This document shows, one piece after another, positions 1-64,000 of a stretch of 64,000 bases of DNA; the first letter of the stretch is position 1, and the number at the start of each line of letters is the position of its first letter. The notes under the pieces are model-generated. The model was given only the letters and a program-made list of their open reading frames with translations, made no database searches and was not told the origin of the DNA. Position numbers and translations under genes: made by a program. The stretch covers positions 3,458,001-3,522,000 of the forward strand of contig NZ_CP029552.1 of the NCBI RefSeq assembly GCF_003173775.1. Direction: 5' to 3'. This stretch comes from Methylobacterium sp. 17Sr1-1. Its GTDB lineage: Bacteria; Pseudomonadota; Alphaproteobacteria; Rhizobiales; Beijerinckiaceae.

Positions 1-255
1 CGCTTCGTCGCCGACGGCAACCTGATCTCGGGATCTGGCCGCCTGCCCTTCAACACCGATGGCGGCGGCCTGTGCAACAACCACCCGGCCAACCGGGGCG
101 GCATCACCAAGGTGATCGAGGCGGTGCGTCAATTACGGGGCGAGGCCCATCCCGCCGTGCAGGTGAAGAACTGCGACCTTGCCGTCGCGACCGGGATCGG
201 CGGCCTGCTCGGCAGCCGCCACGGCGCCGCGACCCTGGTGCTGGGTAGGGAGTGA
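1..255 (+). CDS. Thiolase family protein, C-terminal fragment
   Basis: The reading frame is open from the first base, so the 5' part lies outside the window; 84 residues are visible. The motif NTDGGGLCNNHP carries the catalytic-histidine region of the thiolase C-terminal domain. The end (KNCDLAVATGIGGLLG...GAATLVLGRE) resembles the non-classical thiolase, SCP2-like branch, which usually works with a DUF35 zinc-ribbon/OB-fold partner. Such a partner starts 4 nt downstream, so the two are probably co-transcribed. Known members act in CoA-thioester chain shortening or ketoacyl-CoA formation. The substrate cannot be read from this fragment. Confidence 0.85.
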   Translation, partial: RFVADGNLISGSGRLPFNTDGGGLCNNHPANRGGITKVIEAVRQLRGEAHPAVQVKNCDLAVATGIGGLLGSRHGAATLVLGRE

Positions 256-259
256 GACG

Positions 260-691
260 ATGACCCTGATCCCCTTGCGCGACGGCGACTGGCCCGATCC
301 GCCCGCGAGCCCCGAAGCCACGCCCTTCGTGGCGGCGGCGAAGGAGGGCCGGTTCCTGCTGCGCCGCTGCACGGCCTGCGGCAAGGCGCACTGGTACCCG
401 CGCAGCTTATGCCCGTTCTGCCTCGGCGAGACCGCCTGGGAGGAGGCCTCGGGCGAGGGCACGATCTACAGCTACACCGTGCTCACCCGCGAGGACCCGC
501 CGCGTGCCATCGCCTACGTCACCCTGGCGGAGGGGCCGACGCTGCTGACGAGCCTCGTCGATTGCGAGGCCGGAGGGCTCGCGGTCGGCCAGCCGGTGCG
601 GCTGGTCTTCGCGGCGTCGAAGAACGGGACGCCGGTGCCGTGCTTCCGGCCGGTGGGGAATTTGTCTGGAGCGCCGCCGGGCGCTCCATGA
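260..691 (+). CDS. Zn-ribbon / OB-fold (DUF35) acyl-CoA-associated protein
   Basis: A 143-residue protein. Residues 36-55 hold a rubredoxin-like zinc ribbon with two CxxC pairs (CTACG and CPFC), followed by an OB-fold stretch from about residue 60 (GEGTIYSYTVLTR onward). This two-part layout defines the DUF35 family, whose members form obligate complexes with SCP2-like thiolases or acyl-CoA hydratases. The upstream neighbour is such a thiolase. The ATG at 260 was chosen because it follows the thiolase stop by 4 nt; an in-frame start at 179 would overlap the thiolase by 77 nt and add a low-complexity leader. Cytoplasmic role in acyl-CoA metabolism is inferred. Confidence 0.85.
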   Translation: MTLIPLRDGDWPDPPASPEATPFVAAAKEGRFLLRRCTACGKAHWYPRSLCPFCLGETAWEEASGEGTIYSYTVLTREDPPRAIAYVTLAEGPTLLTSLVDCEAGGLAVGQPVRLVFAASKNGTPVPCFRPVGNLSGAPPGAP

Positions 692-704
692 AGGGCACCA
701 TGTC

Positions 705-780
705 CTGAAGCGTCGCGCTGCCCCTCTCCCGCCCCGCATCCGCGGGGCACCCTCCCCCGCAGAGGGGGGAGGGAAGAAGC
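705..780. repeat. GC-rich palindromic intergenic element
   Basis: Between two convergent genes lies a cluster of short inverted repeats made of runs such as CCCCTCTCCCGCCCCGC and GAGGGGGGAGGG. It resembles the larger palindromic elements at about 13.5 kb and 39.3 kb. It could act as a bidirectional terminator. No coding potential is evident. Confidence 0.5.
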
Positions 781-831
781 CAGCGCCATTTCCATCCCCG
801 GACGACTCTGCGCGGCGGGGACCCGCACCCC

Positions 832-1566
832 TCACCCCCCGCGCAGCAACCCCGCCAGCTCCTCCGACAGCCCCACGCTCTCGGTCCGCGGCAGGGTCGC
901 GCGCGCGCCGGCGAGACCCGCCGCGGCCATCACCGCCCGCGCCCCGGCCTCGACCGAGCAGATCACCGGCACCTCCACCTGCGGCTGGACCCGCTCGGCG
1001 AGGCCCGCCAGCGCCGCGCCGCCGAGCACCACCACGTCGGCGCCGTCGATCTCGGCGGAGGAGCGGCAGGCCTCGGCCAGGCGGCCGAGGGCGGCGTCGG
1101 GGTCGCGGGCGATCTCGCCGCCGGTCGGGGCCACGGTGCGGATGCCGGCGAGGCGCTCGGAGAGGCCGAGCATCGCCACGAACTCGGTCAGCATCGGCTT
1201 CCACAGCACGCCGCCGGTGACGATGCCGATGCGCCGGCCCCGGGTGCAGGCGAGGTGCAGCGCACCCTCCGCCATGCCGACGACCGGCACCGGCGAGACC
1301 TCCTTGAGGGCGAGCAAGCCCGGATCGCCGAAGCAGGCGAGGTAGACCGCGTCGCAGCCCGCGACGTTCGCCGCCAGCGCGTCGAGGGCGGCGTGGCCGG
1401 CGATGGCCGCCGCGGCGCGGCTCGCAATGTAGCGGGCGCCGAACCGGCCGGTGGCCGGCACGACCTCGGCCGGGATCAGGCGCCGGTGGAAGATGTGCCG
1501 GACATGGGCGGCGGCCTGCTCGGTGACGGCCTCGGTGGTGTTGGGGTTGATCAGCAGGATGCGCAC
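832..1566 (-). CDS. Asp/Glu/hydantoin racemase family protein
   Basis: A 244-residue cytosolic protein of the Asp/Glu racemase superfamily. It starts VRILLINPNTTEAVT, the typical hydantoin-racemase N-terminus, and carries the first catalytic cysteine at about residue 78 (YLACFGDPG). The second half has VVVLGGAALAGL where many family members carry the second catalytic Cys, so Gly seems to sit at that position. It may therefore be a one-cysteine variant or a maleate-isomerase/AroM-like relative. The GTG at 1566 was chosen because GGGAGA lies 6 nt before it and because the family motif starts there; an ATG at 1596 has no good ribosome site. It lies 34 nt downstream of fpr on the same strand. Confidence 0.75.
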   Translation of the reverse strand: MRILLINPNTTEAVTEQAAAHVRHIFHRRLIPAEVVPATGRFGARYIASRAAAAIAGHAALDALAANVAGCDAVYLACFGDPGLLALKEVSPVPVVGMAEGALHLACTRGRRIGIVTGGVLWKPMLTEFVAMLGLSERLAGIRTVAPTGGEIARDPDAALGRLAEACRSSAEIDGADVVVLGGAALAGLAERVQPQVEVPVICSVEAGARAVMAAAGLAGARATLPRTESVGLSEELAGLLRGG

Positions 1567-1600
1567 GCGAGTCTCCCGTCGCATCCCGCCTATCACGCCG

Positions 1601-2377
1601 CTACTTCTCGACGAAGGCCTTCTCGATCACGTAGTGGCCGGCCTCGCCGTGGTTGCCCTCGACGTAGTCGGCGCCAGCGAGCAGGTCGCGGGTGTCGCGG
1701 ATCATGTCGGGGCTGCCGCAGAGCATGAAGCGGTCGGCCTCCCGCGTCATCATCGGCAGGCCGATATCGGAAAAGAGCTTGCCGGACGTCATCAGGTCGG
1801 TGATGCGGCCGCGGTTGCGGAACGGCTCGCGGGTCACGGTCGGGTAGTAGATCAGCTGGTCGCGGACCATGTCGCCGATCAGCTCGTGGTTCGGCAGCGT
1901 CTCGGTGATCGTCTCGCCGTAGGCGAGCTCCTGGACGTGGCGGCAGCCATGGACCAGGATCACCTTCTCGAAGCGCTCGTAGGTCTCCGGGTCCTTGATG
2001 ATCGCCAGGAACGGCGCGAGGCCGGTGCCGGTGCCGAGCAGGTAGAGGTGCCGGCCGGGCATCAGGTTGTCGAGCACCAGGGTGCCGGTGGCCTTGCGGC
2101 TGACCACGATCGGGTCGCCGACCTTCAGGTGCTGCAGCTTCGAGGTGAGCGGGCCGTTGGCCACCTTGATGGAGAAGAACTCCAGCTCGTCCTCGTAATT
2201 GGCGCTGACCACGCTGTAGGCGCGCAGGAGGGGCTTGGCGCCCTCGCCCTTGAGGCCGATCATGGTGAACTCGCCGTTGCGGAAGCGGAACGACGGGTCA
2301 CGGGTGGTGCGGAAGCTGAAGAGCGAATCCGTCCAGTGATGGACGGACAGGACGCGCTCCTCGTTGAAGTTGCTCAT
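1601..2377 (-). CDS. fpr: Ferredoxin--NADP+ reductase
   Basis: A 258-residue flavoenzyme of the bacterial subclass I FPR type. It transfers electrons between NADPH and ferredoxin or flavodoxin and usually supports oxidative-stress defence and iron-sulfur or P450 redox chains. The FAD-binding RAYS motif is at residues 52-55 and the NADP-binding GTGTGLAPF loop at about 115-123. The C-terminus is short (AFVEK), as in alphaproteobacterial FPRs. The ATG at 2377 (MSNFNEERVL) matches the usual family start; an in-frame start 60 nt upstream would add a leader of unlikely composition. It may be co-transcribed with the racemase-like gene. Confidence 0.9.
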   Translation of the reverse strand: MSNFNEERVLSVHHWTDSLFSFRTTRDPSFRFRNGEFTMIGLKGEGAKPLLRAYSVVSANYEDELEFFSIKVANGPLTSKLQHLKVGDPIVVSRKATGTLVLDNLMPGRHLYLLGTGTGLAPFLAIIKDPETYERFEKVILVHGCRHVQELAYGETITETLPNHELIGDMVRDQLIYYPTVTREPFRNRGRITDLMTSGKLFSDIGLPMMTREADRFMLCGSPDMIRDTRDLLAGADYVEGNHGEAGHYVIEKAFVEK

Positions 2378-2693
2378 CGTGCCAGGAATCCTGAAGGCGT
2401 TCGACGGGTCGGCGGTTCTCGATTTGGGAGAGGTCATCTCGCAGGTGCGGCATCGCCGTCAAGGCGTCGTCGCACAAGCGAGGTCTGCGTGGCCGTCACG
2501 CCGCAGGGACAACCGGCTGTTCTTCGGAATGCTTCCAGTGTGTTCGCGCCCGGCAAGACCTCCGGGACGCATGCACGCCATCCCGATCGCCGCCGCCCGG
2601 TGGCGGACGGCTTGCACAGCGCCCGGCCTGCCGCCATGACGGTCCCTCATACTCCCACCCCCTAGTTTCCTGCCCTTTCGCGACGAGGCCGGC
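2378..2693. other. Intergenic region between divergent fpr and glycosidase-like gene
   Basis: This 316-bp stretch should hold the promoters of both divergent genes. I saw no convincing -35/-10 pair, palindrome or small gene. An in-frame TGA at 2637-2639 limits how far the downstream glycosidase-like gene can extend, and no ATG, GTG or TTG lies between that stop and 2694. Confidence 0.4.
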
Positions 2694-3623
2694 ATGATCG
2701 AAGCGGCGATGATCTGGAACGAGCCCAACAACAAGTCGCACTGGGATCCCGAGATCGATCCGGGGTGGTCGCTCTTCGCCGAGACCCTCGGCTGCGCCGC
2801 GCGGGCGGTGAAGGCGGAGGCGGCGCACCTGCCGACGGTGCTGGGCGGCATCTCGCCGATCGACCCGACCTTCATCCAGATGCTCGACGGGAGGGGCGCC
2901 CTCGACCACGTCGACGTGGTGGCGGTGCACGGCTTCCCCCTCGACTGGAACCTCTGGCAGATCAACGAGTGGCCGGCCAAGATCGCCGAGATCCGCGCGG
3001 TGACGGACAAGCCGATCTGGGTCACCGAGGTCGGCGTCTCCACCTTCGGGGCCGAGGAGGTCCAGGTCTTCGGGCTCGACCGCACCGCCGAATTGCTCGT
3101 CGGCCGGGCGCCGCGGATCCACTGGTACAGCCTCTACGACCTGCCGCAGGCCTGGGGCGCCACCACCCGGCACCGGGAGGCGGAGGGCTCCTCCTACTAC
3201 CGCCACTTCTATATGGGGCTGTTGCGCGAGGACGGCACGCCGAAGCCCGCCCTGGAGCACTTCGCCCGCCACACCCCGGCGCTGGGCCTGTGCCAGTGGT
3301 TCCACTACCAGGATCACCGCCTCGACGAGGCGGTGGCCTGGATGCGGCGGCTCGGGGTGACCTACTTGCGCACCGGCCTGTCCTGGGCCGATTCGTTCCG
3401 GCCGGATGCCCTCGACTGGTTCGACCGGCAGATGGAGGCCCTGGCGGAGTTCGACGTGACCGTGACCTTCTGCTTCACCCCCGAGCACCGGGGCATCGCC
3501 CCCCATCACACCAGCCCGCCGCAGGTGAAGGAGGAATTCGCCGAGTTCTGCGCCGCGATGGTCCGGCGCTATGCCGGGATGATCCGGCCCGGGCCGGCCC
3601 TCGGGCCGCAGCCGGCGATCTGA
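2694..3623 (+). CDS. Clan-A glycosidase-like protein (beta-xylosidase-like), apparently permuted
   Basis: A 309-residue protein without a signal peptide. The first half carries WNEPNN at residues 8-13 (candidate acid/base Glu10) and WVTEVGVSTFG at 109-119 (candidate nucleophile Glu112). The spacing of about 100 residues fits strands beta-4 and beta-7 of a GH39-like (beta/alpha)8 barrel. The second half, residues 200-296 (RRLGVTYLRTGLSWADSF, then FTPEHRG), looks like the strands that normally precede the NEP motif. So the barrel order appears rotated: beta-4 to beta-8 first, then beta-1 to beta-3. The start is fixed by the lack of any alternative after the upstream stop. Six nt separate it from the PIG-L gene, which suggests a shared role on a glycoconjugate. 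Substrate unknown. Confidence 0.7.
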   Translation: MIEAAMIWNEPNNKSHWDPEIDPGWSLFAETLGCAARAVKAEAAHLPTVLGGISPIDPTFIQMLDGRGALDHVDVVAVHGFPLDWNLWQINEWPAKIAEIRAVTDKPIWVTEVGVSTFGAEEVQVFGLDRTAELLVGRAPRIHWYSLYDLPQAWGATTRHREAEGSSYYRHFYMGLLREDGTPKPALEHFARHTPALGLCQWFHYQDHRLDEAVAWMRRLGVTYLRTGLSWADSFRPDALDWFDRQMEALAEFDVTVTFCFTPEHRGIAPHHTSPPQVKEEFAEFCAAMVRRYAGMIRPGPALGPQPAI

Positions 3624-3629
3624 CCCGCG

Positions 3630-4463
3630 ATGACGGCCATCGCCCCGACCTCGCCGGCGGCCGAAGCCTTCTTGGCGGCCCTCGCCGATCCGGCCTGCGG
3701 GCCGGTTCCGGCGGATCACGTTGCGCTCGTCGTCGCCCACCCGGACGACGAGAGCATCGGCTGCGGCGCCCAGCTGCCGCGCCTCTCGGGCCTCACGGTG
3801 ATCCACGCCACCGACGGCGCGCCCCGCGACGGGCAGGACGCCGCGCGCCGCGGCTTCCCCGATCCCGCGTCCTACGCGGCCGCCCGCGCCCGGGAACTCG
3901 ACGCGGCCCTGACCCTCGCGAGGATCGCGCCGGCGCGGCGCATCGCGCTGGGCTACCCCGACGGGGGCGTGGCGGAGGCGATCGCGCCGCTCGCCCGGCG
4001 GCTGGCCGACCTCTTCGCCGCGCGCGGCATCACCGTGGCGCTCACCCATGCCGTCGAGGGCGGCCACCCGGATCACGACGCCGTGGCCCTCAGCCTCAGG
4101 GGCGCCCGCCGGCTCATCGGGCCGGAGCGCCTCGCGGTGATCGAGATGCCGTTCTACCATGCCGGCCCGGACGGCTTCGACGCCGGCAGCTTCTTGGCCA
4201 CCGACCCGCCGCGCCGGGCGATCGCGCTTCATCTCGATCCCGAGGATTGCGCCTTCAAGGCCGCGCTCTTCGCCGCCCATGCGAGCCAGGCCGCGACCCT
4301 GAACCAGATCCCGATCGCGCTGGAGCGTTTTCGCGAGGCGCCGGAGGGCGGGTTCGGGGTGCTGCCGAATGGCGGGCGGCTGCTCTACGGAGCCTTAGGC
4401 GCCGGCCCGACCGGGGAGCGGTTCCGGGCGCTGGCCGAGGCGGCGGAGCGGGAGATCGGCTGA
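3630..4463 (+). CDS. PIG-L family deacetylase
   Basis: A 277-residue cytosolic zinc-dependent N-deacetylase of the LmbE/PIG-L family, which removes acetyl groups from GlcNAc-type conjugates. AHPDDES at residues 36-42 and HPDHD at 146-150 supply the metal ligands and the catalytic Asp. It begins 6 nt after the glycosidase-like gene and is probably in its operon. A second PIG-L protein at 46242 is shorter and diverged, so the two are unlikely to be recent duplicates. The pairing with a glycosidase suggests work on one amino-sugar-containing small molecule; this is inference, and the substrate is unknown. Confidence 0.88.
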   Translation: MTAIAPTSPAAEAFLAALADPACGPVPADHVALVVAHPDDESIGCGAQLPRLSGLTVIHATDGAPRDGQDAARRGFPDPASYAAARARELDAALTLARIAPARRIALGYPDGGVAEAIAPLARRLADLFAARGITVALTHAVEGGHPDHDAVALSLRGARRLIGPERLAVIEMPFYHAGPDGFDAGSFLATDPPRRAIALHLDPEDCAFKAALFAAHASQAATLNQIPIALERFREAPEGGFGVLPNGGRLLYGALGAGPTGERFRALAEAAEREIG

Positions 4464-4467
4464 CGGG

Positions 4468-4629
4468 TCAGTGCCCGCTGCCCGCCGGCATCGCGCGGTA
4501 GAACGCGACGACGTCGCGATAGTCCTGATCGACCGGCGCGACCGGCACGGCGAGGCGCAAACCCAGGCCCGCGAGGCCGGTGAGCAGGGCGAGGACAAGG
4601 CAGGCGCGCAGCGACGTGGAAGGGGACAT
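4468..4629 (-). CDS. Small secreted or membrane protein, hypothetical
   Basis: A possible 53-residue protein. After MSPSTSLRA it has a hydrophobic stretch (CLVLALLTGLAGLGLRLAV) that could be a signal peptide or a single membrane segment, then a short polar tail (QDYRDVVAFYRAMPAGSGH). It is convergent with the PIG-L gene and ends 4 nt from it. No clear ribosome site precedes the ATG, and the frame stays open upstream to 4830. I do not recognise a family. The case for it being real is the signal-peptide pattern only. Confidence 0.4.
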   Translation of the reverse strand: MSPSTSLRACLVLALLTGLAGLGLRLAVPVAPVDQDYRDVVAFYRAMPAGSGH

Positions 4630-4815
4630 GGCGCGGGGGGTGCCAGAAACGCCGTCCGGCGTAAAGCGGCCCCTTTCGCAGCGGCCCCCAGCGGCATCCA
4701 TCGTGAAAACAGGTACGGCCGGGCCGATCCACGGCCTTGAGCGGAGCGAGGGGGCGGAGCTCAACTCAAGGTCGCGGCCGGCCCGGCCGCATGTCCAGCA
4801 ACCTACCGGAGGGGT

Positions 4816-4835
4816 GATGAATGTCAACATTCGTC
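4816..4835. promoter_or_regulatory. Near-perfect 20-bp palindrome (possible operator)
   Basis: GATGAATGTCAACATTCGTC has 9-nt arms with one mismatch around a 2-bp centre. It covers the start codon of the possible small frame at 4817, just after GGAGGGG. It could be an operator for a divergent or neighbouring regulator, or a hairpin that hides a start codon. No regulator lies directly beside it. Confidence 0.35.
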
Positions 4836-5050
4836 ACTCGCCAGCGGCGCCTCGCCGGCGCCCGGTGTGCGCCAGCGCACAAAGTCGTTTCGTGTCCGAA
4901 TCTTTCCGACATCTTGCTCTTGAATGTCGGCGGTGCTTGCAGGGCTGCTCCACGGAGCCGGTCGGCAGCGGAAATATCGGATTCTTCGCCGTGACGTTGC
5001 GGCGGATACGGCCGAGGTTCGGCGCCGTTGCTACCGAGGCTCGCGGGTAG
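4817..5050 (+). CDS. Possible small protein, unrecognised
   Basis: A 77-codon frame starting MNVNIRHSPAAPRRR, with GGAGGGG 3-9 nt before the ATG. The product would be basic, with four Cys in the middle (CASAQ, then CRRCLQGC). I do not recognise it. The good ribosome site argues for translation; the lack of a family, the position in a sparse interval and the Arg/Pro-rich composition argue against it. Confidence 0.25.
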   Translation: MNVNIRHSPAAPRRRPVCASAQSRFVSESFRHLALECRRCLQGCSTEPVGSGNIGFFAVTLRRIRPRFGAVATEARG

Positions 5051-5147
5051 GCGGGTCCCGACACCTGCCGACCCTCGCATCAGGTCTCGCGGACGGAACG
5101 TCCCAGCGACGGGCCGTCCGCCGTCGGATCCGTCGCGGGAGACGTGA

Positions 5148-5554
5148 TCAAGCCCCGATCGTTGCCGCGAGCGCATCCTCGATCAGGCCCGAGCGGGTCA
5201 GGCCCCGTGCCTGAGCGGCCTCGTCGGCCTGACGCAGCAAGCCCTTGTCGATCGTGATGTTGACTCGCACCCGCTCACCCGTCAGGGCGCGCGGGGTGAT
5301 GAGATGGGCGTCGCTCCCTGCCGCTCCTCGGCCCAGTCCGGATCGGCCACGATGGCCTCGTAGCTGCGCGCGACCGGGACAGCCTCGCCATCCGCCCGCA
5401 TGGATCCGAGATGGAGCGAGAGTGCTTCCCGGCCCGCCGCGACGGCCGACGCGAAGGTTTCTCCGCAACTGGCACAGCCCGGCACGTCCGGGAAGACGAC
5501 CGCATATTCCCCGCTGCGATCGGGCGGCTGGATGATGGCGATGGATCCCCGCAT
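5148..5554 (-). pseudogene. hicB: HicB-type antitoxin, frameshifted
   Basis: The first frame (5554 down to about 5300) encodes MRGSIAIIQPPDRSGEYAVV and onward with VPGCASCGETFASAV, the HicB RNase-H-like fold, and then runs off after DWAEERQGATPI. The continuation is in another frame: ITPRALTGERVRVNITIDKG, then RSGLIEDALAATIGA, the C-terminal ribbon-helix-helix DNA-binding part. Restoring one C near 5298-5305 (ATC-CTC-ATC in place of ATCTCATC) joins the halves into a normal HicB of about 135 residues. It sits directly downstream of a hicA remnant. Intact HicB neutralises HicA and represses the operon. A sequencing error is possible but would have to occur in both genes. Confidence 0.75.
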
Positions 5555-5584
5555 CCGGCTCGTCTCCCGATGCGGCTCGGATTT

Positions 5585-5762
5585 TCAGAGTCCCGCCTGT
5601 CTGAGGACGGCCCTCAGAGTGCCGATGGGCAGATCCTTCTTCGGGTGCGGGACGGTCACTCGCCCGGGCTTCGTAGGGTGCTTGAAGTGGTGGCGGCTGC
5701 CCTCGGACCCGCCTGACACCCAGCCGTCCCGCTTGAGCTGCGCGACGAGCTCTCGACGACAC
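5585..5762 (-). pseudogene. hicA: HicA-type mRNA interferase toxin, frameshifted at the start
   Basis: The frame ending at 5585 reads RRELVAQLKRDGWVSGGSEG, then SRHHFKHPTKPGRVTVPHPK and KDLPIGTLRAVLRQAGL. This is a full HicA double-stranded-RNA-binding-like fold with the catalytic His region (SRHHFKHP). No ATG, GTG or TTG opens this frame upstream. The GTG at 5762 lies in a neighbouring frame and would read VSSR before diverging. Removing one base near 5752-5760 gives a normal VSRELV start. HicA cleaves mRNA when free. With a shifted toxin and a shifted antitoxin, the module looks inactive. The gap to hicB is 30 nt. Confidence 0.7.
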
Positions 5763-5847
5763 CGAGCCTGCGCGATCGTGTGTATGCGCGAAAACGGCCC
5801 CGCCGTGTCGCCACGGCAGGGCCGTCGATCGTGGGCCCGTGCTCGCG

Positions 5848-7851
5848 TCAGGCCGCCTGGATGTCGCGCAGGAAGCCGTCGACCTCCTGCTTCACGGTGA
5901 GCGACTGCGTGGCGAGGTCGGCGGCGGCCATCAGCACCTGGGAGGCGGCGCTGCCGGTCTCGCCGGCGGAGCCGAGGACGCCGGCCATCGCGGCGGTGAC
6001 GTCCTGGGTGCTGCGGGCCGCCTGCGAGGCGTTGCGCGAGATCTCGGAGGTGGCGGCGGTCTGCTCCGTCACCGTCGCGGCGATCATGCCGCTGATCTCG
6101 CTGATCGTCGCGATGGTCTGGCCGATCTGCCCGATGGCGCCCGCCGCCTGGCCGGTGGCCGCCTGGATCGCGTTGATCTGCCCGCCGATCTCCACGGTCG
6201 CCCGGGAGGTCTGGGCGGCGAGCTCCTTCACCTCGGCGGCGACCACCGCGAAGCCGCGGCCGGCGGCTCCGGCCCGCGCCGCCTCGATCGTGGCGTTCAG
6301 CGCCAGCAGGTTGGTCTGGTCGGCGATGGCCGTGATCGTCGCGACGGCGGCGCCGATCTGCGTGGCGGCGGCGCTCAGGCTGGTCATCGCGGCGTCGGTC
6401 GCCGCGGCCTCGCGGGTGGCGTTGCCCGCGACCTCGTTCGAGCGCAGCACCTGCCGCTCGATCTCCTGGAGCGAGCTCACCATCTCCTCGGCGGCGGCCG
6501 CGACCATCTGGACGTTGGCCGAGGTCTGCTCGGCGGTGGCGCTGGAGGCCTGCGCCTGGGCGCTGGTGGTGTCGGCGACGCCCGTCATGGTGCGGGCCGT
6601 GGCGTCGAGCTCGGTCGCGGCCGAGGTGACGATCTCGAGCGAGCCCGCCACCCGGTGCTGGAAGCCCCGCACCAGCTGGTCGACCCGGTCGGCGCGGCGC
6701 TGGCGGGCCGATTGCTCGTCGCGCTGCTGCGCCTCAAGCTGCTCGCGGGCGATGGCGTTCTGGCGGAAGATCTCGACGGCTTCCGCCATCTCGCCCATCT
6801 CGTCGCGGGAGTCGCGGGAGGGCACGGCGAGATCGGTCTCGCCCTCGGCCAGCCGCTTCATCGCGGCGGTCATCCCGCCGATCGGCCCGACGATGCTGCG
6901 GGCGATCAGGATCGCGAGGCCGGCGCCGAGGGACAGGGCGACGGCGATCAGGACGAACTGGATCGTCCGCGTCCGGGCCGTCATCGCCTGGCTGTCGGCC
7001 GCGATCTCGCGGACCACGGCCTCGACCTTGGCCCGCACCGTCCGGGTGGCCTGGTCGATCGCCGTCACCCGCGGCTTGATGCCGTTATCGTAGGCCTGCC
7101 GGCTCTCCCCCGCGGCGGCGGTGTAGGCCTGGAAGGCGGTGACGTAGGCGGCCAGCGCCTGCTCGGTCGCCCGGATCGCCGGCGCGAAGGCGCCGGCGGC
7201 GTCGCTCCCATGCAGGACCTTGAGGGCGGCCTCCGCCTTGCCCGCATTGGTCGCGAAGGTCGCCGGGCCGTTCGGGTCCTGCGTCGCCAGGAAGCGCCAG
7301 TTGGCGACCCGGACCAGCAGCACGGCGCTCTCGGTCGCGGCGGCCTGGAGCACCTGCGCGTCGCCGGCGCGGGCGCGCATCTCGGCCACCATCGCGTTGC
7401 TCGCGCGGGTCAGCTCGTCGCCGCCCTTGAACAGCTTGTCCTTGGCCTCGGCCATGCTGCGCCCCGCCGCCTCCAGGCGCTGCAGGTCGGGCTTCAGGTC
7501 GCGGGCCCGGTCGCGGATCTCGCCGTAGAGCCGGCGGCGGTCCTCGGCGATCGCCCGGCTGGCCATGAGGTCGCCCGCCTCCTCGATCGAGCGGCGCTCC
7601 CCGTCGATGCCCGCGATCAGCTCCGGCCGCGGCGCGAGCCGGTACTGCTCGGCCAGGCCCGACATCGTGCTCGTCGACAGGGTCACGCCGAGCGCGGAGC
7701 GCAACAGGTCGTCGAGCAGCGCCCGGCGCTCGTACTGCTCGGTGAGGCCGGCCTGCTGGTAGATCGAGAAGCCGCCCAGGCCGGCGGCGATGATCATCAA
7801 GGATGCGAAACCGACGTAGAGGCGGGATCGGACGGTCAGCCTGCGCAACAT
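5848..7851 (-). CDS. Methyl-accepting chemotaxis protein
   Basis: A 667-residue transmembrane chemoreceptor. TM1 is at about residues 12-32. A helical periplasmic sensor region of about 265 residues follows, then TM2 ([20 protein letters not shown]) and a HAMP domain ([20 protein letters not shown]). The long cytoplasmic signalling hairpin contains [20 protein letters not shown] and [15 protein letters not shown], which contact CheA and CheW. The sensor is a long helical bundle without recognisable ligand motifs. There is no C-terminal CheR/CheB pentapeptide (it ends FLRDIQAA). It is monocistronic, with an AT-rich leader. The ligand is unknown. Confidence 0.92.
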
Positions 7852-7861
7852 ACCATTACCC

Positions 7862-7877
7862 GAATGTAATTATATTC
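7862..7877. promoter_or_regulatory. AT-rich palindrome and -10-like box upstream of the chemoreceptor
   Basis: GAATGTAATTATATTC is a 16-bp palindrome with one mismatched pair, 11 nt before the chemoreceptor ATG. On the minus strand it contains a perfect TATAAT at 7869-7874, although no good -35 box lies at 16-18 nt. The 230-bp gap around it is much more AT-rich than its surroundings. It could be a promoter overlapped by an operator. Confidence 0.4.
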
Positions 7878-8080
7878 GTGTGGTGTATGTAAACATTACT
7901 AATTGCTGGTTAAGATATTACCTGGCGCATAACGCTATGATGGAGGGCGGGTATATCACAATTTCAGGTTGTGTGTACGCTCCCGACTTCGATCACGCTG
8001 CCGTGGCCAGGGGCGGCCGGCGCAACCCCGCCTCGACGCCGAGTCCGCTCCGCCCCATGGCGACCGGAGGCGGCCGCGCC

Positions 8081-8992
8081 TCACCCCGGCACCATCCCCT
8101 CCGGCAGCCCGGCGGCGTGATCCGCGATGTCTCCGGCGCGGGTGATCCACACCGCGTCGCGGTGTTGCGCGAGATGCGCCAGCGCCCGGCGCAGCGGCCG
8201 CAGCCGGTGCGGCTGGCCGACGAGGTAGGGGTGGAGCGCGATGCCCATCACCAGCGGCGCCGCGGAGGCGGCTTCGCGCATCTCCTCGAAGGTGTCGACG
8301 ATCATCTCGGCGAATTGCGCGCCGGAATCCTTGCGCCCGACGATGGAGGGGATGTCGTTCAGCTCCTGCGGATAGGGCACCGAGAGGATGCGCCCGCCGC
8401 CGCGGGTGGAGAACCAGGTCGGCTGGTCGTCGTGGCACCAGTCGAGGAGGTAGCGGTAGCCGGCCTCCGCCAGCAGGTCCGGGGTCGTGCGGCTCTGCGA
8501 GATCCAGGGGCCGAGCCAGCCCGCCGGGGCCCGGCCCTCCTCCCGGGTCAGGGTCGCGGTGGCCTCGGCGATCAGGGCCCGCTCCTCGTCCTCGGCTAAG
8601 GTACCCTGGCGCTCGGCGTTGCTGCGGCCGTGTCCCACCACCTCGTCGCCGCGGGCGCGGAACGCGTCCATCAGGCCGGGGCACTCGGCGTAGATGCGGC
8701 TGTTGACCAGCACCGAGGCCGGCAGGGACAGGTCGTCGAACAGTGCGGCGAGGCGGAACACCCCGACGCGGTTGCCCCAGTCGCGCCAGGCGTAGTTCAG
8801 CACGTCCGGCTGCGGCCCGCCCGGGGCCAGCTCGGCCCCGAGGCCGCCGCCGAACGCGAAGCACTCGACGTTGAGGGCGACGTAGACCGCCAGCCGTTTG
8901 CCCTCCGGCCAGTCGTAGGCGGGGCGCCGCGGCAGGGGGCTGTAGGCGTAGCGCCCGTGCGGTCGGGCCGGCGGGCGGGCCTCGTCGCTCAT
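8081..8992 (-). CDS. Polysaccharide deacetylase family protein (NodB superfamily, PuuE-like)
   Basis: A 303-residue soluble protein of the NodB metal-dependent carbohydrate esterase/amidohydrolase fold. The order LNVECFAFG, then VVGHGRSNAE, then LDWCHDDQPTWF and ALHPYLVGQP matches the cytosolic branch that includes allantoinase PuuE, rather than secreted chitin or peptidoglycan deacetylases. There is no signal peptide, which supports a small-molecule substrate such as an allantoin-like amide. It is followed 230 nt later by the chemoreceptor and preceded by a small secreted protein gene 16 nt away on the same strand. The substrate is inferred only from family resemblance. Confidence 0.8.
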   Translation of the reverse strand: MSDEARPPARPHGRYAYSPLPRRPAYDWPEGKRLAVYVALNVECFAFGGGLGAELAPGGPQPDVLNYAWRDWGNRVGVFRLAALFDDLSLPASVLVNSRIYAECPGLMDAFRARGDEVVGHGRSNAERQGTLAEDEERALIAEATATLTREEGRAPAGWLGPWISQSRTTPDLLAEAGYRYLLDWCHDDQPTWFSTRGGGRILSVPYPQELNDIPSIVGRKDSGAQFAEMIVDTFEEMREAASAAPLVMGIALHPYLVGQPHRLRPLRRALAHLAQHRDAVWITRAGDIADHAAGLPEGMVPG

Positions 8993-9008
8993 CCGTGTCT
9001 CCGTGGTC

Positions 9009-9398
9009 TCAAGGCTGTTTCGCGGGCGGCTCCGCCGGGGCGGCGGGCAGGAGGATCCCCGGGGCGATCTTGCCCTCGGGGCCGTACTCGCCTGCCACCG
9101 CCCGGCAGGCGGCGTCCCGGTTCTGCATCATCTGGTTCGACATCAGGGCGAAGATCGTCTGCACCTTGGCGCCGAACGGGCCGCGGGGCGGGCGCACGTC
9201 CTCGATCGACACCTGATAGCGCGCGAGCAGCGCCTCGAACGGCGCGGTGCCGATGCGGTAGCCGCAGACATTGGCCGCCGCGAACACGTAGGCCGCCGTC
9301 TCCAGCGCCCGGGGCGGGGGTGCGTTGCGGATGCCCTGCGCGCCGGCCGCACCACCGACGAGCGCGCCCGTCAGGGCGAGGAGCAGGGTCGGGCGCAT
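9009..9398 (-). CDS. Small secreted protein, hypothetical
   Basis: A 129-residue protein with a clear Sec signal peptide (MRPTLLLALTGALVGGAAGA, cut near residue 20). The mature part has two Cys (NVCGYRIG and DAACRAVAGEY) that could form a disulfide, and a Pro-rich tail (LLPAAPAEPPAKQP). I do not recognise the family. The start at 9398 is set by a strong GGAGGA 5-7 nt upstream; a longer in-frame extension to 9611 runs into the palindromic element and lacks signal-peptide character. It lies 16 nt upstream of the deacetylase gene on the same strand and may be co-transcribed. Confidence 0.65.
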   Translation of the reverse strand: MRPTLLLALTGALVGGAAGAQGIRNAPPPRALETAAYVFAAANVCGYRIGTAPFEALLARYQVSIEDVRPPRGPFGAKVQTIFALMSNQMMQNRDAACRAVAGEYGPEGKIAPGILLPAAPAEPPAKQP

Positions 9399-9516
9399 GA
9401 CGGGGATCCTCCGGACGGGGCCGCGCGGTCTGGGGCCGGGCTTCGGCACGGGAGCGAAGCTAGCGCGGCCGGCCGCCTGCGCCAGGGTGAGGGGATTGGA
9501 CCATCGTCTGCTCGTC

Positions 9517-9687
9517 GCCCTTTCCCGGACGACTGGAGCGTCAGCGGAAGGAGATCCGGGATCCAGCGCAAAAAGTCGCGAAGCGTCTGCCTGTCTGCAA
9601 CGTTGCAGCATTCGGAGCCGCTTCGCGGCACTTCTCTCCTGGGTCCCGGATCTCCTTCCGCGTCGCTCCAGTCGTCCGGGAAAGGGC
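9517..9687. repeat. 171-bp palindromic element
   Basis: Two arms of about 49 nt (9517-9565 and 9639-9687) are near-perfect reverse complements, each beginning or ending with GCCCTTTCCCGGACGACTGG. They enclose a 73-bp centre that contains a second perfect palindrome, CTGCAACGTTGCAG. The element sits in a 443-bp gap between divergent genes, with no open reading frame of note. It resembles REP or small MITE-like elements and would fold into a long stem. The rest of the gap (9399-9516 and 9688-9841) shows nothing distinctive. Confidence 0.85.
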
Positions 9688-9841
9688 GTGGAGGGATCGT
9701 GAAACGGGCGATGGCTTTCGCACCAGCCGCGCAGCCGCGGCCGGTTCCTGCAAAAAACTACCCACCAGTATCCGTCCCGCCCATGGCCGCCCCCGCCCTC
9801 CGGCCTATCTGCCGTCCGACGCGACGATGGCCTGAGGGCGC

Positions 9842-10453
9842 ATGACCACGACCTTCTTCCTGGTGCGGCACGCCGCCCACGACCGTCTCGGCCGCGTCCT
9901 GTGCGGGCGGATGCCCGGGGTGACGCTCGGGCGCGAGGGGAGGGCGCAGGCCGAGGCGCTCGCCGCGCGGCTCGCCGGCGAGGGGCTGGCGGCGGTCCTC
10001 GCCTCGCCGCTGGAGCGGGCGCAGGAGACCGCCATCCCGCTCGCGGCCCGGGCCGGGCTCGCGGTCGAGACCCTGCCGGCCCTGAACGAGATCGATTTCG
10101 GCGCCTGGACCGGGCGGAGCTTCGACGCCCTGCACGGCGATCCCGTCTGGACCGGCTGGAACCAGGCCCGCCACGTCACCCGGCCGCCGGGGGGCGAGAC
10201 GGCGTTGGAGGCGCAAGCCCGCGTGCTGCAGGGGCTGGAAGCCTTGCGTGCCCGCCACGGCGAGGCCCGCCTCGCCCTCGTCAGCCACGCCGACGTGATC
10301 AAGCTCGTGATCGCCCACGCCCTCGGGCTCGGGGCGGACGCGATGCAACGCTTCGAGATCGGCCCGGCCTCGGTGAGCGTGCTGGTGCTGGGCGCCTGGG
10401 GCGCCAAGGTCGAGAGCCTGAACGAGCGGGCCTTCCTGGGGAGCCACGCATGA
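9842..10453 (+). CDS. Histidine phosphatase family protein
   Basis: A 203-residue member of the phosphoglycerate-mutase-like superfamily. The N-terminal LVRHAAHD holds the phospho-accepting His10 in an RHA rather than the usual RHG context. SPLERAQETA and EIDFGAWTG supply further phosphate-pocket residues, and SHAD near residue 147 gives the second catalytic His. It probably dephosphorylates a small metabolite. Its stop overlaps the start of the methyltransferase gene (ATGA), which indicates translational coupling and a shared pathway. Related pairs occur in alpha-ribazole-phosphatase and sugar-phosphatase contexts, but nothing here identifies the substrate. Confidence 0.85.
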   Translation: MTTTFFLVRHAAHDRLGRVLCGRMPGVTLGREGRAQAEALAARLAGEGLAAVLASPLERAQETAIPLAARAGLAVETLPALNEIDFGAWTGRSFDALHGDPVWTGWNQARHVTRPPGGETALEAQARVLQGLEALRARHGEARLALVSHADVIKLVIAHALGLGADAMQRFEIGPASVSVLVLGAWGAKVESLNERAFLGSHA

Positions 10454-11232
10454 CCGACGAGACCTTGCGCGCCCAGTCTCTACACGCCGAATCCCTGCGC
10501 GAACGGGCCGAGGCCCTCGGGCCGTGGTTCCACAACATCGAGATCGCGCCGGGTGTGTTCACCGCGCCCGGCCACTTCCTCGGCGACTACCCGATGGTGA
10601 AGTGGCGCACCTTCGCCGATGCGGTGCCCCGCGACCTCACCGGCAAGACGGTGCTCGACATCGGCTGCAATGCCGGCTTCTACGCCGTCGAGATGAAGCG
10701 CCGCGGCGCGGCCCGGGTGCTCGGGATCGACGAGGACGAGCGCTACCTCGCGCAAGCCCGCTTCGTCGCCGAGGCGCTGGGCGCCGAGATCGAGTTCCGC
10801 AACCTCTCGGTCTACGATGTCGGGGCGCTGGGCGAGCGCTTCGACGTGGTGCTGTTCATGGGGGTGCTCTACCACCTGCGCCACCCGCTCCTCGCCCTCG
10901 ACCTGATCCACGCCCACGTCGCCGGCGACCTGATGGTGTTCCAGTCGATGCAACGGGGCGCGGGCACGATCGCACCGGTGGCGGCGGATTACGACTTCTT
11001 CGATGCCCGCCATTTCGACGATCCGGGCTACCCGAAGCTGCACTTCATCGAGCACCGTTACGCCGGCGACCCGACCAACTGGTGGGCGCCCAACCGCGCC
11101 TGCACCGAGGCGATGCTGCGGGCCTCCGGCTTCCGGATCGAGGCGCATCCGGAAGAAGAGGTCTATCTCTGCCGCCGGGTCACGATGCCGGACGCGGGCC
11201 GGCCGGTCACCCCGGCGCGGCCGGAGGCCTGA
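10450..11232 (+). CDS. SAM-dependent methyltransferase (TIGR04290-like)
   Basis: A 260-residue class I methyltransferase. Motif I is TVLDIGCNAGFYAVEMKRRG, followed by VLGIDEDERYLAQAR and the post-motif VLFMGVLYHLRHPLLALD. The N-terminal NIEIAPGVFTAPGHFLGDYP matches a family I recall as TIGR04290, tied to a conserved cluster for an uncharacterised small molecule together with glycosidase-, PIG-L- and epimerase-like genes. The region is also reminiscent of the tRNA carboxymethyltransferase CmoB fold. The ATGA overlap with the phosphatase gene suggests coupling. Cytosolic; the acceptor is unknown. Family assignment is from memory and should be tested against the profile. Confidence 0.8.
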   Translation: MTDETLRAQSLHAESLRERAEALGPWFHNIEIAPGVFTAPGHFLGDYPMVKWRTFADAVPRDLTGKTVLDIGCNAGFYAVEMKRRGAARVLGIDEDERYLAQARFVAEALGAEIEFRNLSVYDVGALGERFDVVLFMGVLYHLRHPLLALDLIHAHVAGDLMVFQSMQRGAGTIAPVAADYDFFDARHFDDPGYPKLHFIEHRYAGDPTNWWAPNRACTEAMLRASGFRIEAHPEEEVYLCRRVTMPDAGRPVTPARPEA

Positions 11233-11338
11233 CCGGTACACGGGGCGGTCCTGCATCCTATAACGGGTCACGGGGTACGCGATTTGCCACGCTCGCGGCG
11301 CCCTCGAGGATCCGCGCGCCCGTGACCCTTCCCCCCCG

Positions 11339-13465
11339 ATGAAGCCCCGGCCCGTCCCCTTGCCCCTCCGCCGCGGCACCCTGCGCGAGCCGGGCCCCGA
11401 CCTCGCCCGGCTGCCGGTGGCGCCGGACCTCGCCGGCATCAACGTCGCCGAGGGCCTGCGGGCGGCGGTCGCCTTCGCGAGCATCATCCTGCTCGAATGG
11501 TGGCTGGCCTGGCCGCCGCTCCTCACCATGGCGCTCGCCGCCAACCTGACCTGCTTCTGCGACATCGGCGGGCCGATCCGGCCGCGGCTGCGGGCACTCC
11601 TCGCCTTCGCGGGGCTCGGCGGCCTGTTCTGGGGCGCCTTCGGGGTGATGGAGGGCTACGGCCCGGCCCTGGTGCTGCCGGTGGCGCTCGTCGTCATCTT
11701 CGGCTGCACCTTCGCGCGGGTCTGGGGCGTGCCGGCCCAGACCGTCGGCAACGTGCTGGTGGTGGTGCTCTGCCTCGCCCTCGACCGGGCGCTCACGGTC
11801 GAGCAGGGCGCGGTCGTCGCCGCGATGTTCTGGGCCGGCGGGCTCTGGGCCACCTTCCTGGCCCTCGTCGTGTGGCGGCTCCACCCCTACCGGCCCGCCC
11901 ACGCGGCGATCGGCGGCGTCTGGCGCGGGCTGTCGCGGCTGGCCCGCGACCTGCGCCGGCTCTCCGCCGAGCTGCCGGGAGACGACACGAACGGGGTCGA
12001 CACGAACGTGACCGAGTTGGCGGTCTGGGAGGCCCATGCCCGCGGCCACCGCCGGGCGGTGCGCGACGCCATCGAGGCCGCCCGCACCCTGGTGCTCGAT
12101 CTCGCCCGCAGCCGCGCCCGCCTGTCGGAGCGCAATGCCCGGGCGCTGATCCGGCTGGAAGCCGCCGAGCAGCTGTTCGGGGTGATGATCGCCCTGTCGG
12201 ACTATCTCGAGCGCGCCACCCCGGCGCAGCGGGCGGAGGCCGCAAAGCTCCTGCGCCTGCTGCCGCCGATGCTGAAGATCCTGTCCCGGGCGATCCGCCG
12301 CGACCGGCCGGTGGACCTGAGGCGCATCGAGCGGGCGCTCGCCCGGGCGAAGCCCGCCGCCGACGCCGACCCCGCCTATCGCCGGATGGCCGAGCGCATC
12401 CTCGACCGGGTGCGGATCGGCGCCAAGCTGTCGGGGCCGGAGGACCTCGCCGGCGGCGGGGGGCTGGCCGGCGCGCCGGCCCCGCCCTGGCGCGAGACGG
12501 TGCTAGCCCCGCTGCGCGCCAACCTGACCTGGTCCTCGGCCAATCTGCGCCACGCCGTGCGGGCGACCGTGGTGGCGCTGCCGGCGCTCGCCGTCACCTT
12601 CTGGTGGCCCGGCCCCTTCACCCACTGGCTCACCATCACGGTGGTGCTGACGATGCAGCCCTTCTACGCCGCCACCTGGCAGCGGGCGCTGGAGCGCATC
12701 GGCGGCACGGTGCTGGGCGGGGTGATCGGGGCGGTGCTCGCCTTCTACGCCACCTCGCCGCCGATCCTCGCCGCCATGATGGTGCCGCTCAGCGTGATCG
12801 GCTTCGCCGCCCGCGGCGTGAGCTACGGCACCTTCATCGCCTGCCTGACGCCCCTCGTGGTGGTGCTGGTGGAACTCGTCGAGCCCGGCCACTCGTCCTG
12901 GGAGATCGTCGGGATGCGGGCCCTGTTCACGGTGCTGGGCGGCGCGGTGGCGGTGCTGGCGGGCCTGCTCCTGTGGCCGCTCTGGGAGCCGGGCCGGGTG
13001 CGCGACGCGCTGCGCGCCGCGCTGACGACCCACGCCCGCTACGCCGAGGCGGTGGTGGCGGAGCGCTTGGGCGAAGGCACCCCCGCCGCCGCCGAGGCCG
13101 CGGCCCGGGCGGCGGGCCTCGCCAGCAACAACCTCGAAGCGGCGCTCTCCCGCGCGCTCCAGGAGCCGCGGCGGCGCGGCCGCTCCCGCATCGAGGCCGC
13201 GATGGTCGCCGACGCCACCCTGCGCCGCATGGCCGGGCGCCTGGCGATCCTGCGCCACGAGCCCGAGCCGGCCGGGGCGGACGCCGCGGCCTGGCGGGCC
13301 TGGCGCGACTGGCTGGCCGGAGCGCTCGCCCGCACCGCGAGCGGCGAGCGGTTGCCGCCGAAGCCGGACGGGGCGGATTCGGCGGCGTTCGGGCGCATCG
13401 CGGCCCAGGTCGAGCTCCTGGCCGGGACCTTGAAGCGGGCGGGGATCGGCGGCGCGCCGCCGTGA
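11339..13465 (+). CDS. FUSC family / aromatic-acid-exporter-like membrane protein
   Basis: A 708-residue inner-membrane protein with the duplicated FUSC architecture. Five or six membrane segments at about residues 40-180 and again at about 395-545 are separated by a soluble helical region, and a second helical region forms the C-terminus. Signature stretches are PPLLTMALAANLTCFC and the repeat-2 segment FTHWLTITVVLTMQPFYA. The family includes AaeB and YccC/YhcP proteins that export aromatic carboxylic acids or fusaric acid, usually with a membrane-fusion partner. No such partner adjoins it here, so it may act alone like YccS or use a remote subunit. Confidence 0.85.
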   Translation: MKPRPVPLPLRRGTLREPGPDLARLPVAPDLAGINVAEGLRAAVAFASIILLEWWLAWPPLLTMALAANLTCFCDIGGPIRPRLRALLAFAGLGGLFWGAFGVMEGYGPALVLPVALVVIFGCTFARVWGVPAQTVGNVLVVVLCLALDRALTVEQGAVVAAMFWAGGLWATFLALVVWRLHPYRPAHAAIGGVWRGLSRLARDLRRLSAELPGDDTNGVDTNVTELAVWEAHARGHRRAVRDAIEAARTLVLDLARSRARLSERNARALIRLEAAEQLFGVMIALSDYLERATPAQRAEAAKLLRLLPPMLKILSRAIRRDRPVDLRRIERALARAKPAADADPAYRRMAERILDRVRIGAKLSGPEDLAGGGGLAGAPAPPWRETVLAPLRANLTWSSANLRHAVRATVVALPALAVTFWWPGPFTHWLTITVVLTMQPFYAATWQRALERIGGTVLGGVIGAVLAFYATSPPILAAMMVPLSVIGFAARGVSYGTFIACLTPLVVVLVELVEPGHSSWEIVGMRALFTVLGGAVAVLAGLLLWPLWEPGRVRDALRAALTTHARYAEAVVAERLGEGTPAAAEAAARAAGLASNNLEAALSRALQEPRRRGRSRIEAAMVADATLRRMAGRLAILRHEPEPAGADAAAWRAWRDWLAGALARTASGERLPPKPDGADSAAFGRIAAQVELLAGTLKRAGIGGAPP

Positions 13466-13479
13466 CCTCCCCAAAAAAT

Positions 13480-13735
13480 GAAAATGGCGCGGGTTTCCCC
13501 TCCCCCGCGGGCGGGGAGAGAACTTCATCGACCTCGTCGTCGATGAAGTGAGCGCAGGCGAAAGCCGGAGCGAGGGTGAGGGGGTGTGTCCGGACACGGC
13601 TCCTCCGGAAACACCCCCTCACCCTCGCCCTGCGGGCTCCCTGAGTACCCGACAAGGGGTACTCAGGCCTCTCCCCGCCCGCGGGGAGAGGAGAATTCCC
13701 GCGCTCCATTCTTTTCCCGGACATGCTCCCGCGAA
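13480..13735. repeat. Complex palindromic repeat region, copy 1
   Basis: A run of nested inverted repeats fills the gap between convergent genes. Outer blocks are CCCCGCGGGCGGGGAGAG near 13505 and its complement near 13672. A perfect hairpin with 10-nt arms CTGAGTACCC/GGGTACTCAG lies at 13641-13666. The blocks AGCGAGGGTGAGGGGGTG and CCCCCTCACCCTCGC recur in the element at 39256-39480, so both belong to one family. No gene is visible inside. Confidence 0.8.
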
Positions 13736-13742
13736 GGCCGCG

Positions 13743-15080
13743 CTACGCCGCCCTGACTTCCCCGAGGAACGCTCCCACCGCCGCGCTCATCGCCGCCGCC
13801 TGCCGGCCGAGATCCTGGGTGGAGCCGGTGACGCGGGACGCGGCCTCGGCGGTGCCGCCGGCATCCTCGCGCACCCGGTCGATCAGGCGGGCGACCTCGT
13901 CGGTGCCGGCGCTGACGTCGCGGGTGCTGCGGGCGATCTCGGCGGTGGCGGCGCTCTGCTCCTCGACCGCGGCGGAGATCATCGCGCTGCTCTCGCTGAC
14001 CCGCCCGATCGTCTCGCGGATGCGGGCGATCGCCTCGACCGAGCCGCCTGCCGCCGCCCGCATGGCGTCGATCTGGCCGGCGATCGTCCCGGTCGCCCGG
14101 GCGGTCTGCTGCGCCAGCGCCTTCACCTCGGCGGCGACCACCGCGAAGCCCCGTCCCGCCGCCCCGGCGCGGGAGGCCTCGATCGTGGCGTTCAGCGCCA
14201 GCAGGTTGGTCTGGCTGGCGATGCCGGTGATCAGCGTCACCACCTCGCCGACCTGCGCCACCGCCCCGGCGAGCGCCGTCACCCGCGCCGCCACCGCGTC
14301 GGACTGCGCCACCGCGTCCTCCGCCACCGCGTGGGAGCGGCCGACCTCGCCGGCGATCTCGGCAATGGCGGCCCGCAGCTGCTCGGCGGAGCGCGCCACC
14401 TGCTCGGTCCCGGCCGAGGCCTCGATCACCGCCGCCGCGACGGCGGTCGCCGCCTCGGTCGAGCGCGCGGCATTGCGCGACAGGGCGCCCACGGTGCCGT
14501 CGAGGGCGAGCGCCTGGTCGGCGACCGCGCCGATCGCCGCCCCGACGCGCTCCTCGAAGGCCTGGGCCAGGGCGGCGGTGGTGCGGCGGCGGCTCGCCTG
14601 CTCGGCGGCCGCGTAGGTCTCGAGCAGCACTTCGAGGTCGAGCCACGCCGCCCGGGTGAGGGCGCCCTGGAGCGCCGCCGCATCCCTCCGACCGAGCAGC
14701 CGGCGCGGGCCGGCGAGGCCCAGGGCCTCGGCGAGCCCCGCCGACACCGTGGCGTGGCAGATCGCGACCGCGTAGGCCGGTACCCGCCGGGCGTAGAAGA
14801 CCGAGGCCAGCCGCTCGGCGGAGGCCGTGAAGTCCGGCCCGAAATCGCCGCTCACCACCCGCACCCAGTGCGCCACCCGGGCCGCGTGCACCTCCGGGTC
14901 GCGCAGGGCCTCCTGGATCTCCGGCCAGTCGCCGAAGCGGGCGTTCCACGCGGCGAGCAGCCCCGGCAGGCGCTCGCGCGCGAAGCCGGCGAGGCCGCGC
15001 AGGCGGGTCCGGTCGTCCTCCGTGAGGCCGAAGGTGGCGAAGCGCCGGCTCTGCGCGGCGGTGACGACCGTCTGATCCAT
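13743..15080 (-). CDS. Globin-coupled chemoreceptor (HemAT-like), soluble
   Basis: A 445-residue cytoplasmic chemoreceptor. Residues 1-160 are a protoglobin-like sensor fold; [14 protein letters not shown] at about 71-84 matches the conserved HW segment. Residues about 190-445 form the methyl-accepting signalling domain with [19 protein letters not shown] and [15 protein letters not shown]. There are no membrane segments. In family members the haem-ligating His sits in a V-H-A-R-x-x-x-P pattern; here the stretch reads [11 protein letters not shown], which puts Tyr96 at that place. It may bind haem through Tyr, or not bind it at all. It ends at the palindromic region and starts 80 nt downstream of a LysR gene on the same strand. 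Confidence 0.85.
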
Positions 15081-15159
15081 GGCTCAGTTGCACCTGCTCG
15101 GGTACACAACTGATGCGAGTAGTTCGATAATTTTCGGTTATCGCCGATCGATTGGGCCG

Positions 15160-16110
15160 CTAATCATTGCCTGTGAGGTCCTCCGGCCCGCCCGCCAGGC
15201 TGCGGACGCAGGCGGCGATCTCCCGGCGCAGCCAGGCGTGGCCCGGATGGCGCTCGACCCGCCGGGCCCAGACCAGGACCGAGGCGGTGACCGGCAGGTC
15301 CGGATCCGCCGGCAGGGCCGCGCAGGCGACCGGGTGCACCGTCGCGAGGGTGCGGGCGATCCGCCCGGCCATCACCGCCACCAGGTCGGAGCGGGCGAGG
15401 ATCGGCGCCGCCGACAGGAACGGCGCCGCCATCGCGATGCGGCGCGAGCCCAAGCCCCGGCGCGACAGGATCGCGTCGAGGAAGCCGACATCGTCGCCGG
15501 TGGAGGAGACGACGAGGTGCGCGAGATCCGCGAGACGCTCGTAGGTGAGGGGCGAGGCGAAGGCCGGGTGCCCGCGCCGCGCGACCACCGCGAACCCGTC
15601 CCGGATCAGCGTGGTGGTGCCGAAGCGCTCGCCCTCGACCCGGCCGGCGCCGACGATGCCGAGATCGACGTCGCCGCGATCGAGCAGGTCGTCGACCCGC
15701 ACCGTGCCGCTCGGGCTCATGTGCAGGCTCAGGGACGGCGCCCTCTGGCCGATCCACTCGGCGATCGGCGCGGCCAGGACCACCGCGGCGGTGTTGTTGA
15801 GCACCAGGCGGAAGCGCGCGCCGGACGTGGCCGGATCGAACCGGTCCTGGTGCAGCGCCCCCTCGATCTCGGCCAGCGCCCGGCGCACCGGCTCGGCGAG
15901 GTCGAGGTCGAGGGCGCGGGGCGTCGGGCTCATGCCCTCCGGCCCGCGCACGAACAATTCGTCGCTGAGCGCCCGGCGCAGGCGCTGGAGCGCGTGGCTC
16001 ACCGCCGACTGGCTCAGGCCCAGCCGCTCGCCGGCGCGCGTCACGTGGCGCTCGCGCATGATCGCGTCGAACACGATGAGCAGCTTGAAGTCGAACGCGT
16101 CCCAGTTCAC
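15160..16110 (-). CDS. LysR family transcriptional regulator (NodD-like branch)
   Basis: A 316-residue regulator. The N-terminal winged helix-turn-helix is at residues 5-65 (LLIVFDAIMRERHVTRAGER, then LSQSAVSHALQRLRR), followed by the linker and a periplasmic-binding-like effector domain. The start MNWDAFDFKLLIVFDAIM and the phrase DELFVRGPEGMSPTPRA are typical of the NodD/LeuO-like subgroup, which responds to aromatic or flavonoid-type inducers. Its gene lies between the bicupin (163 nt upstream) and the globin chemoreceptor, all on the minus strand. No divergent partner gene exists, so its target is not evident from position. Confidence 0.88.
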   Translation of the reverse strand: MNWDAFDFKLLIVFDAIMRERHVTRAGERLGLSQSAVSHALQRLRRALSDELFVRGPEGMSPTPRALDLDLAEPVRRALAEIEGALHQDRFDPATSGARFRLVLNNTAAVVLAAPIAEWIGQRAPSLSLHMSPSGTVRVDDLLDRGDVDLGIVGAGRVEGERFGTTTLIRDGFAVVARRGHPAFASPLTYERLADLAHLVVSSTGDDVGFLDAILSRRGLGSRRIAMAAPFLSAAPILARSDLVAVMAGRIARTLATVHPVACAALPADPDLPVTASVLVWARRVERHPGHAWLRREIAACVRSLAGGPEDLTGND

Positions 16111-16160
16111 GGGCGCGGGTTGTAGCCGAGGCGGGCGGTGGCGGATAGGCGCGACGCGTG

Positions 16161-16247
16161 AACCCTCCCCCCCACGGAACTCGGGCTTGCCCGAGTTCCG
16201 ATCCTCTGCCCAAGTCGGGCAGGCCCGACTTGGGATGGGGGAAGGTT
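16161..16247. repeat. Double-hairpin repeat
   Basis: Two perfect hairpins lie side by side: GGAACTCGGG/CCCGAGTTCC at 16176-16199 and CCCAAGTCGGG/CCCGACTTGGG at 16209-16234, enclosed by AACCCTCCCC and GGGGAAGGTT. It sits just downstream of the bicupin gene and upstream of the LysR gene, and may terminate the bicupin transcript. It also looks like a mobile intergenic repeat. Confidence 0.75.
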
Positions 16248-16273
16248 CGCCCGCGCGTTTCGAAACGCCGGAC

Positions 16274-17455
16274 CTACGCCCGCTTCAGCTTCGTGATCGT
16301 CTCGCCCGGCACGCCCGTGAAATTGTTCGACAGGAGGTAGCGCGGGCTCGCCTTGATCCAGGTGTCGAGGTCGATCTCCTCGAACTTGCCGTTGTCCCAG
16401 GTCTGGACGATCTCCAGGTCCTCGTCACCGATATTCTTGATCGCGTGGCCGAAGCCCATCGGGATGTAGGCGACGTCGCCGGGCTTGAACTCGGCGACCT
16501 TGCCGCGCCCGCCGGAGCCGAACAGCGCCACCTGGCCCTTGCCTTTGAGATAGTAGTGCCACTCGTTGGCGTTGACGTTCCAGTGCAGCTTGCGCATCTG
16601 CCCCGGCCGGATCGTCATCACGCCGCCCGACATCGTCCGCTGGATCGGCCACTCGTCGACCGTGGCGAGGCGGAAGGTGCCGCCGTCGAACTCGCGCACG
16701 GCGCGCGGGTCCTTGAGCAGGCGGAACTTGTGGGTCGACTCCTTCGGCCAGGGCGCGTCGAGGGCGTCCGACACCGGGATCACCGGGCCGGCCTGGATGT
16801 AGGCCTCGCCCTTCGGGAAGGCGTCCAGCGCCTCCGGCGACAGGCCGAATTCCAGCGCCAGCATGTCCTTCGGCGTCACGTCGATCCAGTCGGTGATCGA
16901 GAACGTGCCGTGCTCCGAGAAGGCGCCGTTGTCGAAGGACAGGATGAAGTGGCAGGGCTTGTCGCCGATGGTCTGGATCGAGTGGCCGTGGCCCTTCGGG
17001 AAGTACCAGAGGTCGCCGGGCTCGTAGTTGTTGATCTCGCTGGCGCCCGACGGATCGAGCACCACGGTCTGGCAGCGCCCGTCGATGACGTAGGCCCACT
17101 CGGCCGCGATGGCGTGCCAGTGCAGCTCGCGCGAGGCGCCGGGCTCCAGGAACATGTGCACGCCCGCGATCCCCTTGCTGATGGGGAACTGGTGCACCGT
17201 CGCCTCCTTGGCCCAGCCACCGGAGGTCACCTTCGGGCTGTTGCCGTCGAGGGAGAAGCGGAAGTCGGGCATCGCCCCAACATCCTTGGGATCGTGGTAG
17301 GCGACCTTGGCACCCGGCGGCAGCGAGACCGACTGACGGCCGAAGCCGCCATCGCCCGGGTTGCCGTGGTCGTGCTCCAGCGCCTTCGCGCCCGTCGCCA
17401 TCACGCTGGCGCCGAGCGCCGCCGATCCCAGAAAGAGCCGCCGCGTCTGGTCCAT
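16274..17455 (-). CDS. Bicupin, oxalate-decarboxylase family, Tat-exported
   Basis: A 393-residue protein with a twin-arginine signal (MDQTRRLFLGSAALGASVMA) and two cupin domains. Cupin 1 has HWHAIAAEW at 112-120 and GHGHSI around 155-160, a complete HxH/E/H manganese site. Cupin 2 has HWNVNANEW at 291-299 and GFGHAI at 334-339, so the second ligand of HxH is Asn. In Bacillus OxdC both sites bind Mn; here cupin 1 is the likelier active site. The probable reaction is oxalate to formate plus CO2 in the periplasm, which would suit a plant-associated methylotroph, but other bicupin activities are possible. AGGGGG precedes the start at 17455. Divergent from the DMT exporter gene. Confidence 0.82.
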   Translation of the reverse strand: MDQTRRLFLGSAALGASVMATGAKALEHDHGNPGDGGFGRQSVSLPPGAKVAYHDPKDVGAMPDFRFSLDGNSPKVTSGGWAKEATVHQFPISKGIAGVHMFLEPGASRELHWHAIAAEWAYVIDGRCQTVVLDPSGASEINNYEPGDLWYFPKGHGHSIQTIGDKPCHFILSFDNGAFSEHGTFSITDWIDVTPKDMLALEFGLSPEALDAFPKGEAYIQAGPVIPVSDALDAPWPKESTHKFRLLKDPRAVREFDGGTFRLATVDEWPIQRTMSGGVMTIRPGQMRKLHWNVNANEWHYYLKGKGQVALFGSGGRGKVAEFKPGDVAYIPMGFGHAIKNIGDEDLEIVQTWDNGKFEEIDLDTWIKASPRYLLSNNFTGVPGETITKLKRA

Positions 17456-17624
17456 GATGCGTCCCCCTGCGGCCGGCCTCGCGCCGGCCGCCATCCGTCG
17501 GGCCCTGTCCCCGGGCCGTGGTGGGGCAAGCTGAGCCAAGGCGGTGCGCCCGTGAAACGCATTGTCGGCATTCGCGCATGCTGCGCATTCATGATGCCGC
17601 ACGAGGATGGAATGAGGGGCGGAG

Positions 17625-18062
17625 ATGTCCTGGTCACCGATGTCCTGGCAGGTCTGGGCGCTGGTCTCGGCGGTGTTCACCGCGCTCACGGCGGTGCTGG
17701 CCCGAGCCGGCAGCGCCGGGGCGGAATCGGACGCCGCCGCCTTCATGCGCTCGGTCGTGATCCTGCTGGCCCTCGGGGCGCTCTGCTTCGCCACCGGCCA
17801 GTGGCAGGCCCTGCGGGCGCTCACCGGGCGCAACCTCGGCCTGCTCAGCCTGTCGGGGCTCGCCACCGCCGGCTCCTGGGCCTGCTACTTCCGCGCCCTC
17901 AAGGTCGGCGGCGCGGCGCAGGTCGCGACCCTCAACAAGCTGTCGATCGTGCTGGTGGCTTTGTTCGGCGCAACGATGCTCGGCGAGCGGTTGTCGGGGG
18001 TGAACTGGCTCGGGGTCGGGCTGGTGGTGCTCGGGGCCTATCTGCTCACTTGGCGGGGGTGA
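17625..18062 (+). CDS. EamA/DMT-type small transporter
   Basis: A 145-residue inner-membrane protein with about five hydrophobic segments: one EamA unit, half the length of standard ten-helix DMT exporters. Characteristic stretches are ALVSAVFTALTAVLARAG and GSWACYFRALKVGGAAQVAT, with a final GVGLVVLGAYLLTWRG. Such half-size members work as dimers and export small metabolites or amino acids. The start at 17625 has GAGGGG 5 nt upstream; a second ATG at 17640 is possible. It converges with a LysR gene whose coding sequence overlaps its last 25 nt because of a probable frameshift. Confidence 0.82.
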   Translation: MSWSPMSWQVWALVSAVFTALTAVLARAGSAGAESDAAAFMRSVVILLALGALCFATGQWQALRALTGRNLGLLSLSGLATAGSWACYFRALKVGGAAQVATLNKLSIVLVALFGATMLGERLSGVNWLGVGLVVLGAYLLTWRG

Positions 18063-18952
18063 TCACTTGGCGGGGGTGAAGCCCCCGGGAGGATCGGCGA
18101 CCGTCCGGGCCATCCGGTCGCCGATCCACGCCGCTCGCGCCCCTCGGCCGCCATGGGTTTGTCGGTCAGGGCGACGTAGCGGCTGCCGTCCGGCTGGAAC
18201 GGGTGCAACGCCGTCAGACGGCCCGCCTTGAGATCGTCCGCGACCATGTGGAGCGAGGCCAGGGCAATGCCCTGGCCGGCGACCGCGGCTTCGAGCATCA
18301 GGGAGAAATGCTCGAACTGCACGTCGCGCGAGCCGAGGAACGGCGGGTGGCCCCGCCGCCGCCAAGCCGGCCACGCATCCGGCCGGCTGCGCGTGTGCAG
18401 GATCGGCAGGCCGGCTGTCCCGGCGAGGGCGGGTGCGCAGACCGGTCCCATCGCCTCGTCCGCGAGGGGGCAGACCGCGAGGTGGCCGGGGATCGGGAAG
18501 TCGTCCCGCCGGATCGCGAGGTCGACGCGGTCGCGCCGCAGGTCGATCCGCCCACCCGCCGCCAGCACGCGGATGTCGAGGCCGGTCTCGGCGCGCAAGG
18601 CCGGCAGGCTCGGGATCAGCAGCCGGAGGCACAGGGTCGGCTCGCAGGAGACGACGAGCGGCGGGTCGTCCTCGCGGCGCGCGAAATCCGCCAGGGTGTC
18701 CTCGAGCTGTGCGAAGGTCGTCGAGAGCCTGTCGGCGAGCCGGCGGCCCCGCTCGGTCAGGAAGAGGCCCCGGTTGCGCCGCTCGAACAGGGGCTCCCCG
18801 AGCTCGGCCTCCAGGTTCCGGATCTGCTTGCTGACGGCACCGTGGGTCACGTGCAACTCCGCGGCGGCCGCCACCAGGCTTCCGTGGCGCGCCGCGGCCT
18901 CGAAGGCGCGCAAGGATCCGAGGTGCGGCAGGCGGGTGCGGGTCTCGGGCAT
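18038..18952 (-). CDS. LysR family regulator (GcvA-like) with probable C-terminal frameshift
   Basis: As written it encodes 304 residues. An HTH domain (LGSLRAFEAAARHGSLVAAA, then HVTHGAVSKQIRNLEAELG) is followed by an effector-binding domain up to YVALTDKPMAAEGRE. After that the frame continues RRGSATGWPGRSP, unlike a LysR end. The neighbouring frame supplies AAWIGDRMARTVADPPGG and stops at 18063, 1 nt from the end of the convergent exporter gene. Adding one G near 18140 restores it. Only about 25 residues are affected, so the protein could still fold. The start at 18952 is preferred over 18970 because a palindrome occupies 18956-18970. It is divergent from a LysE-type exporter gene, its likely target. 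Confidence 0.8.
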   Translation of the reverse strand: MPETRTRLPHLGSLRAFEAAARHGSLVAAAAELHVTHGAVSKQIRNLEAELGEPLFERRNRGLFLTERGRRLADRLSTTFAQLEDTLADFARREDDPPLVVSCEPTLCLRLLIPSLPALRAETGLDIRVLAAGGRIDLRRDRVDLAIRRDDFPIPGHLAVCPLADEAMGPVCAPALAGTAGLPILHTRSRPDAWPAWRRRGHPPFLGSRDVQFEHFSLMLEAAVAGQGIALASLHMVADDLKAGRLTALHPFQPDGSRYVALTDKPMAAEGRERRGSATGWPGRSPILPGASPPPSDHPRQVSR

Positions 18953-18955
18953 CCT

Positions 18956-18970
18956 GTGAGCGATCCTCAC
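18956..18970. promoter_or_regulatory. Inverted repeat in LysR/LysE divergent region
   Basis: GTGAGCGATCCTCAC has perfect 5-nt arms around a 5-bp centre, 4 nt before the LysR start codon and about 95 nt before the divergent exporter. Its size and position fit an autoregulatory LysR binding site. Confidence 0.4.
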
Positions 18971-19065
18971 GCATCGGCGGACAGAGTTTCGATTTTCGCG
19001 CGCCCCCCGCCGTGATCCCCTTGCGGTCGCGCTGTCCAGGCGCAGGTCTATCGGAGAACGGCGTC

Positions 19066-19677
19066 ATGGAGCAGGCTCTGCTCATCGCATCGGTCACGTG
19101 GCTCGCGGTGCTGAGCCCCGGAGCGGATTTCGCGGTCGTCAGCCGCAACAGCTGCCTGTTCGGCCGCCGCGCCGGGCTCGCGGCGGCGGCCGGGATCGCG
19201 CTCGCCTGCTGGTTCCACGTCGCCTACGCGATGGCCGGGGTGGCGGTCATCCAGCGTTTCGCGCCGGGCGCGCTGGAGATCGTCAAGGTCGTGGGCGCGC
19301 TCTACCTCGTCCATGTCGGCATCGCGACGGCCTCGACCCGGCTCGAGCCGGCCGACGCCGCCTCGGCCTCCTCCCGCCGATCGCTCGGCCGCGACATCGC
19401 CGTCGGTGCCCTGACGAACGGCCTCAACCCCAAGACCTCCCTGTTCGTGCTGAGCCTGTACAGCCAGCTCATCGGCGCGGAGACCTCGGTGCCGGTCCAG
19501 ATCGCCTGGGGCGCCTTCATCTCATTGTCCCACCTCGCCTGGTTCGCGGCAGTGTCGCTGTTCCTGTCGCGCGTGGCGGTGCGGGCCAGGGTGCTGCGGC
19601 ATCAGGCGGCCCTGCGCCTTGGGATCGGCGCCGTGCTGGTGAGCCTGGGCGTCGTGCTTCTCCTCACCCGCCTCTGA
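19066..19677 (+). CDS. LysE/RhtB family amino-acid exporter
   Basis: A 203-residue inner-membrane protein with six hydrophobic segments. It shows the family's N-terminal signature LAVLSPGADFAVVSRNSCLF and the central motif GALTNGLNPKTSLFVLSLYS. Members export amino acids such as homoserine, threonine, lysine or arginine by proton antiport. The ATG at 19066 has TCGGAGAA 8-12 nt upstream and matches the family start MEQALLIASVTW. It is divergently transcribed from a LysR regulator 113 nt away, the common lysG/lysE-type arrangement, so induction by its substrate is likely. Confidence 0.88.
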   Translation: MEQALLIASVTWLAVLSPGADFAVVSRNSCLFGRRAGLAAAAGIALACWFHVAYAMAGVAVIQRFAPGALEIVKVVGALYLVHVGIATASTRLEPADAASASSRRSLGRDIAVGALTNGLNPKTSLFVLSLYSQLIGAETSVPVQIAWGAFISLSHLAWFAAVSLFLSRVAVRARVLRHQAALRLGIGAVLVSLGVVLLLTRL

Positions 19678-19681
19678 TCGC

Positions 19682-20836
19682 TCACGGCCAGACCTTGATC
19701 GCCACCGGCCGCCGCACGAGGTCGCGCTCCGAGGTGATCTCGCAGCCCTTGGTCTTGAGGGTGACGTAGAACAGCGCCGCGCTGTCGCCGACGGTGTCGA
19801 AGTTGCGGCCGGGAGCAGTCGGGTCGATCAGCGAGGGATAGCTGACGAGCTCGCCCCCGGCGGTGCAGGGATCGTCGTAGAGCGTCGCCCCGGCGACGAG
19901 CAGGCGCGGCGCATCCCAGGTCAGCAGGTCGCGCGACGTGCTCCAGTAGAGGCCCGACCGCGAGAAGACGCCGCCGGCGGCGGCCTGGAACACCGCGATC
20001 CAGGCGCCGGTGCCGCGGTGGCGGCTCACCGAGCCGACCGGGGCCGGGAACGGGGCGATCGGGGCGCAGGAGCCGGCTGGTTTCGCGCCCTTCAGGTAGG
20101 GGTTGGGGAAGCGGGCGGTGAAGCCTTTCCCGTCCCACGCACGCCAGCGGGCGGGGTCCGAGACGTCGTCGCTGCGAAACAGGCAGACGCCGAAGGGCTG
20201 GCCGGTCCAGCCGGTGGTCGAGGCGTAGAAGTAGCGGGAGCGGCCGTCGGCAAAGATGTTCGAGGGGTTGAAGAAGCCGCGGTGGCGGCCCTGCTCGACC
20301 TCCTGGCGGAAGGGCGGCGCCGCCACCACCGTGGGGGGCGTCGCGCGGGTGAAGCTGCGCCCGCCGTCGGTGGAGCGGGCGGCCAGCACGGCGTTGTACC
20401 AGCAGGCGAGCATGCCGGTGGCGCGGCAGCGGCCGTGCTCGTCGGCGTGGTACTCCTCGTGCAGCAGCGCCTCGACCCGGGTGCCGTCCTCGGTCCAGGT
20501 CGCGGTGATCCAGGTACGGTCGTCGAACGCCTCGGGCTCCGGCTTGAAGGCGGAATCGAGCACGATCCGGCAATCGAGCGTCAGGCCGTCGAAGTCGCGG
20601 CCGCGCAGGGCCCGGTTGCGATAGTGCATCCCGAACAGCGCGATCCCGCCATCGGCCTCGCGCAGGGCCCGGGCGGGGGCGTCCGGCACGTCGTGGCCGT
20701 CGCAGGCGTCGCGTCCGGCCTTGAACACCGTGCGGGCCGGGCCGACGAGCGTGAGCGCCGAGAGCGGAGGCTCGGCGGCGGCCGGCACCGTCACGGCCGC
20801 GACGCAGAGACACGCGAGGAGGAGGCGGAGGAGCAT
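19682..20836 (-). CDS. Secreted Asp-box (sialidase/GH43-like propeller) protein, uncharacterised
   Basis: A 384-residue exported protein with signal peptide MLLRLLLACLCVAAVTVPAA. It contains an Asp-box, STDGGRSFTRA, followed by NPSNIFADGRSRYFYAST and WSTSRDLLTWDAPRLL. This alternation of W/F-rich strands and Asp-box turns is typical of five- or six-bladed propeller glycosidases and related non-enzymatic sensors. It has eight or more Cys, for instance CDGHDVPD and CRATGMLACWYNA, suggesting disulfides in the periplasm. I cannot identify the catalytic set, so hydrolase activity is unproven. The start at 20836 has AGGGA 8 nt upstream. It converges with the LysE-type gene and diverges from nnrU. 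Confidence 0.65.
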   Translation of the reverse strand: MLLRLLLACLCVAAVTVPAAAEPPLSALTLVGPARTVFKAGRDACDGHDVPDAPARALREADGGIALFGMHYRNRALRGRDFDGLTLDCRIVLDSAFKPEPEAFDDRTWITATWTEDGTRVEALLHEEYHADEHGRCRATGMLACWYNAVLAARSTDGGRSFTRATPPTVVAAPPFRQEVEQGRHRGFFNPSNIFADGRSRYFYASTTGWTGQPFGVCLFRSDDVSDPARWRAWDGKGFTARFPNPYLKGAKPAGSCAPIAPFPAPVGSVSRHRGTGAWIAVFQAAAGGVFSRSGLYWSTSRDLLTWDAPRLLVAGATLYDDPCTAGGELVSYPSLIDPTAPGRNFDTVGDSAALFYVTLKTKGCEITSERDLVRRPVAIKVWP

Positions 20837-20938
20837 GCGGCGTCCCTGGACTTGACGGCGAAGCCTGCCCCAGAGTGCTTGAGGCTTGCTTTCGGCGATC
20901 CGCCGGATCGGCCGCCCATCCCGAGGACTTTTTTTCCG

Positions 20939-21532
20939 ATGCTGCTCCTGATCGTCGGCCTCGCGCTGTTCCTCGGCACCCACGCCTTCACGATGGCCCG
21001 CGGCCCCCGCGCCGCGCTGATCGGGCGGGTGGGGGAGGGGCCCTACAAGATCGGCTACTCGCTGGTCGCGCTGCTCGGCCTCGTCGTCACCGGGATCGGC
21101 TACGGCCAGTACCGGGCGCACGGCTACATCGAACTGTGGTCGCCCCCGGTCTGGACCCGGCACCTCGCCCTGCTGCTCGTCCTCCTCGCCTTCATCAGCT
21201 TCGTCGCCGCCTACCTGCCGGGGCGGATCAAGGCGCGGCTCAAGCACCCGATGCTGCTCGGCGTGAAGATCTGGGCGACCGCGCATCTCCTCGCCAACGG
21301 CGATCTCGGCTCGCTCATCCTGTTCGGGGCGATCCTGGCCTGGGCGGTGATGGCCCGGATCAGCGCCAAGCGCCGCGACGAGGTGAAAGCCCATGCGGGG
21401 CCGGTCGCGGCGCCCGCCGGCTGGCGCAACGACGCGCTCGCCGTCGTGATCGGCGTCGCGGCCTGGTTCGTCTTCGCCCGGGTGCTGCATCCCTGGCTCA
21501 TCGGCGTCGCGGTCTGGCCGGGCCAAGCCTGA
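20939..21532 (+). CDS. NnrU family membrane protein
   Basis: A 197-residue integral membrane protein with five or six hydrophobic segments. The N-terminal LLIVGLALFLGTHAFTMARG and the central KARLKHPMLLGVKIWATAHL match NnrU, a family first linked to nitric oxide and nitrite metabolism in denitrifiers and related to the 15-cis-zeta-carotene isomerase Z-ISO. His residues in these motifs may bind haem b. No denitrification genes adjoin it here. A carotenoid-related or haem-linked role is as plausible as nitrogen-oxide metabolism. No strong ribosome site precedes the ATG at 20939. Confidence 0.82.
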   Translation: MLLLIVGLALFLGTHAFTMARGPRAALIGRVGEGPYKIGYSLVALLGLVVTGIGYGQYRAHGYIELWSPPVWTRHLALLLVLLAFISFVAAYLPGRIKARLKHPMLLGVKIWATAHLLANGDLGSLILFGAILAWAVMARISAKRRDEVKAHAGPVAAPAGWRNDALAVVIGVAAWFVFARVLHPWLIGVAVWPGQA

Positions 21533-21696
21533 GATCGGCCGAGCCTGAAGCCGAGCAAGCTTGATCCTCAACTCTTCTCGCGAGGCCTGACTTCCCGCCG
21601 GGACTGTGCTACGCGACCGGCCCTGTCGCACGGTCGCGGCGAAGAGCCCACCGGGTCCTTGGTGCAGGTCCCTGGTGGAGGCGAGCCAAAGAGATC

Positions 21697-22497
21697 ATGA
21701 GCGAGAACGAGTTCATCCGCGAGGTCAACGACGAGTACCGGCGCGACCGCCTGGCCCAGATCTGGTCGCGCTACAGCGGCGTGTTCATCGGTCTCGCGGT
21801 GCTGGTGGTGCTGGGGGTCGGCGGCTGGCGCTACTGGCAGCACGCGCAGGCCCAGCAGGCCGAGGCGGCGAGCCTGCGCTTCGAGGAGGCCCTGCGCCGC
21901 GCCAAGGGCGGCACGCCGGAGGATGCCGAGAAGGCCTTCGCGGGCGTCGCCGCCGACGCGCCGTTCGGCTACCGCCTGCTGGCGCGCCTGCGCGCCGCGG
22001 CGGAGGCCGGCAAGGCCGACCCGGCCGCCGGGGCCAAGGCCTACGCGGCCATCGCCGACGATTCGGCCGTCGGCCAGTCCCTGCGCGACCTCGCCCGGCT
22101 GCGCGGGGCGCTGCTCCTCGTCGACAAGGACGATGCCGGCGCGCTCAACAGCCTCCAGAGCCTCGCCGCCCCGTCGAGCGCTTTTCGCCATACCGCCCGC
22201 GAGACGCTGGGCCTCGTGGCGCTGAAGAAGGGCGATGTCGAGGGGGCGGGCCGCTGGTTCGACCAGATCGCCGCCGACCGCGAGACCCCCGCGGGCCTGC
22301 GCCAGCGGCTCGAGATCTATGTCGGCCTGGTGGCCGGCGGGCCGGTGCAGGTGACCGAGGCGGCGCCTCCGGCTCCCGCCGCGCCGCCGCCGCCGAGCCT
22401 CCTCGGGACGCCTCTGCCCGCGCCCGACGCTCACGACTCCGACGCACACGAGGACGCCCCGGCGCCCGAGGCTCCGGCTCCCGAGGCGACGCGCTAG
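21697..22497 (+). CDS. YfgM-like tetratricopeptide (TPR_21) membrane protein
   Basis: A 266-residue protein with a short cytosolic N-terminus (MSENEFIREVNDEYRRDRL), one membrane segment (about residues 28-46, SGVFIGLAVLVVLGVGGWRY) and a periplasmic helical-repeat domain. The tail is Pro/Ala-rich (APPAPAAPPPPS onward). YfgM-type proteins are ancillary subunits of SecYEG that link it to periplasmic chaperones. In E. coli the gene precedes bamB and der; here der follows directly after a repeat element and bamB is not between them. GAGAT lies just before the ATG. Its stop codon overlaps the repeat. Confidence 0.85.
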   Translation: MSENEFIREVNDEYRRDRLAQIWSRYSGVFIGLAVLVVLGVGGWRYWQHAQAQQAEAASLRFEEALRRAKGGTPEDAEKAFAGVAADAPFGYRLLARLRAAAEAGKADPAAGAKAYAAIADDSAVGQSLRDLARLRGALLLVDKDDAGALNSLQSLAAPSSAFRHTARETLGLVALKKGDVEGAGRWFDQIAADRETPAGLRQRLEIYVGLVAGGPVQVTEAAPPAPAAPPPPSLLGTPLPAPDAHDSDAHEDAPAPEAPAPEATR

Positions 22498-22600
22498 AGC
22501 ATTTTCCGACGAAGTGGACACCGGTTCGTCGAAGAAAATGCGGCAAAATCAAAGATCCAGAACGCCATCCGATCGCGCAGCGATCGGATGGCGTTCTGGA
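22496..22600. repeat. Short intergenic repeat plus perfect 20-bp hairpin
   Basis: The first part (22496-22543) is an element containing GACGAAGTGGACACCGG and ending in AAGAAAATGCGG. An inverted, slightly diverged copy lies at 47029-47076. The second part is a perfect hairpin: arms CCAGAACGCCATCCGATCGC at 22557-22576 and its exact complement at 22580-22599, with a 3-nt loop. It separates the TPR gene from der and may terminate or stabilise the upstream transcript. Confidence 0.85.
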
Positions 22601-22697
22601 AATCCCGTAGCGCGGGGCTCTTTCGTCCCGCATCATGTTGAAGAGGGCGGCGCGCCTCGCGGCGTGCCCGCCCGCTGCTATTTTCAGGAAGACCTCC

Positions 22698-24041
22698 ATG
22701 TCGATGCCCATCGTCGCGATCGTCGGGCGTCCCAACGTCGGCAAGTCGACGCTGTTCAACCGCCTCGTCGGCCGCAAGCTCGCGCTCGTCGACGACCGCC
22801 CGGGCGTGACCCGCGACCGGCGCGAGGGCGAGGTGCGTCTCGGCCACCTGCGCTTCCGCATCCTCGACACCGCCGGCCTCGAGGAGGCCGAGGCCGATTC
22901 GCTGGCCGGCCGCATGCGCGCCCAGACCGAGGCCGCCATCGCCGAGGCCGACGCGGTCCTGTTCGTGATCGACGCCCGCGCCGGCCTGCTGCCGGCCGAC
23001 CAGCCCTTCGCCGAGCTGGTCCGCCGGGCCGACAAGCCGGTGATCCTGCTCGCCAACAAGGCCGAGGGCGGGGCCGGCATGGCCGGGGTCTACGAGGCCT
23101 TCGCGCTGGGCCTCGGCGATCCCGTTCCGCTCTCGGCCGAGCACGGCGAGGGCATGGGCGACCTGCTCGATGCCCTCGAAGCGGTGCTGCCGGAATCCGA
23201 CGACGACGACGAGGAGGGGGGCGAGGGCAAGCCGCTCAAGGTCGCGATCGTCGGCCGGCCGAATGCCGGCAAGTCGACCCTGATCAACCGGATGCTCGGC
23301 GAGGACAGGCTGCTCGTCGGCCCCGAGGCCGGCATCACCCGCGATTCGATCTCCCTCGACTGGGAGTGGCGCGGCCGCCGGATCAAGCTGCACGACACCG
23401 CCGGCATGCGCCGCCGCGCCCGGATCGACGACAAGCTGGAGAAGCTCGCGGTCTCGGACGGGTTGCGCGCCGTGCGCTTCGCCGAGATCGTGGTGGTGCT
23501 CCTCGACGCCACGATCCCGTTCGAGAAGCAGGACCTCACCATCGTCGACCTCGTCGAGTCGGAGGGGCGCGCCCTCGTCATCGGCCTCAACAAGTGGGAC
23601 CTCGTCGCCGACCAGCCGGGGCTCCTCAAGGATCTCAAGGAGAAGGCGACCCGCCTGCTGCCGCAGGTGCGCGGCGCGGCGGTGGTGCCGCTCTCGGGAC
23701 TCGCCGGCGAGGGCATCGACCGGCTGATGCACGCCGTGGTCTCGACCGCCGAGGTGTGGAACCGCCGCGTCTCGACCGCGAAGATCAACCAGTGGCTGAG
23801 CGAGGCGACGCAGGCCAACCCGCCGCCGGCGGTGTCCGGCCGGCGGATCAAGATCCGCTACGCCACGCAGGTGAAGTCGCGGCCGCCGCACTTCGCCCTG
23901 TTCGGCAACCAGCTCGACGCTCTGCCGAAATCCTACACCCGCTACCTCGTCAACAGTCTGCGCGAGGCCTTCGACCTGCCGGGCGTGCCGATCCGCCTGT
24001 CGCTCCGGACCTCGAAGAACCCGTTCGACAAGGGCGAGTAG
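22698..24041 (+). CDS. der: Ribosome biogenesis GTPase Der (EngA)
   Basis: A 447-residue double-GTPase. The first G domain starts with GRPNVGKST at residues 8-16 and has DTAGL and NKAEG; the second has GRPNAGKST near residue 190, DTAGM and NKWD. A C-terminal KH-like domain (residues about 360-447) ends with [18 protein letters not shown]. Der assists late 50S ribosomal subunit assembly and is essential in most bacteria. The start at 22698 follows CAGGAAGACCTCC, and the protein begins at the first G domain as usual. An acidic linker ([12 protein letters not shown]) joins the two G domains. Convergent with a 56-residue gene. Confidence 0.97.
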
Positions 24042-24104
24042 GGCTCGGACGAAGTGGGCTCGGGCGAGTAGGCGAAGGGGCGGGGAGGACCTGGAAGCGC
24101 GCGG

Positions 24105-24275
24105 TCAGCGCGGCTTCTGGTCGGCGGGGAGGTTGCGGGCGTAGGCCTCGCGCTCCTCCTTCTCGCGGATCAGCTTCTCGTAGGCCGCCTTGGCCTCGGG
24201 CGAAACCGTGAGGGTGCGCGCCTGCGCTGACTTGCGCTTCGGGGCACGCTTGAACCGGTCGGTGGATTCGCTCAT
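24105..24275 (-). CDS. Small basic protein, hypothetical
   Basis: A 56-residue protein. A Lys/Arg-rich N-terminus (MSESTDRFKRAPKRKSAQAR) is followed by TLTVSPEAKAAYEKLIREKE, which should form a charged helix, and the tail EREAYARNLPADQKPR. It has no Cys and no membrane segment. The composition is unlike a random frame in this GC-rich DNA: it holds nine Lys and seven Glu. I do not recognise a function; nucleic-acid or ribosome association is a guess from charge only. It lies 63 nt from der, convergently. Confidence 0.6.
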   Translation of the reverse strand: MSESTDRFKRAPKRKSAQARTLTVSPEAKAAYEKLIREKEEREAYARNLPADQKPR

Positions 24276-24437
24276 CGCCTGAACACCCCCGTGTTGACTG
24301 ATTGCGGACGAAGCTACCGCGTTCGACGGGCCTTGGCGACCGCGAATGACCGAGCGGCAGGCGGAATCTCGCAGGTCCGAGAGAGCTTTGCCGGCTGGGT
24401 CGGAGGCCCCGGGGGCGGCGGAGCCCGGGCCCGGCCC

Positions 24438-25319
24438 TCACCCCGCCAGGTAGGCCGCCAGTTCCTCCGGCGCGCCGGTCGGGAACGTCTCCCGCAAGTG
24501 GTCCAGGAAGGCGGAGACCCGGGCGCTGAGGAGCCGCCGCGACGGGTAGAGCGCCCACAGGGCGATCTCCGATCCCGCCACGTCGCCCCAGGCGACCAGC
24601 CGGCCGGCGGCGATGTCGTGGGCGACGAGGGAGACCGGCAGGCGCGCGGCGCCGAGGCCGGTGCGGACCGCGTCGCGGATCATCACGAGCGACGACAGGG
24701 CCAGCACCGGTGCGACGGCGAGGCTCGACCCGTCCGCCAGGGCCCAGACCGTCCGGTCCTCCATCGCGCGCACCACCGCCGGGGCGCATCCCCCTTCCGC
24801 CGGGCGCGCGAGGCCGGGTCCCGCCACCACCACCATCCGGTCGCGCAGGAAGGCCCGCCCGACCAAACCCTCGTCCGGATCCGGGTCGACCCGGATCACC
24901 AGGTCGTAGCCCTCCTCGACCATGTCGACGGCCCGGTCCTCGGTCGTGACCGCGAGGCGGACCTCCGGATATTTCAGTGCGAAGCCCGCCGCGACCTTGC
25001 CCATCGCGACCTGCGAGAACAGCAGCGGCGCGCTGATCCGCAGGCGGCCCCGCACCCGGCCCCCGCCCGCGGCGATCGCCGCCGCGGTCTCGTCGAGCTC
25101 GGTCAGCAGGGCGCCTGCCCGCGCGGCGAGCGCGCGCCCCTCCTCGGTCAGGGTCAGGACCCGCGGGCCGCGCTCGAACAGGCGCAGGGACAGGCTCGCC
25201 TCCAGTTCCGCGACCCGGCGCGACAGGGTCGCCTTCGGCCGGCCCGTCGCGCGGGCGGCGCGCCCGAACCCGCCGTGACGGGCGACGACGACGAAATCGG
25301 CCAACGCGAGCAGGTCCAT
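24438..25319 (-). CDS. LysR family transcriptional regulator
   Basis: A 293-residue regulator. HTH residues 1-60 (MDLLALADFVVVARHGGFGR, then RPKATLSRRVAELEASL) are followed by the effector domain with LFSQVAMGKVAAGFALKYPE and DRMVVVAGPGLARP. It belongs to the large subgroup often found divergent from quinone-oxidoreductase or NmrA-like genes, as here: the NmrA-like gene starts 120 bp away on the other strand. The ATG at 25319 was chosen over an in-frame GTG at 25349 because the HTH begins there. It probably senses an electrophile, quinone or aromatic compound, which is inference from its partner. Confidence 0.87.
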   Translation of the reverse strand: MDLLALADFVVVARHGGFGRAARATGRPKATLSRRVAELEASLSLRLFERGPRVLTLTEEGRALAARAGALLTELDETAAAIAAGGGRVRGRLRISAPLLFSQVAMGKVAAGFALKYPEVRLAVTTEDRAVDMVEEGYDLVIRVDPDPDEGLVGRAFLRDRMVVVAGPGLARPAEGGCAPAVVRAMEDRTVWALADGSSLAVAPVLALSSLVMIRDAVRTGLGAARLPVSLVAHDIAAGRLVAWGDVAGSEIALWALYPSRRLLSARVSAFLDHLRETFPTGAPEELAAYLAG

Positions 25320-25357
25320 CCGTTCCACCCGAGCGATCGTTCCACTCACGAGACGGT

Positions 25358-25374
25358 GCGTCCAGATCGGACGC
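25358..25374. promoter_or_regulatory. Inverted repeat between LysR and NmrA-like genes
   Basis: GCGTCCAGATCGGACGC has perfect 6-nt arms around a 5-bp centre. It is centrally placed in the 120-bp divergent intergenic region (39 nt from the LysR start, 66 nt from the NmrA-like start), as expected for a LysR binding site controlling both genes. Confidence 0.45.
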
Positions 25375-25439
25375 CTATCGGTCCGAACCTGGATCGCTCA
25401 TCTTGCCTGTGTGTTCAACGACGAACCCGGAGCAATCCC

Positions 25440-26306
25440 ATGACGATCCTGGTGACAGGCGCCACCGGCACGGTCGGCCGCCACGTGGTCCGGCAGCTCG
25501 CCCGGCGCGGGGCCGATATCCGCGCCCTCGTCCGCGATCCTGCCAAAGCGGATCTCCCGACGGGCGTCGCGGTTGCGCAGGGCGACCTCCTCGACGTCGA
25601 CGCGATGCGCGGCGCGCTGTCGGGCGTCTCCACCCTGTTCCTGCTCAACGCGGTGGTGCCCGACGAATTCACCCAGGCGCTCGTCGCCCTCAACCTCGCC
25701 CGCGAGGCGGGGGTCGCGCGGGTGGTCTACCTGTCGGTGATCCACAGCGACCTCTTCGTGAACGTGCCGCACTTCGCCGGCAAGTACGGCGTCGAGCGGA
25801 TGATCGAGGCGATGGGGTTCGAGGCGACGATCCTGCGCCCGGCCTACTTCATCGACAACGACCGGACCGTCACCGACGTGGTGCTGAAACACGGCGTCTA
25901 CCCGATGCCGCTCGGCCACAAGGGCCTGGCGATGGTCGATGCAGGCGATATCGGCGAGGTCGCGGCCCTGGAACTGATCCGGCGCGAGCGGAGCGCCGGA
26001 CCGCTCCTGCGCCTCAACGTGGTCGGACCCGACACGCTGACCGGTCCGGACGTCGCGGGCATCTGGTCGGAGGCGCTCGGCCGCCCGATCGCCTATGCGG
26101 GCGACGACACGGCCGCGTTCGAGCGGTCCTTGCGGGCCTTCATGCCGCCCTGGATGGCCTTCGACATGCGCCTGATGAGCGAGCGCTTCCGGACCGACGG
26201 GATGATCCCGGAGCCGGGCGACCGCGAGCGCCTGACCGCGCTGCTCGGGCGCCCCTTGCGCGCCTACCGCGACTTCGCCGCCGGCGTGGCGGCCTCCGCC
26301 GGGTAG
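25440..26306 (+). CDS. NmrA/NAD(P)H-binding atypical SDR
   Basis: A 288-residue protein of the NmrA-like atypical SDR group. The Rossmann motif GATGTVGRHVVRQLARRG is at residues 7-24, and the sugar-binding-like C-terminal part ends AFMPPWMAFDMRLMSERF. These proteins bind NAD(P) and act as quinone oxidoreductases (QorB-type) or redox-sensing regulators. The catalytic YxxxK is replaced by the HFAGKYGVERMIEAMG region, in line with NmrA or QorB rather than classical SDRs. It is divergent from, and probably controlled by, the LysR regulator 120 bp upstream. Confidence 0.87.
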   Translation: MTILVTGATGTVGRHVVRQLARRGADIRALVRDPAKADLPTGVAVAQGDLLDVDAMRGALSGVSTLFLLNAVVPDEFTQALVALNLAREAGVARVVYLSVIHSDLFVNVPHFAGKYGVERMIEAMGFEATILRPAYFIDNDRTVTDVVLKHGVYPMPLGHKGLAMVDAGDIGEVAALELIRRERSAGPLLRLNVVGPDTLTGPDVAGIWSEALGRPIAYAGDDTAAFERSLRAFMPPWMAFDMRLMSERFRTDGMIPEPGDRERLTALLGRPLRAYRDFAAGVAASAG

Positions 26307-26385
26307 GTCCCTTCGGCCGCCGCCGATGCGATGAGGCCGCCCCCGTCCCCGGCCCCGCACGGGCCGGCCGACGGGTGCGGCTGCC

Positions 26386-27465
26386 TCAGACGGAGGGCGC
26401 GAGCGTCTCGGCCGGTCCCCGGCCGATGCGGCGCGCCCAGGCGATCGACGGCTTCTCGACGAATTCGTAGAGGCATTCGGCCAGCAGCAGGGCCGTCGGA
26501 ATCGCCAGTGCCACGATGACGGGAACCGGCAGGAGGCCGGACAGCCCCGTCTTCAGGCCGTCGAGCAGCACGACATGGGTGAGATAGAGGCTGTAGGAGA
26601 TCCGGCCGAGCCACAGCAGGACGGGCAGCATCAGCACCCGGCCCATGACCGGCCATTCCAGCGCGAGGACGATCAGGAGGATCGCGGCGATCAGGCTCAG
26701 CTGATCGAGCAGGACGCTCATCAGGACGAGCGCGGCGACGAAGCTCGCCAGCGGGTAGCGCGCGACGGCGGTGAAGACGGTGCGCCGGCCGTGGCAATCC
26801 CAGGCCAGGAACGCGCCGACGCCGAAGCAGACGGCGAACCGTGCGGTGATCACGGCGGCCGCGACGGGATCCGCCGAGCCGTAGGGGAACTGCCCGATCC
26901 GCAGGGCGACGAACGCCGCTTCGGTGCCGAGGAAGAGGACGGCCATGGCCCAGAAGGCCGCGCGCGGCCGCCGCAGGATGACGAAGCAGATCAGCGGCAT
27001 GACGAGCGACAGGCGGATCTCGTAGACGAGAGACCAGCTCGGTGGATTGATCGACGTGCCGGCGGGATGGCCGGTAAAGGCGAGGTAATGCAGCCAGCCC
27101 GCCGGATCGACGATCCCCGTACCGGCCGCCACCAGCATGCCCCCCAGCCCGGCGACGAGATAGGGCGGATACAGCCGGGCGAACCGTCGCGCGGCGTAGC
27201 GCGCGTAGCCGTCGCGCCGGCGACCGTTCCAGAGGGCGGTGGCGAGGACGGTGCCGCTCAGCACGAAGAAGAAGATGACGAAGCTGCGGCCGTTGGCGAA
27301 GACACGCAAGGGAGTGTGGTTCAAGGTGCCGTCCGGCAGGGCCATCTGCAGGCAGTGCGTCACCAGCACGCCGAACGCCGCCACGCCGCGCAGGGCATCG
27401 AGGGCATGGTAACGGCCCGGCTCGTGGCGCTCGGCCACGCCGCCGGCACTCCCGATCGGCGCCAT
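26386..27465 (-). CDS. Acyltransferase 3 family membrane protein
   Basis: A 359-residue inner-membrane protein with about ten hydrophobic helices. The N-terminal YHALDALRGVAAFGVLVTHC holds the conserved RG and catalytic His of the AT3 family (OafA/NodX/OatA). RSFVIFFFVLSGTVLA and ARRFARLYPPYLVAG are further hallmarks, and the protein ends WARRIGRGPAETLAPSV. Such enzymes O-acetylate or O-acylate lipopolysaccharide, exopolysaccharide, glucans or antibiotics from cytosolic acyl donors. The ATG at 27465 is preferred to a TTG 27 nt upstream. It is monocistronic, followed in the genome by the LysR/NmrA module. The acceptor is unknown. The 258-bp AT-rich region upstream (27466-27723) shows no gene. 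Confidence 0.88.
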   Translation of the reverse strand: MAPIGSAGGVAERHEPGRYHALDALRGVAAFGVLVTHCLQMALPDGTLNHTPLRVFANGRSFVIFFFVLSGTVLATALWNGRRRDGYARYAARRFARLYPPYLVAGLGGMLVAAGTGIVDPAGWLHYLAFTGHPAGTSINPPSWSLVYEIRLSLVMPLICFVILRRPRAAFWAMAVLFLGTEAAFVALRIGQFPYGSADPVAAAVITARFAVCFGVGAFLAWDCHGRRTVFTAVARYPLASFVAALVLMSVLLDQLSLIAAILLIVLALEWPVMGRVLMLPVLLWLGRISYSLYLTHVVLLDGLKTGLSGLLPVPVIVALAIPTALLLAECLYEFVEKPSIAWARRIGRGPAETLAPSV

Positions 27466-27723
27466 TCGCTTGCCTATCCTGGTCTTGGACAATATTCCGG
27501 TATGCTACAGGCGGAGCCTTAATATTTTATAGATTCGAGTATCGCGAATTCTTGTATAGACGTTGATTGATCGAATCCCATCCGCCCGAGCGATGGCGTC
27601 TCGTCCGGCGAGAGTCGGGTGTGCCGGTCTCTTCGGGCGACGGAGTCGTCGGTCCGCCGCGCCGCCGGTCGCTTTCCTCGGGTCCCGCGGGCGTCGTGGC
27701 GGCCGGAACGCCGGAAGGAGGCT

Positions 27724-28347
27724 CTATGGATCGTCGCCTCGGCGGCAGCGCGGGATGCCGTCCAGGAGGCTGAGCGACGGAATGTAGAGATGGGCCAATC
27801 TCGACGGCGAGATCCCGTCGCGAGCGGCGACGGCCATGCCTTGGAGGATGGCGGTATACAGATCCGCCAGCGCTCCGATCGGGAGATCGGGCCGCAGCCG
27901 GCCCTCGGCAACGTCCCGTTCGATCCGCGCCGCGATATGGTCGCTCCGTTCTCGGCGAAGCTCGGACAGCTTGTCCTGGATCTCGGGGGATGCCGGAGCA
28001 TTGCCCGCCGCCGCCATCACGATGAAGCATCCATAGGGATGGCGGGGCTGGGTGAAGAGGGTGATCGCGGCATCGAACATGGCGGCCAAGCCATGGGCCG
28101 CATCCCGTGCGTCGTTCAAGGCGGACAGCAGGCCCACCGCATAATGCTCGCAGTAATGCTGCACGGCCTCGCAGAACAGCGCCTCCTTGGAGCCGTAGGC
28201 GGCGTAGAGGCTGGGCGAATTGATCCCCATCGCCGCGACGAGGTCCCCCATCGACGTCGCCTCGTACCCCTTGCGCCAGAACGCCATCAGCGCGCGATCC
28301 AGGGCGTCCGTACGGTCGAAACGTCTGGGGCGGCCCCGCTCGGCCAT
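27724..28347 (-). CDS. TetR/AcrR family transcriptional regulator
   Basis: A 207-residue regulator. The N-terminal HTH spans about residues 10-55 (RFDRTDALDRALMAFWRKGY, then GINSPSLYAAYGSKEALF), followed by a helical ligand-binding domain. The start at 28347 has GAGAGG 6-11 nt upstream. It is divergent from an SDR gene that is followed by an MFS pump, the classic arrangement for a repressor that senses the pump's substrate or the SDR's substrate. It shows the YAAYGSKEALF form seen in the branch close to regulators of SDR and nitroreductase genes. Ligand unknown. Confidence 0.88.
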   Translation of the reverse strand: MAERGRPRRFDRTDALDRALMAFWRKGYEATSMGDLVAAMGINSPSLYAAYGSKEALFCEAVQHYCEHYAVGLLSALNDARDAAHGLAAMFDAAITLFTQPRHPYGCFIVMAAAGNAPASPEIQDKLSELRRERSDHIAARIERDVAEGRLRPDLPIGALADLYTAILQGMAVAARDGISPSRLAHLYIPSLSLLDGIPRCRRGDDP

Positions 28348-28410
28348 GCGCGCCTCTCTTTCTGTGTCGTTTGGCATATAATTCCCTCGACAGGATTCTC
28401 CCACCCGCCT

Positions 28411-28436
28411 ATTTGTGTGTCGATCAGCACATAAAT
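28411..28436. promoter_or_regulatory. Candidate TetR operator in the divergent promoter
   Basis: An imperfect 26-bp palindrome starts ATTTGTGTG and ends GCACATAAAT, centred between the TetR gene and the SDR gene. It lies 11-36 nt before the SDR start, downstream of a TATAAT at 28377-28382 on the plus strand. Binding here would block SDR-MFS transcription. It is much more AT-rich than the surrounding DNA. Confidence 0.5.
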
Positions 28437-28446
28437 GGAGCGACCG

Positions 28447-29196
28447 ATGCCGACCTCCTCGTTCTCCGGACGAACCGTGCTCGTGACCGGCGCGGGCGGC
28501 GGGATCGGCCGGAGCATCGCGGCAGCCTTCGCCGCCGAGGGTGCGAGCCTGGTGCTGACCGGGCGACGGAAATCGGAACTGGACGAGACCGCGAGGCTGG
28601 TCCGCGAGCGCGGCGGCGAGGCCCGCGTGTATGCCCTCGACGTCACCGACGAGGCCGCGTTCTCGGCGATGGTGGCCGGGATCGGCAGGCTGGACGTCGC
28701 GGTGAATGCCGCCGGCACCCTCGTGGCGGGGGCGATCGACGACATAGAGGCGGAGGCGTTCTCGCGCGTCCTCTCGGTCAACGTGCTCGGCCTCTGGTTG
28801 TCGATGAAGCACGAGATCCGGGCGATGAAGGCGAGTGGCGGCGGGGCCATCGTCAATATCGGGTCGAATGTCGGCGCGCGCCTCGTGCGCCCGTCCCTGG
28901 GGGCCTATGCCGCCTCCAAGGCCGCGGTCAGCTCCCTCACCCGAACGGCGGCGATCGAGGCGATCCCGCACGGCATCCGGATCAACGGCCTGTGCCCCGG
29001 CCCCGTCGATACGCCGATGTCCATCCGGCCGGGCGAGGACCGCCAGGGGCGGGATGCCCGGATCGCCGCCACCAATCCGTCCCGGCGGGTCGCGCAGCCG
29101 ACCGAGATCGCCGGAGCGGCGCTCTGGCTCGCCTCCGGGGCCGCCGGCTACATCGTCGGGCAGGACATCGTGATCGATGGCGGCGCCTCAGCCTGA
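28447..29196 (+). CDS. SDR family oxidoreductase
   Basis: A 249-residue classical short-chain dehydrogenase/reductase. The cofactor motif TGAGGGIG is at residues 14-21, NAAG near 85, and the catalytic YAASK tail of the active site around 153-157. The C-terminal GQDIVIDGGAS is standard. The ATG at 28447 has GGAG 8 nt upstream; another ATG at 28435 lies inside the candidate operator. It is co-oriented with the MFS gene (gap 16 nt) and divergent from a TetR gene. The substrate is probably a small ketone or alcohol linked to whatever the MFS pump exports. Confidence 0.88.
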   Translation: MPTSSFSGRTVLVTGAGGGIGRSIAAAFAAEGASLVLTGRRKSELDETARLVRERGGEARVYALDVTDEAAFSAMVAGIGRLDVAVNAAGTLVAGAIDDIEAEAFSRVLSVNVLGLWLSMKHEIRAMKASGGGAIVNIGSNVGARLVRPSLGAYAASKAAVSSLTRTAAIEAIPHGIRINGLCPGPVDTPMSIRPGEDRQGRDARIAATNPSRRVAQPTEIAGAALWLASGAAGYIVGQDIVIDGGASA

Positions 29197-29212
29197 ATCG
29201 GAGACCGTCACG

Positions 29213-30457
29213 ATGGCCGAAACCCGATCCGCGACCCTGAACAGACCGGCGACACCACTCGTGGTGTATAGTCTCGGTCTGACGATCTTCGCGCTGACCA
29301 CCTCCGAGTTCATGGTTGCCGGCATGATGCCGGCGCTGTCCGTGGGCCTCGGCTCCTCCGTCGCGAAGATCGGCTATCTCATCGCGCTCTACGCCGTGGC
29401 GATGGCGGTCGGCGGCCCCCTGGTCACGGCGCTGCTGCTGCACGCGCGGGCGCCGGACAAGCCGGCCCTCCTCGTGTTGCTGATCCTCTACGTCGCGGGC
29501 GGTGTGCTGGCGGCCGTCGCGCCGGGCTACGGCGTAATGGCGGTCGCCCGGGTCGTGACGGGGGCCACCAGCGCGGCATGTTTCGGGGTCGCCCTCACCG
29601 TCGCGGCAGGGCTGGCCGGTCCCGAGGCGCGGGGCAGGGCGGCGTCGATCGTGCTCGGCGGGCTGATGCTCGCGCCCGTCCTCGGGCTTCCGGTCACCAC
29701 CTGGATCGGCCAGACGTTCGGGTGGCGGGCGAGCTTCTGGTCCGTGGCAGGGCTCTCGGCGCTCTGCACCGCCATCGTCCTGTGGGTCGTCCCCTCCACC
29801 CATCGCCGGGAGGCCCAGGCCGGGCTGGCACCGGAACTCGCGGCGCTGAAGAGCCGCGGGCTGTGGGCGGCCTACGCCACGAGCGGCCTCATCATCGGCG
29901 CGACCTTCGCCGCCTTCAGCTATGCCGGTCCGCTCCTCGTCTCGGCGGTGGGCTTCCCGGAGAGCGCGCTGCCGATCCTGCTGGCCGTCTACGGGGTCGC
30001 CAACGTGGTCGGCAACCTGATCGTCGGGCGTTTCGCCGATCGCTACACCATGCCGATCCTGGCCGGCGGCCTCGTCCTGCTTTCCGCGGCCCTGGCGGCC
30101 TTCGGGGCCTTCGCGTCGCACGGCTCGGTCGCCCTGACGGCCTTCCTGGTGATCGGCCTGGTCGGCGTTCCGATGAATCCGGCGATGGTCGCACGGGTGA
30201 TGCGGGCGGCGCATCCCGGCGCCCTGGTCAACACGATGCACACCTCGGTCATCACGACCGGGCTGGCTTTCGGCACCTGGGCGGGAGGGGCTGCGATCGA
30301 TGCCGGCTTCCGGCTCACGGCACCGTTATGGATCGGATTCGTCCTGGCCCTTCTCGGTCTCGCCAGTCTTCTCGCCGGCCGTGCGGCCGGCGCGAGACGG
30401 ATGATCGCCGAGGCGTCGCCGCGGCGATCCACCGGAACGCCCGATCTCATCCGATGA
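29213..30457 (+). CDS. MFS transporter (DHA1-type efflux pump)
   Basis: A 414-residue, twelve-helix inner-membrane transporter. The start TIFALTTSEFMVAGMMPALS resembles the AraJ/YdhP/Bcr-like drug and sugar efflux branch (DHA1). GRFADRYTMPILAGG gives the loop motif in the second half and VVTGATSAACFGVALTVAAG the TM5 region. The ATG at 29213 follows CGGAGACCGTCACG. It is transcribed with the SDR gene and very likely repressed by the divergent TetR protein. It exports small hydrophobic or sugar-like compounds; the substrate is not identifiable. Confidence 0.88.
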   Translation: MAETRSATLNRPATPLVVYSLGLTIFALTTSEFMVAGMMPALSVGLGSSVAKIGYLIALYAVAMAVGGPLVTALLLHARAPDKPALLVLLILYVAGGVLAAVAPGYGVMAVARVVTGATSAACFGVALTVAAGLAGPEARGRAASIVLGGLMLAPVLGLPVTTWIGQTFGWRASFWSVAGLSALCTAIVLWVVPSTHRREAQAGLAPELAALKSRGLWAAYATSGLIIGATFAAFSYAGPLLVSAVGFPESALPILLAVYGVANVVGNLIVGRFADRYTMPILAGGLVLLSAALAAFGAFASHGSVALTAFLVIGLVGVPMNPAMVARVMRAAHPGALVNTMHTSVITTGLAFGTWAGGAAIDAGFRLTAPLWIGFVLALLGLASLLAGRAAGARRMIAEASPRRSTGTPDLIR

Positions 30458-30513
30458 CGGGTGCCACTCCGATGGGCCCGGCACGCGCGGTCCCGGGTGG
30501 TCCTGCCGCGGAC

Positions 30514-30535
30514 GATCGATCGACTGTCATCGATC
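30514..30535. terminator. Possible bidirectional terminator hairpin
   Basis: GATCGAT and ATCGATC, arms of 7 nt with an 8-nt loop, lie between the convergent MFS and dihydrofolate reductase genes. There is no T-tract, so the call is weak. Confidence 0.3.
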
Positions 30536-30561
30536 AGCCCATCAAAGGCTGGAGACGGGCC

Positions 30562-30966
30562 TCAGCCCCGCCCCCGCCCCACCAGCCAGGCCGGATCGAA
30601 CCAGCGGTCGGCCTCGCCGTCATAGGGCAGGCGGGTGATGTCCCATTGCTGGATGAAGGGCGCGTAGACGTTCCAGACCGCGATGCCGCCGCCGACATAG
30701 ACGCGCCGACCGGGATAGCGCGCCAGCACCGCGAGCGGGTCCTCGTGCGAGCGGATGATCGCGATGGTGCGGTCCTGGTAGGCGAAGTCCGGCACGGCCT
30801 CGATGGTCTTGGGGCCCGCGATCAGCACGTGGCCCTGCGTCACGGCGAAGAAACGCGTCACGTCCTCGACGTAGAGCGGGTCGGTGTTGCCCTCCCAGGG
30901 CAACCGCCCGTGGAGGCCGAGCTGGCCCCGCTGCCCGATGGCGCACATCGCCCGCACGTCGATCAT
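30562..30966 (-). CDS. folA: Dihydrofolate reductase, short form
   Basis: A 134-residue protein of the DHFR family, which reduces 7,8-dihydrofolate with NADPH. It shows the substrate-loop motif IGQRGQLGLHGRLPW near the N-terminus and the cofactor motif RRVYVGGGIAVWNVYAP near residue 88. It is about 25 residues shorter than E. coli FolA, and the end (DRWFDPAWLVGRGRG) lacks the usual final beta-hairpin. It could be the housekeeping enzyme of this strain or a divergent paralogue; no thyA adjoins it. The symbol is given on family grounds only. Monocistronic. Confidence 0.75.
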   Translation of the reverse strand: MIDVRAMCAIGQRGQLGLHGRLPWEGNTDPLYVEDVTRFFAVTQGHVLIAGPKTIEAVPDFAYQDRTIAIIRSHEDPLAVLARYPGRRVYVGGGIAVWNVYAPFIQQWDITRLPYDGEADRWFDPAWLVGRGRG

Positions 30967-31062
30967 CGGCTCGGCATCCTCCGGTCCGGGCTCGAAAGGC
31001 CCCGGACCGACTGATAGCCCGCCCGCCGGGCCGGGGGCCAGCCGGCCGAAGGGCGGGGGCTC

Positions 31063-31132
31063 ACGATCGGCAAATTACGATCGGCAAATTACGATCGGCA
31101 AGTCACGACCGACAAGTCACGACCTGCAAGCC
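31063..31132. repeat. Five 14-bp tandem repeats
   Basis: The unit ACGATCGGCAAATT occurs twice exactly and then as ACGATCGGCAAGTC, ACGACCGACAAGTC and ACGACCTGCAAGCC. The array decays towards the GGDEF-EAL gene and covers its stop codon (31117), so the last units encode the C-terminus. A satellite-like array of this type can vary in copy number between strains. Confidence 0.85.
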
Positions 31133-33312
31133 ACTGCCTCCCGGCCCGTCTCCTTCCGCGCCGCCCGGCCCGCATTCCGGACCTCCGGCAAAGCGGCCGC
31201 CGGCATCGGCTTGCCGTAGAGGTAGCCCTGGAGCTGGGTGCAGCCCTCCCGGCGCAGGCAGGCGGCCTGGTCGGGGGTCTCGACGCCCTCCGCGGTGGTG
31301 GCGATGCGCAGGCTGCGGCTGAGCCCGGTGATCGCCCGCACCACCGCCAGGGCCTCGTGGCTGTCGCAGATCTCGCGCACGAACGAGCGGTCGATCTTGA
31401 TCTTGTCGAACCGGAACGCGCACAGGTAGCTCAGGGACGAGTAGCCGGTGCCGAAATCGTCGAGCGCGATCCGGGCGCCGAGCTGCTTCATCTGTTCCAG
31501 CAGCGCGAGGTTGTTCGCCGAGGCGTCGAGCAGCACCGATTCGGTGATCTCCAGCTCGAGCCGGCCGGCGGGCAGGCCGGAGGCGGCCAGCGCCGAGGCC
31601 ACCTGGGCGGCGAGCGCCGGGCTGCGGAACTGCGCCGGCGACAGGTTGACGGCGACGCTGCGGCCGCTCGCCCAGCGGCTCGCCTCGTGGCAGGCCTCGT
31701 GCAGCACGAAGGCGCCGATCGCGTGGATCAGCCCGGTCTCCTCGGCGATCGGGATGAAGTCGAGGGGCGAGATCGGGCCGCGCACGGGATGCTGCCAGCG
31801 CAGGAGCGCCTCGTACCCGATCGTCTCGCCGTCCTGCGCCCGCACGACCGGCTGGTAGTGCAGGCGGAGTTCGCGCCGGGCGATCGCTCCGCGCAGGTCG
31901 GCCTCGATCAGGCGGCGGTAGCGGGCCGCGGTCGCGAAGGCGTCCTGGTAGCGCAGGAACCGGCCGCGGCCCCGGCGCTTCGCCTCGTAGAGCGCGAGGT
32001 CGCCGCAGCGCAGGAGCCCCTCGCCGCTGTCGGCATCGGCGGGCGCGAGGGCGATGCCGACGCTGAGGCCGGTCTCGATCCGCTGGCCCTCGACCTCGAT
32101 CGGCTCGCGCGCCGCCGCGATCAGCCGCTCGGCCAGGACCACCGCCTCTTCCTCCGCATCCGTGGCGACGAGCGGGGCGACGACGGCGAACTTGTCGCCG
32201 TTGAGGCGTGCCAGGCAATCGCCCGGGCGCAGGACCTCCCGGAGCCGACCGACCAGGGCCCGCAGCATCTGGTCGCCGACCGGATGGCCGAGGGTGTCGT
32301 TGATGCGCTTGAAATCGTCGAGGTCGATGCACAGCACCGCCGTACTGGTTCCGGCGCCGGATCCCGAAGCCGCCGCGGCCAGGGCCTCGCCGAGCCGCTG
32401 CCGGAACAGCTCGCGGTTGGGCAGCCCGGTCAGCCCGTCGTAATGGGCGAGATGATGGATCCGCATGCTCGCGGCGCGCTCCTCGCTGACGTCCTCGGCG
32501 ATGAGCAGGCCGTGGGGCGGCTGCTCGCCGTGCCCGCCGATCGCCAGGGCACGCATCCGGAGCGTGCGCAAGCCCCGGGCGGTCTGGACCGGCAGCTCGC
32601 GGGTGACGGCGGCGGGATCGCCGGCCCCCGCCGCGGCCGGCTGGCCGGCCGCCGCGGTCGGCTGGCCGGCCGCCGCGAGGGCGGTCTTCAGGAGCGCCGC
32701 GACGGCCGTCGGCAGGACCGCCTCCGCCGGCCGGCCGACCAGATGGCCGGTGCAGCCGCACAGCAGCAGCTCCGCCTGCCGGTTGGCGAGCCGGATCAGA
32801 CCCGTCGCGGCGTCCTGCACGACGACGCTCGAGGGCATGGTGGCGATCACGCTGTCGAGGAAGGACGTGGTCGCGGTCAGCCCGTCGCGGTGGCGCTCGG
32901 CGATCTCCTTGGCTTCCAGGAGCCGCAGCTCCTGCGCCCGCCGGTCGCTGCGGTCGCGGGTGATCTTGGCGAAGCCGACGAGGCGGCCGGCCTCGTCGCA
33001 GATCGCGTCGATGACGACCTCGGCCCAGAACGAGGTGCCGTCGCGGCGGATGCGCCAGCCCTCGGCCTCGAACCGCCCGGTCTCGCGCGCCTGGCGCAGG
33101 CCGGTCTCGGGCAGCCCCGCCGCCCGGTCCTCGGGCCGGTACAGGCAGGCGAAGTGCCGGCCGATCATCTCGTCGCCGGTGAACTGCTTGGCCCGCTCCG
33201 CCCCGGCATTCCAGTTCACCACGATCCCGTCCGGATCGAGCATGAAGATCGCGTAATCCGTCACGCCCTGGACGAGCAGCCGGTACATGACGTCGGTGCT
33301 TGTTGCAGTCAC
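31117..33312 (-). CDS. PAS-GGDEF-EAL protein (probable c-di-GMP phosphodiesterase)
   Basis: A 731-residue soluble signalling protein. A PAS domain at about residues 8-125 ([20 protein letters not shown] onward) is followed by a second PAS-like region (about 155-280), GGDEF (about 295-455) and EAL (about 470-715). The GGDEF motif is degenerate (LNGDKF), while the inhibitory-site RPGD five residues before it is kept. The EAL domain has [33 protein letters not shown] and KIDRSFV, so phosphodiesterase activity is likely, perhaps regulated by GTP binding to the dead cyclase domain. The PAS signal is unknown. The 3' end lies within a tandem-repeat array. Confidence 0.9.
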
Positions 33313-33511
33313 GGCTGGCCGTCCCGTCTGCGGCCGGACCCCGGCCGGGTCCCGTATGATGGGGTTCCCTTGCGTCCTAATTGGGATGAAGGTCCTAAAA
33401 CCGTCTTAAATCGCGCCGCCGCAGAGCTCAAAAGGCGTCTGACTAAGAGGAAGGACCGCCTCTGACGCCTCGACGGGCATCTTATGCGTCGCAGGGGCGA
33501 AATGCCACATA

Positions 33512-33529
33512 ATAGGACTAAAGTCCTAT
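33512..33529. promoter_or_regulatory. Perfect palindrome upstream of the PAS-GGDEF-EAL gene
   Basis: ATAGGACTAAAGTCCTAT has perfect 8-nt arms and a 2-bp centre. It lies 200 nt before the PAS-GGDEF-EAL gene in a 410-bp gap (33313-33722) that is otherwise without genes. It could be an operator or a hairpin. Nearby the sequence GTCCTAA occurs several times. Confidence 0.4.
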
Positions 33530-33695
33530 ATTTGTCGGTGAAATAGTCGAGCGTCGGGCCTGGGGATAAAAGGCGTATCAGGCTGCAAGCCCTTCTCGCG
33601 GCACGGGCCGGCCCGCCTGCGAGGCGCCGGGATATCCGCGCGGCCCCCCGCGACCTGCACGCGCGGGCCCCTGCCGATCGAAACGATCAGCGGCG

Positions 33696-33714
33696 ACGGA
33701 GCCGCGGCGCGGCT
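33696..33714 (-). terminator. Hairpin downstream of the SDR-purF unit
   Basis: GGAGCC and GGCTCC arms with a 7-nt loop lie 9 nt past the SDR stop codon, followed by a second small stem (GATCG/CGATC). No T-tract is present, so it may be a processing or Rho-linked structure. Confidence 0.35.
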
Positions 33715-33722
33715 CCGCCCGG

Positions 33723-34511
33723 TCAGGCCGGCTTCTGCGGCGTCAGGACGCGGCCGGTCGGGAAGTCGAAGATCATCCCGCTCTCGGTCGAGGCCGGGCT
33801 CGCCAGGCGCACGATGTGGGGGGCCAGGTCCTCGGGCGTGCGCAGGGTCTCCGGATCCTCGCCCGGCATCGCTGCCTTGCGCATCGCGGTGCGCAAGGGA
33901 CCGGGATTGAGCAGCATCGCGCGTACCGGCGTCGAGGCGGTCTCGGCCGCGTAGGTGCGCACCAGCGCCTCCAGGGCCGCCTTCGACACCGCGTAGGGCC
34001 CCCAATAGGCCCGGCACGACGAGGCCGCGCCCGAGGTGACGAACACCGCCCGCCCCGCATCCGAGCGCCGCAGCAGGGGATCGAGGGAGCGGATCAGGCG
34101 CCAGTTCGCCGTGACGTTGACGTCCATCACGCTCGACCAGACCTTCGGGTCGACGTGACCGAGCGGCATCAGCTTGCCGAGCACGCCGGCATTGCCGACG
34201 AGCACGTCGAGCCGGCCCCAGCGCTCGTGGATCGCCGCACCCAGGCGGTCGATGGCGTCGTAGTCGCACAGGTCGAGGGGGACGAGGGTGGCGGAGCCGC
34301 CCGCCGCCCGCACCGCGTCGTCGAGGTCCTCGAGGGCACCCTGTGTGCGGGCGACCGCGATCACGTGGGCGCCGGCCTCGGCGAGCGCCAGGGACGCCGC
34401 GCGGCCGATGCCGCGCGAGGCCCCGGTGACGACCGCGATGCGGTCGGCGAGAGGCTTACCAGAGAAAGGCTTGCCGGAGACGGGCGTCTCGGGGAGGGGA
34501 GTGTCGGACAT
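33723..34511 (-). CDS. SDR family NAD(P)-dependent oxidoreductase
   Basis: A 262-residue classical SDR. TGASRGIG (about residues 29-36) binds the cofactor. NAGVLG and SGAASSCRAYWGPYAVSKAA provide the Asn, Ser, Tyr and Lys of the active site. A repeated N-terminal segment (SGKPFSGKPLADR) is unusual but looks unstructured. It starts 4 nt after purF on the same strand, so the two are almost certainly co-transcribed. This pairing is common in alphaproteobacteria, but I know of no proven link to purine synthesis. The C-terminus FDFPTGRVLTPQKPA lacks the common GG ending of oligomeric SDRs. Substrate unknown. Confidence 0.88.
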   Translation of the reverse strand: MSDTPLPETPVSGKPFSGKPLADRIAVVTGASRGIGRAASLALAEAGAHVIAVARTQGALEDLDDAVRAAGGSATLVPLDLCDYDAIDRLGAAIHERWGRLDVLVGNAGVLGKLMPLGHVDPKVWSSVMDVNVTANWRLIRSLDPLLRRSDAGRAVFVTSGAASSCRAYWGPYAVSKAALEALVRTYAAETASTPVRAMLLNPGPLRTAMRKAAMPGEDPETLRTPEDLAPHIVRLASPASTESGMIFDFPTGRVLTPQKPA

Positions 34512-34515
34512 CGGA

Positions 34516-36018
34516 TCAATCGGCCTCGGCGAGGATCGCCATCCGGCGCGGCGAGGCGACCGCGAGGTCGGTCAGCGGCGTGGGATAGTCGCCGGTGAAG
34601 CAGTGGTCGGTGTATTGCGGGCAGGCGGCGTCGCGGCCCTCCTCGCCCATCGCCCGGTAGAGCCCCGGGATCGACAGGAAGGCGAGCGAGTCGGCGCCGA
34701 TATACTGGCGCATGCTCTCCAGGTCGTGGGTCGCGGCGAGCAGCTTCTCCTTCTCCGGCGTGTCGATGCCGTAGAAGTCGGGATGGGTGATCGGCGGCGA
34801 GGCGATGCGGAAATGCACCTCGCGGGCGCCGGCCTCGCGCATCATCCGGACGATCTTCACCGAGGTGGTGCCGCGCACCAGGCTGTCGTCGACGAGGATG
34901 ATGCGCTTGCCCTCGACCGCGGCGCGGTTGGCCGAGTGCTTCATCCGCACGCCGAGCTCGCGCACCGACTGGGTCGGCTGGATGAAGGTGCGGCCGACAT
35001 AGTGGTTGCGGATGATCCCGAGCTCGTAGGGCAGCCCGGTCTGCTGGGCGTAGCCGAGCGCCGCCGGCACGCCGGAATCCGGCACCGGGATGACGATGTC
35101 GGCCTCGGCCGGCGATTCCTTCGCCAGCTCGACGCCGATGTTCTTGCGCACGGAGTAGACGTTCTTGCCGTTCACGATCGAATCGGGACGGGCGAAGTAG
35201 ATGTACTCGAAGATGCAGGGACGGAGCGGCTGCGCCCGGGCGAAGCGGATCGACTCGATGCCGTCTTCCGAGATCACCACCATCTCGCCGTTCTCGACGT
35301 CGCGCACGAAGCGGGCGCCGATGATGTCGAGGGCGCAGGTCTCGGAGGCCAGGATGTAGCGGCCGTCGAGCTCGCCCAGCACCAGCGGGCGGATGCCCAA
35401 GGGATCGCGGGCGCCGATCAGCTTCTTGTTCGTCATCATCACGAGGGCGTAGGCGCCCTCGATCTGGCGGAGCGCATCCATCACCCTGTCGACGATGCGG
35501 ACGTGGCGCGAGCGGGCGACGAGGTGGAGGATCGCCTCCGTGTCGGAGGTCGACTGGCAGATCGCGCCGTCGCGCACGAGCTGGCGGCGCAGGAGCAGGC
35601 CGTTCGTCAGGTTGCCGTTATGGGCGACCGAGAGGCCGCCGGTCTCGAGCTCGGCGAAGAGCGGCTGCACGTTGCGCAGGATGGTCTCGCCGGTCGTCGA
35701 GTAGCGCACGTGGCCGATCGCGGCCTCGCCCTTCAGGCGCTCGATCGTGGCGAGGTCGGAGAACGAATCGCCGACGAGGCCCATGCGGCGCTCGGAGTGG
35801 AAGACCCGGCCGTCGAACGACACGATGCCGGCCGCCTCTTGGCCGCGATGCTGCAGGGCGTGGAGGCCGAGCGCCACGATCGCGGCGGCGTCCGGATGGC
35901 CGTAGATGCCGAAGACGCCGCACTCCTCGCGCAGGGTGTCGCCGTCGAGATCGAGATCGCCGCCGAACGCCTCGCTCGCCCCGGGGGCACCCCGGAAGGT
36001 TTCGCTGCGTGCTGACAT
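34516..36018 (-). CDS. purF: Amidophosphoribosyltransferase
   Basis: A 500-residue enzyme that makes 5-phosphoribosylamine from PRPP and glutamine, the first committed step of purine synthesis. A 32-residue propeptide precedes the nucleophile Cys33 (EECGVFGIYG), as in the Bacillus-type enzyme. The glutaminase domain has HVRYSTTG and HNGNLTN; the transferase domain has the PRPP loop IILVDDSLVRGTTS. Cysteines in ETCALDIIGA and CPQYTDHCFTGDYP fit a 4Fe-4S cluster of the oxygen-sensitive type. The start at 36018 was chosen because it gives the usual short propeptide; the frame stays open to 36210. Leader of an operon with the SDR gene. Confidence 0.95.
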   Translation of the reverse strand: MSARSETFRGAPGASEAFGGDLDLDGDTLREECGVFGIYGHPDAAAIVALGLHALQHRGQEAAGIVSFDGRVFHSERRMGLVGDSFSDLATIERLKGEAAIGHVRYSTTGETILRNVQPLFAELETGGLSVAHNGNLTNGLLLRRQLVRDGAICQSTSDTEAILHLVARSRHVRIVDRVMDALRQIEGAYALVMMTNKKLIGARDPLGIRPLVLGELDGRYILASETCALDIIGARFVRDVENGEMVVISEDGIESIRFARAQPLRPCIFEYIYFARPDSIVNGKNVYSVRKNIGVELAKESPAEADIVIPVPDSGVPAALGYAQQTGLPYELGIIRNHYVGRTFIQPTQSVRELGVRMKHSANRAAVEGKRIILVDDSLVRGTTSVKIVRMMREAGAREVHFRIASPPITHPDFYGIDTPEKEKLLAATHDLESMRQYIGADSLAFLSIPGLYRAMGEEGRDAACPQYTDHCFTGDYPTPLTDLAVASPRRMAILAEAD

Positions 36019-36240
36019 GATGAGAAGCCCCTGGTGGCCGGTCACCGCACGGCCTCGCCTCGCCGACCCCGCGCACCGAAACCTCCGCGCGCGGGCCTGA
36101 TGTCTCCAGCGAAGCAGGGTCCGGGCCGCGCCCGCCGGGGAGCGTTGCGTCCGGAATCTCACCTCGCGCCGGCTATGTAGTCGTTGCGGTCGGCGGAACC
36201 AAGGCGTCACGCGTGCGTTGCGCGGCGTACCTCACATGCA

Positions 36241-36263
36241 AAGGGCGCCGGTCGGGCGCCCTT
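36241..36263 (-). terminator. Intrinsic terminator downstream of cvpA
   Basis: AAGGGCGCC and GGCGCCCTT form a perfect 9-bp stem with a 5-nt loop. On the minus strand the stem ends in TTT. It lies about 40 nt after the cvpA stop and before the purF promoter region, so it probably ends the cvpA transcript. Confidence 0.6.
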
Positions 36264-36301
36264 CTCGTCGTGCGGTTCAGTGCCGGTTCATCAGGGCCGG
36301 T

Positions 36302-36895
36302 TCAGCGGCGCGGGCTGGCGTCGGTCCGGCGCTGGGGCGGGGTGTCGGCCTCCGCCGGGGCGTCGGTGCCGGGATCGGTCTCGGGCTTGGGCTTGCGGAA
36401 CTGCTTGAGCAGCCCCTCCGGGTTGTCCGGCAGCATCGCCACGAGCTTCTGGCCGCTATTCTCCAGGATCTCGCGGCTGCGGGCCTGCTGGGCCCAGTCC
36501 GGCACCTTGCCCTGGACCAGCCAGGCGAGGAAGACCCAGCCGATGACGCAGATCAGGAAGCCGCGGGCCGCCCCGAAGGCGAGGCCGAGGCTGCGGTCGA
36601 CCGCGCCGATGCGCGAATCGAGGATCAGGTCCGAGATCTTCACGGTGATCACCGAGACAACCAGCAGGGTGACGAGGAAGATCGCGGCGATCGAGACCAC
36701 CAGCGAGACGGTGTCGCTGGAGACGTGCTGCTTTACGGTCGGCAGCAGCAGCGGGTGCAGGGTCCAGGCGAGGCCGGCCGCCGCGACCCAGGCCACGATC
36801 GCCAGCACCTCGCGGGTGAAGCCCCGCACCGCCGCGAGCAACGCGGAGATGACGACGACACCCAGCACGACGAGATCGAGAACGGAGAACGGCAT
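36302..36895 (-). CDS. cvpA: CvpA family membrane protein
   Basis: A 197-residue inner-membrane protein with four hydrophobic segments in its first 135 residues. The conserved start is DLVVLGVVVISALLAAVRGF and the family motif DRSLGLAFGAARGFLICVIG lies in TM4. The C-terminal 60 residues are polar and Pro-rich. CvpA is needed for colicin V export and for bile or envelope-stress tolerance in enterobacteria, and its gene is often next to purF. Here purF follows after an apparent terminator, keeping the ancestral order cvpA-purF but as separate transcripts. Confidence 0.9.
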   Translation of the reverse strand: MPFSVLDLVVLGVVVISALLAAVRGFTREVLAIVAWVAAAGLAWTLHPLLLPTVKQHVSSDTVSLVVSIAAIFLVTLLVVSVITVKISDLILDSRIGAVDRSLGLAFGAARGFLICVIGWVFLAWLVQGKVPDWAQQARSREILENSGQKLVAMLPDNPEGLLKQFRKPKPETDPGTDAPAEADTPPQRRTDASPRR

Positions 36896-37013
36896 CGGCA
36901 GGAACGGTTCGGGGGCTGTAGCGTTGCCTCGGGGTTCGCGGCTGCCCTGACCGCCGGGGTTGTATACGCTGCCGGATCGGATCCGTCACCCTCGCGCTGA
37001 CAGGCCGTCCCGC

Positions 37014-38483
37014 TCAGATGTCCTCGTCGTCGTAGGCCGGCATCCGCTGCGGCTGGCGCCGCCCGCCGCGGACCGGCTTGCCGCTGGCCGCCACCCCCGC
37101 CACCAGGTCGGCGATGTGGCGAAGGCTCTCCGCTGGAAACCCCGTGCCGGACCCGTCGCGGCCGGCGCCCTCGCGCCCGATCCCTTCGCGACCTTGGGGC
37201 ATCAGGGCCTTGGCGAAGCCGAGCTTCTGCGCTTCCTTGAGCCGCGCCGGCGCCTGCGCCACCGGGCGGATCGCCCCCGACAGGCCGACCTCGCCGAAAT
37301 ACACCGCGTCCGACGGCAAGGCCGCGCCGGAGAGCGAGGAGACCAGCGCCGCCGCCACCGCGAGATCGGCGGCGGGCTCGCCGATGCGCAGGCCTCCGGC
37401 GACGTTGAGGTAGACGTCGTGGCCCCCCAGGCGGATGCCGCCATGGGCCTCCAGCACGGCGAGCACCATCGACAGGCGATTGGGATCCCAGCCGACCACG
37501 GCGCGGCGCGGCATGCCGAGCGCCGAGGGCGCCACCAGGGCCTGGATCTCGACGAGGAGCGGCCGCGTGCCCTCCATCCCGGCGAAGACCGCGGTGCCCG
37601 GCGCCGCGAGGTCGCGCCCGGCGAGGAACAGGGCCGAGGGATTCGGCACTTCCGCCAGGCCCCCGTCGGTCATCTCGAACACCCCGATCTCGTCGGTCGG
37701 GCCGAAGCGGTTCTTCACCGCCCGCAGGATGCGGAAATGGTGGCCCTGGTCGCCCTCGAACGAGGCGACGGCATCCACCATGTGCTCGACGACCCGCGGT
37801 CCGGCGATCTGCCCGTCCTTGGTGACGTGGCCGACCAGGATCACGGCGGTTCCGGAGGTCTTGGCGAAGCGGATCAGGCTCTGGGCCGAGCCGCGGACCT
37901 GCGTCACCGTGCCGGGGGCCGACTCGACCGTCTCGGTCCACATCGTCTGGATCGAATCGATGATCGCGAGCGCCGGCGGCTTGCCCTGGCTCAGGGTCGC
38001 GATGATGTCCTCGACGTTGGTCTCGGCGGCCAGCTCGACGGGCGCGCTCGCGAGTCCCAGCCGCTCGGCCCGCAGGCGCACCTGGCCCACCGCCTCCTCG
38101 CCCGAGATGTAGGCGACGCGCTCGCCCCGCTTCGCCAGGGCGGCGGAGGCCTGCATCAGCAGCGTCGACTTGCCGATGCCGGGATCGCCCCCGAGCAGGA
38201 TCACCGAGCCGCGCACGAAGCCGCCGCCGGTGACCCGGTCGAGCTCGGCGATGCCGGACGAGGTCCGCGGCGCCTCCTTGACCTCGCCGGTGAGGCCTTC
38301 CAGCGGGAAGATCCGGCCGCGCGCCCGGCTCGGCCGCGTCGCGACCGGCCCGGAGACGGGGCTTGCCGCACCGGTCTCCTCGACGATCGTGTTCCAGCCG
38401 TTGCAGGCCTCGCAGCGCCCGCGCCAGCGGTTGTAGACCGCGCCGCAGGACTGGCAGGCGAAGGTCTGGTGGTTCTTCGCCAT
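37014..38483 (-). CDS. radA: DNA repair protein RadA
   Basis: A 489-residue RecA-like branch-migration helicase that extends heteroduplex during recombinational repair. It has an N-terminal C4 zinc finger (CQSCG and CEACN), Walker A (GDPGIGKST, about residues 96-104), the RadA-specific KNRFG motif (AVKNRFGPTDE), and a C-terminal Lon-protease-like domain. The start at 38483 (MAKNHQTFACQSCG) matches the family. The C-terminal linker REGIGREGAGRDGSG and tail RRQPQRMPAYDDEDI are strain-specific. It lies 118 nt upstream of cvpA on the same strand, the usual radA-cvpA-purF order of this group. Confidence 0.95.
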   Translation of the reverse strand: MAKNHQTFACQSCGAVYNRWRGRCEACNGWNTIVEETGAASPVSGPVATRPSRARGRIFPLEGLTGEVKEAPRTSSGIAELDRVTGGGFVRGSVILLGGDPGIGKSTLLMQASAALAKRGERVAYISGEEAVGQVRLRAERLGLASAPVELAAETNVEDIIATLSQGKPPALAIIDSIQTMWTETVESAPGTVTQVRGSAQSLIRFAKTSGTAVILVGHVTKDGQIAGPRVVEHMVDAVASFEGDQGHHFRILRAVKNRFGPTDEIGVFEMTDGGLAEVPNPSALFLAGRDLAAPGTAVFAGMEGTRPLLVEIQALVAPSALGMPRRAVVGWDPNRLSMVLAVLEAHGGIRLGGHDVYLNVAGGLRIGEPAADLAVAAALVSSLSGAALPSDAVYFGEVGLSGAIRPVAQAPARLKEAQKLGFAKALMPQGREGIGREGAGRDGSGTGFPAESLRHIADLVAGVAASGKPVRGGRRQPQRMPAYDDEDI

Positions 38484-38663
38484 CGGCGGCGGATCTCCGA
38501 GAGGGGGGGCCGCGCGCCGGCAGCCGCGTGTGTTCCTGATATGTCCCGAGGCGTGCCATGGTGCAACCGTGAGCCCGCGACCATTCGGAAACGAAGCTGC
38601 CGCGCTGGCGTCCCAATCCCCCGCGACAGCTTGGGCGCAACTCGCGTGAAGGAAGCGTGCCCG

Positions 38664-39230
38664 ATGTCCCGGTCCAGCCAGGGTTTTCACTACGACCGCG
38701 TCCAGCGCGGCTTCCACTGGCTGATGGCGGCCCTGATCGTGGCGGCGCTCGGGCTGGGCATCTACGCCGCCTGGCAGGTGCCCGGCACCTCGCCGCGGCG
38801 GGAACTCCTCGACATCCACAAGTCGCTCGGCCTGACGGTGCTGCTGCTCCTGCCGCTCCGCTTCGTCTACCGGCTCGTCGCCGGCGAGCCGGCCTACCGT
38901 GCGCCGCCGACCCGCAGCGCGCATCTCGCCGCGAGCCTGGCGCACCTGACCCTCTACGCCCTGATGCTGCTGCTGCCGATCAGCGGCTACGTCTACTCGG
39001 CGGCGGGCGGCTACGGCCTACCGTGGTTCGGGGTGTTCTCCTTCCCGCGCGTCGTCCCGGTCGACAAGGCGCTGTCGCAGGCGGGTTACGGCGCGCATTA
39101 CTGGATCGGCTGGGGTTTGGGCGTCGTGCTCGCCCTGCACCTGCTGGCGGTCGCCTGGCACGCCTGGATCCGCCGCGACGAGGTGATGGGGCGGATGTGG
39201 CCGCGGCGGGGGGCCAGGGCTTCCGCTTGA
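38664..39230 (+). CDS. Cytochrome b561 family protein
   Basis: A 188-residue inner-membrane di-haem cytochrome with four helices. His residues suited to haem ligation are in VQRGFHWLMAALIVAA (TM1), LLDIHKSLGLTVLLLL (TM2) and GLGVVLALHLLAVAWHAWIR (TM4). Such proteins pass electrons from ubiquinol to periplasmic acceptors or oxidise superoxide (CybB-like). In several genera the gene adjoins a catalase-like peroxidase; here the peroxidase is 12 kb away. The ATG at 38664 follows AAGGAAG. It is divergent from radA, with 180 bp between them. Confidence 0.9.
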   Translation: MSRSSQGFHYDRVQRGFHWLMAALIVAALGLGIYAAWQVPGTSPRRELLDIHKSLGLTVLLLLPLRFVYRLVAGEPAYRAPPTRSAHLAASLAHLTLYALMLLLPISGYVYSAAGGYGLPWFGVFSFPRVVPVDKALSQAGYGAHYWIGWGLGVVLALHLLAVAWHAWIRRDEVMGRMWPRRGARASA

Positions 39231-39255
39231 TCTGCTCCGATAAAAGTAAAGCTCG

Positions 39256-39480
39256 GGATTCCTCCTCTCCCCGCGGGCGGGAGAGGGCCGAACCCTCGTT
39301 CAGAGGGTTCGGCAAGCCCGTGTAGCGAACCGGAGGTTCGCCGCGAGGGTGAGGGGGTGGTTCCGGAGAAGCCTCATCCGTCGAGACCCCCTCACCCTCG
39401 CTCCGGCTTCGCCTGCGCTCGCCGCGTTCCCTGGACGGGAACACGGCCCTCTCCCCGCCCGCGGGGAGAGGAGAGAAACC
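39256..39480. repeat. Complex palindromic repeat region, copy 2
   Basis: Related to the region at 13480-13735. Outer blocks CCCCGCGGGCGGGAGAGG and CTCTCCCCGCCCGCGGGG face each other. Inner blocks are GCGAGGGTGAGGGGGTGG and CCCCCTCACCCTCGCTCC. A perfect hairpin CCGAACCCTC/GAGGGTTCGG lies at 39288-39312. It fills most of the 315-bp gap between the convergent cytochrome b561 and TetR genes. Confidence 0.8.
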
Positions 39481-39545
39481 GAGCTTCTTCTTTCATCGGA
39501 CAGCTCTATCGCTCACGATGAGAGAGGACCTTGCCCTCAAATTCG

Positions 39546-40112
39546 TCAGGCACAGGCGGAGAACGCATTCTCCACCAACCCGCCCACCCGCTCCGCCCCG
39601 AGCGCCTCGTCGAACAGGATGCGGTAGACGATCGGTGCGACGACCCGGTCGAGCACCGTGTCGATGTGCGGAAACACCTCGCCCCGCGCCGCCGCGCGCT
39701 CCGCGATGACTGTGATCTGCTGCCTGACATAGCCGCAGCAGCGCCGCGGCCCGGCCCCGCCCTCGGCGGCGAGCACGTCGCGGATCATCTCGCGGCCGAG
39801 GCTGGAGGACATCTCCTCGGCATATTGCTCGGCCCAGGCCAAAAGGTCGCCGCGGCCGCTGCCGGTCTCGACCGGCACCATGTCCGGCCGCAGCCGCTCG
39901 ACCGCGACGTCGGCCAGCAGCTCGTTCAGCTCGCCCCAGCGCCGGTAGATCGTCGAGGGGGTGACGCCGGCCTCGGCGGCGATCAGCGGGATCGTCACCT
40001 CGGCCCGGTCCATCCGGGCGAGGAGATCCCGCGCGGCGCGGTGGACCGAGGCCTGGACCCGCGCGCTGCGCCCGCCCGGACGCGGCCCCGCCTCCCTCTC
40101 CGCCATCGCCAT
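39546..40112 (-). CDS. TetR/AcrR family transcriptional regulator
   Basis: A 188-residue regulator. The HTH (TIPLIAAEAGVTPSTIYRRW) is preceded by RSARVQASVHRAARDLLARM, and the C-terminal domain has EEMSSSLGREMIRDVLAAEG and CCGYVRQQI, typical of the branch with a TetR_C_11-like ligand domain. GGAGG lies 5-9 nt before the ATG at 40112. It is divergent from an MFS pump gene 86 bp away, and two matching palindromes lie between them, so it is very likely an autorepressor and pump repressor. Confidence 0.9.
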   Translation of the reverse strand: MAMAEREAGPRPGGRSARVQASVHRAARDLLARMDRAEVTIPLIAAEAGVTPSTIYRRWGELNELLADVAVERLRPDMVPVETGSGRGDLLAWAEQYAEEMSSSLGREMIRDVLAAEGGAGPRRCCGYVRQQITVIAERAAARGEVFPHIDTVLDRVVAPIVYRILFDEALGAERVGGLVENAFSACA

Positions 40113-40125
40113 CCTTCCTCCAAAC

Positions 40126-40138
40126 GCAAAGAATTTGC
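40126..40138. promoter_or_regulatory. TetR operator candidate, site 1
   Basis: GCAAAGAATTTGC, a perfect palindrome with 5-nt arms around GAA, embedded in the longer repeat AACGCAAAGAATTTGCTTTT. It lies 14 nt before the TetR gene start. Confidence 0.7.
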
Positions 40139-40169
40139 TTTTAGCGCTCCACAGCGCTAGATCCTTAAC

Positions 40170-40182
40170 GCAATGAATTTGC
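40170..40182. promoter_or_regulatory. TetR operator candidate, site 2
   Basis: GCAATGAATTTGC differs from site 1 at one position. The flanks (AACG before and TTT after) are also shared. The centres are 44 bp apart, about four helical turns, so two dimers would bind the same face of the DNA. It lies 16 nt before the MFS start. Confidence 0.7.
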
Positions 40183-40197
40183 TTTAGGGGCACGGCG

Positions 40198-41391
40198 ATG
40201 CGCACAGGTCAAGGATCCCGGCGGGTCGACCCGCTCGTCGTCCACGCCGTGACGCTCGGGGCGTTCTTCGCCGCCGCGGCGGCGCCGACGCCGCTCTACC
40301 GGATCTACCAGGAGACCCTGGCGCTCTCGCCGGTCTTCGTCACCCTGGTCTTCGCGGTCTACGCGGTGGCCCTGCTCAAGGCGCTCCTCGTCGCCGGCTC
40401 GCTCTCCGACCATCTCGGGCGCCGGCCGGTGATCGCCGGGGCGCTGTGGCTCGAGGCCGCGGCGATGGGCCTGTTCCTGCTCGTCGGGAACGGGCCGGGC
40501 TGGCTCGTCGTCGCCCGGATCGTGCAGGGGCTCGCCACCGGCATCGCCGCCGCGTCGCTGGGCGCCGCCCTCGTCGACGTGGATCGCGCCCGCGGGCCGA
40601 TCGTCAACGCGGTGGCGCCGCTCGCCGGCATGGCCGTCGGGGCGCTGGGCACCAGCGCGCTGACCCAGTATGCGCCGCTGCCGCTGCACCTCGTCTACGG
40701 GGTCCTGCTCTGCACCTTCGCCGGGCTGGCGCTGGCGGTCCGCCTCATCCCCGAGAGCGCCGCGACGCGGCCGGGGGCGCTCGCCTCGTTGCGGCCCCGC
40801 ATGGCGGTCCCGCCCCGGATCCGGCGGCCGCTCGCCTTGGTGACGCCGATCAACATCGCCAACTGGACGCTCGGCGGCTTCTACCTGTCGCTGGTGCCCT
40901 CGGTGGTCGCGGCGGCCACCGGCAGCCGGGCGCCGCTCACCGGCGGTGCCGTCGTCGCCGCCCTGATGGTGGCGGGCGCCGTCACCGTCCTCCTGCGCCG
41001 CACCGCGCCGCCGCGGGAGAACCTGACCTTCGGGGTGCTCACCACGGCTTTCGGCGTCGTCGGGGTCGTCGCCGGCATCCACGCGGCGAGCGTGCCGGTG
41101 CTGATCCTCGCCACCCTGGTCACCGGCTGCGGCTTCGGCACCAGCTTCCTCGGCACCCTCGGCACGATCATGCCGCTGGCCGAGCCTGACGAGCGCGCGG
41201 GGCTGCTGGCCGCCTTCTACGTCCAGAGCTATCTCGCCTTCAGCCTGCCGGCGGTCGGCGCCGGCTTCCTCGCCCGCGCCCTCGGCTACGCGGCGACCGC
41301 CGACCTCTACGCGGCGGCGATCCTGGTGGTCAGCCTGACCGGGCTCGCGACGATGCGGGTACGGGCGGGGCGGGAGCTGGCGGCGGCGTAA
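40198..41391 (+). CDS. MFS transporter
   Basis: A 397-residue, twelve-helix major facilitator. TM1 starts VHAVTLGAFFAAAAAPTPLY, the loop motif GSLSDHLGRRPVIAGALWLE lies between TM2 and TM3, and ARIVQGLATGIAAASLGAAL is TM4. The type is an efflux pump of the DHA family without a close named homologue that I recognise. It is governed by the divergent TetR regulator through the two operator-like palindromes. The ATG at 40198 lies immediately after site 2, so repression would be steric. Substrate unknown. Confidence 0.87.
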   Translation: MRTGQGSRRVDPLVVHAVTLGAFFAAAAAPTPLYRIYQETLALSPVFVTLVFAVYAVALLKALLVAGSLSDHLGRRPVIAGALWLEAAAMGLFLLVGNGPGWLVVARIVQGLATGIAAASLGAALVDVDRARGPIVNAVAPLAGMAVGALGTSALTQYAPLPLHLVYGVLLCTFAGLALAVRLIPESAATRPGALASLRPRMAVPPRIRRPLALVTPINIANWTLGGFYLSLVPSVVAAATGSRAPLTGGAVVAALMVAGAVTVLLRRTAPPRENLTFGVLTTAFGVVGVVAGIHAASVPVLILATLVTGCGFGTSFLGTLGTIMPLAEPDERAGLLAAFYVQSYLAFSLPAVGAGFLARALGYAATADLYAAAILVVSLTGLATMRVRAGRELAAA

Positions 41392-41415
41392 GAGCGCTGG
41401 ATCACAGGATCGTCG

Positions 41416-42516
41416 TCACATGATGGTTCTGGCGAAGCGCGCGAGCTCGGACGCCGCCGCCCCGAAGCGGCCGCGCAGGCCCGGCGCTCCCTGAGGGACC
41501 CGGTCGCCGAACTCGCCCCGGATCGCCCCGAGGATCTCCGCCACCTCGGCCTCCCGCCCGCTCTCGGGCCCGAGCCGCGCCAGCTCGTTCACCGCCCGGG
41601 GCGGCGGCGCGGCGACGCGGGTGCTCCAGTCGGTGCCCCAGACCCGGCGGGCGAGGGCGTCGTTGCGCCGGCGGTAGACCTCGTCGACCCGGGCGGTCAT
41701 CGCCGGGTCGAGGGCCCGGAACGGCTCGGCGTCGAGGCCGTACTCGTGCGCCAGGGCGTCGATGCGGGCGGTGACCGCCCGGGCGGGCGCCTGTGCGCCG
41801 CCGGCCCCGCCCGCCCGCAGGCGGCGCGACACCTCGACGCCGACGGGCCCGAGGCTCTCGTTGGTGCGGTAGGCGAGGTCGGCGGGCGTCAGGAGCGGCA
41901 GCAGGCGGTCGGCAAGGCCGAGCTCGACGGCGATGCGCTCGATCAGCGGGGCCGGGGAGTGCCGGTCCTGGACCGGCACGAGGTGCACGCGTCCCGCGGC
42001 TTCCCGCGCCCAGCCCTTCAGGCCGCGCCAGTAATCGAACCGGCGCGCCCGCAGCTCGGCCTCGAACGACGCCGCGAAGGCCCGGGCCTCGCGCAGGAAC
42101 TGGATCCGCCAGGTATATTGCGATTGCAGGTAGGCGGCTTGCGGGCGCACCGTCATCAGGATCTCGGGCCGGAAGCCCCGGCGCTCGAACAGGCCGCAGA
42201 GGAGCTTCGGCGCCCGGTGCCAGGGCGGCAGCAGGCACAGGCTCTCGTAGGAGAGAAGCGCGACCTCGTCCCGGCTCGCGGCCAGCGCCCGGTCGAGGGC
42301 GTCGATCAATTCGCCCCGCTCGCGCCGCGGCCGGCGCCCGTCCAGGGTCTCGCCGAGATGCTGGTGGCTGACATGCGGGTGGGCCGCCGAGGCCGGCGTC
42401 AGCGCGGGGTAGAGGATGCCCGCTCCGCGCAAGGAGTCCCGGCGGGTGTGCAGCAGCATCTGCAGCGACGAGGTGCCGGTGCGCGGGGTGCCGATATGGA
42501 TGATGGCGCGGCGCAT
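41416..42516 (-). CDS. Sulfotransferase-like P-loop protein
   Basis: A 366-residue protein. Residues 6-19 (IIHIGTPRTGTSSLQ) match the PAPS-binding P-loop of sulfotransferases. YESLCLLPPWH and MTVRPQAAYLQSQYTWRIQF fit the 3'-phosphate-binding region with an R-x(n)-S-Q-Y pattern seen in bacterial sulfotransferases of polysaccharide or lipid substrates. No signal peptide or membrane helix, so it is cytosolic. It may sulfate a sugar or lipid conjugate. It converges with the MFS gene and sits beside the glycosyltransferase cluster, separated by an outer-membrane-type protein gene. Some proteins of this type are kinases, so the reaction is not certain. Confidence 0.7.
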   Translation of the reverse strand: MRRAIIHIGTPRTGTSSLQMLLHTRRDSLRGAGILYPALTPASAAHPHVSHQHLGETLDGRRPRRERGELIDALDRALAASRDEVALLSYESLCLLPPWHRAPKLLCGLFERRGFRPEILMTVRPQAAYLQSQYTWRIQFLREARAFAASFEAELRARRFDYWRGLKGWAREAAGRVHLVPVQDRHSPAPLIERIAVELGLADRLLPLLTPADLAYRTNESLGPVGVEVSRRLRAGGAGGAQAPARAVTARIDALAHEYGLDAEPFRALDPAMTARVDEVYRRRNDALARRVWGTDWSTRVAAPPPRAVNELARLGPESGREAEVAEILGAIRGEFGDRVPQGAPGLRGRFGAAASELARFARTIM

Positions 42517-42955
42517 GGCGGTCCTCAGCGCCGGTCCCTGGGCGGGCCCGCTTGCGCGGAAGCGGTCGGGAATGCGCGGGGCATCGTCCGGTCAGGGATC
42601 ATGCGGATCTCCCATGCCTCGTGCCGGCGTCCCGGAGGGCACGGGGTCGCACCCTGCCGGCGCCGGCGGTCACGGCTCAAGCGGAGCCGTTCGATAGGCA
42701 GAACTGCAAGCCCGAACAGGGCGATTTTGCGGCATTCCGGCCCGGGCGCCGGGCAAAGCCCCGGTCCCGCGAGGCAAGATCCGACGGCAATAACCGTCGA
42801 GACGCGGATCATGCCGTTGAATTTGCCGGGAATTCGTTCTCGCGGACGCGGATCGACGTCGAGTTCGATTTATTTTTGGGTCTCGATGTTGCCGAATGCG
42901 TTCCGCTTCGATGCGGAATGTTGTGGCGCGTGACGGAAGGACGGTCGCGCCCGGC
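42517..42955. other. Intergenic region, no gene seen
   Basis: This 439-bp stretch between the sulfotransferase-like gene and the outer-membrane-type gene shows no convincing frame. Its last 130 bp are more AT-rich and include TTATTTTTGG, which could serve as the end of the outer-membrane-protein transcript if oriented with it. The remainder is GC-rich and without clear repeats. Confidence 0.4.
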
Positions 42956-43648
42956 TCAGCGCAGGCCGCCGCCGACCACGCCCGCCTCGACGGCGACCGA
43001 CAGGCGGTCGGTGATCGCCCACTCGACCCCGACATGCGCGTTCGGCAGGACCGCGATGTCGTCGCGCGAGAACGGCCCCGAGACCGGCGTCGCCCCGGCC
43101 CGGATCGTGCCGTGCACGGCCGCCGCGCCGCCGCGGGCGTAGAGCAGCACCTCCGGCGTCAGCAGCGCGCCGACCTTCACCTGCACCGAGCCGGCGAAGT
43201 CGCGGGTGTAGCTCAGGGCGCCGAAGCCCGGCGTCAGGCCGCCGGAGGTCGCCGCGAGATAGTCGAACCCGCCGGAGATGCCGTAGACGAAACGGCCCTC
43301 CTGCCAGAGCCGTCCGCCCTCGAAGCCGAGGGTCGGCCCGGCATAGCTGCCGAACCGCCGCGACGACACCGCCTCGAACCCGGTCGACATCCGGGCGTAG
43401 GAGCCGGACCAGCGGCTGTCGATGCCTGGTCCCTGCTCGAGGGCTTTCGGCCACGTGTTCTCGGGCCAAGCGAAGACGGGGAGGAAGCCGAAGCCGACGA
43501 GGCCCTGCGCCCGGCCGGGATCCGGCGCGAGGGCGGCGAGGCCGAGGGCGAGGCAGGCCGCGAGGCGGCGGCGAGCGCTGGCTGCGAAGCAGCGGCGGGA
43601 GCTGGCTGCGAAGCAGCGGCGGGAGCGGGAAGCGGCGCATCCGGTCAT
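42956..43648 (-). CDS. Outer-membrane beta-barrel-type protein
   Basis: A 230-residue exported protein with an extended, basic signal region (MTGCAASRSRRCFAASSRRC onward, hydrophobic core CLALGLAALAPDPGRAQ). The mature part alternates polar and aromatic residues in strands such as GFEGGRLWQEGRFVYGISGG and DYLAATSGGLTPGFGALSYT, like small eight-stranded barrels or surface antigens. It ends VAVEAGVVGGGLR without the usual terminal Phe. The signal N-region contains a perfect 24-bp tandem duplication. It is divergent from the glycosyltransferase operon. I do not recognise a named family. Confidence 0.65.
   Translation of the reverse strand: MTGCAASRSRRCFAASSRRCFAASARRRLAACLALGLAALAPDPGRAQGLVGFGFLPVFAWPENTWPKALEQGPGIDSRWSGSYARMSTGFEAVSSRRFGSYAGPTLGFEGGRLWQEGRFVYGISGGFDYLAATSGGLTPGFGALSYTRDFAGSVQVKVGALLTPEVLLYARGGAAAVHGTIRAGATPVSGPFSRDDIAVLPNAHVGVEWAITDRLSVAVEAGVVGGGLR
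43577..43624. repeat. Perfect 24-bp tandem duplication in a signal peptide
   Basis: The unit GCTGGCTGCGAAGCAGCGGC followed by GGGA occurs twice in a row (43577-43600 and 43601-43624). On the minus strand it repeats RRCFAAS with one extra residue, in the basic N-region of the outer-membrane-type protein's signal peptide. It is in frame and recent, since the copies are identical. Confidence 0.9.
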
Positions 43649-43898
43649 ACGGCCACGATAGCCGAGAGCCGGCCGCTCCGCATCGGGGTGCCTGGCGACG
43701 GTTTGTAACTGCAAACGTGACGGCAGATTCCCCGGGGCGTACCGGAACGGGGCGATCCGCCGCTCGTGACTCGATCGCGGGACGCAGACCGGATTTTCAG
43801 GGAGACGCGGTCGATTTGGTCGCACCCCAGAGACTGGGGTAGAGTATGACATATGTGAATCTCCCAAGGGCACGTTCGGCCCGCCGGAGACGCTGCGC

Positions 43899-45119
43899 GT
43901 GACCCATTCGGACAACCGGGACCGAACCCGGGGATTGGATTCCGGCGGCCCGCCCACGCCGCTTTGCATCGTCGCCGTGCCGGTCCGCAACGAGGTCGAC
44001 CGGATCGGCCCCTGCCTCCGCGCGCTGGCGGCGCAGGAGGGGATCGCGGCGGACGGCTTCGGGATCGTCCTCTTCCTGAACAACTGCACCGACGGCACGG
44101 CGGAGGCCGTCGCGACGCTCGTGCCCGACTTGGACGTGCAGGTGCGGGTGGTCGCGCGCGACTTCGCCGGGGCGCAGGCCGGATGGGCCCGGCGCGAGGC
44201 GATGGAAGCCGCCGCGGGCTGGTTGGAGGAAACCGGGTCCGACGGCGCGATCCTGACGACCGATGCCGACAGCCGGGTGCCGCCGGACTGGGTCGCCCGC
44301 AACCTCGCGGCCCTGGCGCAGGGCGCCGACGCGGTCGCCGGCACGGTGGCCCTCGACGCGGCCGAGGCCGCGCGCCTGCCGGACGCGCTCCACGCCCGCG
44401 GCCGCCGGGAGGGCGCCTACGAGGCGCTGCTCGTCGCCCTCGAATCGCTCATCGACCCGGTCGCGCACGACCCCTGGCCGCGGCACGCGACCCGCTCGGG
44501 GGCGAGCCTCGCGGTCCGCCTCCCGGCCTACCGCGCCGCCGGCGGCATGCCGGCCTTGGCCCTCGGCGAGGACCGGGCCTTCGTGGCGGCCCTGCTGCGG
44601 GCGGATGCCCGGGTGCGCCACGCCCCCGGCCTCGTCGTCGTCACCTCAGGGCGGCTCGACGGCCGCGCCCCGGGCGGCTGCGCCGACACGATGCGGCAGC
44701 GCTGCGCCGTGCCCGAGACCCCGTGCGACCCGCGCCTCGAACCCCTCACCCGCGCCCTGTTCCGCTACGCCTGGCGGCGCCGGCTGCGGTCCCTGCACGG
44801 GGCCGGGCGCCTCGCCCGGACCGGAGCCTGGGCGCCCTGGCTGCGCGTGCCGCCCGCCGAGGCGCGGCGGATCGCCGGTCTCCCGACCCTCGGGGCGGTC
44901 CTCGCGGCGGTCGAGGCGGCAAGCCCGCTCCTCGCCCCTCGGCCCCTGCGCCCCCGCGCGCTGCCCCGTCACATCCTCGCCGCCCGCCTCCTGCTCGCAG
45001 GGCTGCGGCGGGGCGGGCAAGGATGGCGGCGTCTCGTTGCGCCCAAGTCCGGCCGTGCCGAGGCGCTGGCATCCCTGCCCACCCTCGGCCGGGCGTCGGA
45101 GGAGGCCGGCAATGCGTGA
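43899..45119 (+). CDS. Family 2 glycosyltransferase
   Basis: A 406-residue cytosolic glycosyltransferase of the GT-A fold. Nucleotide-sugar binding motifs are VAVPVRNEVDRI, FLNNCTDGTAE and the DxD motif in LTTDADSRVPPDW (about residue 127); GEDRAFVAALL supplies the acceptor-side acid. The C-terminal 130 residues are Arg/Leu-rich without clear membrane helices. It starts at GTG 43899 behind GGAGAC. The end overlaps the acyl-CoA dehydrogenase-like gene by 8 nt, so the cluster is translationally coupled. It probably transfers a hexose or amino sugar to a small or lipid acceptor. An AT-rich promoter region lies upstream (near 43840). Confidence 0.85.
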   Translation: MTHSDNRDRTRGLDSGGPPTPLCIVAVPVRNEVDRIGPCLRALAAQEGIAADGFGIVLFLNNCTDGTAEAVATLVPDLDVQVRVVARDFAGAQAGWARREAMEAAAGWLEETGSDGAILTTDADSRVPPDWVARNLAALAQGADAVAGTVALDAAEAARLPDALHARGRREGAYEALLVALESLIDPVAHDPWPRHATRSGASLAVRLPAYRAAGGMPALALGEDRAFVAALLRADARVRHAPGLVVVTSGRLDGRAPGGCADTMRQRCAVPETPCDPRLEPLTRALFRYAWRRRLRSLHGAGRLARTGAWAPWLRVPPAEARRIAGLPTLGAVLAAVEAASPLLAPRPLRPRALPRHILAARLLLAGLRRGGQGWRRLVAPKSGRAEALASLPTLGRASEEAGNA

Positions 45120-46242
45120 TCCCTGGATCCTCCCCGGTTCGACCCGCGACTGCGTCGCCGCCGCCCGCCGGGTCTCGGCTCTCGCCGCCGCGCGGGCCGA
45201 CGCGCAGGACCACGACGACGGCTTCCCGGCCGAGGACACGGACGAGCTCGCTCACGAAGGCCTCCTCGCCGCCCCGGTGCCGGTGGAGGAGGGTGGGGCC
45301 GGCCTCGGGCAGGAGCCGGGCGCGGCCGACCTCGCCGAGGTGTTGCGCCTCGTCGGCCTCGGCAGCCTGGCGCTCGGCCGGGTCTACGAGGGCCACGTCA
45401 ACGCGCTCCAGCTCGTCGCCCGCTACGCCGCGCCGGCGGAGCGGCGCGCCCTGTTCGCCGACGCCCGCGCGGGGCACCTGTTCGGGGTGTGGAACACCGA
45501 GCCGCCGACGGCTGGCCTTACCCTGGGCGCGGGCGGGCGGCTCTCCGGGGTCAAGACCTTCGCCTCGGGTGCCGGCCGCGTCACCCGCGCCCTGGTGACG
45601 GCGCGCCGGCCCGGCGACGGGCGGCCGCTGATGCTCGTCGTCGCCCTCGAGCCCGGAACCCGGGCCGACCTCTCGGCCTGGCGCGCGCAGGGGATGCGCG
45701 CCTCGGCGACCGGTACCGTCGACCTCACCGGCCTCGCCCCGGAGGCGGTGCTCGGCGGGCCGGACGATTACCACCGCCAGCCGCACTTCTCCGGCGGCGC
45801 CTGGCGCTTCGCGGCGGTGCAGTTAGGGGGCATCGAGGCGGTGTTCGAGGCCTGGCGCGGCCACCTCGCCCGGACCGGGCGGGGCGACGATCCCCACCAG
45901 CTCGCCCGCCTCGGCGAGGGGGCGATCGCCCTCGAGGGCGCCCGGCTCTTCGTGTCCCGGGCGGCCGTCCTCGTCTCCGAGGAGGCGCTGGCCGTGGAGC
46001 GGGTCGTCGCCTTCGTCGATCTCACCCGGCTCGCGGTCGAGCGGGCGGGGCTGGAGGTGCTGGGCCTCGCCCAGCGCTCGGTCGGCCTCCAGGGTTTCTT
46101 GCGCGGCCATCCCCTTGAGCGGCTGTCGCGCGACCTCGCGACCTACCTGCGCCAGCCCGCCCCCGACCGGGCGCTGACCGGGGCCGCCGCCACGATCCTC
46201 GCCGCCGACGGGCCGGTCGCCGCGCTCTGGGAGCCACGGTGA
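45112..46242 (+). CDS. Acyl-CoA dehydrogenase-like flavoprotein
   Basis: A 376-residue protein with the three-part ACAD layout: an N-terminal helical domain (EGLLAAPVPVEEGGAGLG near residue 50), a middle beta domain (LSGVKTFASGAGRVTRALVT) and C-terminal helices (GLAQRSVGLQGFLRGHPLER). FAD-type residues look kept, but the usual catalytic Glu region is hard to place, so it may be an oxidase, an N-hydroxylase or a desaturase-type relative rather than a beta-oxidation enzyme. It sits between a glycosyltransferase and a PIG-L deacetylase with overlaps on both sides (8 nt and 1 nt), so its substrate is probably the glycosylated intermediate or its acyl chain. Confidence 0.78.
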   Translation: MRDPWILPGSTRDCVAAARRVSALAAARADAQDHDDGFPAEDTDELAHEGLLAAPVPVEEGGAGLGQEPGAADLAEVLRLVGLGSLALGRVYEGHVNALQLVARYAAPAERRALFADARAGHLFGVWNTEPPTAGLTLGAGGRLSGVKTFASGAGRVTRALVTARRPGDGRPLMLVVALEPGTRADLSAWRAQGMRASATGTVDLTGLAPEAVLGGPDDYHRQPHFSGGAWRFAAVQLGGIEAVFEAWRGHLARTGRGDDPHQLARLGEGAIALEGARLFVSRAAVLVSEEALAVERVVAFVDLTRLAVERAGLEVLGLAQRSVGLQGFLRGHPLERLSRDLATYLRQPAPDRALTGAAATILAADGPVAALWEPR

Positions 46243-46976
46243 TGCGGGCCGACGCCTTCCTCGCCGCCGCCGAGGCGCTGCCCGAGGGCTCCCTGCGCGA
46301 CCTCGTGCCGGCCGGCGGAATCGTGGTGGTGGCGCCCCATCCCGACGACGAGAGCCTCGGCTGCGGCGGGCTCATCGCCGAGGCCTGCCTCCGGCGAATC
46401 CCGGTCCGGCTCGTCGTGGTGAGTGACGGAGTCGGCTCGCACCCGAATTCGAGGACCCACCCGCCCGAGCGGCTGCGGGGTCTGCGCGAAGCCGAGACCC
46501 TGGCGGCGGCGGGATGCCTGGGCTTAGGCCCCGAGCACGTCGCCTTCCTGCGCCTGCCCGACCGGTTCGTGCCGCGTTCGGGCCCCGAGGCGGAGGCGGC
46601 GGCCCAGACGATCGCCGAGGCCGCCCGGGCCTGCGCGGCGGGCGCCCTGTTCGTGACCTGGGAGCACGATCCGCATTGCGACCACGCGGCGAGCGCGGCG
46701 CTCGCCCGCCGCGCGCGGGACCTCCTCGGAAACGTTTCCCTCCATGCCTACCCGGTCTGGGGCTGGACGCTGCCGCCGGAGACCGAGATCGACGGGGAGC
46801 CCCGGGGCGTCCGCCTCGTGGTCTCCCGGCATCTTCGCGCCAAGGCGGCGGCCATCGCCGCCCACCGCTCGCAGACCACCGACCTGATCGCCGACGATCC
46901 CGCCGGCTTCCGCCTGGAGCCGGCGATGCTCGCCCGCTTCGCGCGGGACCACGAGATCTTCCTCAACGTCGCCTGA
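46242..46976 (+). CDS. PIG-L family deacetylase
   Basis: A 244-residue zinc-dependent N-deacetylase. The motif APHPDDESLGCGG (about residues 31-43) and the WEHDPHCDH motif (about 141-149) give the metal-binding His, Asp and His. It starts at an ATG overlapping the upstream stop (GTGATG; a GTG at 46239 is an alternative). It is the third gene of the coupled cluster and is followed, after a repeat element, by a NodS-like methyltransferase. De-N-acetylation followed by N-methylation of an amino sugar is a coherent order for the two, though it is inferred from gene order only. Confidence 0.88.
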   Translation: MRADAFLAAAEALPEGSLRDLVPAGGIVVVAPHPDDESLGCGGLIAEACLRRIPVRLVVVSDGVGSHPNSRTHPPERLRGLREAETLAAAGCLGLGPEHVAFLRLPDRFVPRSGPEAEAAAQTIAEAARACAAGALFVTWEHDPHCDHAASAALARRARDLLGNVSLHAYPVWGWTLPPETEIDGEPRGVRLVVSRHLRAKAAAIAAHRSQTTDLIADDPAGFRLEPAMLARFARDHEIFLNVA

Positions 46977-47028
46977 AGCGCTTCACGATCGCGCCGCCAT
47001 CGCGAAGCTCTCTCAGTTTCTGACTTAG

Positions 47029-47076
47029 CCGCATTTTCTGCGACGAACCGGTATCCACTTCGTCGGACAATGCTCT
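47029..47076. repeat. Inverted copy of the 48-bp intergenic repeat
   Basis: Reverse complement of the element at 22496-22543, with a few changes; core CGAACCGGTATCCACTTCGT. It lies in the 115-bp gap between the PIG-L and methyltransferase genes and ends 5 nt before the AGGAGG ribosome site, so its insertion shaped the methyltransferase leader. Confidence 0.85.
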
Positions 47077-47080
47077 CGTG

Positions 47081-47094
47081 AGGAGGCCGCGCTG
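47081..47094 (+). promoter_or_regulatory. AGGAGG ribosome site with CTG start codon
   Basis: A perfect AGGAGG (47081-47086) is followed after 5 nt by CTG (47092-47094), which begins the conserved methyltransferase frame. The frame is open back to a TAG at 47026 and contains no ATG, GTG or TTG before the conserved region. This points to CTG initiation. Confidence 0.6.
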
Positions 47095-47730
47095 ACCCGC
47101 CACACGACCTCGCTGCCGCCGGGCTACTTCGACGAGCGCTACGCCGCCGATCCCGACCCGTGGAACTTCGAGACGAGCCCCTACGAGCGCGACAAGTACG
47201 ACGCCACCCTCGCGGCCCTGCCGCGCCCGCGTTACGCGGCGTGCCTCGAGATCGGCTGCTCGATCGGGGTGCTGACGGCGGCGCTCGCGCCCCGCTGTGA
47301 CACCCTCACCGGCCTCGACGTGGCCGAGGCCGCCCTGGACCAGGCCCGCGCCCGCTGCCGCGACCTCCCGGCGGTCCGCCTGATGCGGGCCCAGGTGCCG
47401 GGCGAGTGGCCGGAGGGCACCTTCGACCTGATCCTGCTCTCGGAGGTGGTCTACTACCTCGATGCCGGCGACGTCGCCCGCCTGGCGGCCCGGGTTCGCG
47501 GCAGCCTGCGTCCGGGCGGCGACGTCGTCCTGGTGCACTGGACCGGCGAGACGCATTATCCCCTGACCGGCGACGAGGCCGCCGACCTGTTCATCCGCGA
47601 GAGTCGCGAGACCCTCGCGGTCGACCGGCAGGTCCGTGCGCAGGCCTACCGGCTCGACGTGCTGCGCGCGCGCGGCGCCCGGCACGGGGGCATGATACGC
47701 CGTCCGCTTGATCCATTCCGATACGAGTGA
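47092..47730 (+). CDS. NodS-like SAM-dependent methyltransferase
   Basis: A 212-residue class I methyltransferase. The N-terminal LPPGYFDERYAADPDPWNFE and SPYERDKYDATLAALP are typical of the NodS-like family (Pfam NodS), followed by motif I LEIGCSIGVLTAALAPRC and LILLSEVVYYL. NodS proper N-methylates the deacetylated terminal glucosamine of Nod factors. The start is CTG at 47092 behind AGGAGG; the next in-frame GTG (47269) would remove motif I and inactivate the protein. It follows the PIG-L gene by 115 bp, with a repeat between them. The expected function is methylation of the product of the deacetylase; the acceptor is inferred. Confidence 0.8.
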   Translation: MTRHTTSLPPGYFDERYAADPDPWNFETSPYERDKYDATLAALPRPRYAACLEIGCSIGVLTAALAPRCDTLTGLDVAEAALDQARARCRDLPAVRLMRAQVPGEWPEGTFDLILLSEVVYYLDAGDVARLAARVRGSLRPGGDVVLVHWTGETHYPLTGDEAADLFIRESRETLAVDRQVRAQAYRLDVLRARGARHGGMIRRPLDPFRYE

Positions 47731-47740
47731 GGCGCGGGAT

Positions 47741-47801
47741 CCCCTCTCCAGGCGATGCCGGGCTTGCCAGAGATCCTTGCCCGGCTTCGCCTGAAGAGGG
47801 G
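47741..47801. repeat. Hairpin repeat downstream of the methyltransferase
   Basis: Arms CCCCTCTCCAGGCGATGCCG and CGGCTTCGCCTGAAGAGGGG pair with few mismatches around a short loop. It may end the glycosyltransferase-cluster transcript. Confidence 0.7.
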
Positions 47802-47896
47802 AGACGCGCTCAATCTTGGGTTGAACGGATCAAGCGGAGATCCTAGGGCGCAGTCGGTGCGGCGTCCCGCACTTCCGTGAGGCCATCCCGGTCGCC

Positions 47897-47956
47897 GGGA
47901 CTCTTGCTGGGACTCTTGCCGGCTGGGACTCTTGCCGGCCGGGACTCTTGCCGGCC
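47897..47956. repeat. Short tandem repeat upstream of the GGDEF-EAL gene
   Basis: GGGACTCTTGC begins at 47897, 47909, 47925 and 47941; the last three units are 16 bp (GGGACTCTTGCCGGC plus one base). It lies in the 468-bp gap 47731-48198, which otherwise holds a hairpin repeat (47741-47801) and, nearer the gene, an AT-rich stretch (CAATATAGTCCTATTCAGTA) that may be the promoter. No gene is visible in the gap. Confidence 0.85.
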
Positions 47957-48198
47957 GACGAACGCCCGATCACAGTCCATTAGCCATGCGCGAAGTTTCG
48001 GCGGAGCTTGTCGTCTCTTGCCTCGTTGCAATGGAGCGCGGTTCCGGAACCCGCCGAACGGTATCCCGGCGACGCGCGATGCAGCGCCGGATCTTCCGGT
48101 CCGCCACCGGGCGAGACGAAGCGTTCATCGTTTCAATATAGTCCTATTCAGTAGCAAGCCGCGCCGAGCCGGCGCCCCTCGCGGAGCCCGACACCCCC

Positions 48199-49962
48199 AT
48201 GACAGCCCTCCTGTCGGCCGAGCCGCGCCCCGTGCCGGTCCGCGCCGCCGTGCCGGCTCGCGCCGCCGCGCGCCCGGACGGGCCGGACCCCGCCGCGACC
48301 CGCCGTCTCGCCCGCGGCCTCGACGCCGTCCGGCACGGCTTCGTGCTGATCGACCCCGACGGCGGCGTCGCGGTCTGCACCGCGCCGGCCCGCGCACTGC
48401 TGGAACGGCTCGGCCTTCACGGCACGCCCAGCTTCCGGCGGCTGCTGCGCCTCGCTCGCGCCGGCTCCGGCCTGTCCGCGCGGGAGATCCTCGGGAGCCT
48501 CGGCGGCCGGTCCGTCCTCGACGTGGCGGTGGACGGCCACAGCGTCCAGGTCGAGATGCACGACGTCCCGGGCGAGGGCGTGGCCCTGGTGCTGGAGGAT
48601 GTCAGCCTGCGCCGGGCGGCGGAGAGCCGGGCCCACGACCTCGCCCGCCTCGACCCCCTCACCGGCCTGCCGAACCGCCTGCAGCTGCGCGAGCACCTCG
48701 ACGCGGCGCTGGCGCGCCTGGAGCGCAAGGCCGAGGGCTGCGCCGTCCTCCTCGTCGATCTCGACCGCTTCAAGCCGGTCAACGACACGCTCGGCCATCC
48801 GGTCGGCGACGCGCTGCTGCGCAAGGTGGCCGACCGGCTGCGCGCGATGGTGCGGGCCGGCGACACCGTCGCGCGGATCGGCGGCGACGAGTTCGTGGTG
48901 CTGCAGGCCGGCGTGACCGAGCCCGGCGAGGCCCAGGCGCTGGCGCGCCGCGTCGTCGACCTCGTCGGCCGCACCTACATGATCGAGGGCCAGCTGCTCT
49001 CGATCGGGGCGAGCGTCGGCGTCGCCCTGGCGCCGGCCGACGGGCGCGACGCCGACCGGCTTCTGAAGAACGCCGACCTCGCCCTCTACCGCGCCAAGCT
49101 CGACGGGCGGGGCACCTTCCGGTTCTTCGAGCCGGCGATGGACGCGCGCATGCAGGCGCGCCGGCGCCTCGAACTCGACATGCGCCAGGCCTTGGCCCGG
49201 CGTGAGTTCCAGCTCCACTACCAGCCGCAGCTCAACCTCGCCGACGAGCGGCTCGTCGGCTGCGAGGCGCTGATCCGCTGGCACCACCCGGAGCGCGGGC
49301 TGGTCTCGCCCGTCGACTTCATCCCGCTCGCCGAGGAGATCGGCCTGATCGTGCCGATCGGCGAGTGGGTGATCCGCCAGGCCTGCCGCGACGCCGCCGC
49401 CTGGCCGCAGCCCCTGACGGTGGCCGTCAACGTCTCGCCGGCGCAGTTCACGAGCGACCGCCTCGTCGAGACCATCGTGTCGGCCCTCGCCAATACCGGC
49501 CTGCCGGCGGCGCGGCTCGAGGTCGAGATCACCGAGGGCGTGCTCTTGCAGGACAACGAGAAGACCCTGCACACCCTCCACCGCCTGCGCGCCCTCGGGG
49601 TGCGGGTGTCGATGGACGATTTCGGGACCGGCTACTCGTCCCTGAGCTACCTGCGCGCCTTTCCGTTCGACAAGATCAAGATCGACCGCTCCTTCGTCGC
49701 CGGCCTATGCACCGGGACGGACCCCGGCACGAAGGCCGACGGCGAGGCGATCATCCGGGCGATCGCCGGGCTCGGCCGCAGCCTCGGCATGACCACGGTG
49801 GCGGAGGGCGTCGAGACGCCCGAGCAGCTGCGGCGCATCCGGGCCGAGGGCTGCACCGACGTCCAGGGCTACCTGATCAGCCGGCCGCTCACGGCCGACG
49901 CCCTCCTGAGCCTCCTCGCCGCCGCCGTTCCCGGAAGCCCGCCATGCCGGAGCCCGTCATGA
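48199..49962 (+). CDS. GGDEF-EAL bifunctional c-di-GMP enzyme
   Basis: A 587-residue soluble protein. A PAS-like N-terminus at about residues 30-140 (HGFVLIDPDGGVAVCT) is followed by GGDEF (about 150-310) and EAL (about 325-580). The GGDEF motif is intact (ARIGGDEFVVL), with an inhibitory-site RAGD five residues before it. The EAL domain keeps [36 protein letters not shown] and KIDRSFV. Both activities are therefore possible. Its stop overlaps the start of a BLUF gene (ATGA), which implies translational coupling and control by blue light. An AT-rich promoter-like stretch lies near 48135-48155. Confidence 0.92.
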   Translation: MTALLSAEPRPVPVRAAVPARAAARPDGPDPAATRRLARGLDAVRHGFVLIDPDGGVAVCTAPARALLERLGLHGTPSFRRLLRLARAGSGLSAREILGSLGGRSVLDVAVDGHSVQVEMHDVPGEGVALVLEDVSLRRAAESRAHDLARLDPLTGLPNRLQLREHLDAALARLERKAEGCAVLLVDLDRFKPVNDTLGHPVGDALLRKVADRLRAMVRAGDTVARIGGDEFVVLQAGVTEPGEAQALARRVVDLVGRTYMIEGQLLSIGASVGVALAPADGRDADRLLKNADLALYRAKLDGRGTFRFFEPAMDARMQARRRLELDMRQALARREFQLHYQPQLNLADERLVGCEALIRWHHPERGLVSPVDFIPLAEEIGLIVPIGEWVIRQACRDAAAWPQPLTVAVNVSPAQFTSDRLVETIVSALANTGLPAARLEVEITEGVLLQDNEKTLHTLHRLRALGVRVSMDDFGTGYSSLSYLRAFPFDKIKIDRSFVAGLCTGTDPGTKADGEAIIRAIAGLGRSLGMTTVAEGVETPEQLRRIRAEGCTDVQGYLISRPLTADALLSLLAAAVPGSPPCRSPS

Positions 49963-50771
49963 GTGACCTCTACCGCCTGGTCTATGCCAGCAAGAACCTG
50001 ATCCAGGGCCCGGACCACGAGGTCGCGGCGGCCATGCGCCAGATCCTCGACGCCTCGCAACGCAACAACCGCGCGGCCGGCGTCACCGGCGCCCTGATGT
50101 TCAACGGCGGCGCCTTCGCGCAGGTGCTGGAGGGGCCGCGGGCCGGCGTCGAGGAGACCTTCGAGCGCATCCAGCGCGACGAGCGCCACGGCGACGTCAC
50201 GGTGCTGCAATGCGGCCCGGCCGAAGCCCGCGGCTTCCCCGACTGGTCGATGGCCTTCGTCGGCCAGTCCGCCCGCGGCCAGGCCCTGTGGTGCGGGCTC
50301 GCCGCCGAGAGCGGCTTCGACCTCGCGCGCCTCGACGGCGACGGGGTGTTCGCGATGCTGCACGGCCTCGTGCTGGAGGAGGAGGGTGTTTCGATCACGG
50401 TCGCGCCCGCGCCGGTGCAGGCTCCGACCGGCCCTCGCGCGGTCGCCGCGCAGGCGCCGGCCGCGGCGCCGGTCCCGCCGGCGGCGCCCGCCCGTCCGCC
50501 TGAGGCGCCCCTGCCGGAGGCGGGGTCCGCGGCGCTCGCGGTGATCCGGACCGCGCTCGCCCGCGAGCGCGACCGGGCGCACGCCCTCTCGGCCGAGGTC
50601 GACGACCTCGCAGTCGCCCTCGCGTCTCACCGCGACGAACTCGCGTCCCTGCGCGCCGAGCGCGACCACTGGGCCGAGCGCGCCCGGGTGCTCGCCGGGA
50701 TGCTGTGCCGGGAGGTGGAGGAGGTGCGCCACGGGGAGGCAACCCTGGCGCCGCGGCGGGCGGTGGCGTGA
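49959..50771 (+). CDS. BLUF-domain blue-light sensor with coiled-coil C-terminus
   Basis: A 270-residue protein. The BLUF domain at residues 3-100 has the flavin-contacting Tyr9 (LVYASKN), Asn37 (QRNNRAAGVTG), Gln55 (FAQVLEG) and Trp96/Met98 (FPDWSMAFVG), so FAD photochemistry should be intact. A Pro/Ala linker (about 155-190) and a charged helix (RDRAHALSAEVDDLAVALAS and onward) follow, likely a coiled coil for partner binding. The ATG at 49959 overlaps the GGDEF-EAL stop and has GGAG 6 nt upstream; an ATG at 49944 is less likely. In related systems (BlrP1, YcgF) BLUF domains control EAL activity, here presumably in trans. Confidence 0.92.
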   Translation: MSDLYRLVYASKNLIQGPDHEVAAAMRQILDASQRNNRAAGVTGALMFNGGAFAQVLEGPRAGVEETFERIQRDERHGDVTVLQCGPAEARGFPDWSMAFVGQSARGQALWCGLAAESGFDLARLDGDGVFAMLHGLVLEEEGVSITVAPAPVQAPTGPRAVAAQAPAAAPVPPAAPARPPEAPLPEAGSAALAVIRTALARERDRAHALSAEVDDLAVALASHRDELASLRAERDHWAERARVLAGMLCREVEEVRHGEATLAPRRAVA

Positions 50772-50829
50772 GGGCCTGTTCGACGATTCGCGTCGAACGA
50801 TCCGGCACACCGGCCGACGACCTCTCCGT

Positions 50830-50865
50830 GTCATCCCGGGTTCCGCTGCCCGGCCCCGGGATGAC
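50830..50865. terminator. Perfect hairpin between convergent BLUF and peroxidase genes
   Basis: GTCATCCCGGG and CCCGGGATGAC (11-nt arms, 14-nt loop). A second small palindrome, TTCGAC/GTCGAA, lies near 50779. The core resembles the arms of the element at 55351-55501. It may end both transcripts. The rest of the gap to 51000 is unremarkable. Confidence 0.55.
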
Positions 50866-51000
50866 GCTGAAGTCATGTCAAGACGATCGGGCAAGTCAAA
50901 CAAGCTTCGATCTGTCGATATCGTTCATCCTACCCACAGTCGCGAGTGGGATTAAGAAAAACCTCTCTCGCAGTCCTGCTCGCGCGAGTCGGATCGGCTC

Positions 51001-51981
51001 TCAGTTCGAGCGCCGCGACAGCGACACCGCGTAGGCCGGGGAGCGGATCGCGAACATCGGGTCGTCGGCCGGGCCGGCGATGCCCTCGGGCAGGTCGACG
51101 ACCGGATCGAAGGTGGCGGCGTCGCAGGTCGCGTCGGGGGCGATCTCGGTGATCGCCAGGGTGCCGAGCGTCTTCGTCTTGCGCTGGTCCTCCGGCCAGG
51201 TCGCGGTCACGTCGGCGGTCGGGTCGCCCGGCTCGGCCAGGATCGCCACGAGGTCGAACTTCGCCGGGCCGCGGGTCAGCCGCTCCTTCAATTCGTCGGC
51301 GTAGAACGCGTCGGGCTTGGCCTTCAGCTCCTCGTCCGAGAGCGTCGCCTTGTCGGCGGCGACGAACTTGAGCTTGGCGGTCGTCTTGTCGCCCTTGGCG
51401 TTCGTCAGCGTGTAGGCGTGGACCGCCCAGTAATCGGTGCCCGCGAAGCTCGCCGGCACCGGTCGGGCGTTGAGCCATGCCGCCTGGCGGCCGGTCTCCG
51501 GGTTCTGGGCCGCGAAGGCCTTGATCTTCTCGGCATCCGGCTTGCCGTCCGGCCCCGGCACGCGGACCTTCAGGAACTCGAGGAGCTGGCCCGGGGTCTT
51601 GGTCGAGAAGACCGGGGCGGAGATGATCACGAAGGTCAGGTCGCCCGCCGGATCCGCCATCCGCATCGCGAAGCCGCGGGTGGTCGCCTTGGTCTTGTCC
51701 GAGATCTTCGGGTTGCCGCCGCCCATCGAGAAGCGGGCGGTGACCGGCACGGCCTTGTTGAACTGGGGCGCCTTCGACAGGCTCGCCGCGTCGGAGGCCG
51801 GCGTGAAGGTGCCCTTGAGGCAGACGCCCTTGGCGCCGCTCGCGCGCACGCCCTTGTGGTCGCCGCTGACGGCGAATTGCAGGGCGACGATGGCGGCGGG
51901 ATCGGCCTCCTCCGCGGCGGCAGGCGCGACGAGAGAGGCGAGCGCGGCAGCGCCGGCCAGAAGGGAGAGGGACCGGATCAT
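51001..51981 (-). CDS. Periplasmic catalase-like peroxidase
   Basis: A 326-residue exported protein with signal peptide MIRSLSLLAGAAALASLVAP. It has the mini-catalase core: the distal His in DHKGVRASGAKGVC, the strand FTPASDAASLSKAPQF, FSMGGGNPKISDKTKATTRG, and near the C-terminus RSPAYAVSLSRR, where Tyr should ligate haem. Such small catalase-related proteins (SrpA/catalase-peroxidase-like) lack the full catalase fold and act as periplasmic peroxidases with organic substrates, often fed by a cytochrome b561. The nearest b561 gene in this window is at 38664. Convergent with the BLUF gene. No promoter is evident upstream (51982-52090). Confidence 0.87.
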   Translation of the reverse strand: MIRSLSLLAGAAALASLVAPAAAEEADPAAIVALQFAVSGDHKGVRASGAKGVCLKGTFTPASDAASLSKAPQFNKAVPVTARFSMGGGNPKISDKTKATTRGFAMRMADPAGDLTFVIISAPVFSTKTPGQLLEFLKVRVPGPDGKPDAEKIKAFAAQNPETGRQAAWLNARPVPASFAGTDYWAVHAYTLTNAKGDKTTAKLKFVAADKATLSDEELKAKPDAFYADELKERLTRGPAKFDLVAILAEPGDPTADVTATWPEDQRKTKTLGTLAITEIAPDATCDAATFDPVVDLPEGIAGPADDPMFAIRSPAYAVSLSRRSN

Positions 51982-52090
51982 CAGGGCGTTTCCTCGGATT
52001 TACCGAGGGGCACTTTGGATTGCGCGCAACTTTATAGCAAGACTGATTTCCAGTCCGTAGCCGATCGTTTCCCGATCGTGACGGGCGGGA

Positions 52091-53314
52091 TCAGGCCGCG
52101 CGCCGGAGCGCCGCGACCGCCGCCGCGAGACGCCGCATCCCCTCGTCCAGCCGCTCCGGCGGGTTGAGGGTGAAGTTGATCCGCATCCCCCGCCGGTCCG
52201 CCCCGCCCGCATCGAACACGCTGCTCGGCGCGTAGCAGATCCCGGCCGCGAGGGCGTGCGGCAGCAGCGCGTCGGTGTCGAGGTCCGGGTCCCGGGCGGT
52301 CGCCCAGACGAACATCCCGCCGACCGGCACCTCCCAGGTGAACCATTCGGAGAGGTGCGTCGCGAGCGCGGCGCAGAGCGCGTCCCGGCGCGCGCGGTAG
52401 AGCGCGACCACGGCCGGCCGGATCGCCTCGACGAGGCCCGTCTCGATCGCCGCCAGCGCGATGCGCTGGGTCACCCCGCTGGTGCACAGGTCCGAGCCCT
52501 GCTTGGCGAGCGTCAGCGCCTCGATCATCGCAGGCGCCGCGACGATCCAGCCGATGCGGAGACCCGGCGCGATCTCCTTCGACAGCGTGCCCAGCGAGAC
52601 GACCGGGCCGGCATAGGGCTCGCCCGGCGCTCCTTGCGCCGACACGTCGATCAGGCGCGGCAGCGGCGCGCCGTCGTACTGGAGGGTGCCGTAGGGATCG
52701 TCCTCGACGAGCCAGGTGCCGGTGTCGTGCGCCGCCGCGACGAGGGCCCGGCGCGTCTCCAGGCCGACGAGGCGCCCGGTGGGATTGGAGAAGTTCGGCA
52801 CCGCGTAGGCGAATTGCGCGCCCGCCAAGCCTTCGTGGGCGTCGAAGCCGGGGGCATCGAGCACGAGGTTGCGGAAGGACGGCGAGCGCGGGCGCCAGGC
52901 GTCGAGGGCGCCGAGATAGGTCGGGTGCTGGCCGGCGATCAGCCCGCCCTCGTCCAGGAGCACCTTGCCGACGAGGTCGAGGGCCTGCATCCCCGAGGTG
53001 GTCACCAGCACGTTGTCGCGGGTCAGCGGCAGGGCGCGTGAACTGAAGCGCCGGGCGAGGGCGTCCCGCAGGGGCGGCAGCCCCTCGACCGGCCCGTAGC
53101 CCAGCACCTCGTCCGGATGCTCGGCGACGGCGCGACGGGCGATCTCGGCCATGCGCTCCGTCGGGTAGATGTCCGGGTCAGGCAGGCCGCCGGCGACGTT
53201 GATCAGGTCGGGGATGGCGCCGGCGGCGAGGAAGGTGCGGGTGATCTGGTTCGTGGTGCCCATCCACCGGGCGAAGGCCGGCCGCGGGGCGGGGCGGGGG
53301 GAGGAGGGCACCAT
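52091..53314 (-). CDS. PLP-dependent aminotransferase (2-aminoadipate-type, class I/II)
   Basis: A 407-residue fold-type I aminotransferase. The sequence VAGGLPDPDIYPTERMAEIA is the family's N-terminal signature, LVTTSGMQALDLVGKVLLDE and VPNFSNPTGRLVG are cofactor-pocket stretches, and SLGTLSKEIAPGLRIGWI carries the Schiff-base Lys. It is the group of 2-aminoadipate, aromatic or kynurenine aminotransferases related to MocR C-termini but without a DNA-binding domain. The start at 53314 lacks a clear ribosome site; ATG 53263 is an alternative. It is downstream of the peptide-ABC genes on the same strand, across a repeat-filled gap, and may catabolise the amino acids released. Confidence 0.83.
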   Translation of the reverse strand: MVPSSPRPAPRPAFARWMGTTNQITRTFLAAGAIPDLINVAGGLPDPDIYPTERMAEIARRAVAEHPDEVLGYGPVEGLPPLRDALARRFSSRALPLTRDNVLVTTSGMQALDLVGKVLLDEGGLIAGQHPTYLGALDAWRPRSPSFRNLVLDAPGFDAHEGLAGAQFAYAVPNFSNPTGRLVGLETRRALVAAAHDTGTWLVEDDPYGTLQYDGAPLPRLIDVSAQGAPGEPYAGPVVSLGTLSKEIAPGLRIGWIVAAPAMIEALTLAKQGSDLCTSGVTQRIALAAIETGLVEAIRPAVVALYRARRDALCAALATHLSEWFTWEVPVGGMFVWATARDPDLDTDALLPHALAAGICYAPSSVFDAGGADRRGMRINFTLNPPERLDEGMRRLAAAVAALRRAA

Positions 53315-53424
53315 GGGGTGGGCTCGCGGGGTTCCGGGGGACCGCGCGGGTCTACCACCGGACGCGCGAGAGGTGCGGGCGATCTCAATGCGATTTCTGC
53401 TTGTTCGGTGCGCAAAAGAATAGA

Positions 53425-53605
53425 GCGCGCTCCCCGCTCCCGTATGGGAGAGGGGCTGGGGGGATCGAAGATCCCGCGTGAGGGTGGCGACGGTGCCGAA
53501 GGGATTTCGACAGTTCCGCTGCCAGCACGACGCTCTCAGCTTCACACGGAAGCGCCACACCCCCACCCCTACCCCTCTCCCACACGGGAGAGGGGATCCC
53601 GCGCT
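53425..53605. repeat. Inverted repeats between the ABC ATPase and aminotransferase genes
   Basis: Facing blocks CTCCCGTATGGGAGAGGGG (near 53440) and CCCCTCTCCCACACGGGAG (near 53573) pair over most of their length. Each is also a small hairpin by itself. It occupies most of the 334-bp gap 53315-53648, where no gene is seen, and separates the ABC unit from the aminotransferase gene. Confidence 0.7.
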
Positions 53606-53648
53606 TGAAGAGTATCGGAGTTGGTTAAGATGAAACCGTACCGCCCCC

Positions 53649-55262
<1,614 letters not shown>

Positions 55263-55350
55263 CTCTGGCCCTCATGCGCCCGGTGGGCGGGTTGGTTTCG
55301 AGTAGAAAGCCGCTCCCGGCGTGTTTCGTTGGTCCCGGCGGACGTGAAGA

Positions 55351-55501
55351 CCTCCGCGTCATCCCGGGGCCGCGAAGCGGAGCCCGGGATCCAGAACCGC
55401 CGATGGTTCAGGATGAGGCGGCAATCGTTCCAGCTTCTTCGGAAACACCTGCGGTTATGGATTCCGGGCTCCGCTACCGCGGCCCCGGAATGACGCGGAG
55501 G
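55351..55501. repeat. 151-bp palindromic element inside the peptide-transport unit
   Basis: Arms of about 50 nt (55351-55400 and 55451-55501) are near-perfect reverse complements, with the outer part CCTCCGCGTCATCCCGGGGC paired to GGCCCCGGAATGACGCGGAG. Shared cores with the hairpin at 50830-50865 (GTCATCCCGGG) place both in one family. No reading frame of note lies inside. It separates the M20 gene from the ATPase gene and could lower expression of the distal part. Confidence 0.88.
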
Positions 55502-55536
55502 GTGTCAGTTCCGTTGCGAGGATCGAACAGGGGTTC

Positions 55537-56952
55537 TCACCCCGCCGCCCGGCGCTCCGCCAGCACCGCCGGCCCGGTCTCGCCGAGGTCCCAGAACAGC
55601 CCGGCCATCAGCCCGAGCGCCTCGCGGGTCGGAGGGCCCAGAAGGTGCTCGTTCGGCGCGTGCTGGGCGCAGGCCGGGTAGGAATGCGGCACCCAGAGCG
55701 TCGGAAGCTCGAGGATCTCCGAGAAGGCGTCGTTCGGCAGCGAGCCGCCGAGATTGGGCAGCAGCGCCGGACGCTTGCCCGTGCTGGCCTCGATCGAGGC
55801 CAGGCCCCAGGTCACCCACGGATCCTCGACCGGCAGGCGGGTGGCGCGAAACACCTCGCCGCGGGTCGCCCGCACCTCGACCATCGGGAAGCCGTTCGCA
55901 TCGAGGTGGGCACGGACCGCCGGCAGCACGCCCTGCCAGTCGGTGCCGACGACGAAGCGCAGTTGCAGGGTCGCCTTGGCGGAGGGCGGCACCGCGTTCT
56001 GCGGCCCGTCCGGATCGCCGCACTTGAAGGCCAGGACCTCGAGGGTGTTCCAGCCGAAGACCCGCTCGGCCGGGCTCAGGCCCGGCTCGCCCCAGCCCTC
56101 GTCGATCTCAGGCGCGTTCGGATCGCCCCCGACGGTGATGTCGGACAGAGCCGCCCGCACGCCCACGGGGATCGGCGGCGGGCGCAAGCCGTCGAGGAGG
56201 ATCTTGCCCTGCCCGTCGACCAGGGTCGCGATGGCGTTCGCCAGCACGGTGCCGGGATTGCGCAGGAGCCCGCCCCAGTTGCCCGAATGGTGGCCGCCCT
56301 CGCGAAGATTCACCACCAGCTCGAAGGTGACGCCGCCGCGCGAGCCGAGGAACATCGTCGGCCGCGCGGCCTCCAGCCGCGGCCCGTCGGAGGCGATGAG
56401 GAGATCGGCGGCGAGCGCCGCGGATTCCGCGCGGCAGACCTCGTGCAGGCCCGGCGAGCCGGCCTCCTCGCCCATCTCGATCAGGAGCTTGACGTTGAAG
56501 CCGAGCGTGCCGCCGCGCGCCTGCATCACCGCCTCGAGGGCGCCGAGGTTGATCAGGTGCTGGCCCTTGTTGTCGGCGGTGCCGCGCCCGTACCAGCGCT
56601 CGCCCTCGACCGTGACGGCGAGAGGATGCAGGCCCTCGCGCCACTGCTCGGGGTAGTTCCGCACCGTGTCGCCGTGGCCGTAGGTGAGCACGGTCGGCAG
56701 GTCGGCGCCCTCGTGCCGCGTGGCGATCAGGAACGGCCCGCGCTCAGGGATCGGGTTGTCGAGGAGGCGGGTCTGGAAGCCGAGGCGCGACACCAGGGGG
56801 GTGATGAAGCGGGTGAGATAGGCGGCGAGCGCCGGCCCCTGGTCCGGGGCCTGGCTCTCGGTCGGCAGGGCCACCGCCTCGCGTAAGCCGGCGAGGAAGC
56901 CGCCGTCGTCGAAGTGCCGGTGGGCCAGCCCGATGGCGTCGCGTCGCGACAT
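55537..56952 (-). CDS. M20 family metallopeptidase (dipeptidase-like)
   Basis: A 471-residue cytosolic di-zinc peptidase. Metal ligands are in LTYGHGDTVRN (His, Asp), GTADNKGQHLINLGAL (bridging Asp), IEMGEEAGSPGL (catalytic and metal Glu) and near the C-terminus VPHSYPACAQHAPNEH (final His). A dimerisation lid domain of about 110 residues lies in the middle. Family members include carboxypeptidase G2, dipeptidases and N-acyl-amino-acid hydrolases. It lies between the permease genes (gap 40 nt) and the ATPase gene, so it probably hydrolyses the imported peptide or acyl-amino acid. Confidence 0.9.
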   Translation of the reverse strand: MSRRDAIGLAHRHFDDGGFLAGLREAVALPTESQAPDQGPALAAYLTRFITPLVSRLGFQTRLLDNPIPERGPFLIATRHEGADLPTVLTYGHGDTVRNYPEQWREGLHPLAVTVEGERWYGRGTADNKGQHLINLGALEAVMQARGGTLGFNVKLLIEMGEEAGSPGLHEVCRAESAALAADLLIASDGPRLEAARPTMFLGSRGGVTFELVVNLREGGHHSGNWGGLLRNPGTVLANAIATLVDGQGKILLDGLRPPPIPVGVRAALSDITVGGDPNAPEIDEGWGEPGLSPAERVFGWNTLEVLAFKCGDPDGPQNAVPPSAKATLQLRFVVGTDWQGVLPAVRAHLDANGFPMVEVRATRGEVFRATRLPVEDPWVTWGLASIEASTGKRPALLPNLGGSLPNDAFSEILELPTLWVPHSYPACAQHAPNEHLLGPPTREALGLMAGLFWDLGETGPAVLAERRAAG

Positions 56953-56992
56953 GGGAGAACTCTCTCTTCTTCTACGCGGACGATAGGGGAGA

Positions 56993-57913
56993 TCAGTGCC
57001 GGCCTTCCGGGGCGGTGATGTCGCGCACGCCATCTCCCAGAAGGTTGATGCCCAGCACCAGGATCAGGAGCGCCACGCCCGGGATGGTGATGACCCAGGG
57101 CTGGAAGAACATGTACTGCTTGCCCTCGGCGATCATCAGGCCCCAGGACGGCAGCGGCGGCTGCACGCCGAGGCCGAGGAAGGAGAGCGCCGCCTCGAGC
57201 AGGATCGCGTGCGCCATCTCGAGGGTCGCGACGACGATCAGGGCGTTGAGGATGTTGGGCAGGATCTCCTGGGCGAGGATCCGCACCGGGGAAAACCCCG
57301 CGGCCTTCGCGGCGGAGACGAAATCCTGGGACCGGACCTGCCGGGTCGCGGCGCGGGTGACCACCGCGAAGCGGTCCCAGAGCAGGAAGCCCAGCACCAG
57401 CACCACGACCTTGAGCGAGCCGCCGACGAGCGAGGCCATGGCGAGCGCCACCAGCACCACCGGCATCGCGAGGCGCGTGGTGACGATGTAGCTCACCACC
57501 GCGTCGACCCGCCCGCCATAGTAGCCCGCGAGCACCCCGAGCGCGGTGCCGATCACCCCCGAGATCAGGGCGGCGGACAGCCCGATCAGCAGCGAGATCT
57601 GGCTGCCGTAGATCAGGCGGCTCAAGTAGTCGCGCCCGAGCTTGTCGGTGCCGAGCCAGTGCTCGACGCTGCCCTTGGCGTGCCAGAACGGCGGGATCAG
57701 CCGGCGCGACACGTCCTGGGCGTAGGGGTCGTGCGGGGCGACGAGGGGGGCGGCGAGCGCCATCAGCACGACGAACCCGACGATGCCGGCCCCGATCAGG
57801 AAGCCGCCATGGGACAGGCCGCGCCGGAGCGCGATGGCGGCCGGCGAGCGGGCCGGGGGCAGGACGATCTCGGCCGGAGATGGGGCGAGAGGTGAGGCGG
57901 GCCGGGTCGTCAT
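56993..57913 (-). CDS. ABC transporter permease, DppC-type
   Basis: A 306-residue inner-membrane protein with six helices, an N-terminal OppC leader and the permease EAA-like loop (VRSQDFVSAAKAAGFSPVRI). It shows the DppC hallmark GTDKLGRDYLSRLIYGSQIS. It pairs with the DppB-type permease encoded upstream; the two genes overlap by 4 nt (57910-57913, ATGA). The M20 gene follows 40 nt later. The transporter type (oligo- or dipeptide, nickel, glutathione or opine) cannot be settled from the permeases alone. Confidence 0.93.
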   Translation of the reverse strand: MTTRPASPLAPSPAEIVLPPARSPAAIALRRGLSHGGFLIGAGIVGFVVLMALAAPLVAPHDPYAQDVSRRLIPPFWHAKGSVEHWLGTDKLGRDYLSRLIYGSQISLLIGLSAALISGVIGTALGVLAGYYGGRVDAVVSYIVTTRLAMPVVLVALAMASLVGGSLKVVVLVLGFLLWDRFAVVTRAATRQVRSQDFVSAAKAAGFSPVRILAQEILPNILNALIVVATLEMAHAILLEAALSFLGLGVQPPLPSWGLMIAEGKQYMFFQPWVITIPGVALLILVLGINLLGDGVRDITAPEGRH

Positions 57914-58824
57914 GAGCGCAGCCTCGGATCCAGGAGGGCGTTGAGGAGGTCGGCGGCCAGGGTCAGGCCGATATAGATCATCGCCAGGACCAGCACGATC
58001 GCCTGGACGACGGGGAAGTCGTTGCGGGCGATCGATTCCCAGGCGAGCTGGCCGAGGCCCTGGAGCGAGAACACCGCCTCGATCACGATCGAGCCGCCGA
58101 GCATGAAGCCGAACTGCACCGCGGCGAGGGCGATCACCGGGATCACCGCGTTGCGTAAGCCGTGGCGGATCAGGATCTTGCGCGGCGGCAGACCCTTGGC
58201 CCGGGCGGTGCGGACGTAGTCCGAGGACAGGACCTCCAGCATGCCGTTGCGGGTGAGCCGCATCACCGCCGGCATGGCGTAGTAGCCGAGCGCGACCGCC
58301 GGCAGGATGAAGTGCTTCCAGGTCGCGTTGCCGGAGACCGGCAGCCAGCGCAGGTTGACGGAGAAGATCAGGATCAGGGTGAGGCCGAACCAGAAGCTCG
58401 GCATCGCCTGGCCCAGCACCGAGATCGCGAGCGCCGCCCGGTCGAGCCAGGTGTCGCGGTAGAACGCCGCCAGCACGCCGAGCGGGATCGCCACCAGGAG
58501 CGCGACCGCGAGCGCGATCACCCCGAGCGTCAGGGTCACCGGCATGCGGGCGGCGACGAGGTCGGTCACCTGCTCGGGGAAGTAGAACGAGCGGCCGAAA
58601 TCGAAGTGGAGCGCCCGCCAGGCCCAGGCGGCGAACTGGACCACCAGCGGCTGGTCGAGCCCGTGCTGCGCGCGGACCGCCGCGATCTGCTCGCCCGTCG
58701 CCTCCGGGCCGGCGATCGCGGTGGCGAGGTCGCCCGAGAGGTGCAGGAGCATGAAGCTCGCCACCGAGACGGTCAGCGCGACGCCGACCGCGACGAGGAT
58801 GCGCCGCAGCGCGAAGCCCAGCAT
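57910..58824 (-). CDS. ABC transporter permease, DppB-type
   Basis: A 304-residue inner-membrane protein with six helices. The N-terminal MLGFALRRILVAVGVALTVS and the EAA loop DYVRTARAKGLPPRKILIRHG are characteristic of DppB. It starts 10 nt after the binding-protein gene with AGGGGGA as ribosome site and overlaps the DppC gene. Together they form the translocation pore for the substrate delivered by the binding protein. Confidence 0.93.
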   Translation of the reverse strand: MLGFALRRILVAVGVALTVSVASFMLLHLSGDLATAIAGPEATGEQIAAVRAQHGLDQPLVVQFAAWAWRALHFDFGRSFYFPEQVTDLVAARMPVTLTLGVIALAVALLVAIPLGVLAAFYRDTWLDRAALAISVLGQAMPSFWFGLTLILIFSVNLRWLPVSGNATWKHFILPAVALGYYAMPAVMRLTRNGMLEVLSSDYVRTARAKGLPPRKILIRHGLRNAVIPVIALAAVQFGFMLGGSIVIEAVFSLQGLGQLAWESIARNDFPVVQAIVLVLAMIYIGLTLAADLLNALLDPRLRS

Positions 58825-58834
58825 GGCGTCCCCC

Positions 58835-60394
58835 CTACTTCTTCCAGGAGGCGGCGTAGAAGCGCGGCACCTCGTCGGTCTGCGCGGTGAAGGTCAGGTC
58901 GGCGCTGAAGGCGTAGTTCGACGGGTAGGAGAACATCGGCAGCGCGTAGGCCTGGGCGGCGATGCGCGTCAGAGCCTCCTTGTACTTGGCCTTGCGGGTC
59001 GCCGGATCGGTGCTGGTGTCGCCGGCCTGTAGGGCGGCGATCACGGTCGGATCGCGGGCCAGATCCTCCTCGCCGCCGCGGAAGTAGATCCCGGTGAAGG
59101 CCGAGACGTCGTTGATCGAGAACGAGCCCCAGGTCTGGTAGCCGATCGAGGTCTTGCCGGCCCGCAGCGCGTCGCGGAAGGCGGCGTAGCGCAGGTAGTT
59201 GAGCTTGGCGCGGATGCCGACGGCGCGCAGGTAGCCGATCACCGCCTCGGCGTAGTCGCGCTCGCGATAGGCCGAGAGGTCGATCTCGAAGCCGTTGGGG
59301 TAGCCGGCCTCCTTGAGGAGCGCCCGCGCTTTGGCCGGATCGTAGGCGTAGGTGGGCACGCCCTCGTCGGTGCAGCCGAACTGCTCGACGAAGCACAGCG
59401 CGTTCATCACCCGGGCGCCGCCGCGCGCCAGGTTGTCGACCATCGCCTTGCGGTCGATGGCGTGCGCGATCGCCTGGCGCACCCGCACGTCCTTGAGCGG
59501 CGAGTTGTCCTGCGCGCGGCCCTGCACGTCGAATTGCAGGTAGCCGACCCGCATCGTCTCGGCGGAGACGACCGTGAGGGTGGGATCGCGCTTGAGCTGG
59601 TCGGCCTGGTCGGTCGGCACGCGCCAGATCCAGTCGACGCCGCCGGTCATCAATTCGGCCATGCGGCTGTCGGCGTCCGGGATGATGCGGAACTCGAGCT
59701 TGCCGATCCTGGCCTTCCCGACCGGGCTGCCCGGCCAGTACTTCTCGTTGCGCACCATCTTCACGCTGCGGCCGCTCTCGACCGAGACGATGCGGTAGGG
59801 ACCGGTGCCGACCGGAGCCTTGCTGAAGCCGTCGAGTCCCACCTTCTTGAAGTAGGCGGCGGGCAGGATCGGGGTCGGGCCGGAGAGGTATTCGAGGGCG
59901 GCCGGGAACGGCGCCTTGAGGTGGATCCGCACCGTGTTGGGGCCGGTCACCTCGGTCGACTTCATCCAGTCGACGTTGCCCTTGGTGACGATCTTCGCCT
60001 CGGGCGTCAGCACGTAGTTGAACGTGAAGGCGACGTCCTCGGGCGTCAGCGGATCGCCGTTGTGGAAGGTCACGCCGTCGCGGAGCGTGAGGTCGAGCGT
60101 CACCGGGTCGACCCAGGTCCAGGCGGTGGCGAGCATCGGCTGGTGCTGGCCGGTCGCCGGATCGCGGTAGAGGAGAGTGTCCCAGACGTTGCGGGCGAGG
60201 ATCACGCCCTCGCGCAGGTTGTTGTGGTAGGGGCTCAGGTTCTCCGGTTCGCTGTCGGAAGCGTAGACCAGGGTGTCGTTGGCCTTGCCGGCCAGCGCTG
60301 GGCCCGCGACCCCGGCGAGGAGGAGGCCCGCGAGCAGCGCCCCCGCTTTGCAGATCCGGCCCGCTTCGATCCGTGTCGGCATCCGTGTCGGCAT
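58835..60394 (-). CDS. Peptide ABC transporter substrate-binding protein (SBP family 5)
   Basis: A 519-residue periplasmic binding protein. The signal region starts MPTRMPTRIEAGRICKAGAL and continues into a hydrophobic core ending PALAG. The mature protein has the family-5 pattern: DTLVYASDSEPENLSPYHNN, LRDGVTFHNGDPLTPEDVAF and YFKKVGLDGFSKAPVGTGPY. The N-terminal MPTR is a 12-nt tandem duplication. Start 60394 has GGAG 5-8 nt upstream. The first gene of the importer unit; the divergent LysR gene lies 161 bp away. Related proteins bind dipeptides, glutathione or opine-like compounds; two Cys (LCFVEQFGC) form a likely disulfide. Confidence 0.92.
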   Translation of the reverse strand: MPTRMPTRIEAGRICKAGALLAGLLLAGVAGPALAGKANDTLVYASDSEPENLSPYHNNLREGVILARNVWDTLLYRDPATGQHQPMLATAWTWVDPVTLDLTLRDGVTFHNGDPLTPEDVAFTFNYVLTPEAKIVTKGNVDWMKSTEVTGPNTVRIHLKAPFPAALEYLSGPTPILPAAYFKKVGLDGFSKAPVGTGPYRIVSVESGRSVKMVRNEKYWPGSPVGKARIGKLEFRIIPDADSRMAELMTGGVDWIWRVPTDQADQLKRDPTLTVVSAETMRVGYLQFDVQGRAQDNSPLKDVRVRQAIAHAIDRKAMVDNLARGGARVMNALCFVEQFGCTDEGVPTYAYDPAKARALLKEAGYPNGFEIDLSAYRERDYAEAVIGYLRAVGIRAKLNYLRYAAFRDALRAGKTSIGYQTWGSFSINDVSAFTGIYFRGGEEDLARDPTVIAALQAGDTSTDPATRKAKYKEALTRIAAQAYALPMFSYPSNYAFSADLTFTAQTDEVPRFYAASWKK

Positions 60395-60521
60395 CTCGGC
60401 TCCGCCTCGTCGTGGGGCAGCGTGGGCGCATCCACCCGTCATGCTGCACTGCCGCAAAATTCACCCTGCCAGAATGTTGCGCAGATCCGATCGCAGCAAG
60501 TCGAATTTATCGATAGGCTCG

Positions 60522-60536
60522 TTGCCGAAACGGCAA
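60522..60536. promoter_or_regulatory. LysR-type operator candidate
   Basis: TTGCCGAAACGGCAA is a perfect palindrome with 6-nt arms around AAA and contains the T-N11-A pattern of LysR sites. It lies 19 nt before the LysR start and about 130 nt before the divergent binding-protein gene. A second imperfect pair, TTGC and GCAA, lies at about 60476-60500. Confidence 0.6.
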
Positions 60537-60555
60537 GGCGGGGGATGCAGGCGGG

Positions 60556-61455
60556 ATGCAGACTACGGCGTTGCGCTACTTCCTGGCGGTCGCCCGCGAG
60601 GGCACGATCGCGGCGGCCTCCGCCCGGCTCAACGTCGCGCCGTCGGCGATCAGCCGGCAGATCGCCAACCTGGAGGCCGAGCTCGCCTGCCCGCTGTTCG
60701 AGCGCCGGCCGCGCGGCATGGTGCTGAGCCAGGCCGGCGAGCTGCTCGCCCGCCACGCCCACCAGGTGCTGGCGAGCGCCGAGCAGGTCGTCACCGAGAT
60801 CCGGGAGCTGGAGGGGCTGTGGCGCGGCCTGGTGCGGGTCGCCTGCACCGAGGCCTTCGCCATCGACCTCGTGCCGGAGGCGATGGCCGCCTTCCACACC
60901 CGCCATCCGGGCATCCGCTTCGACCTCGCCGTGCTGCCGCCGGGCCAGGTCACCCACCGGGTGGTCCAGGGCGACGCCGATCTCGGGCTCACCTTCAGCC
61001 TGGAGCCCTCCACCGGGACCGCGGTCGCCTATCGCGGCAGCCTCGACATGGTGGCTTTGTGCGCGCCCGACCATCCGCTCGCCGGGCGCGGGCCGATCGG
61101 GCTCTCCGACCTCGCCGCCTACCCGGTGGCGTTGCTGCCGCGGGACACGACGCTGCGCACCATCCTCGACGCGGCCTGCGCAGCGGACGGCGTCGCGATC
61201 GAGCCGGCGCTCACCGCCAACACCCTCTCCTCCGTCCTGCCCTTCCTGCGCCGCACACGGGGCGTGACCCTGGTCTCCTCGGTCGCGCTCCAGGGCCAAG
61301 TCGCGCGGGGCGAGTTCCAGGTGCTGCCGGTCCGGTCCCGCCGCAGCCTGGCGCGGGGCATCGAGGTCCAGACCATGCGCGACCGGCGCCTGCCCCGCGC
61401 GGTGCAGGCTTTCCTGACGGCGCTGGTGGCGACATTGCCGCCGGTGCGGAGTTGA
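60556..61455 (+). CDS. LysR family transcriptional regulator
   Basis: A 299-residue regulator. The HTH at residues 1-60 (TTALRYFLAVAREGTIAAAS, then NVAPSAISRQIANLEAEL) is followed by an effector domain (GLVRVACTEAFAIDLVPEAM onward). It is divergent from the peptide importer unit, 161 bp apart, with a palindromic LysR box between them, so it very probably controls that unit and itself. Related LysRs often sit beside M20/ABC-peptide modules and sense the imported compound. The start at 60556 was chosen over an ATG 11 nt earlier that is out of frame. Confidence 0.9.
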   Translation: MQTTALRYFLAVAREGTIAAASARLNVAPSAISRQIANLEAELACPLFERRPRGMVLSQAGELLARHAHQVLASAEQVVTEIRELEGLWRGLVRVACTEAFAIDLVPEAMAAFHTRHPGIRFDLAVLPPGQVTHRVVQGDADLGLTFSLEPSTGTAVAYRGSLDMVALCAPDHPLAGRGPIGLSDLAAYPVALLPRDTTLRTILDAACAADGVAIEPALTANTLSSVLPFLRRTRGVTLVSSVALQGQVARGEFQVLPVRSRRSLARGIEVQTMRDRRLPRAVQAFLTALVATLPPVRS

Positions 61456-61599
61456 CGGTGGCGAGGGGACTGATGACACTGGCCGGGCGAATCGATCGCC
61501 CTTGGACGATCGAAGGATTTGTTCCGCCTTGCACCTTGCTCGTCTCGAAGAGATCTCCCCCGGCCGCAGCGATCCGGGCGACGGCGTGAGATCGACCTG

Positions 61600-61998
61600 A
61601 TGACGTCGATCGCCGGGCTGCCCGAGTTCCTGCTCTATCTCGGCACGGCCGCGGGCCTGACCGGCCTCTACCTCGTCGTCTACACCCTCGCCACGGCGCA
61701 TAACGAGGTGGCGCTGATCCGCCGGGACGTGACGGCCGCCGCGGTCGCCCTCGGCGGCAGCCTCGTCGGCTTCACCCTGCCGCTCGCGGCGGCGGTCACC
61801 AACGCCGGCTCCGTGCTCGACTGCCTGGTCTGGGGCCTCATCGCGCTGGTGGTGCAGATCGCGGTCTACTGGCTGGTCCGCCTCGTCGTGCCGGACCTGT
61901 CGCGGCGGATCGAGGACGATCGGATGGCGGCGGCCTGCCTGCTCGGGGCCGCCTCCCTGGCCGGCGGCGTTCTGAACGCCGCCTCGATGACCTCCTGA
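61600..61998 (+). CDS. DUF350 family membrane protein (YjfL-like)
   Basis: A 132-residue inner-membrane protein with four hydrophobic segments in two similar halves (LTGLYLVVYTLATAHNEVAL and the later ALVVQIAVYWLVRLVVPDLS). This duplicated two-helix unit defines DUF350. In E. coli the homologue YjfL is encoded with a DUF1190 protein and a glutathionylspermidine-synthase-like enzyme, the same order as here. The start at 61600 gives the family N-terminus. It lies 145 nt after the LysR gene and 7 nt before the DUF1190 gene. Function unknown; an envelope role is plausible. Confidence 0.82.
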   Translation: MTSIAGLPEFLLYLGTAAGLTGLYLVVYTLATAHNEVALIRRDVTAAAVALGGSLVGFTLPLAAAVTNAGSVLDCLVWGLIALVVQIAVYWLVRLVVPDLSRRIEDDRMAAACLLGAASLAGGVLNAASMTS

Positions 61999-62005
61999 GG
62001 CGCCT

Positions 62006-62662
62006 GTGAGCGAGGTCGCGCCCGTCTCCCCCGAGGAAACGGCCCGCCGCGCCAAGCGCTCGGCCGCGATCTCCCTGGTGCTCGTCGCGGGCGCCGGGGC
62101 CGGGGCCTTCGCGCTCGCCGGCCTCGCCGGCGCGAAGCGGGACGAGGACGTGCTGGTCTATCGCACGCTCGACGCCTGCCTCGCCGAGCGGGTGCGCAGC
62201 GCCCAGGCCTGCACCGAGGCCGAGGCCGCCGCCCGCGCCGCCCATGCGGCGAGCGCGCCGCGCTACGAGACCCTGGCCGAGTGCGAGCGCCACCACGGCA
62301 GCGGCGGCTGCGTGCCGGGCGCGACGGTGACGCCGGACGCGCAGGGCCGCACCCTCCCGCTGATGTCGGCCTTCATGATGGGGCGGACGGACGAGCAGAA
62401 CCTGCCGGTCCAGCCGCTCTACGCCCACGCCCCGGCGGAGGAGCGATCTCACGCCGGCCATGGCGGCGGGTATGCCGGCGGCTACTGCACCGGCTCGGGC
62501 GCCCGGGTCGTGCCCGGGGGCGGCGGCTCGGGCGCCCGCGTCTCCTCCGCGGTCGCCCGCAGCCCCGTCTCGACCCCGCGCACCATCGCCCGCGGCGGCT
62601 TCGGCGGGACCGGGCGGGCGGTCGCGGCGGCTTCGAGCGGGCACGGGACCGGAGGCGGCTGA
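62006..62662 (+). CDS. DUF1190 (YgiB/YjfM-like) exported protein
   Basis: A 218-residue protein with an N-terminal hydrophobic segment (ISLVLVAGAGAGAFALAGLA) that is either a signal peptide or a membrane anchor. The core has CTEAEAAARAAHAASAPRY, with several conserved Cys in pairs (CLAERVRSAQAC, CERHHGSGGC), and a Gly/Ser-rich C-terminus (GGGYAGGYCTGSG onward). This is the YgiB layout. It starts at GTG 62006 with GAGG upstream, and its stop overlaps the next gene (TGATG). YgiB and its partner YgiC are linked to envelope stress and hydrophobic-compound tolerance in E. coli. Confidence 0.85.
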   Translation: MSEVAPVSPEETARRAKRSAAISLVLVAGAGAGAFALAGLAGAKRDEDVLVYRTLDACLAERVRSAQACTEAEAAARAAHAASAPRYETLAECERHHGSGGCVPGATVTPDAQGRTLPLMSAFMMGRTDEQNLPVQPLYAHAPAEERSHAGHGGGYAGGYCTGSGARVVPGGGGSGARVSSAVARSPVSTPRTIARGGFGGTGRAVAAASSGHGTGGG

Positions 62663-63840
62663 TGCGCCGCGTCGCGACGGCGGAGCGGCCCGACTGGCGC
62701 GAGCACGCGGCCCGGGCCGGCTTCCACTTCCACTCCTTCGATCACTCCTTCGACGGGGCGCCCTACTGGGACGAGAGCGCCTACTACGCCTTCAGCCTCG
62801 CGGAGATCGAGGAGGACATCGAGGAACCGACCCGTGACCTGCACGCGCTCTGCCTCGCCTTCGTCGCGCGCGCGGTCGAGGACGAGGCGATCCTCGCCTC
62901 CCTGGCGATCCCCGAGCACGCCTTCGACGCGATCCGGGCGAGCTGGCGCCGGGGCGACCCCGCGCTCTACGGCCGCCTCGACCTCAGCTACGGCGGGGCC
63001 GGCACCGGGCCGGCGAAGCTCCTCGAATACAACGCCGATACGCCGACCGCCCTCTACGAGAGCGCGGTGTTCCAGTGGCTCTGGCTCGAGGACGGGCTCG
63101 CCCGCGGCCGCCTGCCGGCGGGCTCCGACCAGTACAACGCCCTGCACGAGCGGCTGGTCGCGCGCCTCGCCGAGATCGGCGGGTCGGGGCGCCTCACCTT
63201 CGCGAGCTTCGCCGACGCGCCGGAGGACCGCGGCACGGTCGCCTACCTGCAGGATTGCGCGCTCCAGGCCGGCCTCGCGGCGCCGTTCCTGCCGGTCGAG
63301 GCGATCGGCCTCAAGTCCGACGGGTGGTTCGTCGACGAGGCCGGGCACCCGATCGAGACCCTGTTCAAGCTCTATCCGTGGGAGTGGATCTTCGCCGATC
63401 CGTTCGGCCGGGCGGTCGCCGCCGCGCCGACCCGCTTCCTGGAGCCGCCCTGGAAGGCGGTTCTCTCCAACAAGGGCATGCTGGCCCATCTCTGGGCGAT
63501 GGCGCCGGGCCATCCGAACCTGCTGCCGGCCTTCTTCGAGGACGACCCGGCCAAGGCCGCCCTCGGCGACAGCTTCGTGAAGAAGCCGCTCTACGCCCGG
63601 GAGGGCGCCAACGTGCTGGTCGTGCGCGAGGGCGCGGTGGCGGCCCGGGTCGAGGGCCCCTACGGCGCGGAGGGCTTCGTCCGCCAGGGTCTCGCCGCGC
63701 TGCCGCGCTTCGATGGGCGGCACGCGCTGATCGGCAGCTGGATCGTCGGGAACGAGCCCGCGGGCCTGTGCCTGCGCGAGGGCGACGGGCCGATCACCAC
63801 CGACCGGGCCCGCTTCGTGCCGCACGTCATCGATCCGTGA
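62662..63840 (+). CDS. Glutathionylspermidine synthase-like ATP-grasp protein (YgiC/YjfC-like)
   Basis: A 392-residue ATP-grasp enzyme of the GSP_synth family. Sequence landmarks are YWDESAYYAFSLAEIEEDIE near residue 33, LLEYNADTPTALYES (about 115-130), LFKLYPWEWIFADPFG and, for ATP binding, FVKKPLYAREGANVLVV (about 308-324). It has the synthetase part only, without the amidase domain of E. coli Gss. The substrates of the YgiC group are unproven; it probably ligates a peptide to an amine. Coupled to the DUF1190 gene (TGATG). Its last 14 nt overlap the 3' end of a gene on the opposite strand. Confidence 0.88.
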   Translation: MRRVATAERPDWREHAARAGFHFHSFDHSFDGAPYWDESAYYAFSLAEIEEDIEEPTRDLHALCLAFVARAVEDEAILASLAIPEHAFDAIRASWRRGDPALYGRLDLSYGGAGTGPAKLLEYNADTPTALYESAVFQWLWLEDGLARGRLPAGSDQYNALHERLVARLAEIGGSGRLTFASFADAPEDRGTVAYLQDCALQAGLAAPFLPVEAIGLKSDGWFVDEAGHPIETLFKLYPWEWIFADPFGRAVAAAPTRFLEPPWKAVLSNKGMLAHLWAMAPGHPNLLPAFFEDDPAKAALGDSFVKKPLYAREGANVLVVREGAVAARVEGPYGAEGFVRQGLAALPRFDGRHALIGSWIVGNEPAGLCLREGDGPITTDRARFVPHVIDP

Positions 63841-64000
63841 CCTCGCAGGGCGCGTCGCCCCCGCAGGGCGCGTCGCCCCCGCAGCACCCGCCGCTCTCGC
63901 GGAGCGGGCACAATTCTCCGCAGGACGCCACCCCCGGCAGGCGCTGGCGCAGGCAGCAGGTGCGCCGGCGCCGGTCGCGCAGGGCCTGCGCCAGCGGGCT
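63827..64000 (-). CDS. Probable FhuF-type ferric-siderophore reductase, C-terminal fragment
   Basis: The last 57 residues of a minus-strand gene; the rest lies beyond the window. CCLRQRLPGVASCGELCP resembles the C-terminal 2Fe-2S motif of FhuF-like reductases (usually CC-x10-C-x2-C), but the last gap is x3 here. The Cys-rich tail ESGGCCGGDAPCGGDAPC holds an 18-bp direct repeat (GCAGGGCGCGTCGCCCCC twice, 63845-63880) that duplicates CGGDAP. FhuF releases iron from imported ferrisiderophores in the cytosol. The tail may bind extra metal. Convergent overlap of 14 nt with the YgiC-like gene. Confidence 0.6.
   Translation of the reverse strand, partial: SPLAQALRDRRRRTCCLRQRLPGVASCGELCPLRESGGCCGGDAPCGGDAPCEVTDR

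Follow-up and report, generated by a model that had tools for sequence, protein, structure and literature searches.

A conserved four-gene module of very different bacteria combines a predicted monooxygenase-like ACAD-fold flavoprotein with putative amino-sugar enzymes

Introduction

In Methylobacterium sp. 17Sr1-1, genes for a GT2 glycosyltransferase, a protein of the acyl-CoA dehydrogenase (ACAD) fold, a PIG-L de-N-acetylase and a NodS-like methyltransferase lie close together. Do these four genes belong together and, if so, what would they make? A sequence-only reading had likened them, with a neighbouring sulfotransferase-like gene and an outer-membrane-type gene, to the synthesis of lipochitooligosaccharide Nod factors. 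Here we analysed the locus in its window, the whole stretch of 64,000 nucleotides, and compared it with related loci in other genomes.

Results

The four-gene core occupies positions 43899-47730 on the plus strand. It consists of the GT2 glycosyltransferase (43899-45119; PF00535, E 2.6e-12), a GT-A enzyme with D-x-D at residues 122-124 and E-D at 224-225; the ACAD-fold flavoprotein, group-D monooxygenase-like (45112-46242; PF00441, E 3.7e-06); the PIG-L (LmbE-type) de-N-acetylase (46239-46976; PF02585, E 3.2e-22); and the NodS-like SAM methyltransferase (about 47092 to 47730; PF05401 (NodS), E 2.9e-17). All genes named in the sequence-only reading were present at their coordinates, and its motifs and overlaps were confirmed, with 8 bases shared by the GT2 and ACAD-fold genes and 4 by the ACAD-fold and PIG-L genes; a gap of about 115 bases separates PIG-L from the methyltransferase. 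No ATG, GTG or TTG start was found for the methyltransferase open reading frame. From the sequence, its start is likely the CTG at 47092-47094, which is preceded by GAGGAG and is replaced by ATG or GTG in the ten relatives checked.

The four core genes constitute a genuine conserved module in very different bacteria. One scan yielded 43 loci with the ACAD-fold gene outside Methylobacterium, and within 2 kb of that gene lay PIG-L in 41 of them, the methyltransferase in 42 and GT2 in 36; PIG-L and the methyltransferase were both within this distance in 41/43 loci, and all four core genes in 34/43. The hosts include cyanobacteria, Hymenobacter, Deinococcus, Acinetobacter, Pseudomonas relatives, Kitasatospora and marine roseobacters, and the module is also carried on Deinococcus and actinobacterial plasmids. 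Deinococcus radiodurans has the flavoprotein and PIG-L together, with the methyltransferase somewhat further along. Among Pseudomonadota, the ACAD-fold gene was found in 11 genomes out of 199; leaving the window's own aside, the methyltransferase adjoins it without exception (10/10), while PIG-L is adjacent in eight and elsewhere in the genome in two. Within Methylobacterium, the ACAD-fold, PIG-L and methyltransferase genes occurred together in 40 of 41 genomes and were all absent from the remaining one, with at least one adjacent pair in 40/40 (ACAD-PIG-L in 14, ACAD-methyltransferase in 32, PIG-L-methyltransferase in 23). Mirror-tree comparison gave Spearman coefficients of 0.59-0.87 (561 pairs), values that include species relatedness, which was not factored out. 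The stretch of Sinorhizobium meliloti pSymB examined held a lone PIG-L relative only. The neighbourhood comparison bears out the earlier expectation that the four families co-occur beyond close strains, and more widely than had been proposed.

The sulfotransferase-like gene (41416-42516, minus strand) scored 14.1 bits against PF13469 (E 0.056; cut-off 27), matched no Pfam or NCBIfam family above cut-off and had no PDB relative at E≤1. Its linkage to the module was confined to four close relatives (L003-L006) among the nine Methylobacterium loci with all four core genes. The outer-membrane barrel-like gene (42956 to about 43651, start uncertain, minus strand; PF13505, 25 bits, cut-off 28.7) was found near the module only in six Methylobacterium loci (L003-L006, L008 and L015). 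Because this linkage is limited to near relatives, we rejected both genes as pathway members and placed them outside the module, and with them went the proposed NodH-type sulfation step and the outer-membrane companion. A BLAST comparison (E 1e-3) found no match between the window's sulfotransferase-like gene and a TPR-sulfotransferase adjoining the module in Komagataeibacter.

We see about an even chance that the module encodes a self-contained amino-sugar pathway of glycosyl transfer, deacetylation, oxidation and methylation, whose product probably protects several of the lineages against stress. We infer the donor, the acceptor, the order of steps, the sites of methylation and oxidation, the product and its stress role as follows. 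GT2 would transfer an N-acetylhexosamine, probably GlcNAc from UDP-GlcNAc, onto a small or oligosaccharide acceptor, and PIG-L would remove the N-acetyl group. The ACAD-fold flavoprotein would carry out an oxidation of the amino sugar like that of group-D flavin monooxygenases, and the NodS-like enzyme would add a methyl group to it, in the simplest case at the amine. Further glycosyltransferases of some alphaproteobacteria (a GT4, a GT-B enzyme and a GT2b), encoded either within the operon or elsewhere in the genome, may extend the product, which could be an oligosaccharide in soluble form or a glycan of the envelope. A bolder version, which we think unlikely, is that the product is an N-oxidised, N-methylated amino-oligosaccharide of a new class (e.g. 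a hydroxylamine or nitrone glycoside) that, together with catalase and trehalose, protects unrelated bacteria tolerant of desiccation and radiation against oxidative stress.

Catalase, Ku/LigD or trehalose genes are frequent neighbours of the module in Proteobacteria and on plasmids, and neighbours of the catalase, trehalose or NHEJ type were seen in Acinetobacter, a Pseudomonas relative, Sphingomonadaceae, Bradyrhizobium, Sulfitobacter and Roseivivax; the copies in cyanobacteria and Hymenobacter showed no such neighbours. With the self-matching query donors set aside (9 of 19 plasmid loci, L112 and L047), stress-gene matches were obtained, with no random-window baseline, at 4/10 plasmid loci (L085, L090, L093 and L135) and 4/5 Pseudomonadota chromosome loci (L111 and L113-L115), and at none of the 41 scan loci outside Methylobacterium. 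The sole match at L135 was Crp/Fnr, a broad family. An EcfG promoter (GGAAC-N16-18-CGTT) was absent upstream of the window's GT2; at alphaproteobacterial GT2/ACAD starts it occurred in 3/85 cases in the sense and 1/85 in the antisense direction, and in 5/2320 random windows. The available part of a study of the Sphingomonas melonis EcfG regulon lists #3506-3509 as glycosyltransferase or exopolysaccharide genes, describes the glycosyltransferase gene #3505 as EcfG-dependent by reporter and a putative indirect target, and has no ACAD-like gene in its list between #3505 and #3509; as possible members of this cluster, #3505-3509 are a lead only (PMC6599016). Excerpts from a study of Acinetobacter Tol 5 record that several acyl-CoA dehydrogenases decrease on drying, which may or may not include the module's ACAD-fold gene (PMC13130816).

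It is also possible, if somewhat doubtful, that the module serves to decorate the envelope, acting on a glycan or glycolipid there (capsule, LPS side chain or glycolipid head group), and plays no direct part as a stress metabolite. Some alphaproteobacteria have up to three extra glycosyltransferase types (GT4, GT-B enzyme and GT2b); these share the module's operon in Sphingobium, Novosphingobium and L115, adjoin a separate PIG-L in two Methylobacterium and have relatives in the window's genome at about 5.473-5.480 Mb, 2 Mb from the module. Such genes, which also count in favour of the amino-sugar pathway above, point to an envelope glycan, as do the UDP-galactopyranose mutase downstream of the module in Deinococcus AJ005 and the barrel genes near the module at six Methylobacterium loci. 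Against it, no flippase, polymerase or lipid-carrier enzyme is annotated in the plasmid loci examined, and the hosts' envelopes differ greatly (Deinococcus, Actinomycetota, cyanobacteria); both are weak arguments.

In the amino-sugar pathway that we prefer, oxidation would fall to the ACAD-fold protein. Its fold is supported by Pfam, with the C-terminal ACAD domain above cut-off, and by structure comparison. Its nearest relatives in sequence and structure are group-D flavin monooxygenases, which gave the top profile matches (DszC, 7e-30; MsuC, 8e-26) and the top Foldseek rows for the model, and we predict that the window's protein is monooxygenase-like, a point that counts against the earlier reading. 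Five family members were compared by alignment with an ACAD that has Pfam support, comes from the same genome and itself carries the AER-type Glu alone; the catalytic Glu was absent from all five at the AER-type and YEGT-type sites, which we take to be the two usual positions of the ACAD catalytic base. A true dehydrogenase, or an enzyme acting on the acyl chain of a glycolipid that the remaining three enzymes produce, would agree with the fold, the Pfam domain and the close VIA-align scores against monooxygenases and true ACADs (the margin is small), but is very unlikely given the missing Glu and the nearest profile matches. EGH and YLRQP motifs are conserved in the module's ACAD-fold family and particular to it. 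A reductase-like gene adjoins the ACAD-fold gene only in the Rubrobacter copy. In Deinococcus the ACAD is fused to an extra N-terminal part of about 390 residues, for which there was no Pfam match (two tested) and no PDB sequence match (one tested).

On the strength of PF02585 (79.8 bits, cut-off 28.2) and its zinc motifs, whose residues are invariant across 31 sequences, the window's PIG-L is classed in the PIG-L/LmbE deacetylase superfamily; in the window's module it stands in the place of a NodB-type CE4 enzyme. In a Rubrobacter plasmid (L120) a CE4 (NodB-type) deacetylase does occupy its place, which supports de-N-acetylation and leaves the proposed pairing of this step with NodS-like methylation plausible. 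The nearest NCBIfam family is BshB (E 2.3e-11), which, together with catalase and other oxidative-stress neighbours, would suit a redox cofactor or thiol pathway resembling that of bacillithiol or mycothiol. Such a pathway is scarcely probable, since PIG-L scored far below every BshB or MshB equivalog cut-off (43.8 bits against 182.5 for BshB, then 42.1/195.25 and 16.1/224.35) and no Cys-ligase-type gene is annotated in the module of the plasmid loci examined.

The D-x-D and E-D residues of GT2 are invariant across 23 sequences, and its predicted structure (pLDDT 84) is a GT-A model. Its list of 7 NCBIfam families contains no NodC model. Judged from the predicted structure, GT2 resembles a soluble GT-A enzyme of the non-processive kind and not a chain synthase, which would not fit the NodC-like chain transfer once envisaged. 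The methyltransferase fell short of the NodS equivalog (NF041650; 78 bits, cut-off 300).

Discussion

The Nod-analogous pathway originally suggested survives in part: its core families recur and deacetylation and methylation are plausible, but sulfation is not supported, chain synthesis looks doubtful, and hosts such as Hymenobacter, cyanobacteria, Deinococcus, Acinetobacter, Kitasatospora and marine roseobacters give no indication of a plant signal. The four-gene unit is kept in cyanobacteria, Bacteroidota, Deinococcus, Actinomycetota and Proteobacteria and seems to have been overlooked so far, perhaps because its gene names are generic or misleading ('acyl-CoA dehydrogenase', 'nodulation S family protein'). 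A word search of open PMC papers, which other names would escape, returned no description of the cluster. In the parts available, one candidate paper concerns another PIG-L context, the Pseudomonas syringae LPS core (PMC8005017), and a second is unrelated to the module (PMC13118837). Should the product be a stress protectant, bacteria that withstand drought and radiation would have a new compound to add to trehalose and catalase among their means of survival, and sugar-modifying enzymes would make up one branch of the acyl-CoA dehydrogenase superfamily.

With Nod factor synthesis (NodC, NodB, NodS and NodH) the module shares GT2-fold transfer, de-N-acetylation, a NodS-like methyltransferase and, in its Rubrobacter version, the CE4 deacetylase; it differs in its apparently non-processive GT2 and its extra flavoprotein. 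A signal resembling lipochitooligosaccharides, secreted by a plant-associated bacterium, would match these step types and the Rubrobacter CE4 enzyme, but is extremely improbable with a methyltransferase far under the NodS cut-off, a PIG-L in place of CE4, an unlinked sulfotransferase and mostly non-symbiotic hosts.

Bacillithiol and mycothiol are made by glycosyl transfer (BshA, MshA) followed by PIG-L deacetylation of the GlcNAc glycoside (BshB, MshB). The module follows the same two-step scheme, whereas it has a GT2, a methyltransferase and a flavoprotein in place of the GT4 and Cys ligase. In some lineages it adjoins stress islands (otsAB, maltooligosyl-trehalose type, katE, Ku-LigD). With the group-D monooxygenases and sugar nitrososynthases (DszC, TdsC, MsuC, KijD3 and DnmZ) its ACAD-fold protein shares the fold and the nearest sequences, although identity is 18-24% and the EGH and YLRQP motifs are its own. 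The substrate of DnmZ is an amino sugar, and the KijD3 structure was, according to its PDB title, solved with an amino-sugar nucleotide.

The core module in the window's genome

The window's genome comprises 6.54 Mb in one contig, and the closest proteins that carry an organism name belong to Methylobacterium. As the sequence-only reading had described, a GT2 gene (43899-45119), the gene for the ACAD-fold flavoprotein (hereafter ACAD; 45112-46242) and a PIG-L gene (46239-46976) overlap head to tail, followed by a NodS-like methyltransferase gene (about 47092-47730). Pfam support was firm for GT2, PIG-L and the methyltransferase and weak for ACAD, one of whose four domains passed the cut-off. 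No ATG, GTG or TTG start was found for the window's methyltransferase (47029-47095); a CTG, the probable start, occupies the position at which the 10 relatives checked have ATG or GTG. The methyltransferase also stands farther from PIG-L here. The sequence-only reading had also placed a sulfotransferase-like gene, as a candidate sulfation step, and an outer-membrane-type (barrel) gene beside these four. Both lie upstream of GT2 on the opposite strand, and the sulfotransferase label was not supported for the window's gene by the Pfam cut-off. A cytochrome b561 gene (38640-39230) and a catalase-family gene (51001-51981) were observed on either side of the module region, and in other Methylobacterium loci a cytochrome b561 gene likewise follows ACAD or ACAD-methyltransferase. 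Downstream of the module, a GGDEF-EAL protein precedes a BLUF blue-light sensor (48199-50771).

The module recurs in many lineages

Scanning public genomes with ACAD yielded at least 80 loci, 37 from Methylobacterium/Methylorubrum and 43 from elsewhere; among the matches listed, the latter were 20 cyanobacteria, 16 Hymenobacter and 7 single representatives (Mucilaginibacter, Pyrinomonadaceae, Sphingomonas, Salinarimonas, Methylobrevis, a Rhizobiales MAG and a Proteobacteria MAG). Recurrence beyond close strains, which the earlier reading had anticipated, was borne out: among those 43 listed matches, PIG-L was found within 2 kb of ACAD in 41, the methyltransferase in 42, GT2 in 36 and all four genes in 34. 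The two PIG-L misses were a contig stopping within ACAD (L034) and a locus with a PIG-L-family gene 2.1 kb off on the opposite strand (L047). Because gene arrangement varies within the genus, linkage was low in the 37 Methylobacterium/Methylorubrum loci among the matches listed (PIG-L 11, methyltransferase 20, GT2 11, all four 9). The tested flanks beyond the core showed no kinship between lineages, with MreC, MreB, AICARFT and Omp85 in Hymenobacter and varied genes in cyanobacteria. The core module is a real pathway common to many lineages.

At E<=1e-20, ACAD was present in 11 of 199 Pseudomonadota genomes (5 Methylobacterium and 6 scattered). In the 10 besides the window's own, the methyltransferase adjoins in all and PIG-L in 8, while whole-genome searches (E<=1e-8) detected PIG-L in 10/10 and GT2 in 9/10; in G058, the remaining genome, a GT2 match of lower strength lies 1.2 kb away from ACAD (L110). 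ACAD, PIG-L and the methyltransferase each occur in the same 40 of 41 Methylobacterium genomes, and all three are missing from the other. Adjacency was seen for ACAD-PIG-L in 14 of these 40, ACAD-methyltransferase in 32 and PIG-L-methyltransferase in 23, with at least one pair in every genome. All pairwise links are seen and the set is retained even when split, which argues well for joint action of the three.

Plasmid copies and an extended glycosyltransferase set

Plasmid tblastn with ACAD matched 47 records, of which 14 were examined first and then 2 more. PIG-L adjoins ACAD in 13 of the first 14 loci; the methyltransferase lies no more than 2 kb away in 11 of them, and GT2 in 10. One Methylobacterium plasmid locus (L096) carries ACAD only; the methyltransferase lies 3.5 kb further on in D. 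radiodurans and at another place on the same plasmid in D. proteolyticus. Methyltransferase and PIG-L queries added 5 plasmid records: the whole module or most of it in Acinetobacter, Kitasatospora and Rubrobacter, the methyltransferase and a GT in Paraburkholderia, and, for the stretch examined, a PIG-L relative only in S. meliloti. The Deinococcus ACAD has an additional N-terminal part of several hundred residues (L083 5543-7882, L088 5744-7987, L095 5717-8080), which gave no Pfam match (L083 and L095 tested) and no PDB sequence match (L095 tested).

An extended set on Sphingobium and Novosphingobium plasmids and in L115 runs GT4, a GT2, a GT-B enzyme, ACAD-PIG-L-methyltransferase and another GT2 (GT2b), the first GT2 being absent or fragmentary in L115. 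Relatives of GT4, this first GT2 and GT-B lie near the separate PIG-L in two split Methylobacterium genomes (L121, L122), with a GT2b relative in L122 only. The window's genome holds relatives of GT4 and GT-B and two GT2b at 5.473-5.480 Mb, and these may serve the same product as the window's module. A gene near this second locus has a Cas3-like C-terminal domain match (L133 3375-4196).

Stress genes lie beside the module in certain lineages

G198 shares its family code with G058, whose protein is listed under Pseudomonas sp. GCEP-101. In G198 the module is preceded by genes for a 4-alpha-glucanotransferase, three amylase-type proteins and DUF2934 (L112); treZ, treY and glgX are probable names for genes there. 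The module is beside a GT20 trehalose-6-phosphate-synthase-type gene in L111, flanked by catalase and otsA/otsB in Acinetobacter, and adjoins Ku, LigD and a DNA ligase in Bradyrhizobium. Catalases are nearby in Sulfitobacter, Sphingobium, Novosphingobium and Roseivivax, and a LigD_N gene adjoins in 4 Methylobacterium loci (2 Pfam-tested). Stress-protein BLAST matches, many of them to the query's own locus, were found in 13/19 plasmid loci, 5/6 Pseudomonadota chromosome loci and 1/42 other scan loci among the matches listed; without the queries' own loci, the counts were 4/10, 4/5 and 0/41 (again among the matches listed). The stress-gene link is limited to certain lineages. EcfG-type sites precede 3/85 alphaproteobacterial GT2 or ACAD starts (antisense 1/85; random windows 5/2320) and 0/73 non-alphaproteobacterial starts, with none in the window; a relaxed pattern gave 6/85 (antisense 1; random 23/2320). 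A stress role in several lineages is likely, if unproven.

Probable chemistry and comparison with Nod-factor synthesis

PIG-L zinc-motif residues are kept in 31/31 sequences, and the GT2 D-x-D and E-D residues in 23/23. The Rubrobacter plasmid reads CE4 polysaccharide deacetylase, ACAD, methyltransferase, Pyr_redox flavoprotein and GT2, and no gene of this stretch is annotated as PIG-L. Because an unrelated deacetylase occupies PIG-L's place, this one plasmid provides the best evidence here that the deacetylase step is de-N-acetylation of a sugar; its reductase-like Pyr_redox gene fits ACAD being a monooxygenase. As separate observations, G198 has a second PIG-L gene after the methyltransferase (L112 11808-12620), and in one Methylobacterium two genes directly precede ACAD, one for a luciferase-like monooxygenase and one for a further ACAD-family protein (L125 3857-6320).

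The module's chemistry is most likely amino-sugar glycosylation, deacetylation, oxidation and methylation. The closest folds to that of GT2 include 6p61, WrtF and TarS/TarP, the last two being UDP-GlcNAc enzymes, a likeness that does not fix the donor. The methyltransferase is closest to 4isc (named just 'Methyltransferase' in the PDB), with NodS next. The proposed analogy with Nod-factor synthesis does not extend to the pathway's membership or its suggested signal role, but two or three steps are alike in type.
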